The position numbers and the translations under genes are program-made. A DNA stretch of 64,000 nt, from assembly GCF_026745355.1 (NCBI RefSeq), contig NC_079202.1, positions 49,627,900 to 49,691,899 on the forward strand, written 5' to 3'. Position 1 is the first letter of the stretch. Every line of letters begins with the position of its first letter. Of this stretch, positions 1-64,000 are shown in pieces. This DNA comes from Beta vulgaris subsp. vulgaris (taxonomy: Eukaryota > Streptophyta > Magnoliopsida > Caryophyllales > Amaranthaceae). The notes beneath the pieces were generated by a model, which did no database searches, had not been told where the DNA came from, and saw only the letters and a program-made list of their open reading frames with translations.

Positions 1-504
1 AATAGAAGTCTAATTGTTTTAGAATGAATTATTGTGTTGTTCATGAGTTTTTTCAAGGCTAAATAGAGTTTACTTGAGCAGAGTTTGACCTAGATTTCGC
101 TGAGCGAGCTTGCATAGCTCTTGAAGTGAGTGGGTTCATTTTTCATTAGCTTTGTGTCGTAACTCATTGTCATCTCGTGTTTCAATGTCACTGACTTGCC
201 TAAGCTTGCATATTGGTAGCGTGTCAAGTAACGTGAGCTCTTCGGATGCATTGTCTCGAATCCTGTCTTTAGTCTTCTTGTGAATGATTCACCATGAGCA
301 TGACTGGTGTAAGAAACCTCATCATTTATGTGTATTTGTTTGTGGAGTGGGGAGTATCCTATAGCATATTGGTTGGTTTTGAGTTTTTACACAGCCACTA
401 CTGAATTTTGTTAGCTTTGAGCAATGCTCCGCTCATTGTGGATTATTCCTTTTTCTTGTTTAAAATAAACCTTGATAGCTTGTGTGTTTATTTCTATTTT
501 TTAG

Positions 505-1896
505 GAAGGTAAATGAACGCCAAAGAGCAATTCTTGAGGAGTTTGAGGAGGAGGAAATCACTCGTGAAGAAGAATCTTCTGAAGCTAGTTGGTGAGCAAA
601 GCAAAAAAATTTGCTCTCTGATATCACTTTGAGCTTTTCTCCTTAATGCTTTTATGGTACTTTACTGGAGCTCTTACTTCAGCTATACACTGATAGCAAA
701 AAAAGGTTGCATGAAAATGGGCTACTGGTAGGCTCTCCTTGTCAATATTTACTAAAATATCGTTAGGTTTTTTGCTGCTTTACCATGTTCTGAAACATAA
801 ACCTCATGCACTCTTATACTGAAATAAGGGTCAATTCGGGAAATCCTCTCATCATTACAGCCTTTACAGGGGTAGAGTAAGGTGCCTTATTTCATGACAT
901 TGGGGTATTCCTGGTGCTAGTGTTGCTTCATCACATTATGCTTCGTCACTGGAGAAAGTACTAGCTAAGGAAACCTGGTCCTTGTACTCGGTACTTGACT
1001 GTAGATTATGATGTAGGCTGTCTATGAATGATTACTTTGGACGTGCAACACTGAACTCAACTTGTTAATGTACAGCAATGATCATTATAGTATTTGTGGC
1101 TTGTAGAATTGCGCTCTGATACCTTTGTGTCAAGTAGCCTCATTAATTTTCACTTGTTAAGGAGGTAGGTAGGGTTGGGGGCACTACAAAAATTCCGAGG
1201 CATTCATTTGTACACAACACACCAACACTGATAAAACATTATTCTCATGATCAATCTTTCTTATTCTCACATCATTCGAGTTCTCTTGCTAACCCTCCTA
1301 TCTCACACCTAAGCACAAGGCATTCCATTTGTCCTTGCCTTCTGATGAGACCAAGAAGTTGTTAAGTGAACCATTTGTGTAACTAGCATCGAATAATCGG
1401 CACATGTTAGTTCCTTTGGGTTCCTGAAAAGATACTTTTGAGGATAGAGAATAAATAACACAGCCTTAAGATAATCGTAAGGGGGTTATTAGTAGCAAAT
1501 TTCTTATTTTTCCAAGGCAAAATCAGCTGCCTTCACTATGCACATCTTAACATAAAGGCTCCTTCTCCCTCCTTTCTTTCTCTTTTTGTGTCTCTCACCT
1601 TTGTTTTTTGTCCTCCCCTTTCTGTTACATGGGAGTAACCCCAAAATTATCTTCTAATTCACTAAGTGTTGTATCAGGCAGAATATATCCGATATGTTTA
1701 GCTTTCGGCTTTCCTAGTGCCCTTTTGTTATATTATATTAATGTTACAAATGCATAACAGGCTTCATCAGCAGCTATCTACTGGTTGAACTTTCAGGTGG
1801 CAACAAATTTTTGATCTCGGAAGTAGGCCTAAATTTATGCTCGAGCTGTCTCTGCTCCTGCTGATTCTGCTCTTCATGAAGAAAATCATGCTTTGA
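505..1896 (+). CDS. DnaJ (HSP40) chaperone, GFA2-like, 3' end only
   Basis: The last coding exons of a gene entering from the left edge. Exon 505-591 follows a TTTTTTAG acceptor and encodes KVNERQRAILEEF followed by an acidic stretch. This matches the C-terminal end of type-I DnaJ co-chaperones, in particular plant mitochondrial GFA2-type proteins (family knowledge, from memory). A strong donor (GTGAGC) at 592 joins in phase to exon 1797-1896 after a TTTCAG acceptor, giving a 37-residue tail that starts at SWWQQIF and contains a hydrophobic run (MLELSLLLLILLFM) before the TGA at 1894-1896. If the intron is retained, TGA at 593-595 ends the protein right after EASW. DnaJ proteins stimulate the Hsp70 ATPase; the J domain and zinc fingers lie outside the window. 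Bases 1-504 look like intron. The family call rests on about 30 residues. Confidence 0.6.
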
Positions 1897-2330
1897 GGCT
1901 ATGTCGGCAATCCTCGCCATATGTTGGCTCATTGTTTTCACTTTTCATTCAAGATTACCAGTTGGAGGGATTCCCAATTTTCGGTTGCTGAGCCGTCTGC
2001 CATTATTCTTCTGCTATGACAGGAAATTCTTCCTGATGCTAACCGCTTTGCAAATAAAAATGTTGTATAGAAATTTTGACAATCTATTACATGATAAAAT
2101 AGATCATATTTTCTATACTTGTAGTTGCTCTTCACTGCCCTTCTGGCTCTTAGCCGGAGGCCGGAGCTCTTGTAAACTATTCTTTTAATCATGTAACGAC
2201 ACCATTGTACAGTGGTATTCAGTGTCCAAGCAACTAGTCAAATGTGAACCCATGGAAATATTCGTTATAGAAGGCCACTAATATCAATTTCGTCAGGAAT
2301 AGATTTATTTTTGTTTAATTCAGCATTTCA
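1897..2330 (+). other. probable 3' UTR of the DnaJ gene
   Basis: Non-coding sequence after the downstream stop codon, with several AATAAA-like hexamers near 2054-2100. The exact cleavage site cannot be placed. Short open frames on both strands here have no recognisable content. Confidence 0.35.
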
Positions 2331-2373
2331 TATAAAAGTTAGCCCTCTACAATTGATGGAACTCGTGTTCTGA

Positions 2374-2738
2374 GGTTCCGTTTGGTAGGGTGTAAAACGT
2401 TTTTTCGAAAAACTGTTTTCCTCTATTTTTAGTTTTACATTGTTTGGTTGGCAAAAGAGTGTAAAATCATTTTTCCTTAGGGTAAAATTACTTTCCCAAT
2501 GATGGAAAACCATTTTCCTTTCAAAATGAAGGGAAAAGTGTTTTTCTTATCTCTCTTGTACACGCTTCTCACTACCTCTATACTTTCTTTTTCATTTTCC
2601 TTTCCTTTCCTTTCATCATTTTTCTTACATGAAACCAAACAATGGAAATTAATTTTGGACTTGTGTTTTTCATTGTAAATTGTTTTTCATGAAAATCATT
2701 TTACATTAAAAATGTTTTACGCCCTACCAAACGGAGCT
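2374..2738. mobile_element. MITE with ~25 bp terminal inverted repeats
   Basis: The left end (CCGTTTGGTAGGG followed by TGTAAAAC) and the right end (GTTTTACG followed by CCCTACCAAACGG) are inverted copies, enclosing about 365 bp of T-rich non-coding DNA that can fold into a long hairpin. The flanks CTGAG and TTGAG may be a worn target duplication. The superfamily is not certain. Bases 2739-3029 beyond it hold nothing recognisable. Confidence 0.65.
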
Positions 2739-3029
2739 TGAGTGTCGCTTGTGTAAATTTTTTGTTGTATCATTGTTCTCATTTCTTTTGTCATACGTTT
2801 AGAAGTTTATTTAACACTATTTTTTGGATAACAATGATGGAGGAAAAGAAAATAGAAGTGGAGGAAAGGTAGATGAGAGGAAGGGGAGGGGATGGTGTTT
2901 TTTTTTTCCTATCAAATCTTTCCAATATTGTGAGGATTTTGCTTGTTAATAGGGAAGGAAAATGAACATTTTCAATTCCCTTTCCCCTAACCCTGTATTA
3001 TATCTATACAAGGAATATATATCGCGTAG

Positions 3030-3185
3030 TGTATGTATTCGTCTTTTCCTTCCAACTTATTTTCATTTCAATTCAGTTCAGTTTAATTCAGTTATAACCA
3101 TTTTGCTAAATATTATTATTATGTTGGTCTAATTTATTTTACTAATTATTGTTATTATTATTATTTATTGTTATATCATCATTTT

Positions 3186-3235
<50 letters not shown>

Positions 3236-3853
3236 TATTTTGTTTATTATAACTTTACTCATTATTATTACTATTATTATTAGAAGGAACATGGTTTAGG
3301 TCAAAAGCACAAATAAACCCATGTTTTTTTAGCCCATAAACCAATCAAATTGCGTCAAAACGGTTTATGATGCAATTTTGCGTGGTCCGACCCAATCATT
3401 ATTTTTATTACTATATATTATTATATTATTAAATCTAATTATTAAAATAGTAACATTAATTTACATTATATATTATTATTATTATTATATAATCATCATC
3501 AAGTATTAATATATTAATACAAATAATATAAAATAATAATTATTAATTGTCATTATTATCATTAATTATTATTATTATCAATTTATGATTATTAATATTA
3601 TTTATTCATAACTATCATTTCAAAATATCCAAAATACTATTATTATTATTCATTATTATTATTATTACTTATCATTATAATTATTATTTAATATTCATAT
3701 TATTATTGTTTAAATATTATTTATATATTTATTACATTCAGTTTAATTCAATTCAATTTAATTCAATTCAATTCAGTTGAGTTCAGTTCAGTTCGGTTTA
3801 GCTCAGTTTAGTTCATTTCGGTTCAGCAGTTTTATGTCGAAGAAAACATGTCC
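3030..3853. mobile_element. Tourist-like MITE of the TTCAG family, copy A, with (ATT)n core
   Basis: Both ends consist of reiterated TTCAG/TTCAA pentamers and the core is an ATT/TTA microsatellite. The unique segment around 3105-3160 (TATTATTATTATGTTGGTC and onward) and the segment with CCCATAAACCAATCAAAT also occur in copy C at 52483-53435, so these are one family. The right end reads AACATGTCC followed by TTA, matching copy C's AACAGGCCC plus TTA. The left terminus has decayed, so its position is approximate. Confidence 0.65.
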
Positions 3854-3930
3854 TTAATGGTAAATTTAGTATTGTGAACAAACCCTTTCTTATGATTTAT
3901 CTTCCTTTTCTCTATAAGGCAAATACCTCC

Positions 3931-3940
3931 CTATATTTAT
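3931..3940 (+). promoter_or_regulatory. candidate TATA box of the carboxylesterase gene
   Basis: CTATATTTAT lies about 175 bp upstream of the ATG at 4114. It is the best TATA-like string between the MITE (ending 3853) and the start codon, and would give a 5' leader of about 140 nt. Confidence 0.35.
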
Positions 3941-4113
3941 AGCGTTGTACAATTAGCCTAACAAACGCATTGAATACCATTTCTCTACATGATGTGCTTC
4001 ACACTACTACAAATCTACAATAATTAGCAATTTAGCATATCCTTACAAGTTACACCACATTAAGGATCAACTTTCAGTGGACAAAAACATAACAAAACTA
4101 AACTAAACAAAAC

Positions 4114-5139
4114 ATGACCCAACAAAAACAAAATACCATTACCACCCCTCCTACTTCCAACTCCATAGGCCTCTCCCTCAAATCCAAATTCCTATTCACC
4201 GTCCGTTCAATCATCTTCAACCTCTCCTGCCACCCTGACGGCACCGTCAACCGCCGCCTCCTAAACCTCGCCGACATCCACGCACCTCCATCTTCCACCC
4301 CCATTAACGGCGTAATCTCCTCCGATCACACCCTTGATCCCTCCCGCAACCTCTGGTTTCGCCTTTTCCTTCCCGCCAACTTTCCCGCTACCACCTCTCT
4401 TCCCCTCATCATCTACTTCCATGGCGGCGGCTTCGTTTCCTTCTCTCCGGCCACCGTGCCGTTCAACACCCTTTGCCGGAAAGTCGCCGGAGACCTCGCC
4501 GCCGCCGTGATCTCCGTCAACTACCGCCTCTCGCCGGAGCACCGGTTTCCGGCGCCGTACGACGACGGTTTTGATATCTTGAAGTACCTCGATGACGGTT
4601 GTTTGCTGGCGAATGTTGATCTTGGCAGGTGTTTCATCGCCGGAGATAGCGCCGGCGGGAATGTGGCCCATCATTTAGCCGTTAAGGCGAGCGGGACCCA
4701 TTTTAAAGCGGTTAGGATCCGTGGGTTGATCGCGATCCAACCGTTTTTTGGCGGGGAGGAGAGGATGGAGTCGGAGCTCCGATTGGGAAATGGGCCTCTT
4801 TTGACTTTGGACAAGACTGATTTTTACTGGAAGGCGTTTTTACCCAACGGATCGAATCGGGATCATCCCGGGTCAAATGTGTTTGGGCCAGGATCGGAGA
4901 GTGTTTCGGGTTTGGATCTGTATCCGCCGACACTTTTGGTGGTTGGCGGGTTGGATTTGTTGCAAGATTGGCAAAGGAGGTATGGTGATGGGTTAAGAAG
5001 ATCCGGGAAGGTGGTGGAGTTGGTTGAATATTCAAATGTGGGTCATGGGTTTTATAGTACCCCGGAATTGCCTGAATATGATATGTTAGTTGCCAAGGTT
5101 AAAGAGTTTGTGCAAAATCAATTGCAACTGGTCAGTTAA
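4114..5139 (+). CDS. CXE18: carboxylesterase, plant CXE / GID1-like alpha/beta hydrolase
   Basis: An intact, intronless 341-residue alpha/beta hydrolase (Abhydrolase_3, hormone-sensitive-lipase-like class). It has the oxyanion-hole motif HGGGF at residues 103-107, the nucleophile motif GDSAGG at 177-182 (Ser179), and a plausible Asp281 (GGLDLLQD) and His311 (NVGHGF) completing the triad. The N-terminal half (PDGTVNRRLLNL, PPSSTPINGV, RNLWFRLF) looks like the CXE18 subgroup. It keeps the esterase triad, including the His that GID1 gibberellin receptors replace, so it is a predicted enzyme and not a receptor. Members hydrolyse ester bonds of small lipophilic substrates, usually in cytosol or nucleus; the substrate here is unknown. 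No signal peptide is seen. The 5' half is strongly C/G-biased at third positions against AT-rich surroundings. The ATG at 4114 follows an A-rich leader. The subgroup assignment is from memory. Confidence 0.92.
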   Translation: MTQQKQNTITTPPTSNSIGLSLKSKFLFTVRSIIFNLSCHPDGTVNRRLLNLADIHAPPSSTPINGVISSDHTLDPSRNLWFRLFLPANFPATTSLPLIIYFHGGGFVSFSPATVPFNTLCRKVAGDLAAAVISVNYRLSPEHRFPAPYDDGFDILKYLDDGCLLANVDLGRCFIAGDSAGGNVAHHLAVKASGTHFKAVRIRGLIAIQPFFGGEERMESELRLGNGPLLTLDKTDFYWKAFLPNGSNRDHPGSNVFGPGSESVSGLDLYPPTLLVVGGLDLLQDWQRRYGDGLRRSGKVVELVEYSNVGHGFYSTPELPEYDMLVAKVKEFVQNQLQLVS

Positions 5140-5216
5140 ACTCTTAAAGGTAGTTGGCTTAGGAATTTTGTTGAAAGGTGATGTACCAGTTTATGTATCA
5201 AGTAATTCCTATTGAT

Positions 5217-5222
5217 AATAAA
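5217..5222 (+). terminator. polyadenylation signal AATAAA
   Basis: A canonical AATAAA hexamer 78 bp after the carboxylesterase stop codon, in a T-rich context typical of plant 3' ends. Confidence 0.6.
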
Positions 5223-5828
5223 ATTATACATACATCAATTGTTTTTAGATCACTTTGAATATTTCATTTGAAAACGCACATATTTAAATTATTATATGTA
5301 TTAAGGATATCTGTCATAATCTTTACGATTCATTTACAAAAATAATGAAAAGTTGTGAAAATATAAATGAGGACAAATGTAATACTATATGATGTAAATT
5401 TTTTTGAGAATAATTTAGCATTTGCATGATTTTTTTCAAAATAGTCCCTTTTCTTAAAATATTATATTCTCGGATAATGGTATATGCACGACGAAGTCCT
5501 TTATATGTTTAGTTAAGACATTATGTATTCCTTATTTGACGCCATATGTGACGCGTGTAGTACACAGTTAATTATACACATACAACTATGTGCACAACAA
5601 CACAAATGTGTAATAGAACTGTGCATAATCAAAAAGTAGCAAATACTTACTTTGACGAGTAAACCTAACTCTTGCTAAATAAAGACAAATAAGGTTGAAC
5701 ATTTTATTAAGCCCTCCATATACTAGCCGTTCTCATGTGTTGGATGGAATTTGACTATATATGGAACTTCATATTCATAATAAAAAGTCCAAATTTAGTA
5801 GTTAACTTACTTTATTCTTCTAGAATAC
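5223..5828. other. intergenic, no recognisable feature
   Basis: AT-rich non-coding DNA with no long reading frame, inverted repeat or tandem array that I can see. Confidence 0.5.
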
Positions 5829-5830
5829 TA

Positions 5831-6086
5831 CATTCGTTGTTTTTAATTGTTACACTTTGATATTTTACGCCATTTACAAAATTCACTTTAACTATCGTTT
5901 GTGATTTATACATGAATAAAATATAGTCATGTGAATCTTGTTAAATTCGTCTTATTAAAGTATGTATTTTATAAAAATGTACTATTTATAATTTACAAAT
6001 ACAAGAACTAGAGATATATTTCTAAAAAATATTTTGTATTAACGTATATGAAAAGTGTATTGTAACAATTAAAAAAACGGAAGGAG
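5831..6086. mobile_element. Stowaway-type MITE (Tc1/mariner)
   Basis: TA dinucleotides flank a ~256 bp element whose right end reads ACGGAAGGAG before TA, and whose left end (CATTCGTTGTTTTTAATTG) is its degenerate inverted copy. The interior (TTTATACATGAATAAAATA, then TAGTCATGTG and a TTAAATTCGTCTTATTA segment) matches the Stowaway copies at 14629, 55763, 59699 and 63424. Confidence 0.8.
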
Positions 6087-6957
6087 TACTAGAATGTAAA
6101 GTTTGTTCATCATATACTACATACTATAACAAATAGTTAAAAGAATACAGAAAGCAAACAAAATTTTGACAGATATGAATTCAGGCAGTCTAAGACAACT
6201 GCAGAGGTGCACTAGCACAACAATAACGCGAAACAACTCAATAGGAAACAAATCATACCGCTTTAAATTAAACAAAGAAAATCTTTTTCTTTATTTTGCC
6301 TCATCTTTCTTCCTTTCTGCATCAACTTTCATTTCTAGGGGAATTTTTTTTTCACCGATCATCATATATAGAGAGTAATACGACTTCAAATGAAAATTAG
6401 TTGACTGGATATTTGCGTTCGTGTTTATTATGGTAAGACTATACCTTTTTTCTTTTCTTTTAGCCTTATGATTTAAATTATGCTTCAATATCTTGTTATG
6501 ATAAAGGAATTTGTGTTACTATAATGAAAAATCCTCCACGTTTTGATCGTAGTCTATTTTAATATGATCTTTGATTATGTTGGGATTATTTGTTGTGGGA
6601 ATTTCGAAATTCACAACGATATTAATGGTTGGTTATATACTTATATGTGCTAATATCAATATTTGGGTAGGTAGAAGTATAAGATGACATAATTTCAAGA
6701 CAAACTCTAAAAAAAAAGTTCAAAATAAATTCAATCATACTAAAAGTTTCAAATCATACTCACTCGATATTTTTTTTAATTCGATAATTAAGTGATCCAA
6801 TTAAGGTTAACATTTATGAGATGGAGGTAAGAAGGGAATTTAAACTCAAAAAATCAGAAATTGAAAATTTATACCTAAAAGCAAATATTTACACAAGTTT
6901 CCACTATTACCTCCTACTCACTCGCCAATGTGAAATGATAGATTTTTATGTTATGTT
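6087..6957. other. intergenic, no recognisable feature
   Basis: AT-rich DNA. Open frames at 6166-6378 and 6291-6488 are short, low in complexity and overlap on opposite strands, so they are not called as genes. Confidence 0.5.
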
Positions 6958-6960
6958 CTA

Positions 6961-7116
6961 GGACCTGGTCTCTCTACCTTATTTTCAGTTCAGTTCAATT
7001 CAATTCAATTTAGTTCAACTTTGGATAATACTTTTACTCTCACATATCACAATTCATTTTAGTTTTCAGTTCAATTCAGTTCAGTTCAGTTCAGTTGTTT
7101 TATGTAGAACATGTCC
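6961..7116. mobile_element. Tourist-like MITE of the TTCAG family, short copy B
   Basis: The left end GGACCTGGTCTCTC with TTATTTTCAGTTCAG and the right end TTTTATGTAGAACATGTCC followed by TTA match the termini of copies A and C, but the ATT-rich core is missing (156 bp against 953 bp in copy C). The flanks CTA/TTA fit a TWA target duplication. Confidence 0.7.
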
Positions 7117-7715
7117 TTACTATTTGTTTGGACTATAATTTGAAAGTTTGGCGCCCTTTTAACTTTTTTTTTTTTTTTGCAACATCAATCGACGAAACAA
7201 AAACCAAAACAACTAGGACCCCTTCCTTTCTTTTGAACTTTGGAAGCCTTTTGTTATGGCTCGTGGGCTGTGGCCCGTGGGCTATATCTCAACATCATAT
7301 TCAACAGCCTTGTTGTTTGAATGAACCATGGGGTTTGAATATGGAGTAATCAAATTGTATTTGTATTTATTTTCATATTAACTTTTCATGTTTTCAAATG
7401 AATAAGTAATATCAAATATCTATGATTATGGATTAGCAAAATCTATAAAAAGGTGTTACAGTTATAATGAAAAGGTAAATCGAGAAAAATCTTATAACCT
7501 ATTCAAAAAGTAATATTTGTGTTTAATGATGTATTTGTATCACTTCGCATAAACCATGAAAAGTTATTATGAAAATAAAAAATCGAGAATTGTCTTACAA
7601 CATTTTTGAAAGAAACTTTTTTTTTAATATAAATATTAGTGAAAAAACATATTTTTTCTATTTCAATCTAGTTATAACACTTTTAAAATCACGAATTCTT
7701 AGACAATTTTTGGAG
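7117..7715. other. intergenic, no recognisable feature
   Basis: AT-rich sequence with a T-rich tract near 7170. No gene or structured repeat is supported. Confidence 0.45.
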
Positions 7716-7720
7716 AAGAG

Positions 7721-8086
7721 AGAAATAGAAAAAGACAATAAAAGCGCACACAGAAGTTTTGATGGACCTGAATATTATCATAAAATTGTATTTTCATTAT
7801 TGATAATTAATTGTACAAGTGTGTTTGTGAGAGCTCATGTCTCTCATTCACCTTGGTAGAACATTTGTTTCTAGCTTTCCTAATATCTTGTGTGGAGGTC
7901 ACTTGTTTGGCTCTTTTTCAACTCATGCACATATTACATATTTATAGTTGTTGTATCCTAACTTCTAGATTTTTCTTTCAAGTACAAATATCTTAAATTT
8001 TTCACAAGATAATTCTAGATACACATCAGATATTTTTCTCACATCTTTCCTCAAACATTTAGAATTTTCTAGATTAATCTCTAACA
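7721..8086 (-). repeat. 3' LTR of the non-autonomous retrotransposon
   Basis: Direct copy of the split LTR at 8931-13139 with scattered substitutions. The shared block begins near CACACAGAAGTTTTGATGG and ends in TCTCTAACA. The outer ~25 bp are more diverged between copies. Confidence 0.8.
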
Positions 8087-8097
8087 CTCCCCCCTTA
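8087..8097 (-). other. polypurine tract
   Basis: CTCCCCCCTTA on the + strand, purine-rich on the element strand, sits directly next to the 3' LTR where plus-strand DNA synthesis would be primed. Confidence 0.7.
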
Positions 8098-8917
8098 ATC
8101 TTGAAAATTCTTGTACTTCATCATGCATCTTCCAAAGGTGTCTTCAAAGTCTTGTTGATGCACTTGTCATCAACTATCTCCAAACTTGATTTTTGAAATT
8201 TTCTTCTCGTTCTCGTCCCCATCGTCGGTGCCTACGTCACCAACCACCTTGACCTTCCATTTTCTTCTTTCCATATTGTTGATTATCACTTCTTTGTGGT
8301 GGTACACTTATTACTAATCAACCTACCTTTGTGTCTTCATCACATTTTCTTGATCTTCAATGTTTTGTGTTGGTACCCATGTTGCCAACTTACTCCCCCT
8401 AATCTCAACTTTTTCATTTTTTTTTCTTCACATATCTCTTATTTCCATTTCTTTTTCATTGATGCTCATGTCACCAATCATCTCTGCTAATGCCCATGTC
8501 ATTAGCAAACTCCAAAAACTTTCTCTTGAACTTTTTTTTTTGTTCTTCCCAACTATTGATGCTCTTGTCACCAATATTCTCCCATTTTTTTTAAATTCTT
8601 TCCTTTTCTTCCAATGTTAATTTCATTTGTTGATGTTCATGTCATCAACCATCCAACTTATCCTACATTTTGATCTTCAACATTTCTCAAAAGTTATGAG
8701 ATCTTTTTTTTTTCCTCCATCATCATATTTTAATTACCAAACATATATTCCAATTTTTTATTCTGATAAAACTCTTTATTTTTATCTCCATACATTTTGA
8801 ATTATCTTCTTTGAAATTTTTTATTAGATACTTACCTTGATTGTGCCCTCTAAGTCTCTTCTTATAAGCTTGATTTTCATCTCTTGGGCCTTCGATCTTC
8901 TTCGTAATCACTTTTAC
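8098..8917 (-). repeat. internal domain with degenerate tandem motif, no coding capacity
   Basis: About 820 bp of pyrimidine-rich DNA in which a motif near GATGCTCATGTCACCAA recurs (around 8155, 8230, 8375, 8462, 8492, 8558 and 8632) at irregular 30-90 bp spacing. There are no gag, protease, integrase or RT motifs on either strand. Confidence 0.6.
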
Positions 8918-8930
8918 GGCTCTGATAACA
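8918..8930 (-). other. primer-binding site (initiator tRNA-Met type)
   Basis: The minus strand reads TGTTATCAGAGCC directly after the 5' LTR, close to the TGGTATCAGAGC site of plant copia elements. Confidence 0.7.
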
Positions 8931-10289
8931 TGATAGAATTTGTGGTGCACACGGAAGTTTTGATGGACCCGAATAGTATCATAAAATTGTATTTTCATTG
9001 ATAATTTATTGTACAAGTGTGTTTCTGAGAGCTCATGTTTCTCATTCACCTTGGTAGAACCCTTTGTTTCTACCTTTCCTAATATCTTGTTTGGAGCTCA
9101 CTTGTTTGACTCCTTTTCAACTCCTTAACATATTACATATTTATACAAGAAAAGACGATATCAACGACTGCTTAAAGCCGTCGTTGATATAGTAATAACG
9201 GTCGCTGATTTATCACCGACGGCCAAACGGTCGTTGACCAGCCGTCGCTGTACAGATGGTCGCGGATATTGGAATCAACGACCACTTGGCCGTCGGTGAA
9301 AATATTAACGACGGTTTCGGGAAAATCAGCGACCGTTCCAAGAAACCGACGTTGACTTCATGTCAACGACGGCTTAAAGCAGTCGCTAATACAACGACGG
9401 TTTAAAGCCGTTGTTGATTTTACCGACGGCTTTAAGCCGTCGCTGATACTCCAAAAGCCGTCGTTGAAATTCAACTCCATGGCAGCATACATTTCCTTAC
9501 AGCGACTGCCTAATCGTCGTTCATTCAATGTGTAGCCGTCGCTATTTTTAAAAATTACATTAATTTAAAATTTATTGTTCGAAATTATAATTAAACTTGT
9601 AACTGCACAGCTACACCTAAATATACTACATTAAAGTTGTTCCTCCATCGAATTGTCAATTTTTCAATTACAAAAATATGCAATTTTGATATATATTATA
9701 ATTTACGTAGATACTTATATAATTACATGAAATAGATTAAACTTATGTATACAAAATAAATCCCGATGTCGGGAAATAAAGTAGAAGTCGGGTTCTACAA
9801 AAATATATATCGGCAAATCTAGAAACTAATTAAATAAGTTAGACGCCGATAATATATAGACACTAAATGTCTATAGTTAGACAAACTACCTAGATTAAAT
9901 ATATGTACGCAAAATAGATCCCGGTGTCGGGAAATAAAGTAGTAGTCGAGTTCCTTGCCTCCACCTCTTCCATCTGTGCAGCGACCTTTGCCTCCATATG
10001 CGCCTCAAGCTGAGAAAAAATGGACGGCTCATAATCAAAGTACTTATGAAATCTCTCACATTTTTTTTGCAGAATTAAACAACATAAATATAACCCACAA
10101 ACTACAAGCAATAAATGAAGAACACAAGTAACATTGAAATAAATTCCCAGAACAAAAATGGGAGTATTAATCTTAGTCCAGAACAAAAACAAAAGCTAAA
10201 TTCATAACCCACAAACTACTTATATTTGTAGTGCTGCAAATATATTTGGTGGGTGAAAGTGAAATGCACAAGTCCAGTTACTAGCCGTG

Positions 10290-10440
10290 AAGTCCACCCC
10301 CACTACTCCCTCCCCTGCACTGACCCCCTGCACCCCCACCCCTCCCTGCCCACCTCCTGCACCTCCACCACTGCACCCCCACCACTGCACTCCCACCTGC
10401 ACTGACCCCCTGCAACCCCACCCCCTGCACATACGGCCCA
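10290..10440. repeat. C-rich low-complexity tract
   Basis: About 150 bp of reiterated CCCCCTGCACY and CACCACTGCAC motifs inside the CACTA element. The open frames across it (proline-rich on +, glycine-rich on -) follow from composition. Confidence 0.75.
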
Positions 10441-10629
10441 ATAAGGAAAGCCATCTTAGAACCATGCTTCTCTTGTTGATGTTACATTAATATCACATCA
10501 GTTTGTTGAGCACAATATGAGGATTGTACATATCTAAACTAGCTAAAAGTCCCAAAAAGAAGCAGCTAAGAAGCAAAATTTTCTCACAGAACGTAAAAGT
10601 TACGAACAATTAAGATTGACATGTGCTCA

Positions 10630-11057
<428 letters not shown>

Positions 11058-11899
11058 TCAAATACAATTAACCTGACTCACTAGAAGACAAGCATTGAGA
11101 TTACATAGATATTTTATCATATAGCTACAAATCTCACAAAGACAATTGGTTACAGGGGCTGGCATACCCCTAGAGCAAGATATGATGGATTAGAATGAGA
11201 ATATCATTTATTATCCAGTATCTAGTTGAATTGTCGTATATCAAGCGATCTCTTATCTACATAAAAAGCATAAGGAGTATTTTTTCCACCTTAATAAACA
11301 ACAATGCCTCGCAACATTGTTGTGCATATTAATAGTAAAAATTTCAAGGTTTAATTGGTCTTATGCTTTCTTCAGTTTCATATTATGATGTGTATCAAAC
11401 AACCCACTTAACCTTGCACCTCATACACCTCATTTGTACCTCATTTGTTGTGCATATCAGGCAAGTATATGCTTCTCATATCTACTGTCCAACAGCCTAC
11501 TTGAAAATATAGCTAACCACATGTAATCAATCCCCTCTCCCGCACCCCCACCCAAAAAAAAAAGTAAGAAGAAAGACCTGAAAAAAGGAAGAAATTTGGG
11601 TAGGAGCTTGGTGAAAAGCATTAGCTTTATCTTAATTTGGTTTCAAGCATTTCAATTCCAATAAAATCTATAACTATTGTTTCACAATGAAATTAACATT
11701 TTCCTTGACACTAAGAAAACGAGAGAGAGAGAAAGAAGAAGGGACTTGTGTAAGAGTAGTGAGAAAGAGGGAAAACAAACCCAAATAGTGTAAAAATGCA
11801 AGCGTTAAGGTTATTGTGAAACATTCAGTTTTAGTAAGTGTTAAGCTTATGGTGAAACAGAGGGAGTATCTCATAATTCTAACATCTTCTGTCTTTCAG

Positions 11900-11985
11900 C
11901 CTGTGAACAAGGAATTGGGAGGAGACAGCGAACCAAACAAAATCTCAGAGGATATATTGAAATGCTTGTGTAGTATCTTTATCAA
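11900..11985 (+). pseudogene. probable captured exon of a DUF547 (MIP1-like) gene
   Basis: After a good acceptor (TTCTGTCTTTCAG) the + strand encodes a segment containing EPNKISEDILKCLCSIF. It resembles the PN-(K/R)-(I/L)-SE-x-(I/M)-x-(K/R)-C motif that precedes the DUF547 domain in plant leucine-zipper ternary-complex-factor proteins (from memory). Similarity fades after ATCAAG into AG-rich DNA. It lies inside the CACTA element, on the strand opposite to the PDS fragment, so it would be a second independent capture. Confidence 0.5.
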
Positions 11986-13144
11986 GAAAGAGAGAGAGAA
12001 ATTGCAGATTTTGATATTTGTGAATTGTTCTCTCATCAACAAAGAAACTGGGAAGAAAGTACTAATATCCCTAGCATAAACTAACAAGTAACAATATCAA
12101 TCAGAAATTCAACAAAAAGAGAGGAAAATCAGCAATTATTCACACTTAGATAATTTCTAATTCAAGCCAAATTAAACATAGATTACAAAATGTTGCATCA
12201 AAATATGCTAACAAAAAACCCTAGCACGAAGAAAATCGATAATTTATGAAAACAACGAAGTATTTACTATCAAATGAAGGTACTTGCTGAATTCATCTCG
12301 CAAAAAGTATAACGCAAATATAAACAAGCATCGGAAGAAATTTGAAAAACTACGAAAAATTCTCAACTAATTTCGGAGCAAAAGTTAGCAAAATCAGAAT
12401 TAAAGCTTCAATGCAAGACAGCAAAACTTAACTTGCTAGTAATGGCAGATAATACCTAGAATAGATCACAGTGAAGAACAGGATAAAGGAGGGAGTTGTG
12501 ACTGCTTCAGCCTGCAATGTCGCTTTAATTCGAGAGGGAAAACCCACTTTTTAGGGTTTGGTTTCATGAGTAACAAAAAAAAACAAAAAACAAAAAATAA
12601 AGCAGTGCTAACCGGCGGCAAAGAGGCGGAGAGAAAATGAGGTCGACCGTCAATGGCTTCTTGCCTTCTTCCATTCGCCGACTGAAAGAGGCAACTTCTC
12701 TCTCTAAAGTTGCGCTAAAATAAACCGACTGAAAAGGGCCACTTTATGTTAACCCCCTTTTTCCTTCCATCACCGACCGTTTAAGACCGTCGCCATAGGT
12801 AAACGAAATTTGAGAGGCACATTAATCAACTTAACGCCGGCTTGAAACTGTCGTTGTTTTTCAACGACTGTCAAACTGTCGTTATATCCTTTACAAGCAG
12901 TCGGTGCTCACCGACGGCTTACAGCGGATGCTGTTTTTGTAAGAACGACGGTGTATTTGACCGTCGCTATTAAGCCGTCGTTGTTTTAGCATTTTCTTGT
13001 AGTGGTATCATAGCTTCTAGATTTTTCTTTCAAGTACAAATATCTTAGATTTTTTCACAAGATAATTCTAGATACACATTAGATATTTTTCTCACATTTT
13101 TCATCAAACATTTCGAATTTTCTAGATTAATCTCTAACAAAGAG

Positions 13145-14019
13145 ATGTTAGTATCCAAAATGAAAGTGTCACAACTAAATCGAATTTCCTAAAGCAGAAA
13201 GTGTCACAACTAAATTGAAACGGAAGTCGGGGCAGGCTTTTAACATGTTCAATATGTTCCATGGAACAGGGCCCCTTAATTGCGAGGGCCCCAAAATAGC
13301 AAAGGCTTATCTACATATTTGGACTAATGGATGAGCTATTACATTATTTAATTCTTCAAATATGAGTTCGCACAGGACCTCTTTATAGTTCGAGATGGCC
13401 CTGACGGAAGTAGTTAAAGAGAAATATGTTCTTCTATGGTTTTAGAGATGTTTCAAATAACTTTCAATGATACTGCAATTGTGATATATTTGTCATTAAA
13501 ATCCGTCAGATTGATGTTTTATGTACTCTAAACTTATTTTAGATTTTAAACTGATTTAGTTAGTTTAAACTCAAAAGTGTCTAAAATAGATAAATGTGAG
13601 GAAATATGGGACCATTTTCATTAAGGTGGACATACATCAGTCCATCAACGATAGATCTCTAAAGTTTGAACAAATTGAGGATCTCATCATTGAAGATAAA
13701 AGTTTTCAAATTTATTTGAGATATAGGGGCCTCATCAATGAAGATGATGTAGATCAAATTGACCATACATATCTTTTAATCGTCTTCTTCCAAAAGTACA
13801 AAACAGACTCACATAACATGCTTGTGTTCAATGCATTTGAACTTGTATAAAGTGCATTATTACAATTTTGCAGATCAAAACAAAAGAGACTTGTGGTAAC
13901 AATTGTTTCATATCCGAACACAACATAGTATAGAACGCCTTACATATCTTGGGTAAGTGTATTATTTCTGTTAATTTGTATTGCTTTGCCTCGTCGTCCT
14001 AGATTCTTAGTTGTGGTTC
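13145..14019. other. intergenic, no recognisable feature
   Basis: An 84-codon open frame at 13596-13850 (KYGTIFIKVDIHQS and onward) has no family I recognise and no gene-like context. A short direct repeat around 13165 and 13200 (AAAGTGTCACAACTAAAT) is the only structure noted. Confidence 0.4.
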
Positions 14020-14027
14020 AGAATATG

Positions 14028-14268
14028 CAGGGGCAGATTTAGAGGTGGCCTACCCGGACCTCGGCCCACGCCATGATCCAAAATATCTATAAGTAACCTA
14101 TTTGAAATAGTAATGCAAATAGGTATGATGGAGTAGGTGGTCGGAGCGCGTCTATACTAGACATCAAGTCATGAGTTCGATTTTGAGGACATTTGTTTTT
14201 GGTTTTTTTCAAAGAAATTAACCAATCAGTTCGGCCCATCCTATATAATAATCCTAGATCCGTCACTG
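14028..14268. mobile_element. hAT-type MITE with perfect 8-bp TSD
   Basis: The element starts CAGGGGCAGATTTAG and ends CTAGATCCGTCACTG (inverted, imperfect), flanked by AGAATATG at 14020-14027 and 14269-14276. Inverted repeats plus an 8-bp duplication fit the hAT superfamily. It is 241 bp with no coding capacity. Confidence 0.85.
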
Positions 14269-14628
14269 AGAATATGTGTTCATATAACTATATTTGCATG
14301 GTGCAAAACTGTTAAACAATGTTTATATTATATCATTTCACATTATTCGATGTAAATTTATAACACCTGACTTATCAACATATTATTCTTCCATGTTTTA
14401 GGCAAATAAGTGTGGTAATGGAAAATTTAGTACTATGTTGTTTTCACCATTAATATCTTTAATTACATATTAATTTTTTTTTATTTTAAATAAGTGCTGA
14501 AACGATCTAATACGATAACATATGCTAATAATTTTTTTATATGTTAGTGAACGATATGGTTAAAGTTGATGGACTTTGTCTCCAAAAATATTCAAGTCAT
14601 GTAAAGTACGTATATTTACTAGTTACTA

Positions 14629-14884
14629 CTCCCTCCGTCCCATAATATAGTGCTTGTTTCTTTTTTCACGGTCTCCAAAACGTAACTTTGACCTTTAATA
14701 TCTTCAATTTCTTATTGATAAAAAATATAAAAAGTTGATATTATGAAACTACACATTGAGACGAATCTAACAAGATCCTACATGAATATGTTTTTTTATA
14801 TATACAAATGAGAATATTCGGTCAAAGATTTTAAAGTTTGACCACCAAAAATGAAATAGGCACTATATTATGGGACGGAGGGAG
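14629..14884. mobile_element. Stowaway MITE, well preserved
   Basis: Near-perfect terminal inverted repeats (CTCCCTCCGTCCCATAATAT and its reverse complement, extending over GTGC) between TA dinucleotides. The length is 256 bp. It lies about 260 bp upstream of the purine permease TATA box. Confidence 0.92.
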
Positions 14885-15143
14885 TACCTTTGTTCACAAT
14901 ACATGCACAATTTCTATATGGCACCGAATCAAAGTGAGGAGAGAAAGAGAGTTGTGACATTTTAAACTAACCCATGTGATTATGATTTGCAGAAAAGGAT
15001 GTATTGTTCAAATATCCAAAAGAGGCAAATGGTACATGTATTGTTAAACAGAGATAGCCGTTTCACAACTTTTCTAGTAAAGAACCAAACAAATGGAAAA
15101 AACATTGAAACACAAGTTCCATTAAAATATACTTTCTATCGGA

Positions 15144-15150
15144 TATAAAA
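15144..15150 (+). promoter_or_regulatory. TATA box of the purine permease gene
   Basis: TATAAAA lies 132 bp upstream of the ATG at 15276. Transcription would start near 15175, downstream of the in-frame ATG at 15162, which favours 15276 as the start codon. Confidence 0.5.
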
Positions 15151-15275
15151 ATCAATTTAAAATGTTTTCCTTTCTACCAAAGACAACATTATTGCATAAA
15201 GATGAACTTACTGAGTGTTCTTACAAAAGTTGCAGATATGAGGGATTAGGGAGAGATAGAATCGAAAACATAGCA

Positions 15276-18200
15276 ATGGAGGAGCCAGAAATGAGTACAA
15301 AGATGAAAAAGTTGCTGTTGATACTAAATTGCTTCATGTTAGCAATAGGAATAAGTGCAGGTCCACTTATTATGAGGTTGTATTACATACATGGTGGTAA
15401 AAGCATCTGGCTTTCTTCCTGGTTGGAAACTGGTGGATGGCCTGTCATGATTTTACCTCTTCTAGTTGCTTATTTTCGTCGACGTCGTACCGATCCCGAG
15501 GCGAAGCTCTTCTACATCAAGGCCAATACCTTTTGCTATGCAGCCATTGTTGGTAAGTAATAGGAGCATCATACAAGAATACAAGCTTATCTGCTTATTC
15601 TATCTGTTGAGGGTACTCAGTACTCAGTACTCAGTACTCAGTACTCAGTACTCAGTACTATACTGTCTGAATGAAAGCATAATTATCACGTTATTGTTAG
15701 ATATAGCATCGTCCATCACCTAGCTAGATATGTGCCGTTTAGAATCGAGCAACGTTGGGATTTTCATTATCCCGAGGAGGTAGCTTCCATGTTTTGATGG
15801 ACACTTTGTCCTTGAATTAATTTATGCACGATCTTTTTTTTTTTAAGAAAAAGAGTAATAAGTGAACCAAGTATATCCTCTTGGATATTCTGCGAAAAGA
15901 TAGTTGTTCCATTAGAATTTATGTGTGCAAGGGTGTGTTTTCTTCACCTTATGGAAAATATGTTTCAGTAATTGAGCGCAATTAAATGTAAACATGAGGT
16001 ATTTTTTGAGAGTTGATTAAGTCTAATCATGTTTTTCTTAGGCAACTCCAAGGTAGTCAAAGGTGAGGTGAGTGCCTTAGTGGTCTACCACTCTTTCTCT
16101 TTGACAAAAGTTCTACTTTGTTGAACCTCCAATAATCATACTGTTAGGATATATTTAGAGTATATAGGAAAATATATTCTAAACTGAACATAATATTAAG
16201 AAATATTTATTTATAAATACACATTATTAGAAATTTTAGATAAACATTTCTCAATAGATGGATTTAGGAAATACTCCTAAATAAATTCTAACACGTACCT
16301 TTAAATCGGTCTATTATATTCTTTATATGCTGCACTTCATAACAATATTATATTCTTTATATGCTGCACTTCATAATAATATTAGACAAACTAGTTTACC
16401 TTTGTGCTTGTATGCACAATCTTTTAACATAATTTTCCATTTTATGGCTAATTTAAGATAAGAAAAATTTTCAAGTTTAACAATCACATTTCTTATGTGG
16501 TTCAACCAATTACATTTACTGCAAATATCCATTTTCTTTTTAAAACAATTTTCGAACACCTTTTATGTATGAAGTCTCTGCTTTTCTTTGTTTATCCGAA
16601 CTTATCTAGACTTTTTATACCTTATTTTATAAGTGTGTCGAACCTTATTTTGTTAATATGAATTTATTTGATCATATTAGACCTTATTCGTCCTTATTAA
16701 ACCTTATTTAAACTTATCTAAATTTATGTTTAACTTATCTGAACCTATTTTTTCATTAAGAACTAGAAATAAAACAAGTTGAATGGAGAACCAAAAACCC
16801 TTGTTTTGTTACCACTTACTAATGTGATCCCCAATTATCCATGTGCCAGGACTAGTGGCTGGATCAGCAGACTATTGTTATGCATATGGAGTAAAACACA
16901 TACCAGTCTCAACATCATCCTTAATCCTAGCAACCCAACTAGCCTTCACAGCTGTATTTGCCTTCATATTAGTAAGGCAAAAGTTCACAGCATTTTCAGT
17001 AAATGCTGTTGCTCTACTAACCTTTGGAGCCATTGTGTTAGCACTTCATGCCGGCAATGATAGACCGGCCGGTGAATCGAAGGCTCAGTACTTCGTAGGT
17101 TTCTTCTTCACCCTCGCTTCGTCGGCCTTGTTTGCTCTTATGCTTCCTATGATTGAGCTCACTTACAGAAGAGTTAAACATACAGCAGTTAACTACTCTT
17201 TGGTAATGGAGATTCAGCTTGTGTTATCTTTTTCTGCTACTGCTTTGTGCACTGTTGGAATGCTTGCAAGCGGTGATTACAAGGTATGTAATATCATCTT
17301 CATCTTATATTAATATGTTCAATTTGTTTAGTCATGATGACTGATCTAGACTAATCTTGCTTGAATCAGTTCTTGGAATAAAACCTGCAAAAATATAACA
17401 GAGCACATCTTAGGACCTGGCCTGACCCGTTAATATTTCCTCGTGGGTCCGTTAGTGGCCCAACCTGTTAAAGAATTATGGGCCTGACCCAATTATTAAT
17501 GGGCCAGATTAGGAATTTTACTAGGGCTCCGCCGGAAATATGTCTAGTTAGAGCCACGATTTTCTAAATTTAGATTCATATAGAATAAAAGAGGCGGCTC
17601 AATCAACTGTTCTCATTCATTACTTCAAGGTTGATACTACACAGCTATATATACAAAAGAGTGTGGATCCCTAGGTTTACACAAGTAGATAAAATACTCC
17701 TAGGATCCACTAGAAATGTGACAACACATAATGAGCAAGGACAAAGATACTACCAGCTGCAATAGCTACTACAAGGAACTAAATAGGTTCAATAAAGGGC
17801 TAAGTAGAGACTTCTAAGGAATACTAGAGACTATTAAGGAATACTCCTTTCTTCACTCCCCCTCAAGCTGGTAGTGAAGGTTGAACTGCCAGCTTTAGAC
17901 AAAATGTAGTATTGTTGAGCAATAGAGATAGGTTTAGTAAAAATATTTGCTAATTGCTCTTTAGAAGAGACATATTGAGGATCAACGAAACCATCTGAAA
18001 CCTTGTCTCTAATATAGTGACAATCAATCTCCACATGCTTCATTTCCTCATGGTGTGTAGGATTGACTACAATGGATAGTACTGCCTTGTTGTCACAATT
18101 AACTACCACAGAGTGAGTAGCTTTGACCCCAAGGTCTTTAAACAGTTGTGTAAGCCATGATATTTCACATGTAGTAAGAGCAAGAACCTTATATTCTGCC

Positions 18201-21200
18201 TCAGCACCTAGATATTTCATATGGAAGGATGAAGAAAGGAAATTCTTAGTTTGATCAATTAGAGAGCTAGAGTTTCCTGCCAATATCAAATCATCTACAT
18301 ACACCAATACAGTTGCAAATTCTTTTCCCATGTGTTTTAGTGAATAATGTATGATCACTTTTGGATTGTTCATACCTAAATTGCTGAAGAGTTGTTGACA
18401 GTTTGAAGAACCACTGTCTAGGGGCTTGTTTTTGCCCATAGAATGATTTCTTTAACTTGCAAACTATGTTGTGAGAGACAAGCTCCCTCTGTCCAAGACT
18501 CACTCTACACCATGACTTGCATATCCCAAAGGTAGCTTCATATACACATCTTCATGTAAATCACCATGAAGAAATGCATTTTTAACACCCATTTGCTTCA
18601 CAATCCACCCTTCAATTGCAGCAACAGCCAATAAGGGTCTTACAATTGTCAATTTGGCAATTGGAGCAAAAGTTTCTCCATAATCCACTCCATATTGTTG
18701 CCTGCATCCCTGATGACAAGTCTTGCTTTATGTCTTTCAATATTGTCATCTGACTTTAATTTTGTTTTGTATATCCATTTTGATCCAATGGTTTTCTTGC
18801 CACTAGGTAGTTATGTAATGTCCCAAGTATCATTGAGTTCCAATTAACACAATTCATCATTCATTGCATCCATCCACTCTTGCTATTGAGCAACTTGTTT
18901 GTGAGAAATCGGATCAGCATCTTTGATCAGTTCATTCATGAATGCGTAGAACACAAGAGCTACATTGGCATCCGAGCTTGGCTTAGTCCTTTTGGTGTGT
19001 AAAACATAGCTACTGCCAAGAAGGTTGTATGTGATCTCTTGTTGACCTTCTTAGAGCTGGAGGAGAAGGAATGACTACTTCAGGAGAGGCAACTTCTTCA
19101 TGTTGCTCTGGAGTAGGCAAATCAACTAGATCTTCTTCATTGTCTGTAAGAACAATAGGATCAACTTATTGATCAAAGTTGTTTGTGTCTTCCACATGCT
19201 AATCTCAAGTACTAGGTTTGTGTTGGATCCTCCTCAAAATCATCCCACACTGAATTTGAGATTTCACCTGTTTTAAGCTGTGGAAGAGACACAGGATGAG
19301 GATGATTATATTGTTTATGCTAAGTTATATGATTGTGAGGATATATATCTTCATGAAACTTTACATCTCTGGACACAAAAACTTGGTTAGTAAGCAAGTT
19401 AAGTAGTTTATATCCCTTGTGGATATCCCAAGAAGGTACAAGGTACACGCCTTGATAAAAACTTATCTTTGTTCAAGGCTGGATTATAAGCCATGGCTAA
19501 GCACCAAAATGATTTAAGGTGATTGTAGTCAGGCTTCCTTTTGAACAACTTTTCATATAGAGACACATTGTTCAAAACTGGTGAAGGCAGTATATTTGTG
19601 ATGTATGTTGTTAACACACAATCTCCCCAAAATCTTAGAGGGAGCCCTACTTGTAATCTCAATGCTCTACTCATCTCCAAAATGTTTCTGTGTTTTCTTT
19701 CGGCTCTTCCATTCTGTTGTGGTCTATCCACACAGGTGGTTTGATGAATGACCCACATTTCAGCATACAATTTTTTACATCTGTGATCATCAAACTCTAG
19801 ACCATTATCTGATCTTATCACTTTTACCTCTTTCTTGAACTGAGTCATCACAAATTTAATAAACTTACACAACATATCATAAGCATCAGACTTGAGCTGC
19901 ATGAGATACACCCATGCCCTGGTGTAATCATCGATTATTATCAAGAAGTACCTGTGTTTGTTTCTTGTTTGAACCCTATAGGGTCCCCAGATATCAACAT
20001 GCAACAATTCAAAATCATTTTCAGCATGTCAAACACTTAAGTTGAATGATAAATTTTTGCCATAGAGCAAGTTAAACACAATATCTGATCATTCCAAGTT
20101 TTAGGTACACAACCAATCTGTTTCAACTTGTCTGCAGGGGCATGGCCTAGCTTATTATGCCATAAAACATATCTATCTTGTTGAAAAACATTACAGACTA
20201 CAACTATCTCCTCAACATCATTACTACTTCTCTTGTGCTTCTTTATTTTGTGTTGTAACTCTTGCAACTTCTCTAGATCTTCATCTACAAGATTGTAAAC
20301 CCCTTGCCTTGCCACACCAAAAGCTTTAGCCTTGTGTGAAGGATAGTCCTGAACAATACAAAACTCAGGATGAAATACAACTTGCAATCGTCTTCCTTTC
20401 ACAAGCTTGTTAACAAACAACAAATTATGTCTGAATTCAGGAACATGTAGGACATTTAACAAATGTAGGCCATTTTTCAGAATGACATTTCCATTATGAG
20501 TAATGTAAGCAGTTTTACCATTTGGTAAATTGATTTTTGGTGCAAAAACAACAGGTTTAGGTTTAACAAGCATATTAATGCAATCGACAATTTGCTCAGA
20601 AGCACTTGAGTCTAAAATCCATATCTTTGATTGAATGCAAGCACTATTGCACAATATCATACCTGCAAAGCTATTTGTCATCTCCTGATCACCATTTCTT
20701 GAGTTTGAGGGAATGAGCTTGAGTAACTGTTCCAGTTGCTGAGCAGTCAAGCCAACACTTCCATCCATTTGAGCATTAGTTGCCCGTCTACTAGCACCCT
20801 AACCATCAGTTTGCCTCTATTAGTCTGTTTCCTCTAAATCCTTGGTTAACACTGCCACTGGAAGATGCTCCTTCTCTTTGCATCTTCTTGGATTTGGCAT
20901 GCCATTTTGGATACCCTATTACCTTCCAGCATCTCTCCTTGCCATGACCCTTGACACCACATATTGAACATCCCTCAATTTCCCTTGCAATCATTGCTAA
21001 ACCTTGAGTTTGAGTGGACTTGCATACATCCTTGAGCTTTCTATCTCTAGCTTACTCACCTTCAACACCTCTCTCTGAGCTTCTTCCTGCTGTAATCTTG
21101 CACAAGCAGTCACAATAGATGGAAGTGGTGTTGTCATTAACAGCTGACTCCTCTCAGTGGAATATTTCTCACTTAGACCATTTAGAAACTGAAATAGTTT

Positions 21201-24200
21201 CTTCTCCTCTTCCTGATTACATAGAGCATCAAGGAAAGCTCTTATCTCTTCATTCACATTTGTGAATAGCGGGATAGTTTGACAATCTTTCAAGCTCATC
21301 CCATAGCGATTTCATTAAGGTGTAGTACTCACTAATGAACTTATCTGCTTGCATAAGATCATAAATATATTTGCTCAGCTTGTATTTTCTTGTCCCATTA
21401 GTTTGAGAAAACCTTGTTTCAAGTTGATACCATATCTCCCCGGCACTTTGGACAAACATTATTGACTACTTCACAGATGGTGACATTGAAATTGTTAACC
21501 AAGCTATCACCATAAAGTTACAAGTATCACATTGCTCCTGTAACTCTGCATCTTCAAGGTCTCTCTTCAAAGCTCTTGTTACCATTCCTAGCTTGCGTTT
21601 TGATGCAAGAGTTATTTCCATAGAGTGCCTCCAAGCTCTGTAGGTTGAAGGTTCAACAAGCTTTTTTGAGATGTTGATATCGACAGGTCCATTAGAGGGG
21701 TGGAGATAAAGAGGATTTTGTATGTCTGCGAGTGAGAGACCTTACTTTGGTGCCATTTTCACAAAAATTAAATCTTTGAAAGGAAAAATATTTTATCTTT
21801 CTTGAAATTTTGGAACAAAAAACAAAGGTTCAAACTTTGATGGAAGAAAGTTAGTAAAATTAATGATAGTAAGCTAGAGGATGAAAAACATCACTCGAAT
21901 TGATTGATTGCAACAAACCCACTCACTGCAATGACGTTGAGCAATCGTAGCTCTGATAACATGAAGAGTTCGGTGAGGAGAATAAAAGAGGCGGCTCAAC
22001 CAACTATTCTCATTCATTACTTCAAGGTTGATACTAGACAGCTATGTATACAAAAGAGTGTGGATCTCTAAGTTTACATAAGTAGACAAAATACTCCTAG
22101 GATCCACTAGAAATGTGATAACACATAATGAGCAAAAGGACAAAGATACTACCACCAGTTGCAATAGCTGCTACAAGGAACTAAATAGGTTCAATAAAGG
22201 ACTAAGTAGAGACTACTAAGGAATACTACTTTCTTCATATAGTAAAATAATTCGGGGAAAAAAGGAATAACATGAAAAAATAGAGAACACTTAAAGATTA
22301 TTGCTGCAGTATAGAGGAAAACCATTGAATTTGCATTCGGACTTTGTACAATGTACGAGATGATATAAGAAACTCTGAAGATATCTCTATATTTCTCTAG
22401 TGTAAGAATTAAGCCTAATCGTGTTTAATTCTTATAAGTAGGAATGGCGATGAGTTAAATTAGATCCAATTCTCCAAATTCTATATCTATTCTACCTCGA
22501 AGTGCACATTAAATACTTCGGCCATGGATGTACGCTATTTGGGGTCCTGAACTATATCAAATTGTAGATTATGGGTCATGCTCAATTTACCATCATACCT
22601 ATCATAAAATATTTTTCATTTCAAAATGCCTCATAACTAAGTCCTAACCTTTCAAATCAGGTATGTCAGTCAAGGTATTGTTACAAAAGTGACAAGTTGA
22701 CAACGTTGTTTTACGTAATTAATATAAATATTAGAAGATGATCAATATGAAAGATGCAAAGTAAAGTCAATGCAATACAACTATAATATTAATCAAGATT
22801 AAAGTATCAATATTTTTACACTAGAGAATAGGTCGAGTATGATTTCCTCCTCATCCTAAATACGAAGTATGTGCTTGGGTTAGATGGCCGGGGAAAAAAC
22901 TTATATAGATCTAGCCATACTAAATTAGTATGGACCTAATATTAATTCATGTGAATTATGAAAAAAAAAGATCACTATATATAAATATAGATCGTAAGTT
23001 TGATTATGTGAAAAAAAGTTACTATATCACAAAAATAGAAATTTTATTATGATAAATTAATATAAGAAAGAGTGATTATATTAAATAAAATGGTCACTAT
23101 GGTAGATAGTAACTGTACAGTATAAGAAAAGATTTTAAAAGATTACTATATAGAAAAAGAGGTCACCATGATAAATAAGTGAATTTGGTCCATAATAACA
23201 TTATTGTAGACCAAATCTACGCAAAATTAAGTAGTTAGATGGTTACCCTTGATGGATTTTGTCTCCCAAGCGTCTCCTGAGATAGGATATTTGAAGGGTA
23301 CACTGTTTAGTGTCTCTTAATGAGTTAATAACTTAATGGTTGAGATTATTGTTGCAGCACCAGGCACCTTCATAGTCTATCTTAAATTTGATCTTGTTTC
23401 CACGTTTTATTTGAATTAAAATGCTTTATTTGCTTAAAGTTAAACACCATTTTCCCAGACGATTTACTAACTAGTCAATGAAATTTGGACGATAAAAAGG
23501 ACCACAAGTTTTTAAATTAGTTTTTTAAGTTTAATTTAATGAAATAGTGTAGCGTGTTTTGGATTAAGGGGGATGTTGATGAGGGCATAAAAAAAGTATA
23601 TCAAGTCGTCTCGAGTACAGACAGGAGGTTAGGTTAAGCACTTGAGCTATCATGTTTTATTCGACAACTAGTTAGCTTTTTTAAATAATGTGCATCACTT
23701 TAGTTGTTAACCATGTATAGAGAAAGACAGAGATATCTTTACAATAAGATGGAGGCCACCTTTATGAAGTATAATATTAATAAGGGATCAATGTACACAA
23801 ATATCATGATATCTTACATATCTATTACATATTCTTGGGTGTAACTGTTGCAACATAATTTATGGCGTAAAAATCCATAAATTACTGTTTTTTTTAAATA
23901 AAAAAAAAAAAAAAAAAAACTCAAAACCATGAAATAAATAACAAAATGACATGAGAGTTATGTCATTATTTCTATAATCCATGTCATTTTTGTTGAAGTT
24001 TATGTCATTTACATGTTATACAATAACTTATAGTGTAGCATGTTATATTTAAGACACATTCTATCCATATATACTATACATGGGTTTGCTACCAAGCTTG
24101 TTAAGTGTAATGGATTAATTGGGATTTCACCTTACAATTTTAAGGTCATAAAATTGAATTTTCCTAACTGTGGTGTTTTTGCCCCTACTCTGAAGTGTCT

Positions 24201-27200
24201 AACTCGTAAACATCAGACCAAGCAAAACCTTGACCGCCTGTTTGGTAGTCGTTAATAAATTTCGGTAATGGGAATAAATTTTAAGTGTAATTTAATTAGG
24301 AAAGCACCCTTAAAATCTCCATGGGGATGCATTTTTTCTCCATGGGCAAACAATCTCACCCATAAACATGTGTTTTTGTCTTTAAAGGGAAGCAATTTTC
24401 ATTACCACTCATTACCACCTACAAGGTGGTATTGGATGAGAATGAAAATTCAAGAAGGAAAGTGGACACTTTAGGATAAATTAGCATTATCATGAAAATG
24501 GACAATAATATTCTTCACAAATTTATACACAAATTCATTTCCATTAACACTATTTGTAACCAACTATCAAACAGGGTGTGAGAGTCAAGTTCTAGTCATA
24601 TATTCTTCCTTAATAACTTATTACAAAATCACTCCTATCTTTCGATTAGGTAAACAATGACCATGATACCTCATGATTGGTTTTCCCATATTCTCATTTC
24701 ATTCTACAAATCCTATATATACATATACTTCTTAACATGTAATGACGTTGATGCTGTTTGTAGTCATCTGAATATCTTCATATACTTTATGGATATATGT
24801 TTTGATATATATAGAGTTTCATTACTCAGGAGACTTTCTATACACATTCACATGCAAATTTATTATCATTATTGACTTATTGTTATAACCAAACATGTTG
24901 ACCTAAAAAATAAAATGATAATTCAGTCCTTTTTTTTCTTGAACATAATAATAGCGTTTGGTTCACATGATTCTGGTATCAAATATGGGTTTAGAATGAG
25001 CAAAACCCATACCTAGTGTTTGTTTTATTATTTAATAGATTTAAAACTCATACCTCAAACCCATAAGGTATGGGGTTTAGAAACTCATAAGGTATGGGGT
25101 TTAGAAACCCAAAGGGGGTGGGTTTGGCTCATACCAATACCTCTAGGTATCAAATAGAAGAAAAAATTTCATTCCCAAATAAAAACCAAACAGATGGTAT
25201 TAGGTATCAAGTTCCAAAATTATACCACATTGATTTCATTCCTCATTCCAAACCCATACCACTATGTGAACCAAATTCCTATTAAGGGGTGTTTGGTTCA
25301 CGAAGTGATATAGTTTTGAAATAAGGAATAAAATTAGGGTGGTATGAGGTTGGAACTTGATACTTAATTCCATGTATTTGGATTTATCTTAGAATGAAGT
25401 TTTTCCTTTTATTTTTATATCTGAAGGTTTGGTATGAATCATACCCACCTTCCCCCTTGGATTTCTAAACCACATACCTTATGGAATTGAGGTATAGGTT
25501 TAGAAATGTAAAATTTTATAAACAAACACTAGGTATAGGTTTTAATCATTCTAAACCCATACTTCATACCTTATTTTTCTCAAGCAAACAACCCCTAGAC
25601 CAGTTGATATAATATTTTTTTGGGGCCTCCTCTCGGGAACCCGTGGTAAGATGAATTATCTCTGGACTGCCCTCGCACAGGGTCCTTGGTTGGTTGATAT
25701 AATATGGATTGTGCATGTATGTGAATAACTGACCACTAGTGTACAGCTCAATAGTCCATTAGCCATCGTTTCTTTGACTAGGATTAGCCATCGTTATTAC
25801 AAAATCAATTTGAGCATACTTTACGCATATGCTGCTCACTGGAAAAACTATTACAATAATAGCAATTTGCAGAACCACTTGCCAATTATATATGCTTATG
25901 AGTTATGCCAGCTCTCTTAATGAATTAATTTGTCGCTTCTTATCTCCAACTCAGCTATATAAAGTGGGTAAGAGTTCATTAGCCATTTTCAGGATAATTT
26001 AGTTTAAAAATGACAATACTAGTTCTTAATCATTTTCGTTGAATATCGATCTTAAATTTCTTTCGTGGTCCTCTTGTGATTTATGGATGTTTTTGGACAT
26101 AGTAGTAGTAGACTTGTACATAAATGCACTATAACATTGTGTAGTTGGTGGATTTTCCTGCTGTTGCGATTGTAAAACTGAGTTTGTTGGGAGAGAAAAT
26201 CATTTTCTAGGAAGAAAATAGCTTTCTTTTGTTTGTATAGGTTACAAAGGGTGGTGAAAAGAATATTAAAGGTTCACAAAAAAGTATTTTAAATGATGAA
26301 ATATAGATGATTCTTTTTACGATTTTTTCACCAACTATTTTTGAGTTTTCAAAAAAAATCACGACGAGATAGGGGAGGGGGCGCGAAGAAAGGAGGAGCG
26401 TTGGGGAATGGGAAATCGAGCTGCGAGGGGTGGGGGAGGGGGGCTGCGGGGGTGGGGGATGGCAAGGGTGGTGAGAGGGTGGGGGAGGGGGTGGTAGGGT
26501 GGTGGGTGGGTGGTGGGTTAGGATTTGGGTTTGGGCTAAGGTTAAATTAGGACGATTAGGATTAGGATTAGGGTTAGCATTATATGGTTAATTAGGGTTC
26601 AAAACAGAAAATTAGGATTCATGACTAATTGTGGTTAACTTCGTTAGCCATGAAGGGTATTTGAGGGTACCATGTGGATTATTGTTAATCTTAGGGGTAC
26701 CCGTGTATTTTGAAAAGTTGGAGGGTACCACGTGAATTGTGTGAAAAGTCGAAAATAATAGGTGAAAAAACCGTTCTTTTTATAATGAATCACACATTTT
26801 CCTCCTTAATTCTTAGAGTTTCCAGGTTCGTTCTCCTTTTCTCAGGCCATTTCCATTTCGCCTTTTTTTATGTACTTTTCTTAGCATTAAATCAAACAAA
26901 AGAAAATTTGAATCTGATTTAGTAACTGATGTGTAAAAATGATGCAGGGATATGCAAGGGAAGTGCAAGAGTACAAGCTTGGAAATGCCATGTACTTCGT
27001 AGTATTGATAATTAGTGCAATCGTATGGCAATTCTTTTACTTAGGAGCAGCTGGAGTCATATACTATGGCTCTTCTTTGCTATCTGGAATAATTATAGCT
27101 GTTGCACTTCCAATTACAGAGATCGCAGCCATTTTTTTCTACCATGAAAAATTTCAAGTAGAAAAGGGAGTATCACTTGTTCTTTCACTTTGGGGATTTT

Positions 27201-27289
27201 TCTCCTATTTTTATGGCGAGGCTAAAGAAATGAAGAAGCAAAAGAAGAGAGAAAGAAATAATACAAATTCAACTGATGTGGAATCATAA
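15276..27289 (+). CDS. PUP: purine permease (PUP family transporter)
   Basis: Three exons: 15276-15552, 16850-17283 and 26948-27289, together 1053 nt and 350 aa. Donors are GTAAGT and GTATGT; acceptors are GTGCCAG and GATGCAG. The protein has about ten hydrophobic segments and family hallmarks: a first helix with [20 protein letters not shown], then [46 protein letters not shown], a last-helix region [16 protein letters not shown], and a charged C-terminus. Plant PUPs carry adenine, cytokinins or related compounds across membranes by proton coupling (family knowledge); the substrate here is unknown. Intron 1 is 1.3 kb. Intron 2 is 9.66 kb and filled with mobile elements, including a full antisense copia element, so long-intron splicing is needed. 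The reading frame is intact. The in-frame ATG at 15162 would add 38 residues but lies above the likely transcription start. Confidence 0.9.
15613..15659. repeat. minisatellite, 7-bp unit
   Basis: Six to seven perfect copies of GTACTCA in intron 1 of the purine permease gene, 60 bp after the donor. Confidence 0.9.
16142..16294. mobile_element. small MITE-like inverted-repeat element in permease intron 1
   Basis: It begins TGTTAGGATATATTTAG and ends with the near reverse complement (CTCCTAAATAAATTCTAACA), about 150 bp in all. The superfamily is unclear. Confidence 0.5.
16310..16382. repeat. tandem duplication of ~36 bp
   Basis: TATATTCTTTATATGCTGCA and the following CTTCATAA occur twice back to back, differing at one base near the end. 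Confidence 0.8.
17584..17855 (-). repeat. 3' LTR of the copia element (19 bp short at its outer end)
   Basis: Matches the LTR at 21962-22237 but starts at AATAAAAGAGG. The outer TGAAGAGTTCGGTGAGGAG seen in the other LTR is absent, yet the target duplication TATAG directly abuts it. Confidence 0.85.
17860..21756 (-). pseudogene. degenerate copia Gag-Pol coding region
   Basis: Begins at an ATG (21756) encoding MAPK followed by a stop and then a typical copia Gag N-terminus ([14 protein letters not shown]). The zinc knuckle [14 protein letters not shown] lies near 20950. The protease region near 20600 has ILDSSASEQ in place of an expected D-S/T-G-A type site. The integrase HHCC finger and core ([16 protein letters not shown]) span about 20130-19408. 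RT starts DYGETFAP near 18685 and reaches YVDDLILAG near 18295. It then jumps directly to the RNase H start [14 protein letters not shown] near 18210, so the RT thumb/connection part is deleted. Multiple stops and frameshifts make it non-coding now. Confidence 0.9.
21962..22237 (-). repeat. 5' LTR of the copia element (complete)
   Basis: Has TG and CA termini and is followed on the element strand by the primer-binding site. About 276 bp. Confidence 0.85.
22243..24236. other. permease intron 2, unassigned AT-rich DNA
   Basis: No exon-like sequence. Around 22890-23220 is a region ending in inverted motifs (CATACTAAATTAGTATGG on the left, TGGTCCATAATAACATTATT on the right), with repeats of TCACTATAT, possibly an unclassified element. 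A pure A run (about 20) lies at 23900-23920. Confidence 0.4.
24237..24575. mobile_element. MITE in permease intron 2
   Basis: The left end CCTGTTTGGTAGTCGTTAAT and the right end (ACCAACTATCAAACAGG) are imperfect inverted repeats around 340 bp of non-coding DNA. No clear target duplication. Confidence 0.55.
24954..25276. mobile_element. MITE, first of two related neighbours
   Basis: The ends GCGTTTGGTTCACATGATTC and ATGTGAACCAAAT are inverted. The interior carries inverted blocks of GGTATGGGTTTAGAA, giving a long potential hairpin. Same family as 25285-25596. Confidence 0.6.
25285..25596. mobile_element. MITE, second of two related neighbours
   Basis: Begins AGGGGTGTTTGGTTCACG and ends CAAGCAAACAACCCCT (inverted). 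It shares internal blocks with the MITE at 24954-25276. The two sit 8 bp apart. Confidence 0.6.
26320..26773. mobile_element. Mutator-like (MULE) MITE with 9-bp TSD, 175 bp before permease exon 3
   Basis: TTCTTTTTA at 26311-26319 and 26774-26782 is a perfect 9-bp duplication. The element starts CGATTTTTTCACC and ends GGTGAAAAAACCG. The termini match the larger element at 34136-35955 over roughly 100 bp, including the GGGTACC motifs and GTTAATTAGGGTT. Confidence 0.85.
26375..26530 (+). repeat. G-rich tract, potential G-quadruplex
   Basis: Dense runs of three to six G (GGGTGGGGGAGGGGGG, GGGGGTGGGGGATGG and more) on the sense strand inside the MULE MITE of permease intron 2. Many sets of four G-runs with short loops are present. 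Confidence 0.7.
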
Positions 27290-27359
27290 ATCATAATCTT
27301 CTCGATTACAAACTATTAATACTTTTCTAAATTAAGCTTATAGCTTACATGTAATGACT

Positions 27360-27499
27360 GAGCAACAGGTGTTGGTCTAGTGGTGTAGGCATCACTTTCG
27401 GAGAATTTTCGAGATCGAGTCTCACCCGTAACAATGTTGGAGTTTTCTTTATTTTCCCAACTTGCTAGGGTTTCTCCGTAATTACCTTTAAAAAAAAAA
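27360..27499 (+). mobile_element. tRNA-derived SINE
   Basis: A pol III box A-like GGTCTAGTGGTGTAGG and box B-like GAGATCGAGTCTC are followed by a 3' A-run. The flanks CTTACATGTAATGACT (27344-27359) and CTTATATGGAATGACT (27500-27515) form a 16-bp target duplication with two mismatches. It lies 70 bp downstream of the permease stop codon, probably in or near its 3' UTR. Confidence 0.8.
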
Positions 27500-27599
27500 C
27501 TTATATGGAATGACTTAATTCAGTTTCTAGGAAATATTATGTAGATTAAGATCTATCTTATTTTTAGAAATTTGAGGGCTATTGACTATTGAAAAAACT

Positions 27600-28100
27600 A
27601 ATATGAACTCGGTGCATACTAATTAGTGTGCACCCGATCTATATCACATGAATTTAGGATAGTGTATATTGATATAAAATGATATAGTGTATGTTAAAAT
27701 GATATAGTGCATGTATATTAAAATGATATAGTGTACCTATGTATAATATAGTATAGCTATTTTTGATAAAGTGTATCTATTTTTGATATAGTGTATGTTT
27801 CTGTAATGCGTTTAAGTAAATATTTTCCTATAGGATACAGTGTACCTAGTTATGATATAGTGTTCCTATAGGATATAGTGTACCAAGTTATGATATAGTG
27901 TACCACTGTATGATATAGTGTACGTAGTTATGATATAGTGTATTTATTTTTGATATAGTGTATCTATATGTATCATATAGTGTACCTATTTTGATATAGT
28001 GTATCTATTTTTGATATAGTGTATAAGTGAGTACTTCTTAACCGGACACGTGCCTGGCTCTGGTCCACACTATTTTTAGTGTTAACCGGGTCTATGCAAG
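27600..28100. repeat. dispersed repeat with (GATATAGTGTA)n minisatellite
   Basis: A 5' block containing GAACTCGGTGCATACTAATT precedes at least a dozen imperfect copies of GATATAGTGTACCTA-like units (27650-28025). The same block and units occur in reverse orientation at 36235-36925. Confidence 0.7.
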
Positions 28101-28109
28101 ACGAATTGA

Positions 28110-28739
28110 ATGACTATTTGGGGTGTGAGCTAACAATTCAACTTCTTCTATGTACCTTTGTGTTGCAATGTAGGAAATGATTTGAAGTGTAATGACATTA
28201 AGATGATGAATATAAATTCTTTTGTAATCATGCAATATTTTAAGCTTGGCAACTACTTGTCCACAATCTGACACCCAAAAAAAAGGATTTACAAAATACA
28301 AATTAATGCTTTTATCTTTTTCAATTCATGGTTTCTACGAAAGGAGAGGATGCACATGATATCATATTATTAGCTTCTCTAGTATCACAACTTTTTAGGT
28401 CTTTTTTTAAATAAGTAGAGTTTAAAAAGTAACTTGGGAGTTGGTAAGTTAGTTATTTAAGATTAAAAAGGAAGAATTGGCTGTTCAAGATCCGGATTAG
28501 GAATGAAGGCCAATAATTTAAGACCCAAAAAACAATATTAAAGGACTTAATAGGCCTAGTAATGCACCGTGAAGTCATGACTCATGATTATACATAATTT
28601 GTTTGCCTCCTTTGTTTTATTAAGGGGTGGTGCATGTGCGAATTTGATTTGGGATTTGTTTTTCTAGAAAGTAATTGGGATTGTGTATTTGTGTCATCAT
28701 TTTAGTAGCATGGAGGTTTTTATCATCCTTTTGATATGT
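28110..28739. other. intergenic, no recognisable feature
   Basis: AT-rich DNA without supported genes or structured repeats. Confidence 0.45.
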
Positions 28740-29735
28740 AGAACTAGTTTTTAGGCTTGTGTTACGTCCAATTCTCAAGTAATTATATCTTTCATTTATT
28801 AAATTTTACTTTAAAATAATAATATCAAGTATCATTTAGTTTAGTGGTTAAAACTTTAATATATATGTTTAAGAGTACAAGTCAAATCTTATACAACACA
28901 TTCTCTATTTTTTTAATTGTATGTGGTATACATAAAGTTAAACACACTAAGGAAAATCGTCACATGGCATCGTTCCTTGTTCAGGAATGCCTTTTTATAT
29001 ATTAACTAGTTATTAAGCTCGGACTTTGCCCCGCGTAAGAAAAAAATTCATTTATTAATATAATGCTTTATGATAAAGACACTAAATACAATTTAGCCTA
29101 GTGGTTAAAACTTTAGTATATGTACTTGAGGTCTCGAGATCAAATCCTATACTATGCAATTTCTTAATTTTTTTTTATTGTACATGGATTACATGAACTA
29201 AAACTTCATAGGGAGAGCGCCACGTGGCACAGTTTTGTAGGCCCACATTATGTCTCGAGTACTTATAGTTATCATTATTAATAATTTACTTTAAAATTAT
29301 ATCACCAAATATTGTTTGGTTTAGTGTTTAAGACTTTGGTATATAAAGTTGAAGGTCATGAGATCAAATCTTATACAAGCATTTACTAATTTTTGTTGTT
29401 GTATGTGGATCATGTGTAGTAAAATAACCTAATGGAGAGCGATAAGTGACATCATTTCTTAGTTAAGAATACCTTTTAATATATTAGTATAGATAGTTTT
29501 TAGGCCCGCTTGCCCCGGATAATCATAATTTCATTTATTGATATTTTACTTTAACATTATAACATACACCAAACATTAAGTGATTAGGACTTTAGTATAT
29601 AAGTTTGAAGTCATGGGATCAAATCTTGTGGCATGCATTTTCTATTTCTTGTATTGTATGTACTCTAAGGTCGAGCGCAACGTGACAAAGTTTTTTTTAA
29701 TAAAAACGCCTTATAATATATTAGTTTAGATAGAT
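28740..29735 (-). repeat. four ~235 bp direct repeats with Helitron-like ends
   Basis: Four diverged units (about 28740-29009, 29010-29250, 29251-29489, 29490-29735) share, in order: a CATTTATTAATA segment, TAGTGGTTAAAACTTTAG, GAGATCAAATC, a TTGTATGTGGAT segment, AGAGCG(C/A)CACGTGGCA and TATATTA. The minus strand of the unit ends begins TCTATACTAATATATTAAAA, which resembles Helitron 5' ends, and CCCGCGT/GCCCCGG motifs before an ACTAGT at 29005 resemble a Helitron 3' end. The TAGTGGTTAA and GAGATCAAATC pair also resembles pol III A and B boxes. Confidence 0.55.
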
Positions 29736-30925
29736 TAATAATTAATATAGATTTCATCGATCAGTAGTCATTAGAATATTTGGCAAGACTGGCTCATTTG
29801 AGCTTAATTTATAACTCACGCTCCTAAAGAAATATGATTTGTAAATCTTTACCCTTATGAGAAATCTAAATCTTTTTCCTCATTTTTGATGTTCCAAATC
29901 TGGACCAATCTTTCCTAATGACATGATCCTATGGTGATATATTACATAACCGGTCTATCAACTGAAAATTACTCTTACAAGCCTAGTAAAAGAACAGATT
30001 AACTCTTGTCAAAAAAGAAAAAAAAAAAATAGAACCAACATACTCCTTGCGGTTTCTAAAAATCCTCCTACTTTTACTTTTCACACGTGTCAATGCAAAA
30101 ATTTGAGCATTGATATCTCTTGTTATATATCTGTAAAAAATTATTAAGACGAATTTAACAAAATCCCGCATGATTATGTTTATCCTTACGTGTAAATTAC
30201 AAACGACTATCAAAGTGAAATATGTGAATAAGAAATATGTCAATACGCGATGATTTTCAAGAACTGGTTGGAGGAAATACCTAGCTAGCTTATAGAGTTA
30301 TAGTCTTATAGAAGTATATACATTATACATCTGATCTATATTTGCTTCCTACTTATTAATTTGTTGTTTCCCTAGATTTTCTAGTATTTTAACTCACATG
30401 AACATACTATAGTCCACTTGCTCTATAAGGTTGAAAAATTCCCATAAACTTCACGTAGTAAGTAGTAACCACTCTTGCAATTCTTTGTCCCCTTCAACAA
30501 CCCCCATTTAGTAACTACCAAAGAAGGTCAAAAGAAGACGATCTGAATGATAGGAGGAAGATAGTGAGGGGGGACCTGTTAAGCACAAAAACGTCCATTT
30601 TTTTTAGCCAACTCGTTCATTGGAAAAAAAACAAAAAAAAACTTATGTCTCACTTATTTTTATTATTATCTACGCCACTTAATTTTATTGATGGATGTAA
30701 ATTAAACTTTGCCTCATTTACTTTTTAAAATAAGCTAGTTTGTTTAAATTTAAAGATATAGACTGTACTAAATTACATGTAATAATACAATATAAGTGGA
30801 ACGGAAAATTTGGGCTAATATTAGTATGGACCAATGTCGAAACAAGAGGACCGAAAAGAAATAAGGTTCTTGCAATTACGTAACTTCCTTTTATTTATTC
30901 ATTTAGTTTCCCACATACACACTTA
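29736..30925. other. intergenic, with a decayed Stowaway fragment
   Basis: Around 30030-30235 the sequence resembles one half of the local Stowaway family (ACTCCTTGCGGTTTCTAAAA, TTATTAAGACGAATTTAACA), but the second terminus is not evident. The rest is featureless AT-rich DNA. Confidence 0.45.
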
Positions 30926-31208
30926 TACAAAATTAATCCCAATAATTTAACTTTAACATTGCACAAAAAATTAAACTAAAAACCCAATAAATGGATTGAA
31001 TTTTTACCCACCCACAAATAACATATACCAAAACATGAATTTCAATCAAGTAAATCATAAGTAAAACATGCAAGCACCAAATTATGGCCAAAACATTTAT
31101 CAGGAATAATATTCCTCTTGCTCATCAGTAGTTCCAAGCATTTGTATGAAGCTTTTGTCCACTATATGAGCTAGGGCTGAGGAAGCAGCTGATGCACAGC
31201 CTTCTACC

Positions 31209-32060
31209 TCAGTAACTTCCTCGGCCTCCACCAGCACCAGCACCAGCACCACCTGCGCCACCAGCACCGTAACCCGCAGCAGCAGGCTCTTCACCTTCTT
31301 CACATGCAGCAGCAGGAGGCACAAGTATTGCCTTCTTCCTCTTAGCTACACAGAAGAGGCAAACAGCCAAAAACGCAAGGAAGAAGAAACCACCTAAAGA
31401 TACACCTACTATCAATCCAGTGTGCTTATTTCCTCCTGGTGGTGATCCACTAGGAGGGGACAATACAATCTCATTTGATGGTGGTGAAGCATACACTACA
31501 GGAGTTGGTGGAATCCCGCCACCACCACCACCACCACCGCCTGGTGGTACACCACCACCACCATGTGGTCGAGGTGGTGTTGCTGCTGGTGGAAAAACAT
31601 TACCATGTGGTTGAGGTGGTGATGCAGGAACAACACCACCAGGTCCTGGTGGTGTTGATGATGTAGATGGTGGTAATGCTGTAGGTGTAGGAGGAACGCC
31701 ACCAGGAGTTTGTGGTGGTGATGCTCCATGACTAGGCGGTGACGCTTCGTGTGAAGAGGGTGGTAAAGGCCATATTGATGGTGGTGATGCATCGCCTCCG
31801 GGTGGAGATGGGGGCCATATTGAGGGTGGTGATGCTGGTGGTACTCCAGTTACTGGAGGTAGTGGTGGTAGTGGTTGTGGTGGTGGTGATGAGCAATGTT
31901 TGTCGTGCCTCGAATGCGGGTGGCATGGAGGAGGAGGTGAAGTAGTGTATGAGTGATGATCAGGGTTTGGTGGTGGTGGTGGTGGTGAGGAATAGATATA
32001 AGGTGGTGGTGGTGGTGATGGGGATGGCTTAGAGTAGGAGTATTCCTTTAGTTGGCGCAT
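31209..32060 (-). CDS. proline-rich single-pass membrane protein, TED7-like
   Basis: Single-exon frame of 283 aa from the ATG at 32060 (MRQLKEYSY). Residues ~12-210 are proline-rich with SPPPPP, PPSIWPP, PSHGASPP and GG-rich repeats, like cell-wall extensin-type proteins. One transmembrane helix follows at about 215-238 (GLIVGVSLGGFFFLAFLA, then VCLFCV), then a KRKK stop-transfer and a short Ala/Gly-rich tail. The layout, and especially the VGVSLGGFFFLAFLA helix, resembles TRACHEARY ELEMENT DIFFERENTIATION-RELATED 7 proteins, which link the plasma membrane to secondary-wall formation in xylem vessels (from memory). There is no obvious cleaved signal peptide. The C-terminus may be frameshifted in a GGTGCT repeat: another frame stays open to 31100. 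A TATATAA box lies 105 bp upstream. An ordinary LRX/PERK-like wall protein is the alternative. Confidence 0.75.
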   Translation of the reverse strand: MRQLKEYSYSKPSPSPPPPPYIYSSPPPPPPNPDHHSYTTSPPPPCHPHSRHDKHCSSPPPQPLPPLPPVTGVPPASPPSIWPPSPPGGDASPPSIWPLPPSSHEASPPSHGASPPQTPGGVPPTPTALPPSTSSTPPGPGGVVPASPPQPHGNVFPPAATPPRPHGGGGVPPGGGGGGGGGIPPTPVVYASPPSNEIVLSPPSGSPPGGNKHTGLIVGVSLGGFFFLAFLAVCLFCVAKRKKAILVPPAAACEEGEEPAAAGYGAGGAGGAGAGAGGGRGSY

Positions 32061-32164
32061 TTTCAAGGGTAGTATGATTTATTTGATAGATAGATGGATA
32101 GGTTATATTTTAAATAATGGTAGTGTTTTGGACTTGTTGGAAAAGTGAACCAACTTTGGGGGCC

Positions 32165-32171
32165 TTATATA
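32165..32171 (-). promoter_or_regulatory. TATA box of the TED7-like gene
   Basis: The minus strand reads TCTATATAAGG, about 105 bp upstream of the ATG at 32060, a typical plant spacing for a short 5' leader. Confidence 0.6.
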
Positions 32172-32681
32172 GAGGGTTTTAGCAGCCTATGTTTTTCAGT
32201 CACATGCTTATTCCTATATTAAACGTTTTTCTTGGGTCTTTGAAAAGCCATAGAGGGCATAGATATATATGAGATTAAGTATTTAACATTTTGGATATTG
32301 TTCCATATAAAATTTCAAACTGGTTAGTTAACATTTACATGATTTTACTGTTAAGATACAAATTCTCATGTATTCCTCAAGTTCATAATCATCTTTCACA
32401 TATATAATGTCTCGATCATAGAGTTAAACTATGTAAGAAAAATCATTATCATGTGTGAATTTCTTCAATGTATATTTTTAAATTATTGATTTCTAAAGTT
32501 TCATTGATAAGTAATTAAAGATATTTATAATTAAGGATGTACATTAAATATCATAAGAGAAACAGATGGAAAGAATTAGGATGTATGATGTACTTTACAA
32601 GATACATCAAATTGGACAACTTATAAGAACATTACATTCAATAAATACTAAAATTGCAAATTAAAATTAGGATTTAATTTT

Positions 32682-32723
<42 letters not shown>

Positions 32724-33228
32724 TTTTCAAGTATTCTTTGGAAAAAACCACAAACTTAATTTTATTTGCAAGACGGGACCATTCCCTTTTTTCAGTATGG
32801 TTTTCAACATTTAAGTGGTTGAAGTAATGTCTAGAAAAGGTTAAAAAGATAATTAGCTTTTGAAGTAGTAGTATTTGAAATAGCTTTTAAAGGTAGAATA
32901 TAGTTCATGCGTTTTTTTTAAATAATCCAACGTTTAGTTTATCGAAAACTAATCGTTTTATAAGTTATATATTTTGGCAACTAATCTTTAACCGCTTACA
33001 TTTAATTGTAGATAGCTATTATAACACACTATCAACTCAAACAATCGCTATAGTTGTTGAAAAAAACCTATACAAGTGAATAAGTGATTCTATTCATTTG
33101 CTTATAGGCAAAATCAAATTAGGAAGACAATGAGATAATTAACTAAAATGGACGGCTGATCGAGGTCATAGATGAACATGTATTTAATCATTTCTGAGAG
33201 ACTGAGACTGGACTACCTACTATTTCTA
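32172..33228. other. intergenic, with a 36-nt A run
   Basis: AT-rich DNA. An uninterrupted A36 run at 32684-32719 could be the tail of an old retroposed sequence, but no TSD or source sequence is evident. Confidence 0.45.
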
Positions 33229-33231
33229 TTA

Positions 33232-33639
33232 GGCTCTGTTTGGGGAAGCATTTCAGGTGACTTAAATGATAAGGTGCTACAATTTTAAGTCACCTTATAT
33301 GATTAGTGGTGTTTGGTGGAGGAATTTAAATAATATTTAAGTCCAAAATTTGACTGAAATTGAGTTGGAGTAAAATATAGCTTCTGAGATCAGGTGCTGA
33401 AATTTTTTATTATTATTATTTTCTTTTTATCTTTTTAAGCCTAAAAAAATATTTTTCTTTTTATGTTTTTAAGTCTAAAAAGATATTTCAGCTACAGTCA
33501 CAAATAATATTACCAAACAGGTTATGTAATCAGCTAGCTTATCAGTTTCAGCACCTTAACAGTTTCAGCTGCTACCTAATCAATTTCAGCCACCTTATCA
33601 GTTTCAGCTCCATTTCAGTCAATTTTGCCAAACATAGCC
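33232..33639. mobile_element. Tourist-like (PIF/Harbinger) MITE
   Basis: 408 bp with ends GGCTCTGTTTGG and CCAAACATAGCC (inverted), flanked by TTA at 33229-33231 and 33640-33642. Repeated CAGTTTCAGCACC(T)TA motifs occur in the right half. Confidence 0.85.
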
Positions 33640-33642
33640 TTA

Positions 33643-34135
33643 GTCTATTACTATATGTCCAGCACTCCAGGCAGCTTGATTTCAATATAATGTACAATAT
33701 AATGCTTTCTTGGATGCAAGTTTAAAATCTTGTAACGAGTCACATTGTAATTAAAGAAATCAAGGTTTGCACTTTGTACTTGCCTCAGTTCAGGGCAACT
33801 TCTTGGCAATTGTCATTGGTTTTTGCCAGCGAGTTAACGCAAACAACTGTTCAACAAATCTTCTTTGCCCCTCATTTATACTTCTAAGATAACTAACTTT
33901 CTAACATGTGACGCGTGAGATGATAATTTTTCATTTTGATATTTTGTAATATCGACTAGTTAGTTTTACATACACGCAATACATACAGCAACCACTCATT
34001 ATAATAGTTTAAGTTGACATTTTTTCAATAAATATTTTGTTTTGTTCAACTTATTGTAAGTTATTTTCGGCAAAAAAAAAAAAGTTCAAATCAGTTTAGA
34101 TAGTTCATATAAGCAAAAATAGCATTATATGCACG
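33643..34135. other. intergenic, no recognisable feature
   Basis: AT-rich DNA between two transposable elements. No genes supported. Confidence 0.45.
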
Positions 34136-34337
34136 CGATTTTTTCACCAAGTATCCACGAGTTTTCAGAAAATTCATCACGTACCCTCGTACTTTTCGAA
34201 ATTCTATAGATACCCACGAGTTTCATGGTAATACATCAAAATGTCCTTAATGACTAATAATAGTTAACTCAGTCAGTCATTAACCTTTTTCTTTAAAACC
34301 CTAATTAACCTCTCACTCTCTCCCTAACCCCTAAAAT

Positions 34338-35735
34338 ATTGGTACTCGTTTTGATGGGCTTTTCGACGGCGTCCGTTTTGTTTAAAAAGTCGTTTTGTTC
34401 GCGGAATCGGCTGTTTAAGATCGTCCCGGGAAGCGTGCCAGATATCGTTGTATTGGTACTCGTTTTGATTGGCTTTCTGATGTTCGTGGCCCTTAAGGTC
34501 GTCGGTGGCATCCGTTTTTCAGGAAAAAAAACCATTTGACTTTGATTAGCGGTTATATCGACCATTTAAGATCACATCGAAAAGCGTGCCCATAATATTG
34601 TCGTATTGGTACTTGTTTTGATGGGATTCTCGAAATTCATTTCCTTTAATCTAAAGATTGTCGATGGTGTTCGTTTTTAAAAAACGATTGTTTTGAAGGT
34701 GAAATTGGTCGTTTAAGATCGTCTCGTGAAGCATGCCCAAAAAACCATCGTTATGGTACTCGTTTTGATTGCCTTCTCGAAATTCTTGCCTTAAAGATCT
34801 TCGGTGGAGTCTGTTTTCCCAAAAAAAGTCATTTTGGCGGCAAAGTCAGTCGTTTAAGATTGTCTCGGAAGTGTGCCCACAATACCATCGTATTGGTACT
34901 CGTTCCAATAGGTTCTCGAAATTCGTGCTGAGAGATGGCAATCGCTAATGGAACCTACCCGGATCCGTGGATCCAGATCCATTTTTGACGGATCTGGGTA
35001 CTCAAATTTTGGACCTTATGGATCCGAGTAGGATCTGGAATGGTTCCTAAATTATTACCCGTTTTAATACTATTATATTATCATAATATTATAATATTAG
35101 TTATTACATGTAAAAGCGGATTTTTGCTTGAATTTCGAATTATTACTATAGTTAATGTGCAATTTTTGTGCGAATTTACAGGATACTTGACTTCGAATCT
35201 TGGGTTGATAATTGTTAATTTTTCAGAAATAGTTGATTAAACTAAGTTTGATAATTGAAAAGTTTTAAATAGTTGCAATGATTATTTTTCAGAAATTAAA
35301 TGTAATTTTTGATTGATATTAGATGACTTTATTGTTTAAAATCTTTAATTATTGTGAAAATTAGTAGTTTGAAGAAAATATGCAAGGATCTGTTTTGGAT
35401 TCTCATTTTTATTACCCGATGGATCCGGGTAGGATCTGGATCCTTGCCTAAAAAACGAATTTGGATCCTAGAGGACCTTGTCTAGATCGTACCCATCACC
35501 ATCTCTATTCGTGCCCCTCAAAGTTTGTTGGTGGCGTCCGTTTTTTTTTATAAAAAATAAGTCGTTTTGGTGGTGAAATCGTCCGTTGAAGACCGCATCG
35601 GAAGCAAGCCTGCCGAGAATACCGTCGTATTGGTAATCATTTTTATGCGCTTTTTCGAAATTCATATCCTAAGGGTCATCGTTGTTGTCTGTTTTTTTTT
35701 TTTTAAAAAAAAGTCGTTTTGACGGTGAAATATAG
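34338..35735 (+). repeat. six imperfect ~115-150 bp tandem repeats
   Basis: Units start near 34338, 34453, 34606, 34753, 34893 and 35631. Each runs TTGGTACTCGTTTTGAT, a TTCTCGAAATTCGTG segment, a GTCGGTGGCGTCCGTTTT segment, AAAGTCGTTTTG, TCGTTTAAGATCGTCTCG, AAGCGTGCCCA and ACCATCGTA. The fifth unit is split by the hAT MITE at 34930-35507. Confidence 0.75.
34930..35507. mobile_element. hAT-type MITE nested in the MULE
   Basis: Starts GAGAGATGGCAATC and ends CATCACCATCTCTA (inverted), flanked by TTCGTGCT (34922-34929) and TTCGTGCC (35508-35515). It is rich in GGATCCGGGTAGGATCTGG-like motifs near both ends. 578 bp. Confidence 0.8.
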
Positions 35736-35955
35736 GTTTTAGGGTTCGAGGGGAGGGGTTAGGGGTTAGGGGGAGAAAGGGGTTAATTAGGGTTTAAAAA
35801 ATTAGGGTTAATGACTAATAGAGTCAACCGATGTAGTAATTAAAGGCATTTTCATGTACTAACATGAAACTCGGGGGGTACCTAGTGAATTTTGAAACGT
35901 GCAAGGGTAATTGGTGAATTTTCTGGAAACTCGAGGGTAATTGGTGAAAAAATCG

Positions 35956-36234
35956 TAAATATTTTCCTATGTAATTCTCAATTTCGAGCTCAAAAAGAAT
36001 TGTTTATTTAAGGTGGAATGTTTAATTGCACAAGCTTCTATCGTGAGGGAACCATAATTCCAGACCAATTCCATCGTTGTGAGGGTAAATATTTTTTTTT
36101 AAAAACGTTCACACATAACGTTGTTGATATACTTGTTTAAGGGTGGCCATATAGTGGTGGGTAATTCTCTTATGGTGGTGCTAACCACTAATAATTGGTG
36201 TGCTCATAAAAGAGCAATTCGACTTTTATGGACC
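35956..36234. other. intergenic, no recognisable feature
   Basis: Short AT-rich spacer between the MULE and the minisatellite repeat. Confidence 0.4.
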
Positions 36235-36925
36235 TAGTTCACAGTAAAATTAGAGTGCACCGGGCTCACGCACGTAAATTGGGATACACACTATATTATT
36301 ATACACTAATACACTGAAACCCATTATATCACAAACAAATACACTGTAATACAAAAAACATTATATGGCTCTTGAAAAAAAAATATTATAGCACATAGAA
36401 ACACACTATACCTCATACAAATACACTATATCAAAATTGACAATATTGTCCTAATCTTCTATAACAGGTTCAATTGTATAATCAACTATAATACACAGAA
36501 ACACACTATATCACAAACATATACACTATATCAGAAAGAAATACACTAGATCACAAACAAACATACTATAGCACAAACACTATCACAAATAAACATACTA
36601 TAACACAAAGAAACACACTATACCACAAAGAAACACACTATACCACAAAAAACACACTATACCACGCACAAACACACTATATCGAAACTGACAATATAAT
36701 CCTAATCTTCTATAACAGGTTCAATTGTACAATCAACTATATCACGAAAACTGAAAAAAAGAGTAAGAACTTGAAGAAAGAGAAAATGAAGTAGTTATGA
36801 GAGAGAAACTGAAAAGGCAAGGAAATCCGGTAAGAGAGAAAGACAAAATAGTAGGAATTGTAATCATTACAACCTACATAACTCTATTGGGTACACACTA
36901 ATTAATGCACATCGAGTTCATACGA
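36235..36925. repeat. dispersed repeat with (ACACTATATCACAAA)n, inverted relative to 27600-28100
   Basis: Many imperfect units of ATACACTATATCACAAACAA. A ~50-bp block (CAATATTGTCCTAATCTTCT and TATAACAGGTTCAATTGTA) occurs twice, near 36443 and 36695. The right border (ACACACTAATTAATGCACAT, CGAGTTCATACGAGTTT) is the reverse complement of the left border of the 27.6 kb repeat. Confidence 0.7.
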
Positions 36926-37317
36926 GTTTATTTTATAAAAGAGTATGACAAGTAAGAAATTCAATATACATTTTTTTTAAGGTAAGATGAACGTGACTCA
37001 CTTAATGCCTAATATACACATATGAGAATAACAAAAATCATACCTTACAAAATTACAAGTAAATATGGGCGGGCATCTAACATTTAACAACACCAAATAT
37101 TCTATTTCACCATACTTGAGCACAATGGGCTTATTTTGGGCTAACAAATAGTAGAAAAAAACGCCTATTTGAATTGAAATAGTATACAACTATCTGATTC
37201 TCGGCCCGACTTATTGACGGGCAATCTTTGCTTCCCTGCATAATTTTCTCTCTCCCCCATTTTTTCCGGTAGACGGCGTTCACCTGCTTCACTCACCATC
37301 GTACTACGCGTAATCGG

Positions 37318-37736
37318 TAATTTTCGCCTTCGCTAATTTTCTCTCTCCTTCAATTTTCCACTAATTAGGTTCTTTCATAATTTTTGTACCTTTACTTAGT
37401 TCAATTTCGCTGATTGTTGCGCTAAATTTCATGATTTTTCAGAGAAATTTCTAGTGCATGAACAAAATTGAGCTAATTATCTCACAGAATTGCAAAACAA
37501 AGTAGGAAAAAAACAAGTTGAAAGTGAAAAATCATCTCTTTTTGACCTGGTTAGTTCTGAATTTCTCTTTAATTTAATAATTCGCTGTGATTGATTTTGT
37601 TTGTTGTAATGGAACTACTGGTTGAATTACATTAGAGAAGAAATTAGTGTTTTTTTTTTAAATGTTAGATACAATTTTATTTTGGGGGTTTTTTAGTTGA
37701 TTTTTTTTGGGGAATAACAATATGAGGTTTTGTTAG
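37318..37736 (+). other. candidate 5' UTR intron of the ARID gene
   Basis: A C/T-rich leader region (about 37225-37317) ends in CG followed by GTAATTTTC. A TTTTGTTAG acceptor at 37736 lies 8 bp before the start codon. Removing it would also remove a short upstream ATG frame (37722, five codons). Supported only by consensus ends. Confidence 0.35.
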
Positions 37737-37744
37737 GAGTAAGA

Positions 37745-40700
37745 ATGGGTAGTAGTCAGTGTGAAACGGATGTGGGTGATGGTCCTGAGGAAGAGCCCGA
37801 GCTCGAAGAGGGTGGTGATACACCTTCTCCTACTGATGACCAAAACCAAAGTAGTCCTCAGGGAAATGGGAATGTAAACGAGAATGGGAACGGGATCGAT
37901 AATGCACACTCGTCTAAACGGGTGCGTGATGGCGAGGACCAAGAAGCCGGTGGTGGAGCATCAGATAACAAGAGTCAAAATGGTGGGGTTTCGACTGAGC
38001 CTACTACCCCTCGTTCCTCCTCCGGGAGACCGTTGATTAAGACGTTTCCTGATGCCAGTGGGGGACGCTCTAGCAATGGTGTCAAGAGATTAAAGGTAAT
38101 TCCTCGAAAACTTTAGTATTTGAGTTTGGAAAATTGGACTCTGAAGTGATTATCAATGATTAGTACTGGGAAATGTGGTAGGCTTGTTTGTTCTCAATAT
38201 AAGCTGTAAGGAAACGGTCCTTACCTTGATCTTATTGTAGATGATCGAAGAGGATGAGGAGGCTGGAACTAAAGATGAACAAGCCGAGTTCACGAAAGAG
38301 CTGGAAGCCTTCTATAAGGGGAGATACATGGATTTTAAACCCCCCAAGTTTTACGGAGAGCCACTTAATTGCCTGAAGTATGTCCCTTTTCTTTCCATGT
38401 TTGCCTCTTATTCCAGTTGCCTTAATCTTTTTTATTTTCTTTTCCCCAAATTACTTCTTATTAGAAGTGTAGAATATGTTAGCTGACATAGATGTTCTTG
38501 GTCATGTATGGTGTAGGTTATGGAGAGCTGTGGTTCAATTGGGTGGATATGACAGGGTATGCTTAAATACTTCCTTTCATAGACTTTTGTGTCACCTCTG
38601 TAATTTCTAAAATCTGGAAAAAGCATGTCATTGTCACGCCTGTGTCAGTGCTTCGATGGTTTGGCAGAAACTTTCTGCTGTAAAGAGTTTTCTTGCTTTT
38701 GTACCCTTGTTGCTACTACTTGTGCTGTGATGGATGATTCAGATGATTTTCTTGCCCCGCATTATGCATGATTTACGATTTGTTGATGTGTAGGAGTGAA
38801 AGTATTTCCTAAATTGATGGCTTGAAGTAGTTTTTAAAGTTGGTGATGCTAATTGCATATGCGTGTGCTTGGCCTTTTGGACAGTTTAATTAAGCTTGAG
38901 TTGCCGATATCATGATTTTGGATCTTGGCTGATACACCATACACGACATATCAGCTTTTCAGCTTATGGAACTAATTTTCCTAACTTGTAAAGGACTGTT
39001 GCATGTCGACTAATACAAGTGTCATACAGCTAGTACAACTGATACAAGGGGGTGTTACAGCCTATAATAGATTAATATTGTCGGTCCAACTGACAACAAA
39101 ATCAGGCTCTGTCTAGCTGTGAAGCATGGAATCTTCTGCCACCTGAGATTTTCCTAAAACCCTACCATTTTTGTGCTAATGAATCCCGAAAATGGCTCGG
39201 ATATGAGGTTTCCCTGCCTCGAAAATGTTTTTGGAACCATTTCCATGCTTTGTAGCTGTTTAGTGCAACCCTTTGCATGGAACCCAATAAAATAAGAATA
39301 TATGATCATATGATGCATGATCACTACTGTGATCATGACCTTTTCTAAACCTTATGGTTGAGTGGCCTGTTTGTATAACTTTAGAATGTTCTTGTCTTTT
39401 AATATCAATTCAATTACAAGGGTTTGAATGCACTTCTTTGTCATACTAATGATGATATTAAACATATGTAGGTTTATGGGTTGATTCTTTCGTAGTTCGC
39501 ATAGATTGAATGTACTTAAGCTATCTTCATTGACGAACGAATGACATAATCACTTACTTATCTCTGAGAGCATTATGAGATTTCTTGCCTTTTGTTTACA
39601 CTTTGCAGGTTACTACATACAAGCTGTGGCGGCAAGTTGGTGAATCTTTTCATCCACCCAAGTAAGAAATGCCGTTCTTATTGATTTTTTGCTGGACTTT
39701 TGCTGTTGAATGGGAAAATGAACAGCATTTCCTTTCAGCTCAGTCATAGTTTAGTTAGATTTGAGTCTGTATGATGGCAATATTGCTAGTCAGTTTATCT
39801 TACTTCAGGTTTATACATCTAACTGAGATTTCTTCTATTCTTGTTCAGGACGTGTACTACAATTTCTTGGACATTTCGGATTTTTTACGAGAAGGTATCG
39901 CTTTCACTACAATGTTATGGCTTAGGGATTACTTGTCTATTGTTCTTTGTTGTGTCTACACGTCAGAAGATGTATTGTGTGGGCTTCATTTGTATCTTGC
40001 TGTTAGTGATTCTTCTTTTCTGGACTTCTGTGTCACTGTTTAAAAGGTATATGAACTGAAGCAAGTTGGAGAAATTGTTGACAAGGATGAACTTTTACTT
40101 GGCAAGCATGGCAATATGTATGGTGTATCGTAGAGTATCAATGAACCTACCAATTAGCGTTTCATTATAACGAATAATGAACATTGTTTATGAAAAAAAA
40201 AATTATCAATCGATGTTCATCATAAGACCTACCAGTCACCATTCACCAAAATGAAGTTCAAGTTGAATTCTATTGATAAGCGATGTCTTAATATAAACGA
40301 AGTGTCGTTTGTTTATTAATGAACCTGTAACTGAATACTACCAATGCATGTAAAAACATTATGTAGCATTTCTGAAAACAAAATAATGTTGAATCTTTTT
40401 TTTTTCTGATTTATTAAGGCACTTGTACAAAATCAAAAGTGTAACTGAACTTGTAAGTTATATGTTGATTGGTGAACCTACTTTAAATTCTAAGTATCAA
40501 AAGAAATTTTGATTTTCAATGTAAGTTTTAGGTTCGTCAACCGAATATCGTCCCTTGGAATGTTTATTTCCAACATTCTAAAACTTTTAACTAATGTATT
40601 GACTTAATTTTTTTCCCATGTCAAAAGAAAGCGTAATATGCTTGTCACAAGTTAGCCAAGCCTAGGTATACTTTGAAGAAGTCTAATTTTAGATTCCAAG

Positions 40701-43700
40701 GGCTCCTATTGATGTGATGGATGTTGGTGACAAGGATGTCAGTTTGCTAATTTGAATTTTACTTGAATTTGTTTAATCAGAATAAGAACTTCATGCAAAT
40801 GTGAGGTAGCAAAATTTTTATGAAGCAGTAAAAAGGATTCATAACTCTTAAAGTTTTTTCAATATTCTTGTGAGCTCAGCTGTCAATACAACTATTCAGT
40901 GTCACAGACTACATTTGGTTTTACGACTCAGTATTACTATAGCTGTTGTCATTTTACTATGGTTGTGATGATTTGGCTGTTACTTCATGCAGGCACTTCT
41001 GGAATACGAAAAACACAAAAGAGAGATTGGTGAGCTTGAATTCCCGGATGCACCCATCCCCGAGCCAACATTGGCTGAAAATGCGGTAAAGTTTATTTAT
41101 CTGAACTTTTTATAGAATCGTGTGCTTGTGTCTCTGCATTTTGTAAATTGCATTTGGTGAAGTGCTATGAAATGTTACATTTATATTGATGGTGCGTGAT
41201 AAGATATATGCTTCCGAAGCATAGTTCTGTTCCATCTGACGTTTGCCCCATATATTTGGGCAATGTATGCTCAAATATGTGGTCACTTGTCATCTTGTTA
41301 GAGTATCGATCTCAGGTCAGCCGGGTCTCTTTGTCTAGTATTGAGATATCTGCATTTTACTCAGTGCTCATTAGCACACTAAGATAATTTGGGATCCCCA
41401 TGACCATTTGTAGGTTTTCTTTTGTGCTTAGAGAAAGGCCACTGCATCACAGTAATTCAAAGACAGTAGTAGGAGAGATTAATAGGAGGGCTATCAGTCT
41501 GTTTTTCCTTTGTATCTGTTGTTTGGTTGCATGTTACAATTTGGCTTCATGGATTTTGATAGTTCCACAATCAAAAATCCACACTTGAAGGCATGAAATT
41601 AAAACTCTCCCGTTCCGTTTTTGAACGGCCGTTCTGTAACGGATTTTGGATTTGCCGTTCCGCCAAATCCCGTTACGGAACGCCATAATAAAAATCACAT
41701 ACTTCTCGCCGCGTTGTTCGTTATGTAATGCGAACTCGCCGCATTAGAAGTTAGAACGCTTTTGTCCCCGTTACATCCGCTCTTTTTAAGTATTGGCCAA
41801 AATATTTTTACGGTTTAATTATATAGCTAATAAAACATGATATTATGATAGATTTAATTATATTATGTTGTAATAATGCTTCATATACTAAAACAAAGAA
41901 AATAAGGTTAGAAAATATTAATGTGAATTTTAAAAAAAAATTCAAGCCGCATTGGCCGCGAAACGTTATATTTCCCTGTTACAAGCCGTTCCCGCGATAA
42001 CGCGGACGCGACCGCGTTTTTTTCCCCTGCTTGAAGGTCTTTCTAAGTTTGATGTTATCTCGCTGATATAACTTTATCCTCCTTCAGATGGGTTAGAAGA
42101 GAATCCTAGCTGCCAAGATCACAATCTTGGTTGCAGATAGTATGATCCTATAATCTAAAAGTAGATAATGATCTTGATTGACCAAAGATACGTTCTTTGT
42201 AGATTGGAGGGATCCTACAGGGTTCTGTAGGATTGTTTTGGTTCATAAGTGGTTTATTGAAGTGGTTCATAAGTGGTTTTATTGAAGATCTTTGAGTCGT
42301 GACTTCTTATAGAAAGTTAGAAATTATATTTTTGCATTAGGTTTGCTGTGGTTTTAATGCTTACCTAATAGTGACAATGTGACATATCGCAGAAAGTTAG
42401 CTTTGGCATTCAACACTTATAGATTTTTCTAAAGTAATAATCTTGGCACAATATATACACTAATGGAAAATGCCAAAGTTTATCATGGGATCTATCCCTA
42501 AAGAAAGTAAGATTTTAGAATCTGTTGTAAGACCTAATTTTTTTTTCCCCAACAGTTACATGGATGGTACTCTAGTGGAGTCCCTATCTCAGGGAAAGCC
42601 ACTAGGGAAACTAAAGTACATCGAAAGAAAACAAGAAAAGAAAGGATAAAAAAACCAAAGTAAAAAGCTAGATCTAGCTTCTCAAGGAAGTTTACATATG
42701 TGCTTCTCAAAGAAGCGAACAATGGGAAGGCAGACGCGGTCATAAGATGAACCACCAACTTAACCTTCAAACACTCAAATGTGGCCATCGGCCCAACAAG
42801 ATATCTCATGTTGGCAAGAACCAAGCCGTTGTCCGGGCTATATTCGTGGCGGTGACCAGGGGCGTCTCTATCGACAGGGAGTCCGTAACGAAAAGTCGGG
42901 ATAGGAAGCGGCAAAGGTTTGGGAATGGAAGCGGCAGCATGGATCTATGGGGCAGTGAGAAGTCAGAGGAGGAAGAGGCAAAGGGCGACGGAAGTAGCTA
43001 AGAAAGAGAGAGATAGAGGTGGCAAGACTTTAGGCAATAGAGGAGCTGGAGAAGAGAGGCGGTGGAGGGGCTGATACTAAGGTGGTGGAGAGGGATAGAG
43101 AATTCTAGAGAGAAGGGAGAGCCCTGTCTCTAGAATTCTCTTGGGGTTTTTAATTAGACCTCATACTGGGATTTCTATTTTTATTGTTATGGTGCTTGGT
43201 ACCATAGGCGGTCATGTGGGAACATTAGTGCCCTCCTTGTGAGCTTGATACGAAGGTCATTTAACATTTTCAGTTTAGTGAATATTTGGCTCCAATGTGG
43301 TTGAAATAGATGGGTCTTCATCTATTTATGGCATGGTTTAGTTGATGTTAGTTGAATAAGGAAGGTTCCAATAGCGTAGGACAGGGAGAGTTTAGTTTTT
43401 AAATTATAAAAAGGGGCAACGGCCAACAGGTGACTTATCCGTCCACATGCCTAAACTTTTACCAGAGAAATACCTTCTTCAATCTCCTTTACTTTGTTTT
43501 GCTCCGAAGCTCGAAATATCCTGGTGCTGGAGGTCCTCCGGGTCTGAGAAGATCACCGGATCTGACCAACCACTAATTCACTGGTGAGTTAGGCTGTTGA
43601 GGTTCACAGTTCCGGGATGCAGCGCACTTGGCGTCGGAAAGATCCCTGTACGTGAGTGTACTGTAAAACTAGGAGAAGAATAGAACTAAACAGATCCACT

Positions 43701-46700
43701 CTCTCTTGACTGGTGACCAGTTAGGAGGTCAGATAAGGGCTTTCCCCTTGTCTGATGTTTGCTTTTCCAGTTAACATTTTACTTTGGCTCAAGTTATAGA
43801 AGGCTTATCTGGAAGAAGGTTAAAAAGGCTTTATATCTTTGAGCACAATCTATTAAGTAAAAGTATGGTTTATGAGCCTCTTTGTGAAATAAGTTGGCCT
43901 TGCGAGTGTGATTGTGTGCCTTTGCTTCGCACCATGGAACCAAGCACCTAGGTGCCTCCTGGCTCGGTTTTCTCAAAACTAAGGTTGACAGCCCCTGTAT
44001 GTCATAAATTCCTTGGTTTTTCCCATTTCATGGTGGTTGTTACTTATCTAAAAAAGATTATATTTTTCTTACAAAGTGTCTATCCGTATTTTCACAATAC
44101 TAGCAGTCTAGCACACTAATAATTAAAATTACATCTCAATATGTGAAATATCAGCATTTCCAAATTTGCAACATATAGAGTACCCTATCTGGTTGTAGTA
44201 AACCATGTGGTTCCTCAATCGATCAACATAAGGGATTTTGTGACATTGTGAATCCTTTGATTGTTTTGTTGATCTAATTTCGTTTTAGCTGCTAGCAAGT
44301 CTCTGCCGTCCTTTCTTCCCGTATTTTTTTTCTAGTGGTGTAAATTATTTGGATAAAATCCAAAGTCCAATCCTATCCGAATTGAACTATTAATTATTAT
44401 GGGTACTTTTTGTATTATATTGGATTGGATTTGGAACTTTTTTTCTTGTCATTTGGATTTTTGGATTGAGCCTTAAGGGTGTTCGAATAAAAAGAACGGA
44501 ATAAACCAAATTTCATTCAAACTTTTTTTTTCAAAACTTCAAGAATTGTGAGTCTGTGATATGATTATGAACTCAAGACCAAATAAGTAATGATTAATAA
44601 GACATCTAAGTAATTTAGTATGTGGATTTATATTCCTCTTTAAAACTTGACACATTAAATATTAAAGTTAAGTTTTTTTTTTTTTTTGAAAGACTCGTAT
44701 TTTCATTTTCAAGACACATTATAAGGTTTATGGACCGATATTTTAGCTTGAAAGAAAGTTTTGTCTTTACATATTAGCCCATTATTAGAAAATAAGATCC
44801 AGAAATTATTAGTCCCGACACAGTAAATTTTTCCATTGTGATTTTCATATTGGATCCGAACTAGCAATTCTTAATCCGACACCCGAATCTATTTCGGAAA
44901 ACTGAACGGTGAATCCCTTCCAAAGAAATACTTGGTACTGTTTTTTCACTTCAATGACAGCTTCATTGTTTGCAACATTATAACTCATTAGTTGAGACCA
45001 ACTGAAATGTTGTTTGTGTAATTATAATAAAAAAGAAAATCTTTGTGCATAACTGTATGACTGCTGTTTATATATATATTTACTTTTTGGATGATTGTTT
45101 TTGTTCTAATTGAAAGCTACATTCCTCCGACTTGTAAATATTTTGGTGTGTACCATGATTACAATAGAAGTTCGACAACCGAACCATGCTGGACCCTTCG
45201 CACTTCAAAGAAAATGTATCAAATGATCGGGAGGTACAAAGGATCTCTTTAGATGCGAACTCATAATCTTAAGTTAAGGGTAATTAGTAAACCAAATTTA
45301 AGGAGCTCGATCTTCATATAAAAAGAGTCGTAGTGTTTTGTGATTTCACTTTGATGATGGATTGCAACATGCAGGATTTATTCCTTAATTTTTCCTGTTA
45401 TCTAGTGCAACTATTTGAATGCTTTGTATCTTTGTATTTATTTTGTTAGTTATATAACTTTTTGACGCGTGGTGTCCTTTTTTCTAGGGAAATGCTTGCC
45501 AAACTGGTTCAGGAAGGGTGAGGAGGGATGCTGCTGCTCGTGCGATGCAGGGTTGGCATGCTCAACGGGATTTTGGTTTCGGAGAAGTTGGGGAGCCGAT
45601 TATCAAGGTATAAATATGCAGATTATATTTGAGCTATGGTTCAAAGTATTGCTTATTTTTAGGATGTTTAGTACCTAAGTGAATGTATCTAATTTATGAG
45701 GATTAATTGGAGAATTTCCATCAATTATATTTATATTATTATTAAATGGGAAAATTTACCAACTTCAAAAGGAAAGAAAAAGAATCATAAGGAATGTGTT
45801 CTCTCCATTTGCTTGTCAATGTTAGCTGGCGTTCTCCTCTCACCTCTCTATTCCTGTTTCTCTTCCTATTTCTAGCTGCTGTATTTACAAAACAGAGCCA
45901 CTGATTATCCGATTATGTAAATTTGACCCTACATCTTTCTCCCTTTCAAGCTCTCTTCCTTTTCCTTTACCCCTCACTCCTACATCCCATAGTCTTTTCA
46001 ATTAAGCATTGCAACTTCCCCTAGACCGCTCCACCCAAGCTTTCTCTCTTCTTCTCCTCCCTTGTTTCTTCCTTCCCGTATCTTGCTTAGAGGTGTAAAG
46101 AAGCTGATGGGAATCCCATGCTCAGCAAGCTTGGAATTCGAGCTAGTTTATCTTTCTTAATCTTCTAATTGAAAATTTGATGACTTTTTTAGAGCAACAA
46201 AATCCAGCTAATAATATGAATTTTCTTCTTAGGTTTGAACACTAGAGTGGAGTATGCTTTCTTCTTAGTAGGGAAATATGTTAAAGATATTGATAGAGTA
46301 TTAATGTGTGGGAGGATCCACATCACATGGGATCCCACTATAGAGAGTGAGAGAGAGTCCAGATCCACATCACATGGTAACATGAAAATTGTTTTGGTGA
46401 TATACTGAAAAAAGGAATAAAGGAAGTTTTTAAGTGAATAGAGGGCTTATGAAATAAATTCAAAAGAACAAGCTAGGCTGAGCCTACTGAGGCTCAGCTA
46501 TTTTTGAGGTTTAGGTTCTCTAGAATTAGGCTTGTGCTCGATTGTCAAATCTAGCCCAAGCTAGCTTTGGCATGGTTTGGGCTTGCAGAGCCGAAGAGCT
46601 GGTCGAGCAGGCTTAACTCAGGTACCCTTGATCTTAATGAATTGCAAGGCTCACTTGTACCTGGTAGAATGTGCTACGGGCTAATGGAAGTAGGGATCTA

Positions 46701-49700
46701 AGCAAAGGGAAAGGGTAGGGTGAAGATAGAAGCGTGAGGACGAGGCGTCATCGTGCAGGGGAGAGGAGGATGATGGGTTAATTTTATTATGTTAATAACT
46801 TTTAAATAATTTTCTGTGTAATGTTCCCACAATATTCTGATACCCTTTGCTTCGTATTATGATTAACAAATAAGTGTCTTGTACATATCTCTGGGAGTGG
46901 TTTCCTTAAATCGGATTTCTGTGTGCATAGCAACAGTACTTCAGATCTTTTTCAGCCTTTTTTTCGGGGAAAAGATTTAGTTATGCTATGGTACTTTTTT
47001 GGTTTGTGTTCAACTTGTACCTGGGATTTCTTCAAATGCCTTTATTTTGTCAGGATAAAAGCATTAATTCTACTCAAAAGCGTGAAAAGCAGTTGAAAAA
47101 CATTGGTATGTTGCTGTATCTTTTCATGCTACAATATTTTCATTTAACCAGAATCAATGGTTATTTATGTGTATGATTGTATATTTCAGGTGTGAAGCAG
47201 AAGAAACCAAGTAATCTAGAGCTTGCAGATAGTGAGATGCCTGAAGCAAATAAACAGTTGAGGCTTTCTGATTGCATTTTTATTTTTCTATTCGTTTTTC
47301 AGCTTCACTACCAAGTACCAACTACACGTACAAAACACCAAAGACTAATAAAAGAAAAGTCAAGACTCCACACATGCATGAATGAACATTAGCATTTGCA
47401 TTATCCTCCCTGACTAAACCAGAAAAAACAGATAGAAGACATGCTTCTTTTCCCTTCTAATCACTTCTTATACTCCGATGTTATTTGACTTGTGATGATA
47501 AAGAGAACATTTCAGCATGCACCTTATTTTGGGAAAAAGTTAATGGCTATTGTCATCTGATAGCATCCCTTTTGTAATGATTTTTTTTACAAGGAAATTA
47601 TAATGGTTAAAGCTGACGGCCTCCTTTCTTCTCAGCCACTTTTTTCAACCAATAAAAGCATGATTTTATTGTATAGGATCATATACAATGACCTGACGCT
47701 GACAGTATGATGGCATTTGACTTTTGGTTAGGATCCTATAATATGGGACAACCACCTTGGCCTTTAGTAGCTAATTACTTCTTTCAGACCTAAATATATT
47801 GACACTTGCCTAAAATGGATGTCTTGAAAAAAGCTTATGCATTTCTTGTGTAATAAACTTTTTCTCTCTGTTCAATATACTTGATGTCTATGCCAAATCC
47901 AAGTGTGAATCAGATATAGGGATTAACAGAGTAATATACATACTAAGTCTTCTAATCTTAGCCCTTTTTTGTATTATGATTTGTCCTCAACTGTTGTCCA
48001 TTTCTAGAAATTTCAAATCCTTGCCAACTCTATGAACCGCCCTTGATCAATTAATGAGCTCTCAGTTAAATAATATAACTTAAACAAATTTTAATTGATG
48101 AGAATTCATATTTTAAGAAGGGTAAATATGAAAACCTATAAGTATTTGTGACATTGTGATTATTTGACAACTCTCCTGAAATTTTGGATTTTCCATGAGG
48201 GATAAAAGTTACTGGATGGAAAGAGTCAATTCTGTATAAGCCTTCTTTAATTATACTTGGTGTATATGGATTTACATCATTTTTAATGTCATCTGACCAC
48301 CTGTTGATAGTATTTAACGAAACACTTTCCATCTTACTTATAGGTCAGTGTCAACAGTTCTGGATGCCGGGCCCCCAGCTGATTGGGTGAAAATCAATGT
48401 CAGAGAAAGTGTGAGTTTTTGAAGACTGATGCTCATAGGTTATTCTCTTTGACCCCTTGAGCTAATGCAGGAAATGACTGACGGTTCTTTTTCCTTCCCT
48501 TCTCCTGCAGAAAGATTGTTACGAGGTTTATGCTTTAGTTCCTGGACTTCTTCGCGAGGAGGTACCATAGCTCTCCTTTATAATTTGAATTTATGTGTTC
48601 CTTTTGTTGCTCTGGCTTGGTGTTCTCTTGGTGCCTGCTTGTGCTTTCTGGCTATTCATGAATATGTTCTCAGATCCAGCAAATAGGTCCTCACTATCGA
48701 TTGATGACATCTGTTTGGACTGTTTTCAAATTTCTGTTGGGTGGGCATTATTGCGAATTTGCGACATATCTGAATTAATATAATACTATGATTTTTGGCC
48801 GTTGGGGTAAATGATATAATGGCCATTTGAAAATCTTCAGTATTCACGTCATGTTATTTGTGATTGTGCATCAGGCTCATTTTTGCAGAAGTCACCCGTT
48901 TGTTGGTAAAATCAATGTTATATGCTATGTGTTACCTGGTTCAAGATGATCACATTAGTACACAGAAAAGTAACTCTAACATGTTCTCTTAAAAAATATG
49001 AAAGACTAACTAATGCATGGTGCACAATAACTTATATTTGTGCACCTGGTGCACACAAGACAAGCTGTTGTATGAAAGTAAGAGAAACATGGAAGCTTCG
49101 ATGTGACTAGGTATATGCATATTTTAGGTTTTGCACTACCATGTATAATTAGGTAGGTCAATGTGGGAAAAGAAAGAAACTGAAAGACTGCTCATTTTTG
49201 TTGGAAAGCTATTAGGGAGTAAAGGACTGTGTTACTATCGTAAACCAAGATCCTTACATGAAAGGATGCTGTTTTGGAATGAAGTTTATATTGAAGATTT
49301 GGCCCTTCAAGTTTGATCTGTACAGTGGGCCTTTTTAGGTCTGCTAAAGCAGTGGGATGTTTTCATCATGTTTCTGTATGAAATAGAATTTTTGGCTTAT
49401 CATTCATTCATTCATCTGCATGACTGAAAATATGTTGCGCTAGAGGCATTTTCCAAACTTCGGTTAGCCCAACAAATATTGTGGTTGAAGGGCCTTAATA
49501 TTCTGATGGAATTTTGATATGAAAGGATTCCCATATTGCCAGGTCAAGACATGTGATGTACGAGGGAGAGGTGGTAGCTCAGTGGAGTACCACTCCGACT
49601 TTCAGGGCTTTGCCTAGGATTCAAATCCTCATCTTAACAATATAATGAGAAATTCTCTTGTGGTGGCAGTGGGCCTGTTGTAATCTGGGCTGTTTAGAGT

Positions 49701-50389
49701 TGTAGCCTAATAGGGGTTGGTCTTCGGGCCCATTATCTATCTTAATCCAAAAAAAAAAAAATTGATGTCTTTCTATATGTATGTTTTCCTCCTACCGATT
49801 GCATTACATGACCTTAATCAATGTCCTATAACTTTTTCCTTGCATCTTGATGATTTAGGTTCGCGTTCAGTCTGATCCTGCTGGGCGTCTTGTCATCACT
49901 GGTCAGCCTGAGCAGCTTGACAATCCTTGGGGCATCACTCCATTTAGGAAGGTAAATTGCGATAGCTTTTGAGTCTAGTAGCTTAACTAGTGTGCTGATG
50001 CTATCAAACTTAGGATACATTTCTTTTCAAGTCATAGAGAACTCGTGAGATAAGAATCCGGAGCCTCCACTCATAAAAACACAGATTGAAAGCGATCAGC
50101 TTTATTTGCCTGTTCCAGACTACCCCAAGGAGGAAGTAGAGAACGAAGTTGCCCAATAATTTAAGTTGTGGGTCCACAAATATCCCCCTCTCTTGCTAGA
50201 TATCTAACTATTGGATAACAAGAGTTACTTTTTTAAGTAAGGTTTTCCTATTTGACTTAACATTGAGTGGTTGACGGCTTTCAGGTTGTTATCTTTCCAG
50301 TGAGGATAGACCCACTACACACGTCTGCTGTTGTAAGCTTGCATGGCAGGCTCTTTGTTCGTGTTCCTTTTGATCGATCGAACACCTGA
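37745..50389 (+). CDS. ARID5: ARID-domain protein with C-terminal alpha-crystallin-like domain
   Basis: Thirteen exons: 37745-38095, 38241-38377, 38517-38556, 39609-39661, 39849-39894, 40993-41085, 45488-45607, 47054-47105, 47190-47262, 48344-48410, 48511-48561, 49859-49951 and 50285-50389 (TGA 50387-50389). The total is 1281 nt, 426 aa, with all phases consistent. Residues 1-117 are acidic, Asn/Gly/Ser-rich and disordered. The ARID DNA-binding fold spans about 130-215 (FYKGRYMDFKPPKFYGEPLN, LWRAVVQLGGYDRVTTYKLW, FRIFYEK). A linker has RRDAAARAMQGWHAQR. Residues ~330-426 are HSP20-like (PPADWVKINV, VYALVPGLLREEVRVQSDPA, LFVRVPF). This is the plant ARID5/6 architecture; ARID5 in Arabidopsis is a reader in ISWI-type chromatin-remodelling complexes (family knowledge). 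Oddities: a GC donor at 47263, and a 4.4 kb intron 6 holding a hAT element. Ends are predicted by motif and phase only. Confidence 0.9.
41592..42029. mobile_element. hAT-like element in ARID intron 6
   Basis: CTTGAAGG is duplicated at 41584-41591 and 42030-42037 (8 bp). The right end reads CCCCTG, i.e. CAGGGG inward, as in many hAT elements; the left end CATGAAAT matches only weakly. Both sub-terminal regions are rich in CCGTTCCG/CCGTTACGGAACG and CGCGG motifs. Confidence 0.65.
42038..45487. other. ARID intron 6, remaining sequence
   Basis: No exon of the host gene is needed here, because phases of exons 6 and 7 join. Open frames near 42534-43001 are unsupported. Around 44336-44900 a segment rich in GGATTGGATTTGGA-type motifs may be another hAT MITE, without a TSD that I can see. 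Confidence 0.4.
49560..49762 (+). mobile_element. tRNA-derived SINE in ARID intron 11
   Basis: Box A GGTAGCTCAGTGGAGTACC and box B GGATTCAAATCC are near-perfect tRNA-type pol III promoters. The body ends in TTAATCC plus an A-run (49749-49761). TGATGT flanks it at 49554-49559 and 49763-49768. About 200 bp. Confidence 0.85.
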
Positions 50390-50640
50390 ACAGGTCCATC
50401 TGGATGCAGATTCTAGTGATTTTCATTAGTCTTCTAGGGAGGTAAAAAGGAGCAGAAGGTGCGACTTATATTAAGGAAGAATGAATATTGGAATTAGAGA
50501 AGCTGACTTGTTGTTGTTCTTTAGGTTAGGGAAATTAAGGGACGATTGCTGAGTCCTTTCTGCAACTCCATGGCCCTAGTGACTCTTATAGGAGTGCAAC
50601 TTGCAATTTTGTAAATTTGAGTAATGAAAATCAAATATGT
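50390..50640 (+). other. probable 3' UTR of the ARID gene
   Basis: Non-coding sequence after the stop. TTGTAAATTTGAGTAATGAAA near 50610-50635 is a plausible plant 3' end; the exact site is unknown. Confidence 0.4.
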
Positions 50641-50816
50641 TCATTGTTGAGTTGAGTGAATGCTTTATTATGTTGCTAATTTTTATCAACTTCTTTTCTA
50701 GTACAAAAAACGAAAATGACTCGCACTCTATTACTAAACCATGCCTGAAACTGGAGAAATGAGCAAAATCGAAGTTGACTTGATTTCAGTCAAAGAAAAG
50801 CGAACTGGAAATCTAC

Positions 50817-50944
50817 TATTATTAATTATTATTATAATGTGTGAGTAAGAATTACAGGCTGCCACTTCAAAGATGAAGGTGCCATGTTATGTACTTATGT
50901 TGTTGCCTGCAATTCTTACTCTCATGATTTAATAATTATTAGAT
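50817..50944. mobile_element. short foldback (MITE-like) element downstream of the ARID gene
   Basis: Arms GTGAGTAAGAATTACAGGC and GCCTGCAATTCTTACTCTC are inverted copies continuing into AATAATTATTA on both sides, giving a ~37-bp stem around a ~50-nt loop. Confidence 0.6.
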
Positions 50945-51572
50945 TATGTGGTCTAAAGAGATGAGGTGTGGTGTCCTCTTTTGAAGTGACTAAAATATCC
51001 TCTAATAATTTAAAATAATGTTTTTCTTTTTATAAAAAATTGAAAAATGAGAATCAATGAAACTTGCCATATGAGTAGGTCAAAAATGAAATATGCAATA
51101 AGATTAATAACTTGACAAACTAGATTGACACAATCAATTCACGAAATCAATTAGAATCTTCAACCAACAAAAGTTAGCCATATATCGTGATAACATAATA
51201 TTTCATATTTACAAAGTTCAAACAATATGGTTTATTAACATTTATAATTGTTAAAAAACTTTACAAAAGTCGTTGAAAAGAAAATTATTAATTCATCGAC
51301 CAAATTTTACCCTAACAGTATTGAACAGTTAAAAATCATTCACCTTTAGTTTAAAAGAACCTCAATAAATTACATCACTATCCAAAAAAAAAAAAATTTA
51401 AAAAAAAACATGTCAATTTGTATATAATAACTATATACGATTGTCGATGCACGCATCGCATGCATATGAATATTTCATATTTACGTGGTATATAGACATA
51501 TATTTGTACACTATGTTGTTTCCAATTAAGCATAACAATGTTAAATTATGTTTGGATTAATTTGAAATAGTC
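50945..51572. other. intergenic, no recognisable feature
   Basis: AT-rich DNA up to the target duplication of the 5S-LINE chimera. Confidence 0.45.
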
Positions 51573-51589
51573 AATAACCCTTAATTGGG

Positions 51590-51709
51590 GGGTGCGATCA
51601 TACCAGCACTAATGCACCGGATCCCATCAGAACTCCGCAGTTAAGCGTGCTTGGGCGAGAGTAGTACTAGGATGGGTGACCTCCTGGGAAGTCCTCGTGT
51701 TGCACCCCT
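51590..51709 (+). rRNA. 5S rRNA sequence, full length, retroposed copy
   Basis: From GGGTGCGATCATACC to GTGTTGCACCCCT, exactly 120 nt, matching plant 5S rRNA throughout. The internal promoter elements are intact: box A (about 51639-51653, GTTAAGCGTGCTTGGG region), intermediate element (about 51656-51661) and box C (about 51669-51686, GGATGGGTGACCTCC). A T6 run follows at 51709-51714, as at a pol III terminator. It is a solitary copy and not part of a 5S array. Whether it is transcribed is unknown. Confidence 0.9.
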
Positions 51710-52116
51710 TTTTTCTGCAAAATTCATTTTTCCTAGCTGGTGCCAAGTCTTTGGGGCCCAATATTTCTATTTTGCAAGCTGAAGCGTGGGCTCTTAGAGA
51801 AGGAATTAAAGGAGCTATTTCTCTTGATATTTCTAATATTATTATTGAAGGAGACAACTTAGCTGTCATTAATTCTATGAAGAATTGTTGGCGTATTCCG
51901 TGGGAAATTTCTAACATTGTGATAGATGCAGGTGTGGCTACTAGGTGGTTTCAGGACTGTCAGTTCCGTCACTGCTTTCGCGAAGCTAACAAGGCTGCTG
52001 ACTTCATGGCTAGGAAAGCGCATGACCACCCCTCCTTACTGTACTGGTTCCCCCCGTACTGTTTGGATTTTTCCCTCATCATCCGAAAGGATGTTTTAGG
52101 CTGGCCCCCAGATTAG
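51710..52116 (+). pseudogene. LINE ORF2 C-terminal fragment, RNase H domain
   Basis: The + frame stays open from within the 5S sequence through FFLAGAKSLGPNISILQAEA, EGDNLAVINSM, and REANKAADFMARKAHDHPS to a TAG stop. This is the RVT_3 / RNase H-like module at the end of plant L1-type LINE ORF2, with acidic residues in the AEAWALREG and EGDNLAV motifs and a final D in AADFMA. The 5' part of ORF2 (endonuclease, RT) is missing by truncation. The frame is undamaged. Confidence 0.88.
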
Positions 52117-52185
52117 GGGGTTAGCCTAAGTTTGTTCTCCTTATCAAAAAAAAAAAAAAAAAAAAAAAAATAACCCTTAATTGGG

Positions 52186-52479
52186 AATATAAAAGGTTAA
52201 ATGATTATAGTTAGGATTATTATAGCAATTTTTCCAAAAACAGAACTGTATAAGTTCAAATAAATATATTTAGTTATGATAAGCTCGTATTAGTTAAGGG
52301 CATCATTCTCCTAAAAAAAAAATTTAAGGGTGTTATAGAAAATTTTCAGAAAAAAACTAAGGTGTTTTAGGTGGAATTTTTCACTTTTTTTTTAAAAAAA
52401 AGGTATATTATAAAACCGTCATTAATATATTTCCTTTTTCTTTTCCTTATCAATGAATAAATCTCTTTACTTGTATGAC
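52186..52479. other. intergenic, no recognisable feature
   Basis: AT-rich spacer with short A and T runs between the 5S-LINE insertion and the TTCAG MITE. Confidence 0.4.
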
Positions 52480-52482
52480 TTA

Positions 52483-52680
52483 GGGCCTGTTCTCCCCAGC
52501 TTATTTTCAGTTCAGTTCAGTTCAATTCATCTCTCTTCAGTTCAGTTCAGTTCAGCTCTCTTCAATTCAGTTCAGTTCAGTTCAGTTCAGCTCAGTTCAG
52601 TTCAGTTCAGCTCCATTCTTTTATAACCATTTTGTTAAATATTATTATTATGTCGGTATAATTTATTTTACTAATTACTC

Positions 52681-52751
<71 letters not shown>

Positions 52752-53435
52752 TATTTTTATATCATTACTATTAAGTATTATTATTATTATTTCTATATAT
52801 TATTTTGTTTATTATATCTTTACTCATTATTATTAGTATTATTATTAGGAGGAACATGGTTTAGGTCAAAGCGCAAATAACCCACGTTTTTTATCCCATA
52901 AACCAATCAAATCGCGTCAAAACAGTTTATGATGCAATTTTCGCGGTCCAATCCAATCATTATTTTTAATTACTAAATATTATTTATATTAAAATCGTAA
53001 TATTAATTTACTTCTTAGATATTATTGTTATTATATAATCATCATCAAGTATTAATATATTAATACAAATAATATAAAATAATTATTATTAATTATTATT
53101 ATTATTAATTTATGATTATTAATATTATTTATTTATAACTCTCATTTTAAAATATCCAAAATACTATTATTATTACTATTCATTATTATTACTTATTATT
53201 ATAATTGATTATTATTTAATATTCATATTATTATTGTTTAAATATTATTTATATATTTATTACATTAAATTAATTCAATTCAATTTAATTCAATTCAATT
53301 CAATTCAGTTCAGTTCAGTTCAGTTTAGTTCAGTTCAGCTCTCTTCAGTTCAGTTCAGTTCAGCTCAGCTCTCTTCAGTTTAGTTCAGTTCAGTTCAGTT
53401 CAGTTCAGCTGTTTTATGCCGAAGAGAACAGGCCC
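52483..53435. mobile_element. Tourist-like MITE of the TTCAG family, copy C (best preserved)
   Basis: GGGCCTGTTCTC at the left and GAGAACAGGCCC at the right are perfect inverted termini, flanked by TTA at 52480-52482 and 53436-53438, as for PIF/Harbinger elements. Sub-terminal arrays of TTCAG pentamers interspersed with CTCTC (52505-52615 and 53270-53410) surround a core with an uninterrupted ATT microsatellite (about 52680-52751). 953 bp, no coding capacity. Confidence 0.88.
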
Positions 53436-53565
53436 TTAGATGTCTCGTATATCTCGAAAAAGTGATTCCGTTGATGGGATTTGGTATGATACTTATGAGG
53501 TCGATGAGATTAATATTCAAATCTTTTTTCTTAGAACGTTGAGGTCCTTCTACTAAGGTGTTCTA

Positions 53566-53760
53566 CTTAAGAGACTTTGAGGTCCAAAAAGTGGTTGTTT
53601 ACTTGAATTTAGTTTTTTTTGAGATAATACTTGGAACTTTTATCAAAGAAACCAATCGAGTGCTTAAGAGATTTTGAGGTCCAAAAAGTGGTTGTTTACT
53701 TGAAAATCTTTTTTTTTTGTTTAGATAATACTTGAAACTTTTATCTGGGAAACCAATCGA
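53566..53760. repeat. tandem duplication of a ~97 bp unit
   Basis: CTTAAGAGACTTTGAGGTCC with AAAAAGTGGTTGTTTACTTG is repeated at 53663, and both units end in ACTTTTATC followed by AAACCAATCGA. Identity is about 90 per cent by eye. Confidence 0.8.
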
Positions 53761-54113
53761 TGATATATATTGTTGCTAACCAAACAACTTTGTATTATTT
53801 TATATCCCATTTGAGATATTAGAACCTCTTTATACTATCATTTGTGAATGTAATACTTCGTTTATTTTTAAGTGACTTGTTCCATTATTTAAAATGTCAT
53901 CATAAGTGAAGGGTGTTCAGTAGAGTCTGGATTAAGAAATCCTTTTTTCATTCCTATATTAGAGAATCTGAATTAGGAGAAACTAGCGGGTCTTCAGTAG
54001 TGAGGATTAGAAACTGGAGCTCTTTTGACACCAATCAGTGTTGCTAGCCGTAGGATATGCTTGCTCAAAACCGAATCCAAACCCAAGAACAAAAATCCTG
54101 CAACCTAACCTGA

Positions 54114-54614
54114 TTTCCCCAGCCAAGCCACGACTTTACTATAATAGTGGATGCTTCCTTCTCTTCTTCTAATCTCCATGCAGGAATGGGTGCTATCTGT
54201 AAAAACTCAACAAGCCTTTGGGTGGAAGGCATATGTGGGAACATAATCAACAATGATGCTAGTCTTGCAGAGATACTCGCGATTTACAAGGCAGTGTTGT
54301 GGATAAAAGCTAAGCAGTGGACATATTGCATTATTCTCTTTGATTCCTTGATTGTTGTGGACTGTATAACCGAGAATACAAGAATTAAAGATAGATATAA
54401 TAACTATACTATCATGTGCAGGGAGTTACTAGAGGGAGAGGAGCAAATCAAGCTGGAAAAAGTAGAAAGGGTTCAAGTTCAAGAGGCTGACATTTTAGCT
54501 AGAGTGGTTCGCCGGGAAAGTGGGGAGGTGGATGTGTTTCGTCAAATTTGTATAGCTCTATGGGTGAAATTAGGAACTAATCCAGAGGATACTACTTTTG
54601 AACAATTATGTTGA
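54114..54614 (+). pseudogene. 5'-truncated LINE fragment, RNase H domain
   Basis: The frame from after the TGA at 54111 encodes VDASFSSSNLHAGMGAICKN, then SLAEILAIYKAVLWIKAK, ILFDSLIVVDCI and EADILARVVRR, ending TGA 54612-54614. This is the RNase H-like module of LINE ORF2 with the expected D, E and D positions. An A10 run at 54697-54706 is probably its tail. It is a different LINE lineage from the one fused to 5S rRNA. No TSD found. Confidence 0.8.
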
Positions 54615-54706
54615 TGTTGTAATGAGGGGATCAAGATCCCTTCCTTAGTCAGGCTAGCTAAACTCTGATTGCTTTAATACTATGTTCCGGTTAACCAAAA
54701 AAAAAA

Positions 54707-55554
54707 GTCTCTTAAGTTCCCTCTAGGTTTTCTTATTTCTACTTGGAAGGGTTTTCTATCTCTAGGATTTCTCCTTGGGAAGGTTTTTTTCCTAACCTTC
54801 TTCGCTAGGTTTTTTATTTTTTATTGAAGATATTTCCTACATTCTTTACCTTCTTTCACTTTCTCTTTCATTTCTTTTCTTCTTGACTTCAATTGTGAAT
54901 TTTTATAGGGGCTTCTACTGGTGTTTATGTCAGTAGTAAGTACCAAAAACTCCTTTAATTACTTCCAATAAGTATATCCCATCCTTAAGATGATATTTAT
55001 TTTAGGGTATTCAATTTTTTTTGTTTGTCTAATGAAAGAGGAATATCTAACAATTTTTATTCTTTATAAGAATCTAAAAGACCTATCTTCACCCAACCGA
55101 CACTATGCATCAGCGAAAGTTAAGCCGAATCAGAGCGAACTCACATATAGTATTGCTTCGAATGAACTTTTTTATTAAAGCTATTTTTAATCAAATTTGT
55201 GTTGTATCTAATCCTACGGTGTTGTATACTTATGTTTGAATTTAATTTTTCATGAATCTCTATTTTATATATTTGAACTCATGATCTTTTGACGTCCATC
55301 CTTAATTATCTAAATACCTCCAACTATCAACAAATATTACAAAATCAATTTAAATCTCTATTATATATGCCAACTACTTACTTCAGTTAAACAACAAGAA
55401 ATTAAGATCACCATATCTTTATCTTTATTATATACGAAGAATTTTATATATTTTCACACACATCGCGTTCGCGTGTATATAAGACTAGTTAACTGTACGT
55501 GTAATCTGACTATCTCTATTCTAGAAACCTCATTTTACCCTTATTATATCTCTA
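54707..55554. other. intergenic, no recognisable feature
   Basis: T-rich then AT-rich DNA with no coding or structural signal. Confidence 0.45.
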
Positions 55555-55762
55555 CTAGGTTTTGGACCCGTGCATAATGCACGGGAACTTTTTAGTATAA
55601 TAAGAATGTTTATATATTACGTCTACTTGATAAAAAAAAAACTTTGTGTTTAAGAGAAATACACCTTTATATACATTTTAAATTTGTTTAGCAGATACAT
55701 ATGATACTTATATATTTTGGAAGACTTTTTTTTAAGGCAGAACAAAATTTATTAAGAAGCTA

Positions 55763-56018
55763 CTTCCTCCGTTCTTTTCTATTGCAACAATGAGATTTTT
55801 ACGCTATTTATTCACCACCCTTTTACTATCTATTGTGGTTTTTATGTAAGGAAAAAATAGTCATGTGAGATCTTGTTAGATTCGTTTCGATATATACTTT
55901 CAAGTGTTTCAAAAAAATTGTAATTTTTACTAAAAAGTAATTAAAGACATTAATAGTTAAAGTGTGTATTGGCAAGCGTGAAACTCAATTTTTTACAGTA
56001 GAAAAAGAACGGAGGAAG
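55763..56018. mobile_element. Stowaway MITE inside Helitron 1
   Basis: TA-flanked, with ends CTTCCTCCGTTCTTTTCTA and GAAAAAGAACGGAGGAAG. 256 bp. Present at the same position as 59699-59951 in element 2. Confidence 0.9.
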
Positions 56019-56638
56019 TATAACATAGTCAAAAGCAACTACATCATCATAAGCAAAAGCCAACAACACCTTTGGAGGAACATTGGAATTCCAAATTTTC
56101 TTCAACACTCCTGATAAAATAAAACCGCCAACAACATCTGTATGGGAATTCTTAAAAAAATAAAATAAAATGATGGCCTAATTTAATAAAATACTTACCA
56201 ATTTTGGTGTAGCTCCACACAAAGCCATCATTTAAGGTTGAGATGGCTGAGGTAAATTAAGGATCTCAACCGCCACAAAAGAAAGAGAATTTACACGAAC
56301 TTTGTCTTCATCCCAATTCCAGTGAGGGGGTCAATTTTCTCAGAAACCCTCTCCACATTATTGTCTTCAATTTTTTTTCCCTTGAAATAGCCTTAAAGTA
56401 TTAGAATTCCCATGTTCTTTCTCATAAATTAGTACTATTAAACAATTTTTACTCGTGACTGACAATTGGCAACATTAAATTGGCCATAACTGATAATTGG
56501 TCTCGAGAGATACAAATCTACTATGCGATAAGGATTGTCCTTGAATTTTAACACACAACCAACAAAAAAAGCCTTTTTCGAAACCTGATATGAAATTTTG
56601 TTCCATCTAATAACAGAATGAGTACCATATAGTGTATA

Positions 56639-56895
56639 AATACCTTATTCCTCATTGCTACCTGAAATGACCACAATTTCGATGATATATTATATCATAC
56701 CTTATTCCCTATTCCATCTGACTGAATAAGTATCATACGGAATTTCCCGCTTTACTTTTCGCCTAAATACCTTACTCCCCGTTGCTACCTGAATGACCAC
56801 AATTTCGATGATGTATTATGTCATACCTTATTTCCCATTCCATCAGACGGATCGGAATAATGAGTATTATACAGGTTTCCCACTTTACTTTTCGA
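56639..56895 (+). repeat. two ~128 bp tandem units in Helitron 1
   Basis: Each unit contains CCTTATTCC, GTTGCTACCTGAAATGACCA, CAATTTCGATGATATATT, a CCATTCCATCTGAC segment and TTTCCCACTTTACTTTTCG. A third, separate copy is at about 57451-57580. Equivalent units in element 2 are at about 60550-60800 and 61330-61420. Confidence 0.75.
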
Positions 56896-57933
56896 CTCCC
56901 AAAGACTACCCCAAGTGACTCCAATGGCCCACCATTAACCTTAACTCATTAATTTCTTCCTACTAACAATTTTTAGAACATTAAGCAACAATAGTTTAAT
57001 ATTCATTAATACTAATCTAGAAAATGATAATGTTGTATAGTAAATAAATATAAATATGCAATACTTGTATAATGTTTGTGTATTTTATAGGTTCTCTATA
57101 TGATTTACATTTCAATGTTATCTTTTACAACAAAGAAAAAAGAAGTTGTCAAAACGAAGTACATAGACAAATTAACAACTTTTCCAATTCAGTAACTTTA
57201 TCAGATCTTTTCACAACAGTTTCACTCTCTTATAAACCAACTAAAATTGAATACTTATAAACCCTCCTTTGACATATAACTTGACAACTAACTCATTTTA
57301 TTGATTCACCTTTCTCAATTAGTGTGTTGAGCTCATCAGATATCTCTCTTTCGAGTCTAATATCCATACGATGTATGGTTTACAAATTGTAACATTACTT
57401 TTATAGAAAATAATAAGATAAATAGGTTACTCATTTTCACTTTACTTTTCGCCTAAATACCTTGTTCCCCGTTGCTATCTGAAATGACCACAATTTCGAT
57501 GATATATTGTATCTCATACCTTATTTCCCGTTCCATCTGACAAAATGAGTATTATATATGGTTTTCCACTTTACTGTTCGCATCTAAAAGACTACCCCAA
57601 GTGACTACGATGTCCACCATCCCTTACTCATTAATTTCTTCCTACAAACAATTTTAGTGTCAATACTACCAATACCTTTTTCGTGTTCGGTTCTTGTCGT
57701 TGTCATGTTAAGCTACTTTTGATAACTATAAACCAATGTTCCTTATTAATTCCTATTCAATGTAGCAATTATGTTAAAACGGTTCAAGCGTGTCATTTTC
57801 GTGTTGGAAACCTCAACTTTAACCCAATCCATTTAGTAAGACCTGTCGTGTCATGTCAGCCCAGTAATAATAATAATGTTTTATCAAAAATTGTGCTATA
57901 TATCTTATTATAAATTATGCCCAAAAATATCTA

Positions 57934-58232
57934 TTCCCTCCGTTCCATAGAGTTCTCTCGCTTTTCATTTAAGGGTGTTACATAAAGTTCTTCTCATGTC
58001 TACTTTATTTTATATTTGGTAGTTTATAATAATAATAATTTAATATTTGCATATGTCCCACAAGTTGTTCACAATATAACTCGGTCTCCCCGAAGTTTAT
58101 AATTTAATATGTGCATATGACATTTTCTATCCTCCCTAAGAACTAATCCTATATCCCCACTACCAATACTTTATAATATTCCTTGGTTTGTGGAGAAACA
58201 ATAAATGTGAAGGATATTATGGACGGAGGAAA
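57934..58232. mobile_element. Stowaway-like MITE, only in Helitron 1
   Basis: TA-flanked ends TTCCCTCCGTTCCATAG and ATTATGGACGGAGGAAA. 299 bp. Confidence 0.75.
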
Positions 58233-59457
58233 TATATCATAAGATATAGTGGAGCTCCATAATATAACAATATTTTTGATTTAGATTATTCTCATTAATT
58301 CCACAGTTGAAGATATTATGGCCTTATGTAATAATTCATTGCAAAGTTAAATTTTTCTTGGACATAATGAATTCAACTTATTTTTGCTTATTAAACTTAT
58401 CCTAAATTTATATGTACTTATCTATACTAATTAAAATATGGTATGAAATTTTTAATTGGCAAACACGTAACCTTGTTGGTTCTTCTGTTAAACATTATAG
58501 ACCCATTCATAATGTTTCCCATTAACATAAAATAAAAAAATAGCCCATTTTAGTACTTCTTCAACCTGTTACAATGACTCTTTCACCTTCCATTATCTTA
58601 GAGTTTCGATCCATCAACCACCACAAATTCATTCTATCCAATTCCCTCAAAAACTAATGTCTTGTGATTAGAACTTGGCACTCTCGCTACACATTGGCAT
58701 TTTTCTTCAAAAGAATCGAATTACATACTCCTAAAACTTTAGAAATAATTCCCGAAAAAACCCCAATATAATGCTTTTCTTCATTGCCTTCTTTTCGGCG
58801 AAGATTCAATGCTATTACTTTTAATGACTGAAGCAACTTTCCCGGCAAAGATTTAGTTCTCACGATATGCATAAGGCAACCATAAACTATAGGCTTTAAA
58901 TCGATTTGTTTTGTTCTTCTCCAAATACGATTAGAACTTACTTGCATGTCTTCTATAATTTAAAGGTAATACTTTAGTACTCTTGTAATTTCAATGGAAA
59001 TTTTTTGGATTGAATTGTAATTGGTAATCCATTATTTGATGCAAGATTTTCCGGCGTTAATCTATCTATTTATATAGACATGCAACACATTTTTTTCTAA
59101 TGTGAAAATTTGATAGCATTAGCAGCCCTTATATATTAGATTATTTATTTATAGTACAATGGAGTTATGGAATGATCAATTATGTGAAAATCACAATGGA
59201 ATGATCAATTAGGAGCGATTTTGTTTCATTTTGCAATAATAATTCCGTGAATGATTCGTTTCCTTATTATATGGGTGATTGAATGATTTATGCAAGCAAA
59301 TTTAGAAACAAATAAAGAGAGCATCAAACATTGCATTTTAATAAACCATGACACATGGCGTGTACTCTCCTTGCTCTATAAATTTGTTGTGAACTGTGAG
59401 GGCTGGATTCATAGAAGCATGCCACGTAGGCTAATTTTTTCTTCTTCTATTATTATA

Positions 59458-62400
59458 CTAGGTTTTGGACCCGTGCATAATGCACGGGAACTTTAATACA
59501 ATAAAAATGTTTATATATCTGCTACATTGAAAACATATAAACGATTATTTACGTCTACTTGATCAAAAACTTTGTGTTTAAGAGAAATACACATTTATAT
59601 TAATTATAAAGTTGTTTAACAGATACATGATATTCATATATTTTGGAAGACTTCTTTTTAGAGCAAAACAAAATGTTTTAGGAAGCTACTTCATCCGTTC
59701 GTAGTCTAATATAACAATGAGATTTTTACACTATTCATTCACTATCATACCTTTTCACTATATATTGTTATTTTTATGTAAAGACAAATATAGTCATGTG
59801 GGGTATTGTTAGATTCGTCTTGATATATACTTTCAAAATATCAAATGTGTATAATTTTACTAAATAGTAAATAAAGATATTAATAGTAAAAATTGAGCAT
59901 TGGCAAGCGTGAAAACCCAATTGCTGCAGTAGAAAAAGAACGGCCAGGAAGTATAATATAGTCGGAAGCAATTATATCATCATAAGTAAAGCCAACAACA
60001 CCTTAGGAGGAAGATTGGAATTCCAGATTTTCTTCCACACTTCCGATACAATAGGATCGCCAACAACTGTATGGGAATTCTTAAAAAAATTAATAAAGTG
60101 ATGGTCTTATTTAGTAGAACATACCAATTTTGGTGTAGCCCCATAGAAAGCCATCATCTAAAGGTTGAGATGGTAAAGGTTAAGGATCTCAACCGCCTCA
60201 ACAGGGAGAAAATTTGCACGAACTTGGTTTTCATCCCAGTAACCAGTGGGGGGGTCAATCGTCTCAGAAACTCTCTCTACATTACATCTTCATTTTTTCC
60301 TCGAAATGGCCTTAAAGTATTAGACTTCCCATTATTTTTCTGATATAGGAGTACTATTAGGCAATTTTTACGAATGACTGAGAAATGGCTACATAAAATT
60401 GGCCATGACTGAGAACTGGTTCGGGAGATACAAACCCACCATGCGATAGGGATTGTCCTTGACTTTTGACACACGACCAACTAAAATTGCCTTTTTTGAA
60501 ACCTCAGAGGAAATTTGTTCCATCTGACGGAATGAGTACCATACGGGGTATAAATACCTTATTCCACGTTGCTACCTAAAATGACCACAATTTCGATGAT
60601 ATATTGTATCATACTTTATTCCCCATTTCATCTGGTGGAATGAGTATCATACAGGGTTTCCCCACTCTACTTTTTTCCTAAATACCTTATTCCCCGTTGC
60701 TACTTGAAATGATCACAATTTCGATGATATATTGTATCATACCTTATTTTCCATTCCATCTGACGGAATGAGTATAATACAGGGTTTCTCAATTTACTTT
60801 TCACCTCCCAAAGACTACCTCAAGTGACTTCAATGGTCCACAATTAACCCTTATTCATTAATTTCTTCCTAAAACCAATTTTCGAATATATTAAGCGAAC
60901 TAAAGTTTTAATATTCATAAGACTAATTTAGAAAATGTAAACAAATATAAATACGCACTACTTGTATAATATATGTGTGTTTTATAGGTTCTTTATAAGA
61001 TGTACATTTCAATATTATCTTCTACATCAAAGAAAAAAAAAAACAAAACAAAGTTAAATAAATTAACAACTTTTCCAATTCAATAACTTTATTTGATCTT
61101 TTCAAAACAGTTTCACTCTATTATAAACCAATTAAACTTGAATACTTATAAATCCCCCTTTTTTTTTACATATAAGCTTGACAATTAACTTCTTGTTGAT
61201 TCACCTTCTAAATTAGTGTCGCAATGCTCATTAGATATCTCTCTTTCCAGTCTAATATCGTCCACACGATTTATGGTTTAAAAATTGTAACATTACTTTT
61301 ATATAAAATTATAAGATAATTATTTTACTTGTAGTTCCCTAAAATGACCACAATTTTGATGATATATTTTATCTTACATCATTCCCCATTTCATCTAACT
61401 GAATGAGTATTATACAATATTAATTATATAAGAAAATCATGGCGCTGCTTAACTTTAATGATGAATAAGTGAGAAATATCTATTTTAGCAAGGAAACTAT
61501 ATTTAATCATGCATATAAGAAATAATTATTGATATTCTATAATAATGTCAACTACTTCATGATTCACTCATACTTTCATATATAATTTGAGTTTAGGATG
61601 TTAAATTTATGAACAGTTATATTAGTTTTTTTTTTGCAAGAATAATTAGTTAAAGAATATTGGATTATATTGAAGAAAAATAATTACTATTCTTATTTCT
61701 TAATACACGCAACATATTTTTTTTGGGATATTTCATAAAACTTGCAAAATAATTCGCAAACTATTATAAAAATTAAAGAAAGTTTATTTTATAATTTAAG
61801 CACATGTGTCATGTTTTCACTCTCTCTCCTATCTTTATTTTTTATTTTTTATAGAATGGGCCAAATTCAAAGTGTGTGAATTTTCTTTAAAAATGATATT
61901 AGTATCAAGCGTAAGTTCATAAGTGTATGTACTTATATCGTTTGTTTCATTTGAATGTAAGAATGTGGGAAAATATTTGCCTAAGGTTGTCAACCTTCTT
62001 ATTAGTCGCAATAATAGAATAATATATTAATATATATCCAATAAATTAGAGAGAGAATTGCCATAGATTAATGTTTTAATGTACTCTTGACCTTAACTTT
62101 TTAGTAGTGAGTATCCATTTTTATCTTTAAACAACTTATCTTGTCTGACATTTTCTTAATTCTCCCTTAAGTTGTCTGAAAAACACTTAATTATTATATC
62201 TAAATTTGTTTAATCTTATCTAAATTTTCCAAACTTATATTATCATAGTTATGTCAAAATTAGTTAAAGTAGACAGATGCTTATATATTGGTTTTCATTT
62301 TTTTTTTACCTAATTCAATTTCTTGAACATATATATAGATGAACTCTTATTTTACCTCTCTCACTTTAACTTTGTTTTTTTAAAAAAAATACTTTTAGTA

Positions 62401-63289
62401 TGTATTGGTCATGGATATGATTTTTTTATGATTATCATATTAGCTTACCTAAACCACTTTGGGACTAAAAATTGAATATTTGATTGTTATTGTTTTTTGT
62501 TATATGTAATCTCTAGTCATAATCATGGTGTGTTATATTTTTTTCAACAAAATCATTTTTTATTTCTTGTTTGGTAATAAAATAAACTTGCATTACTATT
62601 ATTATTACATTTGCATATTTTCTTGAAGGGGCTAGCATCTCATGATAATGGTGTGGTATTCATTACCAAAAGTGAATAATATTAAAAAAAAACTTATTAG
62701 ACCAATGTACCCATTGGCTTGAAATTAGGTAATTTTTAAATTAATAATATTATATAAGTTTGATAGGTGTGATGAAAAACTTAAAGTTGTTTATACCAAC
62801 GCACCCATTGGCTTGTACTTAGCTAATATTTGTTTTATATTTGAAATTTCATATTTTGATTTTTGAGTATCTTGTATTAGTGAAAAACTTAAAGTTGTTA
62901 TATCAATTCATCTTTTTCATTGTATATTTTCTCTCTCCTCTAAATTGGTATTTAGCTTGAAAATAATTCCATAACGGTTTTTGTGAAAATAATAAGAATG
63001 ACCGCTAAGATAATATATGATTTTCGTTTAAAAAAAAAAGATAATATTTATTTGTTTCTTAATTGATAATTGGTTGATTGATTCCTTTAGTTATTGTAGT
63101 TGATATTATTTCCTTCATTGTTACACAATCGGAGGAATTAATTGATTATTGTTAAAATTATTTTTAGCAATGCCACGTGGCATAAGCAAGCATTAGGTCG
63201 AAAAGTTGAGGGTGAAGGAGAATAGAGGAAGGTTGAGGTCTTGCCACGTAGGACAATTTTTTCTTGCTTTAATATTATATATGATATGA
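59458..63289 (-). mobile_element. Helitron-like element 2 (minus orientation), head to tail with element 1
   Basis: The 3' end on the minus strand is the same hairpin (CCCGTGCATTATGCACGGG), TCCAAAAC and CTAG. The likely 5' end is a TC near 63284-63289 (TCATATATAATATTAAAGC), followed by a GCCACGTAGG-containing segment also found at the corresponding end of element 1 (59431). The left 2 kb align with element 1; the remainder is unrelated, with a ~120 bp imperfect repeat around 62700-62890 (CACCCATTGGCTTG twice). No protein-coding capacity. The right border is approximate. Confidence 0.6.
59699..59951. mobile_element. Stowaway MITE inside Helitron 2
   Basis: TA-flanked and colinear with 55763-56018. 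Ends CTTCATCCGTTCGTAG and GAAAAAGAACGGCCAGGAAG have diverged. Confidence 0.8.
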
Positions 63290-63423
63290 TATGTTTAAAA
63301 TTTTGCATTCTTCTCAAAGCCTAATCCCTAATTCTATTAAATAAAGCATAAGTTTCTCAATCCCTAAGCAATAATGAAAACCACATGTGGTGAGATGGAA
63401 GGAATTATTTTGTTTATCATATA

Positions 63424-63674
63424 CTACCTCCGTTTCATATTAATTCACTTTGACATTTTACACTATTCAAAATTGCACTTTGACCCTCGTTTATGATTTA
63501 TACGTGAATAAAACATAGTCATGTGGGATCTTGTTAGATTCGTATTAGTATGTATTTTATTAATATGTATTTTTATAATTTTTACAAATACAAAACTAAA
63601 GATATTGTCTTCAAAGTTTTGCATTGACATGCGTGAAAAGTGTAAGTGTGTAGATTAAATTGAAACGGAGATAG
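63424..63674. mobile_element. Stowaway MITE
   Basis: TA-flanked, with left end CTACCTCCGTTTCATATTAA and right end TTGAAACGGAGATAG. The interior shares ATAGTCATGTGGGATCTTGT with the other copies in this window. 251 bp. Confidence 0.88.
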
Positions 63675-63676
63675 TA

Positions 63677-64000
63677 TAATATTAGGAAGATGAAGAATTT
63701 GATAGCCATAATACAAAATGAATTGCCTTTGCTATATTATAATTATGTTGAAGAATCATACGTTTTGATCTAAGAAGAGCCCAATATTTGGAAAGAATCA
63801 CCAACCATGTTGAAGAATCAATTATAATATAGTAGCAGCACATTTGAAGAATTTGGAAGGAATTGATTTGGTGCTAATTTGCCTACACACTTCATTGCCT
63901 CAATTAAAAGGATTTGCAAAATTACTTTAATAAGTGACACGTGGCAAGTGAATGAGAGGGGTGGAAAAATCAAAGAGCAATGAGAGGTGAGAAAGAATAT
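63677..64000. other. intergenic to window edge
   Basis: AT-rich DNA containing a short direct repeat (ATGTTGAAGAATCA twice, near 63746 and 63808). No gene supported. Confidence 0.4.

Follow-up and report, generated by a model that had tools for sequence, protein, structure and literature searches.

A complete 5S rRNA and the 5′-truncated 3′ end of an L1-type LINE lie within one pair of target-site duplications (TSDs) in the genome of sugar beet (Beta vulgaris subsp. vulgaris), a unit that we attribute, with a probability of about 0.75, to a single target-primed reverse transcription event with a template switch onto a 5S precursor. Across dispersed copies the 5S head recurs with differing partners, and the best reading of these is that LINE reverse transcription switched recurrently onto sense 5S precursor RNA in beet.

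Anatomy of the 5S/LINE unit

The window, by which we mean the whole 64-kb stretch analysed (C1:49627900-49691899 of a 569-Mb sugar beet assembly), contains at 51573-52185, in this order, a TSD copy, an intact 5S rRNA, a short linker, a 5′-truncated LINE 3′ end, a poly(A) and the second TSD copy (Table 1). The bracketed structure was confirmed as real, as were the three components that an initial annotation had recognized: a complete 5S, a truncated LINE with RNase H, stop codon and poly(A), and one perfect TSD around both. The 5S matches Rfam RF00001 with 113.9 bits over model positions 1-120 and is present once within the window. The LINE matches the RVT_3 (RNase H) profile with an E value of 2.1e-18 from position 26 to 123 of 123, so the domain is N-truncated. 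An open frame at 51613-52116 spans the 5S into RNase H, a crossing that is taken to be incidental.

Table 1 Features of the 5S/LINE unit (window positions) and of dispersed 5S copies elsewhere in the genome
Feature	Position	Strand	Description or basis
Left 17-bp TSD copy, AATAACCCTTAATTGGG	51573-51589	.	Sequence repeat search
Complete 5S rRNA, 119 nt	51590-51708	+	Rfam; 100% to C5:31824003, identical to genomic 5S copies
Putative 5S 3′ spacer read-through, 23 nt	51709-51731	+	Identical to spacer at C5:31824003-31824144 (L056); T6 at start, T5 run (51727-51731) at end; final base common with LINE
L1-type LINE 3′ end	51731-52145	+	Partial RNase H, stop 52114-52116, short 3′ UTR
Poly(A), A25	52146-52170	+	Final two A overlap right TSD copy
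Right 17-bp TSD copy	52169-52185	.	Sequence repeat search
5S copy in window			Partner: LINE 3′ end
L054	C6:14536333		Perfect 5S and 10 nt, then a DUF4283 frame; probable LINE 5′ end
L055	C2:36035424-36035556		T9 then A16, perfect 15-bp TSD; poly(A) class
L062			Poly(A) class, A16
L068			Poly(A) class, A7
L058, L059, L060, L061, L070			SINE-like tails
L066	C11:30924250-30924277	-	Bare 5S head, 44 nt
L065	C6:65327954-65327981	-	Bare 5S head, 44 nt
L067, L069, L071			Unclassified older copies

The TSD sequence occurs in the full 64-kb window only at 51573 and 52169. A 17-bp match in equivalent flanks was obtained in 1 of 3,000 random placements, probably the element itself, with a next best match of 12; among the 27 runs of A10 or longer on both strands, two were preceded by a repeat of 12 bp or longer, and 17 bp was reached at the 5S/LINE unit alone. 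On the strand of the element the insertion site is GTC/AATAAC; U6/L1-type insertions are expected at TT/AAAA, a preference that this LINE may or may not share. Because 5S nucleotide +1 is flush with the left TSD copy and the upstream 5S spacer is absent from the unit, we favour an RNA intermediate. These same features, together with the single TSD around the pair and the terminal poly(A), make it extremely unlikely that the join arose at the DNA level, through array DNA captured in repair, or from an assembly misjoin, even though array DNA does move, as at L057 (where the exact-match scan found no flush repeat).

The linker and the proposed point of switching

Aligned LINE copies read ...TTCTGGGGAGGTTCTCCTAGCTGG, and LINE sequence in the window begins at 51731 (51728 if one mismatch is allowed), which moves the LINE start from the position, 51715, given by the initial annotation. 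A start near 51733, taken from a protein-level reading of the junction, was discarded when the DNA alignment shifted it to 51731. The best 5S match elsewhere, among the best 40 of 374 candidates, is C5:31824003-31824144, where 142 nt, comprising the 5S and 23 nt of spacer, are identical. This copy stands in tandem with one other 5S, at a step of 349 bp. Its spacer reads TTTTTTCTGCAAAATTCATTTTTTTTCCCG and holds T8 at the point matching the second T-run of the chimera, and the TCC at the switch point is common to array, chimera and LINE.

Judged by this identity, the linker is the native 5S 3′ spacer, which would make the copied RNA an untrimmed 5S transcript of 142 nt with its 3′ end in the second T-run; we infer that a real 5S precursor in the cell may end there. 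T6 (51709-51714), read at first as the U-tail lying at the junction, does not mark it, as the putative transcript continues 17 nt beyond T6 into the second T-run. Of the template-switch reading offered with it, the single insertion, the LINE machinery and the RNA-level join to 5S are supported, template switching being the best explanation of that join, and the T6 junction is not. Two other origins for the linker were rejected. As LINE sequence, or the product of an internal LINE jump, its best ungapped match to the full-length copy L009 on either strand is 16/23, random 23-mers scoring 13-16 at the sampled quantiles; as a copy of the target flank, it matches at 16-17/23, a figure that has no null of its own.

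The LINE family and the search for a second junction

At least 42 places match the element (best 40 of 719 candidates scored). Merging two split-row pairs and omitting the window leaves 39 distinct LINE places (L002-L008 and L011-L042), with L009 and L010 being longer cuts of L003 and L007. Identity to the closest LINE copies (best 40 of 719 candidates) is 99.3% over 418 nt, so the family is young. L009 is a full-length copy of approximately 6.0 kb with a 16-bp TSD; L014, L016, L022, L028, L035 and L036 have repeats of 12-17 bp, the other copies having repeats of at most 10 bp or none within the stretch, with no null computed for these lengths. Frames of L009 carry RVT_1 and zf-RVT and the window copy carries RVT_3, a set that fits a plant L1 with RNase H.

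Within the stretch read, a 5S is absent from all 39 other LINE copies (best 40 of 719), the one match found being a 13-bp chance match in L006. Upstream reading covered approximately 1.2-1.5 kb for most copies and approximately 6 kb in the case of L009 and L010. Longer copies with a 5S at their distant 5′ end would escape it; the shared-junction result is affected for L025 alone, in which the sequence directly upstream is unreadable. Conversely, none of the 39 other 5S places listed (best 40 of 374) extends from the 5S spacer into the LINE. On these two best-40 sets, the 5S/LINE junction is not a SINE family, as it had been proposed to be should other copies share it. Exact junction patterns were found 0 times in viral and 0 times in bacterial and archaeal contig collections, and of 11 small contigs, read over their first 10 kb, none contained a 5S. 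Pieces of the junction translation used as queries matched 3 proteins with 3 candidates, an uninformative outcome.

In the SINE3 plan, a LINE tail follows a 5S that carries its internal promoter. A LINE fragment might accordingly have landed in a 5S repeat, with the read-through composite then retrotransposing as a young SINE or a non-autonomous element driven by 5S. Although the beet unit has the SINE3 plan (PMC10886601) and five other places are SINE-like behind a 5S head, we hold this origin to be very improbable, as no second junction was found in the two sets of 39 places (best 40 of 719 and best 40 of 374) and read-through would be hindered by the Pol III stop that separates the 5S from the LINE.

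Dispersed 5S copies outside the arrays

In the genome search with 5S (best 40 of 374 candidates), 31 of 40 rows clustered on C5 and 9, including the window, were isolated; the C5 clusters were read at L056 and L063, and both are tandem. A second search used a pattern built to leave out arrays, which carry GAC before the 5S, and returned 18 matches against 0 in a reversed-pattern control. Of these, 4 were known already, 7 belong to the C5 cluster and the other 7 (L065-L071) are new. This pattern needs the 5S 5′ end and so under-samples 5′-truncated copies; the earlier search covers either strand within its best 40, and the counts from both are lower bounds. Together they give at least 15 isolated non-array 5S places, window included. 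The other option of the initial annotation, a rare one-off, is thus too weak, as the beet genome holds at least 14 further dispersed 5S insertions with other partners. One of the 9 isolated rows, L057 (C12:7529748; partial 5S, spacer, partial 5S), is a piece of array DNA and does not enter this count; it lies far from the arrays and looks like a DNA-level capture.

The partners of the 14 further copies are a LINE 5′ end in 1 (probable), SINE-like sequence in 5, poly(A) in 3, nothing beyond a bare 44-nt head in 2, and unclassified sequence in 3. The probable LINE 5′ end, L054, is identified by DUF4283, found in ORF1 of plant LINEs. A blastn comparison of L054 with L009 gave no match, and the stretch sought for its 3′ end reads N. 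TTGAC stands before its 5S, as before array copies, and may represent a short remnant of array DNA or a coincidence. In the poly(A) class, L055 is a 5S that became a processed pseudogene on its own. Assignment to the SINE-like class is based on box-like motifs in L058, L060, L061 and L070 and on a match between L059 and L058 (77% identity over 83 bp), the one pair for which the repeat nature of these tails is shown. The box A/B-like motifs are matches to simple patterns of a general consensus, and ARAGORN found no tRNA gene in the tails of L058, L060 and L061.

Fourteen places were tested for TSDs against shuffled left flanks, with an exact-match scan in addition. Repeats abut 5S +1 at 6 of 15 places, window included (5 of the 14 further copies). 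No shuffle in 200 did as well as the repeats of the window (17/17), L055 (15/15), L066 (17/18) or L065 (11/13), and 4 of 200 did as well as that of L059 (13/16). L061 has an exact flush 10-bp repeat by the exact-match scan, for which there is no null, the range of the shuffle scan having ended short of it. At L058, L060, L062, L067, L068, L069, L070 and L071 nothing rose above chance, between 52 and 180 of the 200 shuffles doing as well, and neither scan found a TSD in 8 of the 14 tested places.

The second T-run corresponds to array-unit positions 138-145. BLAST endpoints fall at 140-144 in 6 of 15 copies (window, L058, L059, L060, L062 and L069) and at 135, 133, 133, 129, 124, 112, 103, 44 and 44 in the remaining 9, where an endpoint may shift by a base or two through chance Ts at the join. 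Thirteen of the 15 copies extend to position 103 or beyond, all in the sense orientation.

Proposed mechanism

According to the model that we favour, the target would be nicked and reverse transcription by an L1-type beet LINE would start at the poly(A) of the LINE RNA, copying some 415 nt before the enzyme jumps to a nascent 5S precursor, still untrimmed, at its 3′ oligo(U) end. The precursor would then be copied to its first nucleotide and the cDNA joined there, giving the single 17-bp TSD. In favour of this model are the perfect TSD flush with 5S +1, the native spacer continuing to a T-run, the missing upstream spacer, the youth of the LINE family and the TSDs of its copies, and the dispersed 5S copies with their flush repeats, their endpoints in the second T-run and their differing partners. 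We infer that template switching, rather than earlier RNA ligation, made the join. Ligation of a 5S precursor to a 5′-cut LINE RNA, followed by retrotransposition of the fusion from its poly(A), predicts identical anatomy and has been named as an alternative for U6/LINE-1 chimeras (PMC13174262), but no feature of the sequence favours it and the common TCC suits a switch slightly better, though 3 nt may be chance; we regard it as unlikely. Weighing against the template-switch model itself are the 9 of 15 endpoints outside the second T-run, the 8 of 14 places without a TSD by either scan, the putative status of the 142-nt species and the dependence of the SINE-like class on box motifs and one 77% match.

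More tentatively, and at somewhat under even odds, the nascent untrimmed 5S precursor may be the preferred switch acceptor of LINE reverse transcriptase in beet, whatever the template (LINE, SINE or poly(A)), filling the role of mammalian U6 and providing a standing source of 5S-headed composites.

Comparison with known chimeras

The beet unit resembles mammalian U6/LINE-1 chimeras, in which a full-length sense Pol III RNA lies 5′ of a 5′-truncated LINE within one TSD (PMC13174262, PMC4476161). Of the features that define that type, the beet unit has the single TSD and the sense full-length RNA with truncated LINE and poly(A); it differs in that the RNA is 5S with read-through spacer and the host a plant. 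Switching onto U6 is described for several LINE clades, from birds to mammals (PMC4476161). Among 253 LINE-1 chimeras of known type, 70.9% involve U6 and 10.5% 5S, and 20 of 27 mammalian 5S/LINE-1 chimeras have TSDs of 7-17 bp (PMC13174262). These have the same two partners as the beet unit. However, in the mammalian set it is U6 that is full length and sense, the 5S typically being antisense and truncated, often at 46 and also at 90 (PMC13174262), whereas the beet 5S is sense, full length and 3′-extended. The beet unit uses 5S the way mammals use U6. The two bare heads L066 and L065 are both cut at nucleotide 44, and both have target-site repeats. By position, a 5S cleavage site common to these heads (44) and the mammalian chimeras (46) is possible.

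WEIRD and MGL of Magnaporthe grisea likewise join an abundant non-coding RNA and a LINE in one bracketed retrogene for which template switching has been invoked (PMC2104539), with another RNA, another LINE and a fungal host. SINE3 and other 5S-derived SINEs share the 5S head and LINE-derived tail (PMC10886601, PMC3747384) but are repeated families, unlike the beet junction, which has no second copy among the best 40 of 719 and best 40 of 374 candidates. Cassandra TRIMs are, like the beet unit, plant retroelements carrying 5S (PMC10853983, PMC10886601). They are LTR elements with 5S inside the LTR and a TSD of approximately 5 bp, whereas the beet unit has poly(A), a 17-bp TSD and a single 5S in the window. 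Titles and abstract openings of the open-access literature yielded no plant 5S/LINE chimera, which is weak evidence of absence, and the main text of BeetRepeats, which covers 100 beet LINEs and 123 SINEs, uses 'chimer' 0 times (PMC11603912).

If correct, the template-switch reading would extend LINE switching onto Pol III RNAs to plants and mark the precursor form, with 3′ oligo(U) and before trimming, as acceptor, placing the switch in the nucleus. In addition, it would capture the raw step that sets a small-RNA promoter before the tail of a LINE or SINE, a step by which SINEs are presumed to originate. 5S-headed composites of this kind could give rise to 5S-derived SINEs or 5S-carrying elements; Cassandra is described as derived from a 5S-headed SINE (PMC10886601).

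Other features of the window

A second RVT_3 frame lies at 54114-54614 (E 1.4e-11), too unlike the first for tblastn to detect it in the window. Broken frames on the minus strand at 17834-20798 resemble a Copia-type polyprotein, the translations being judged by eye. At more than one place (3062-3826, 52506-52847 and 53082-53408), TTCAG pentamer arrays adjoin arrays of the trinucleotide ATT, which suggests a repeated composite unit.
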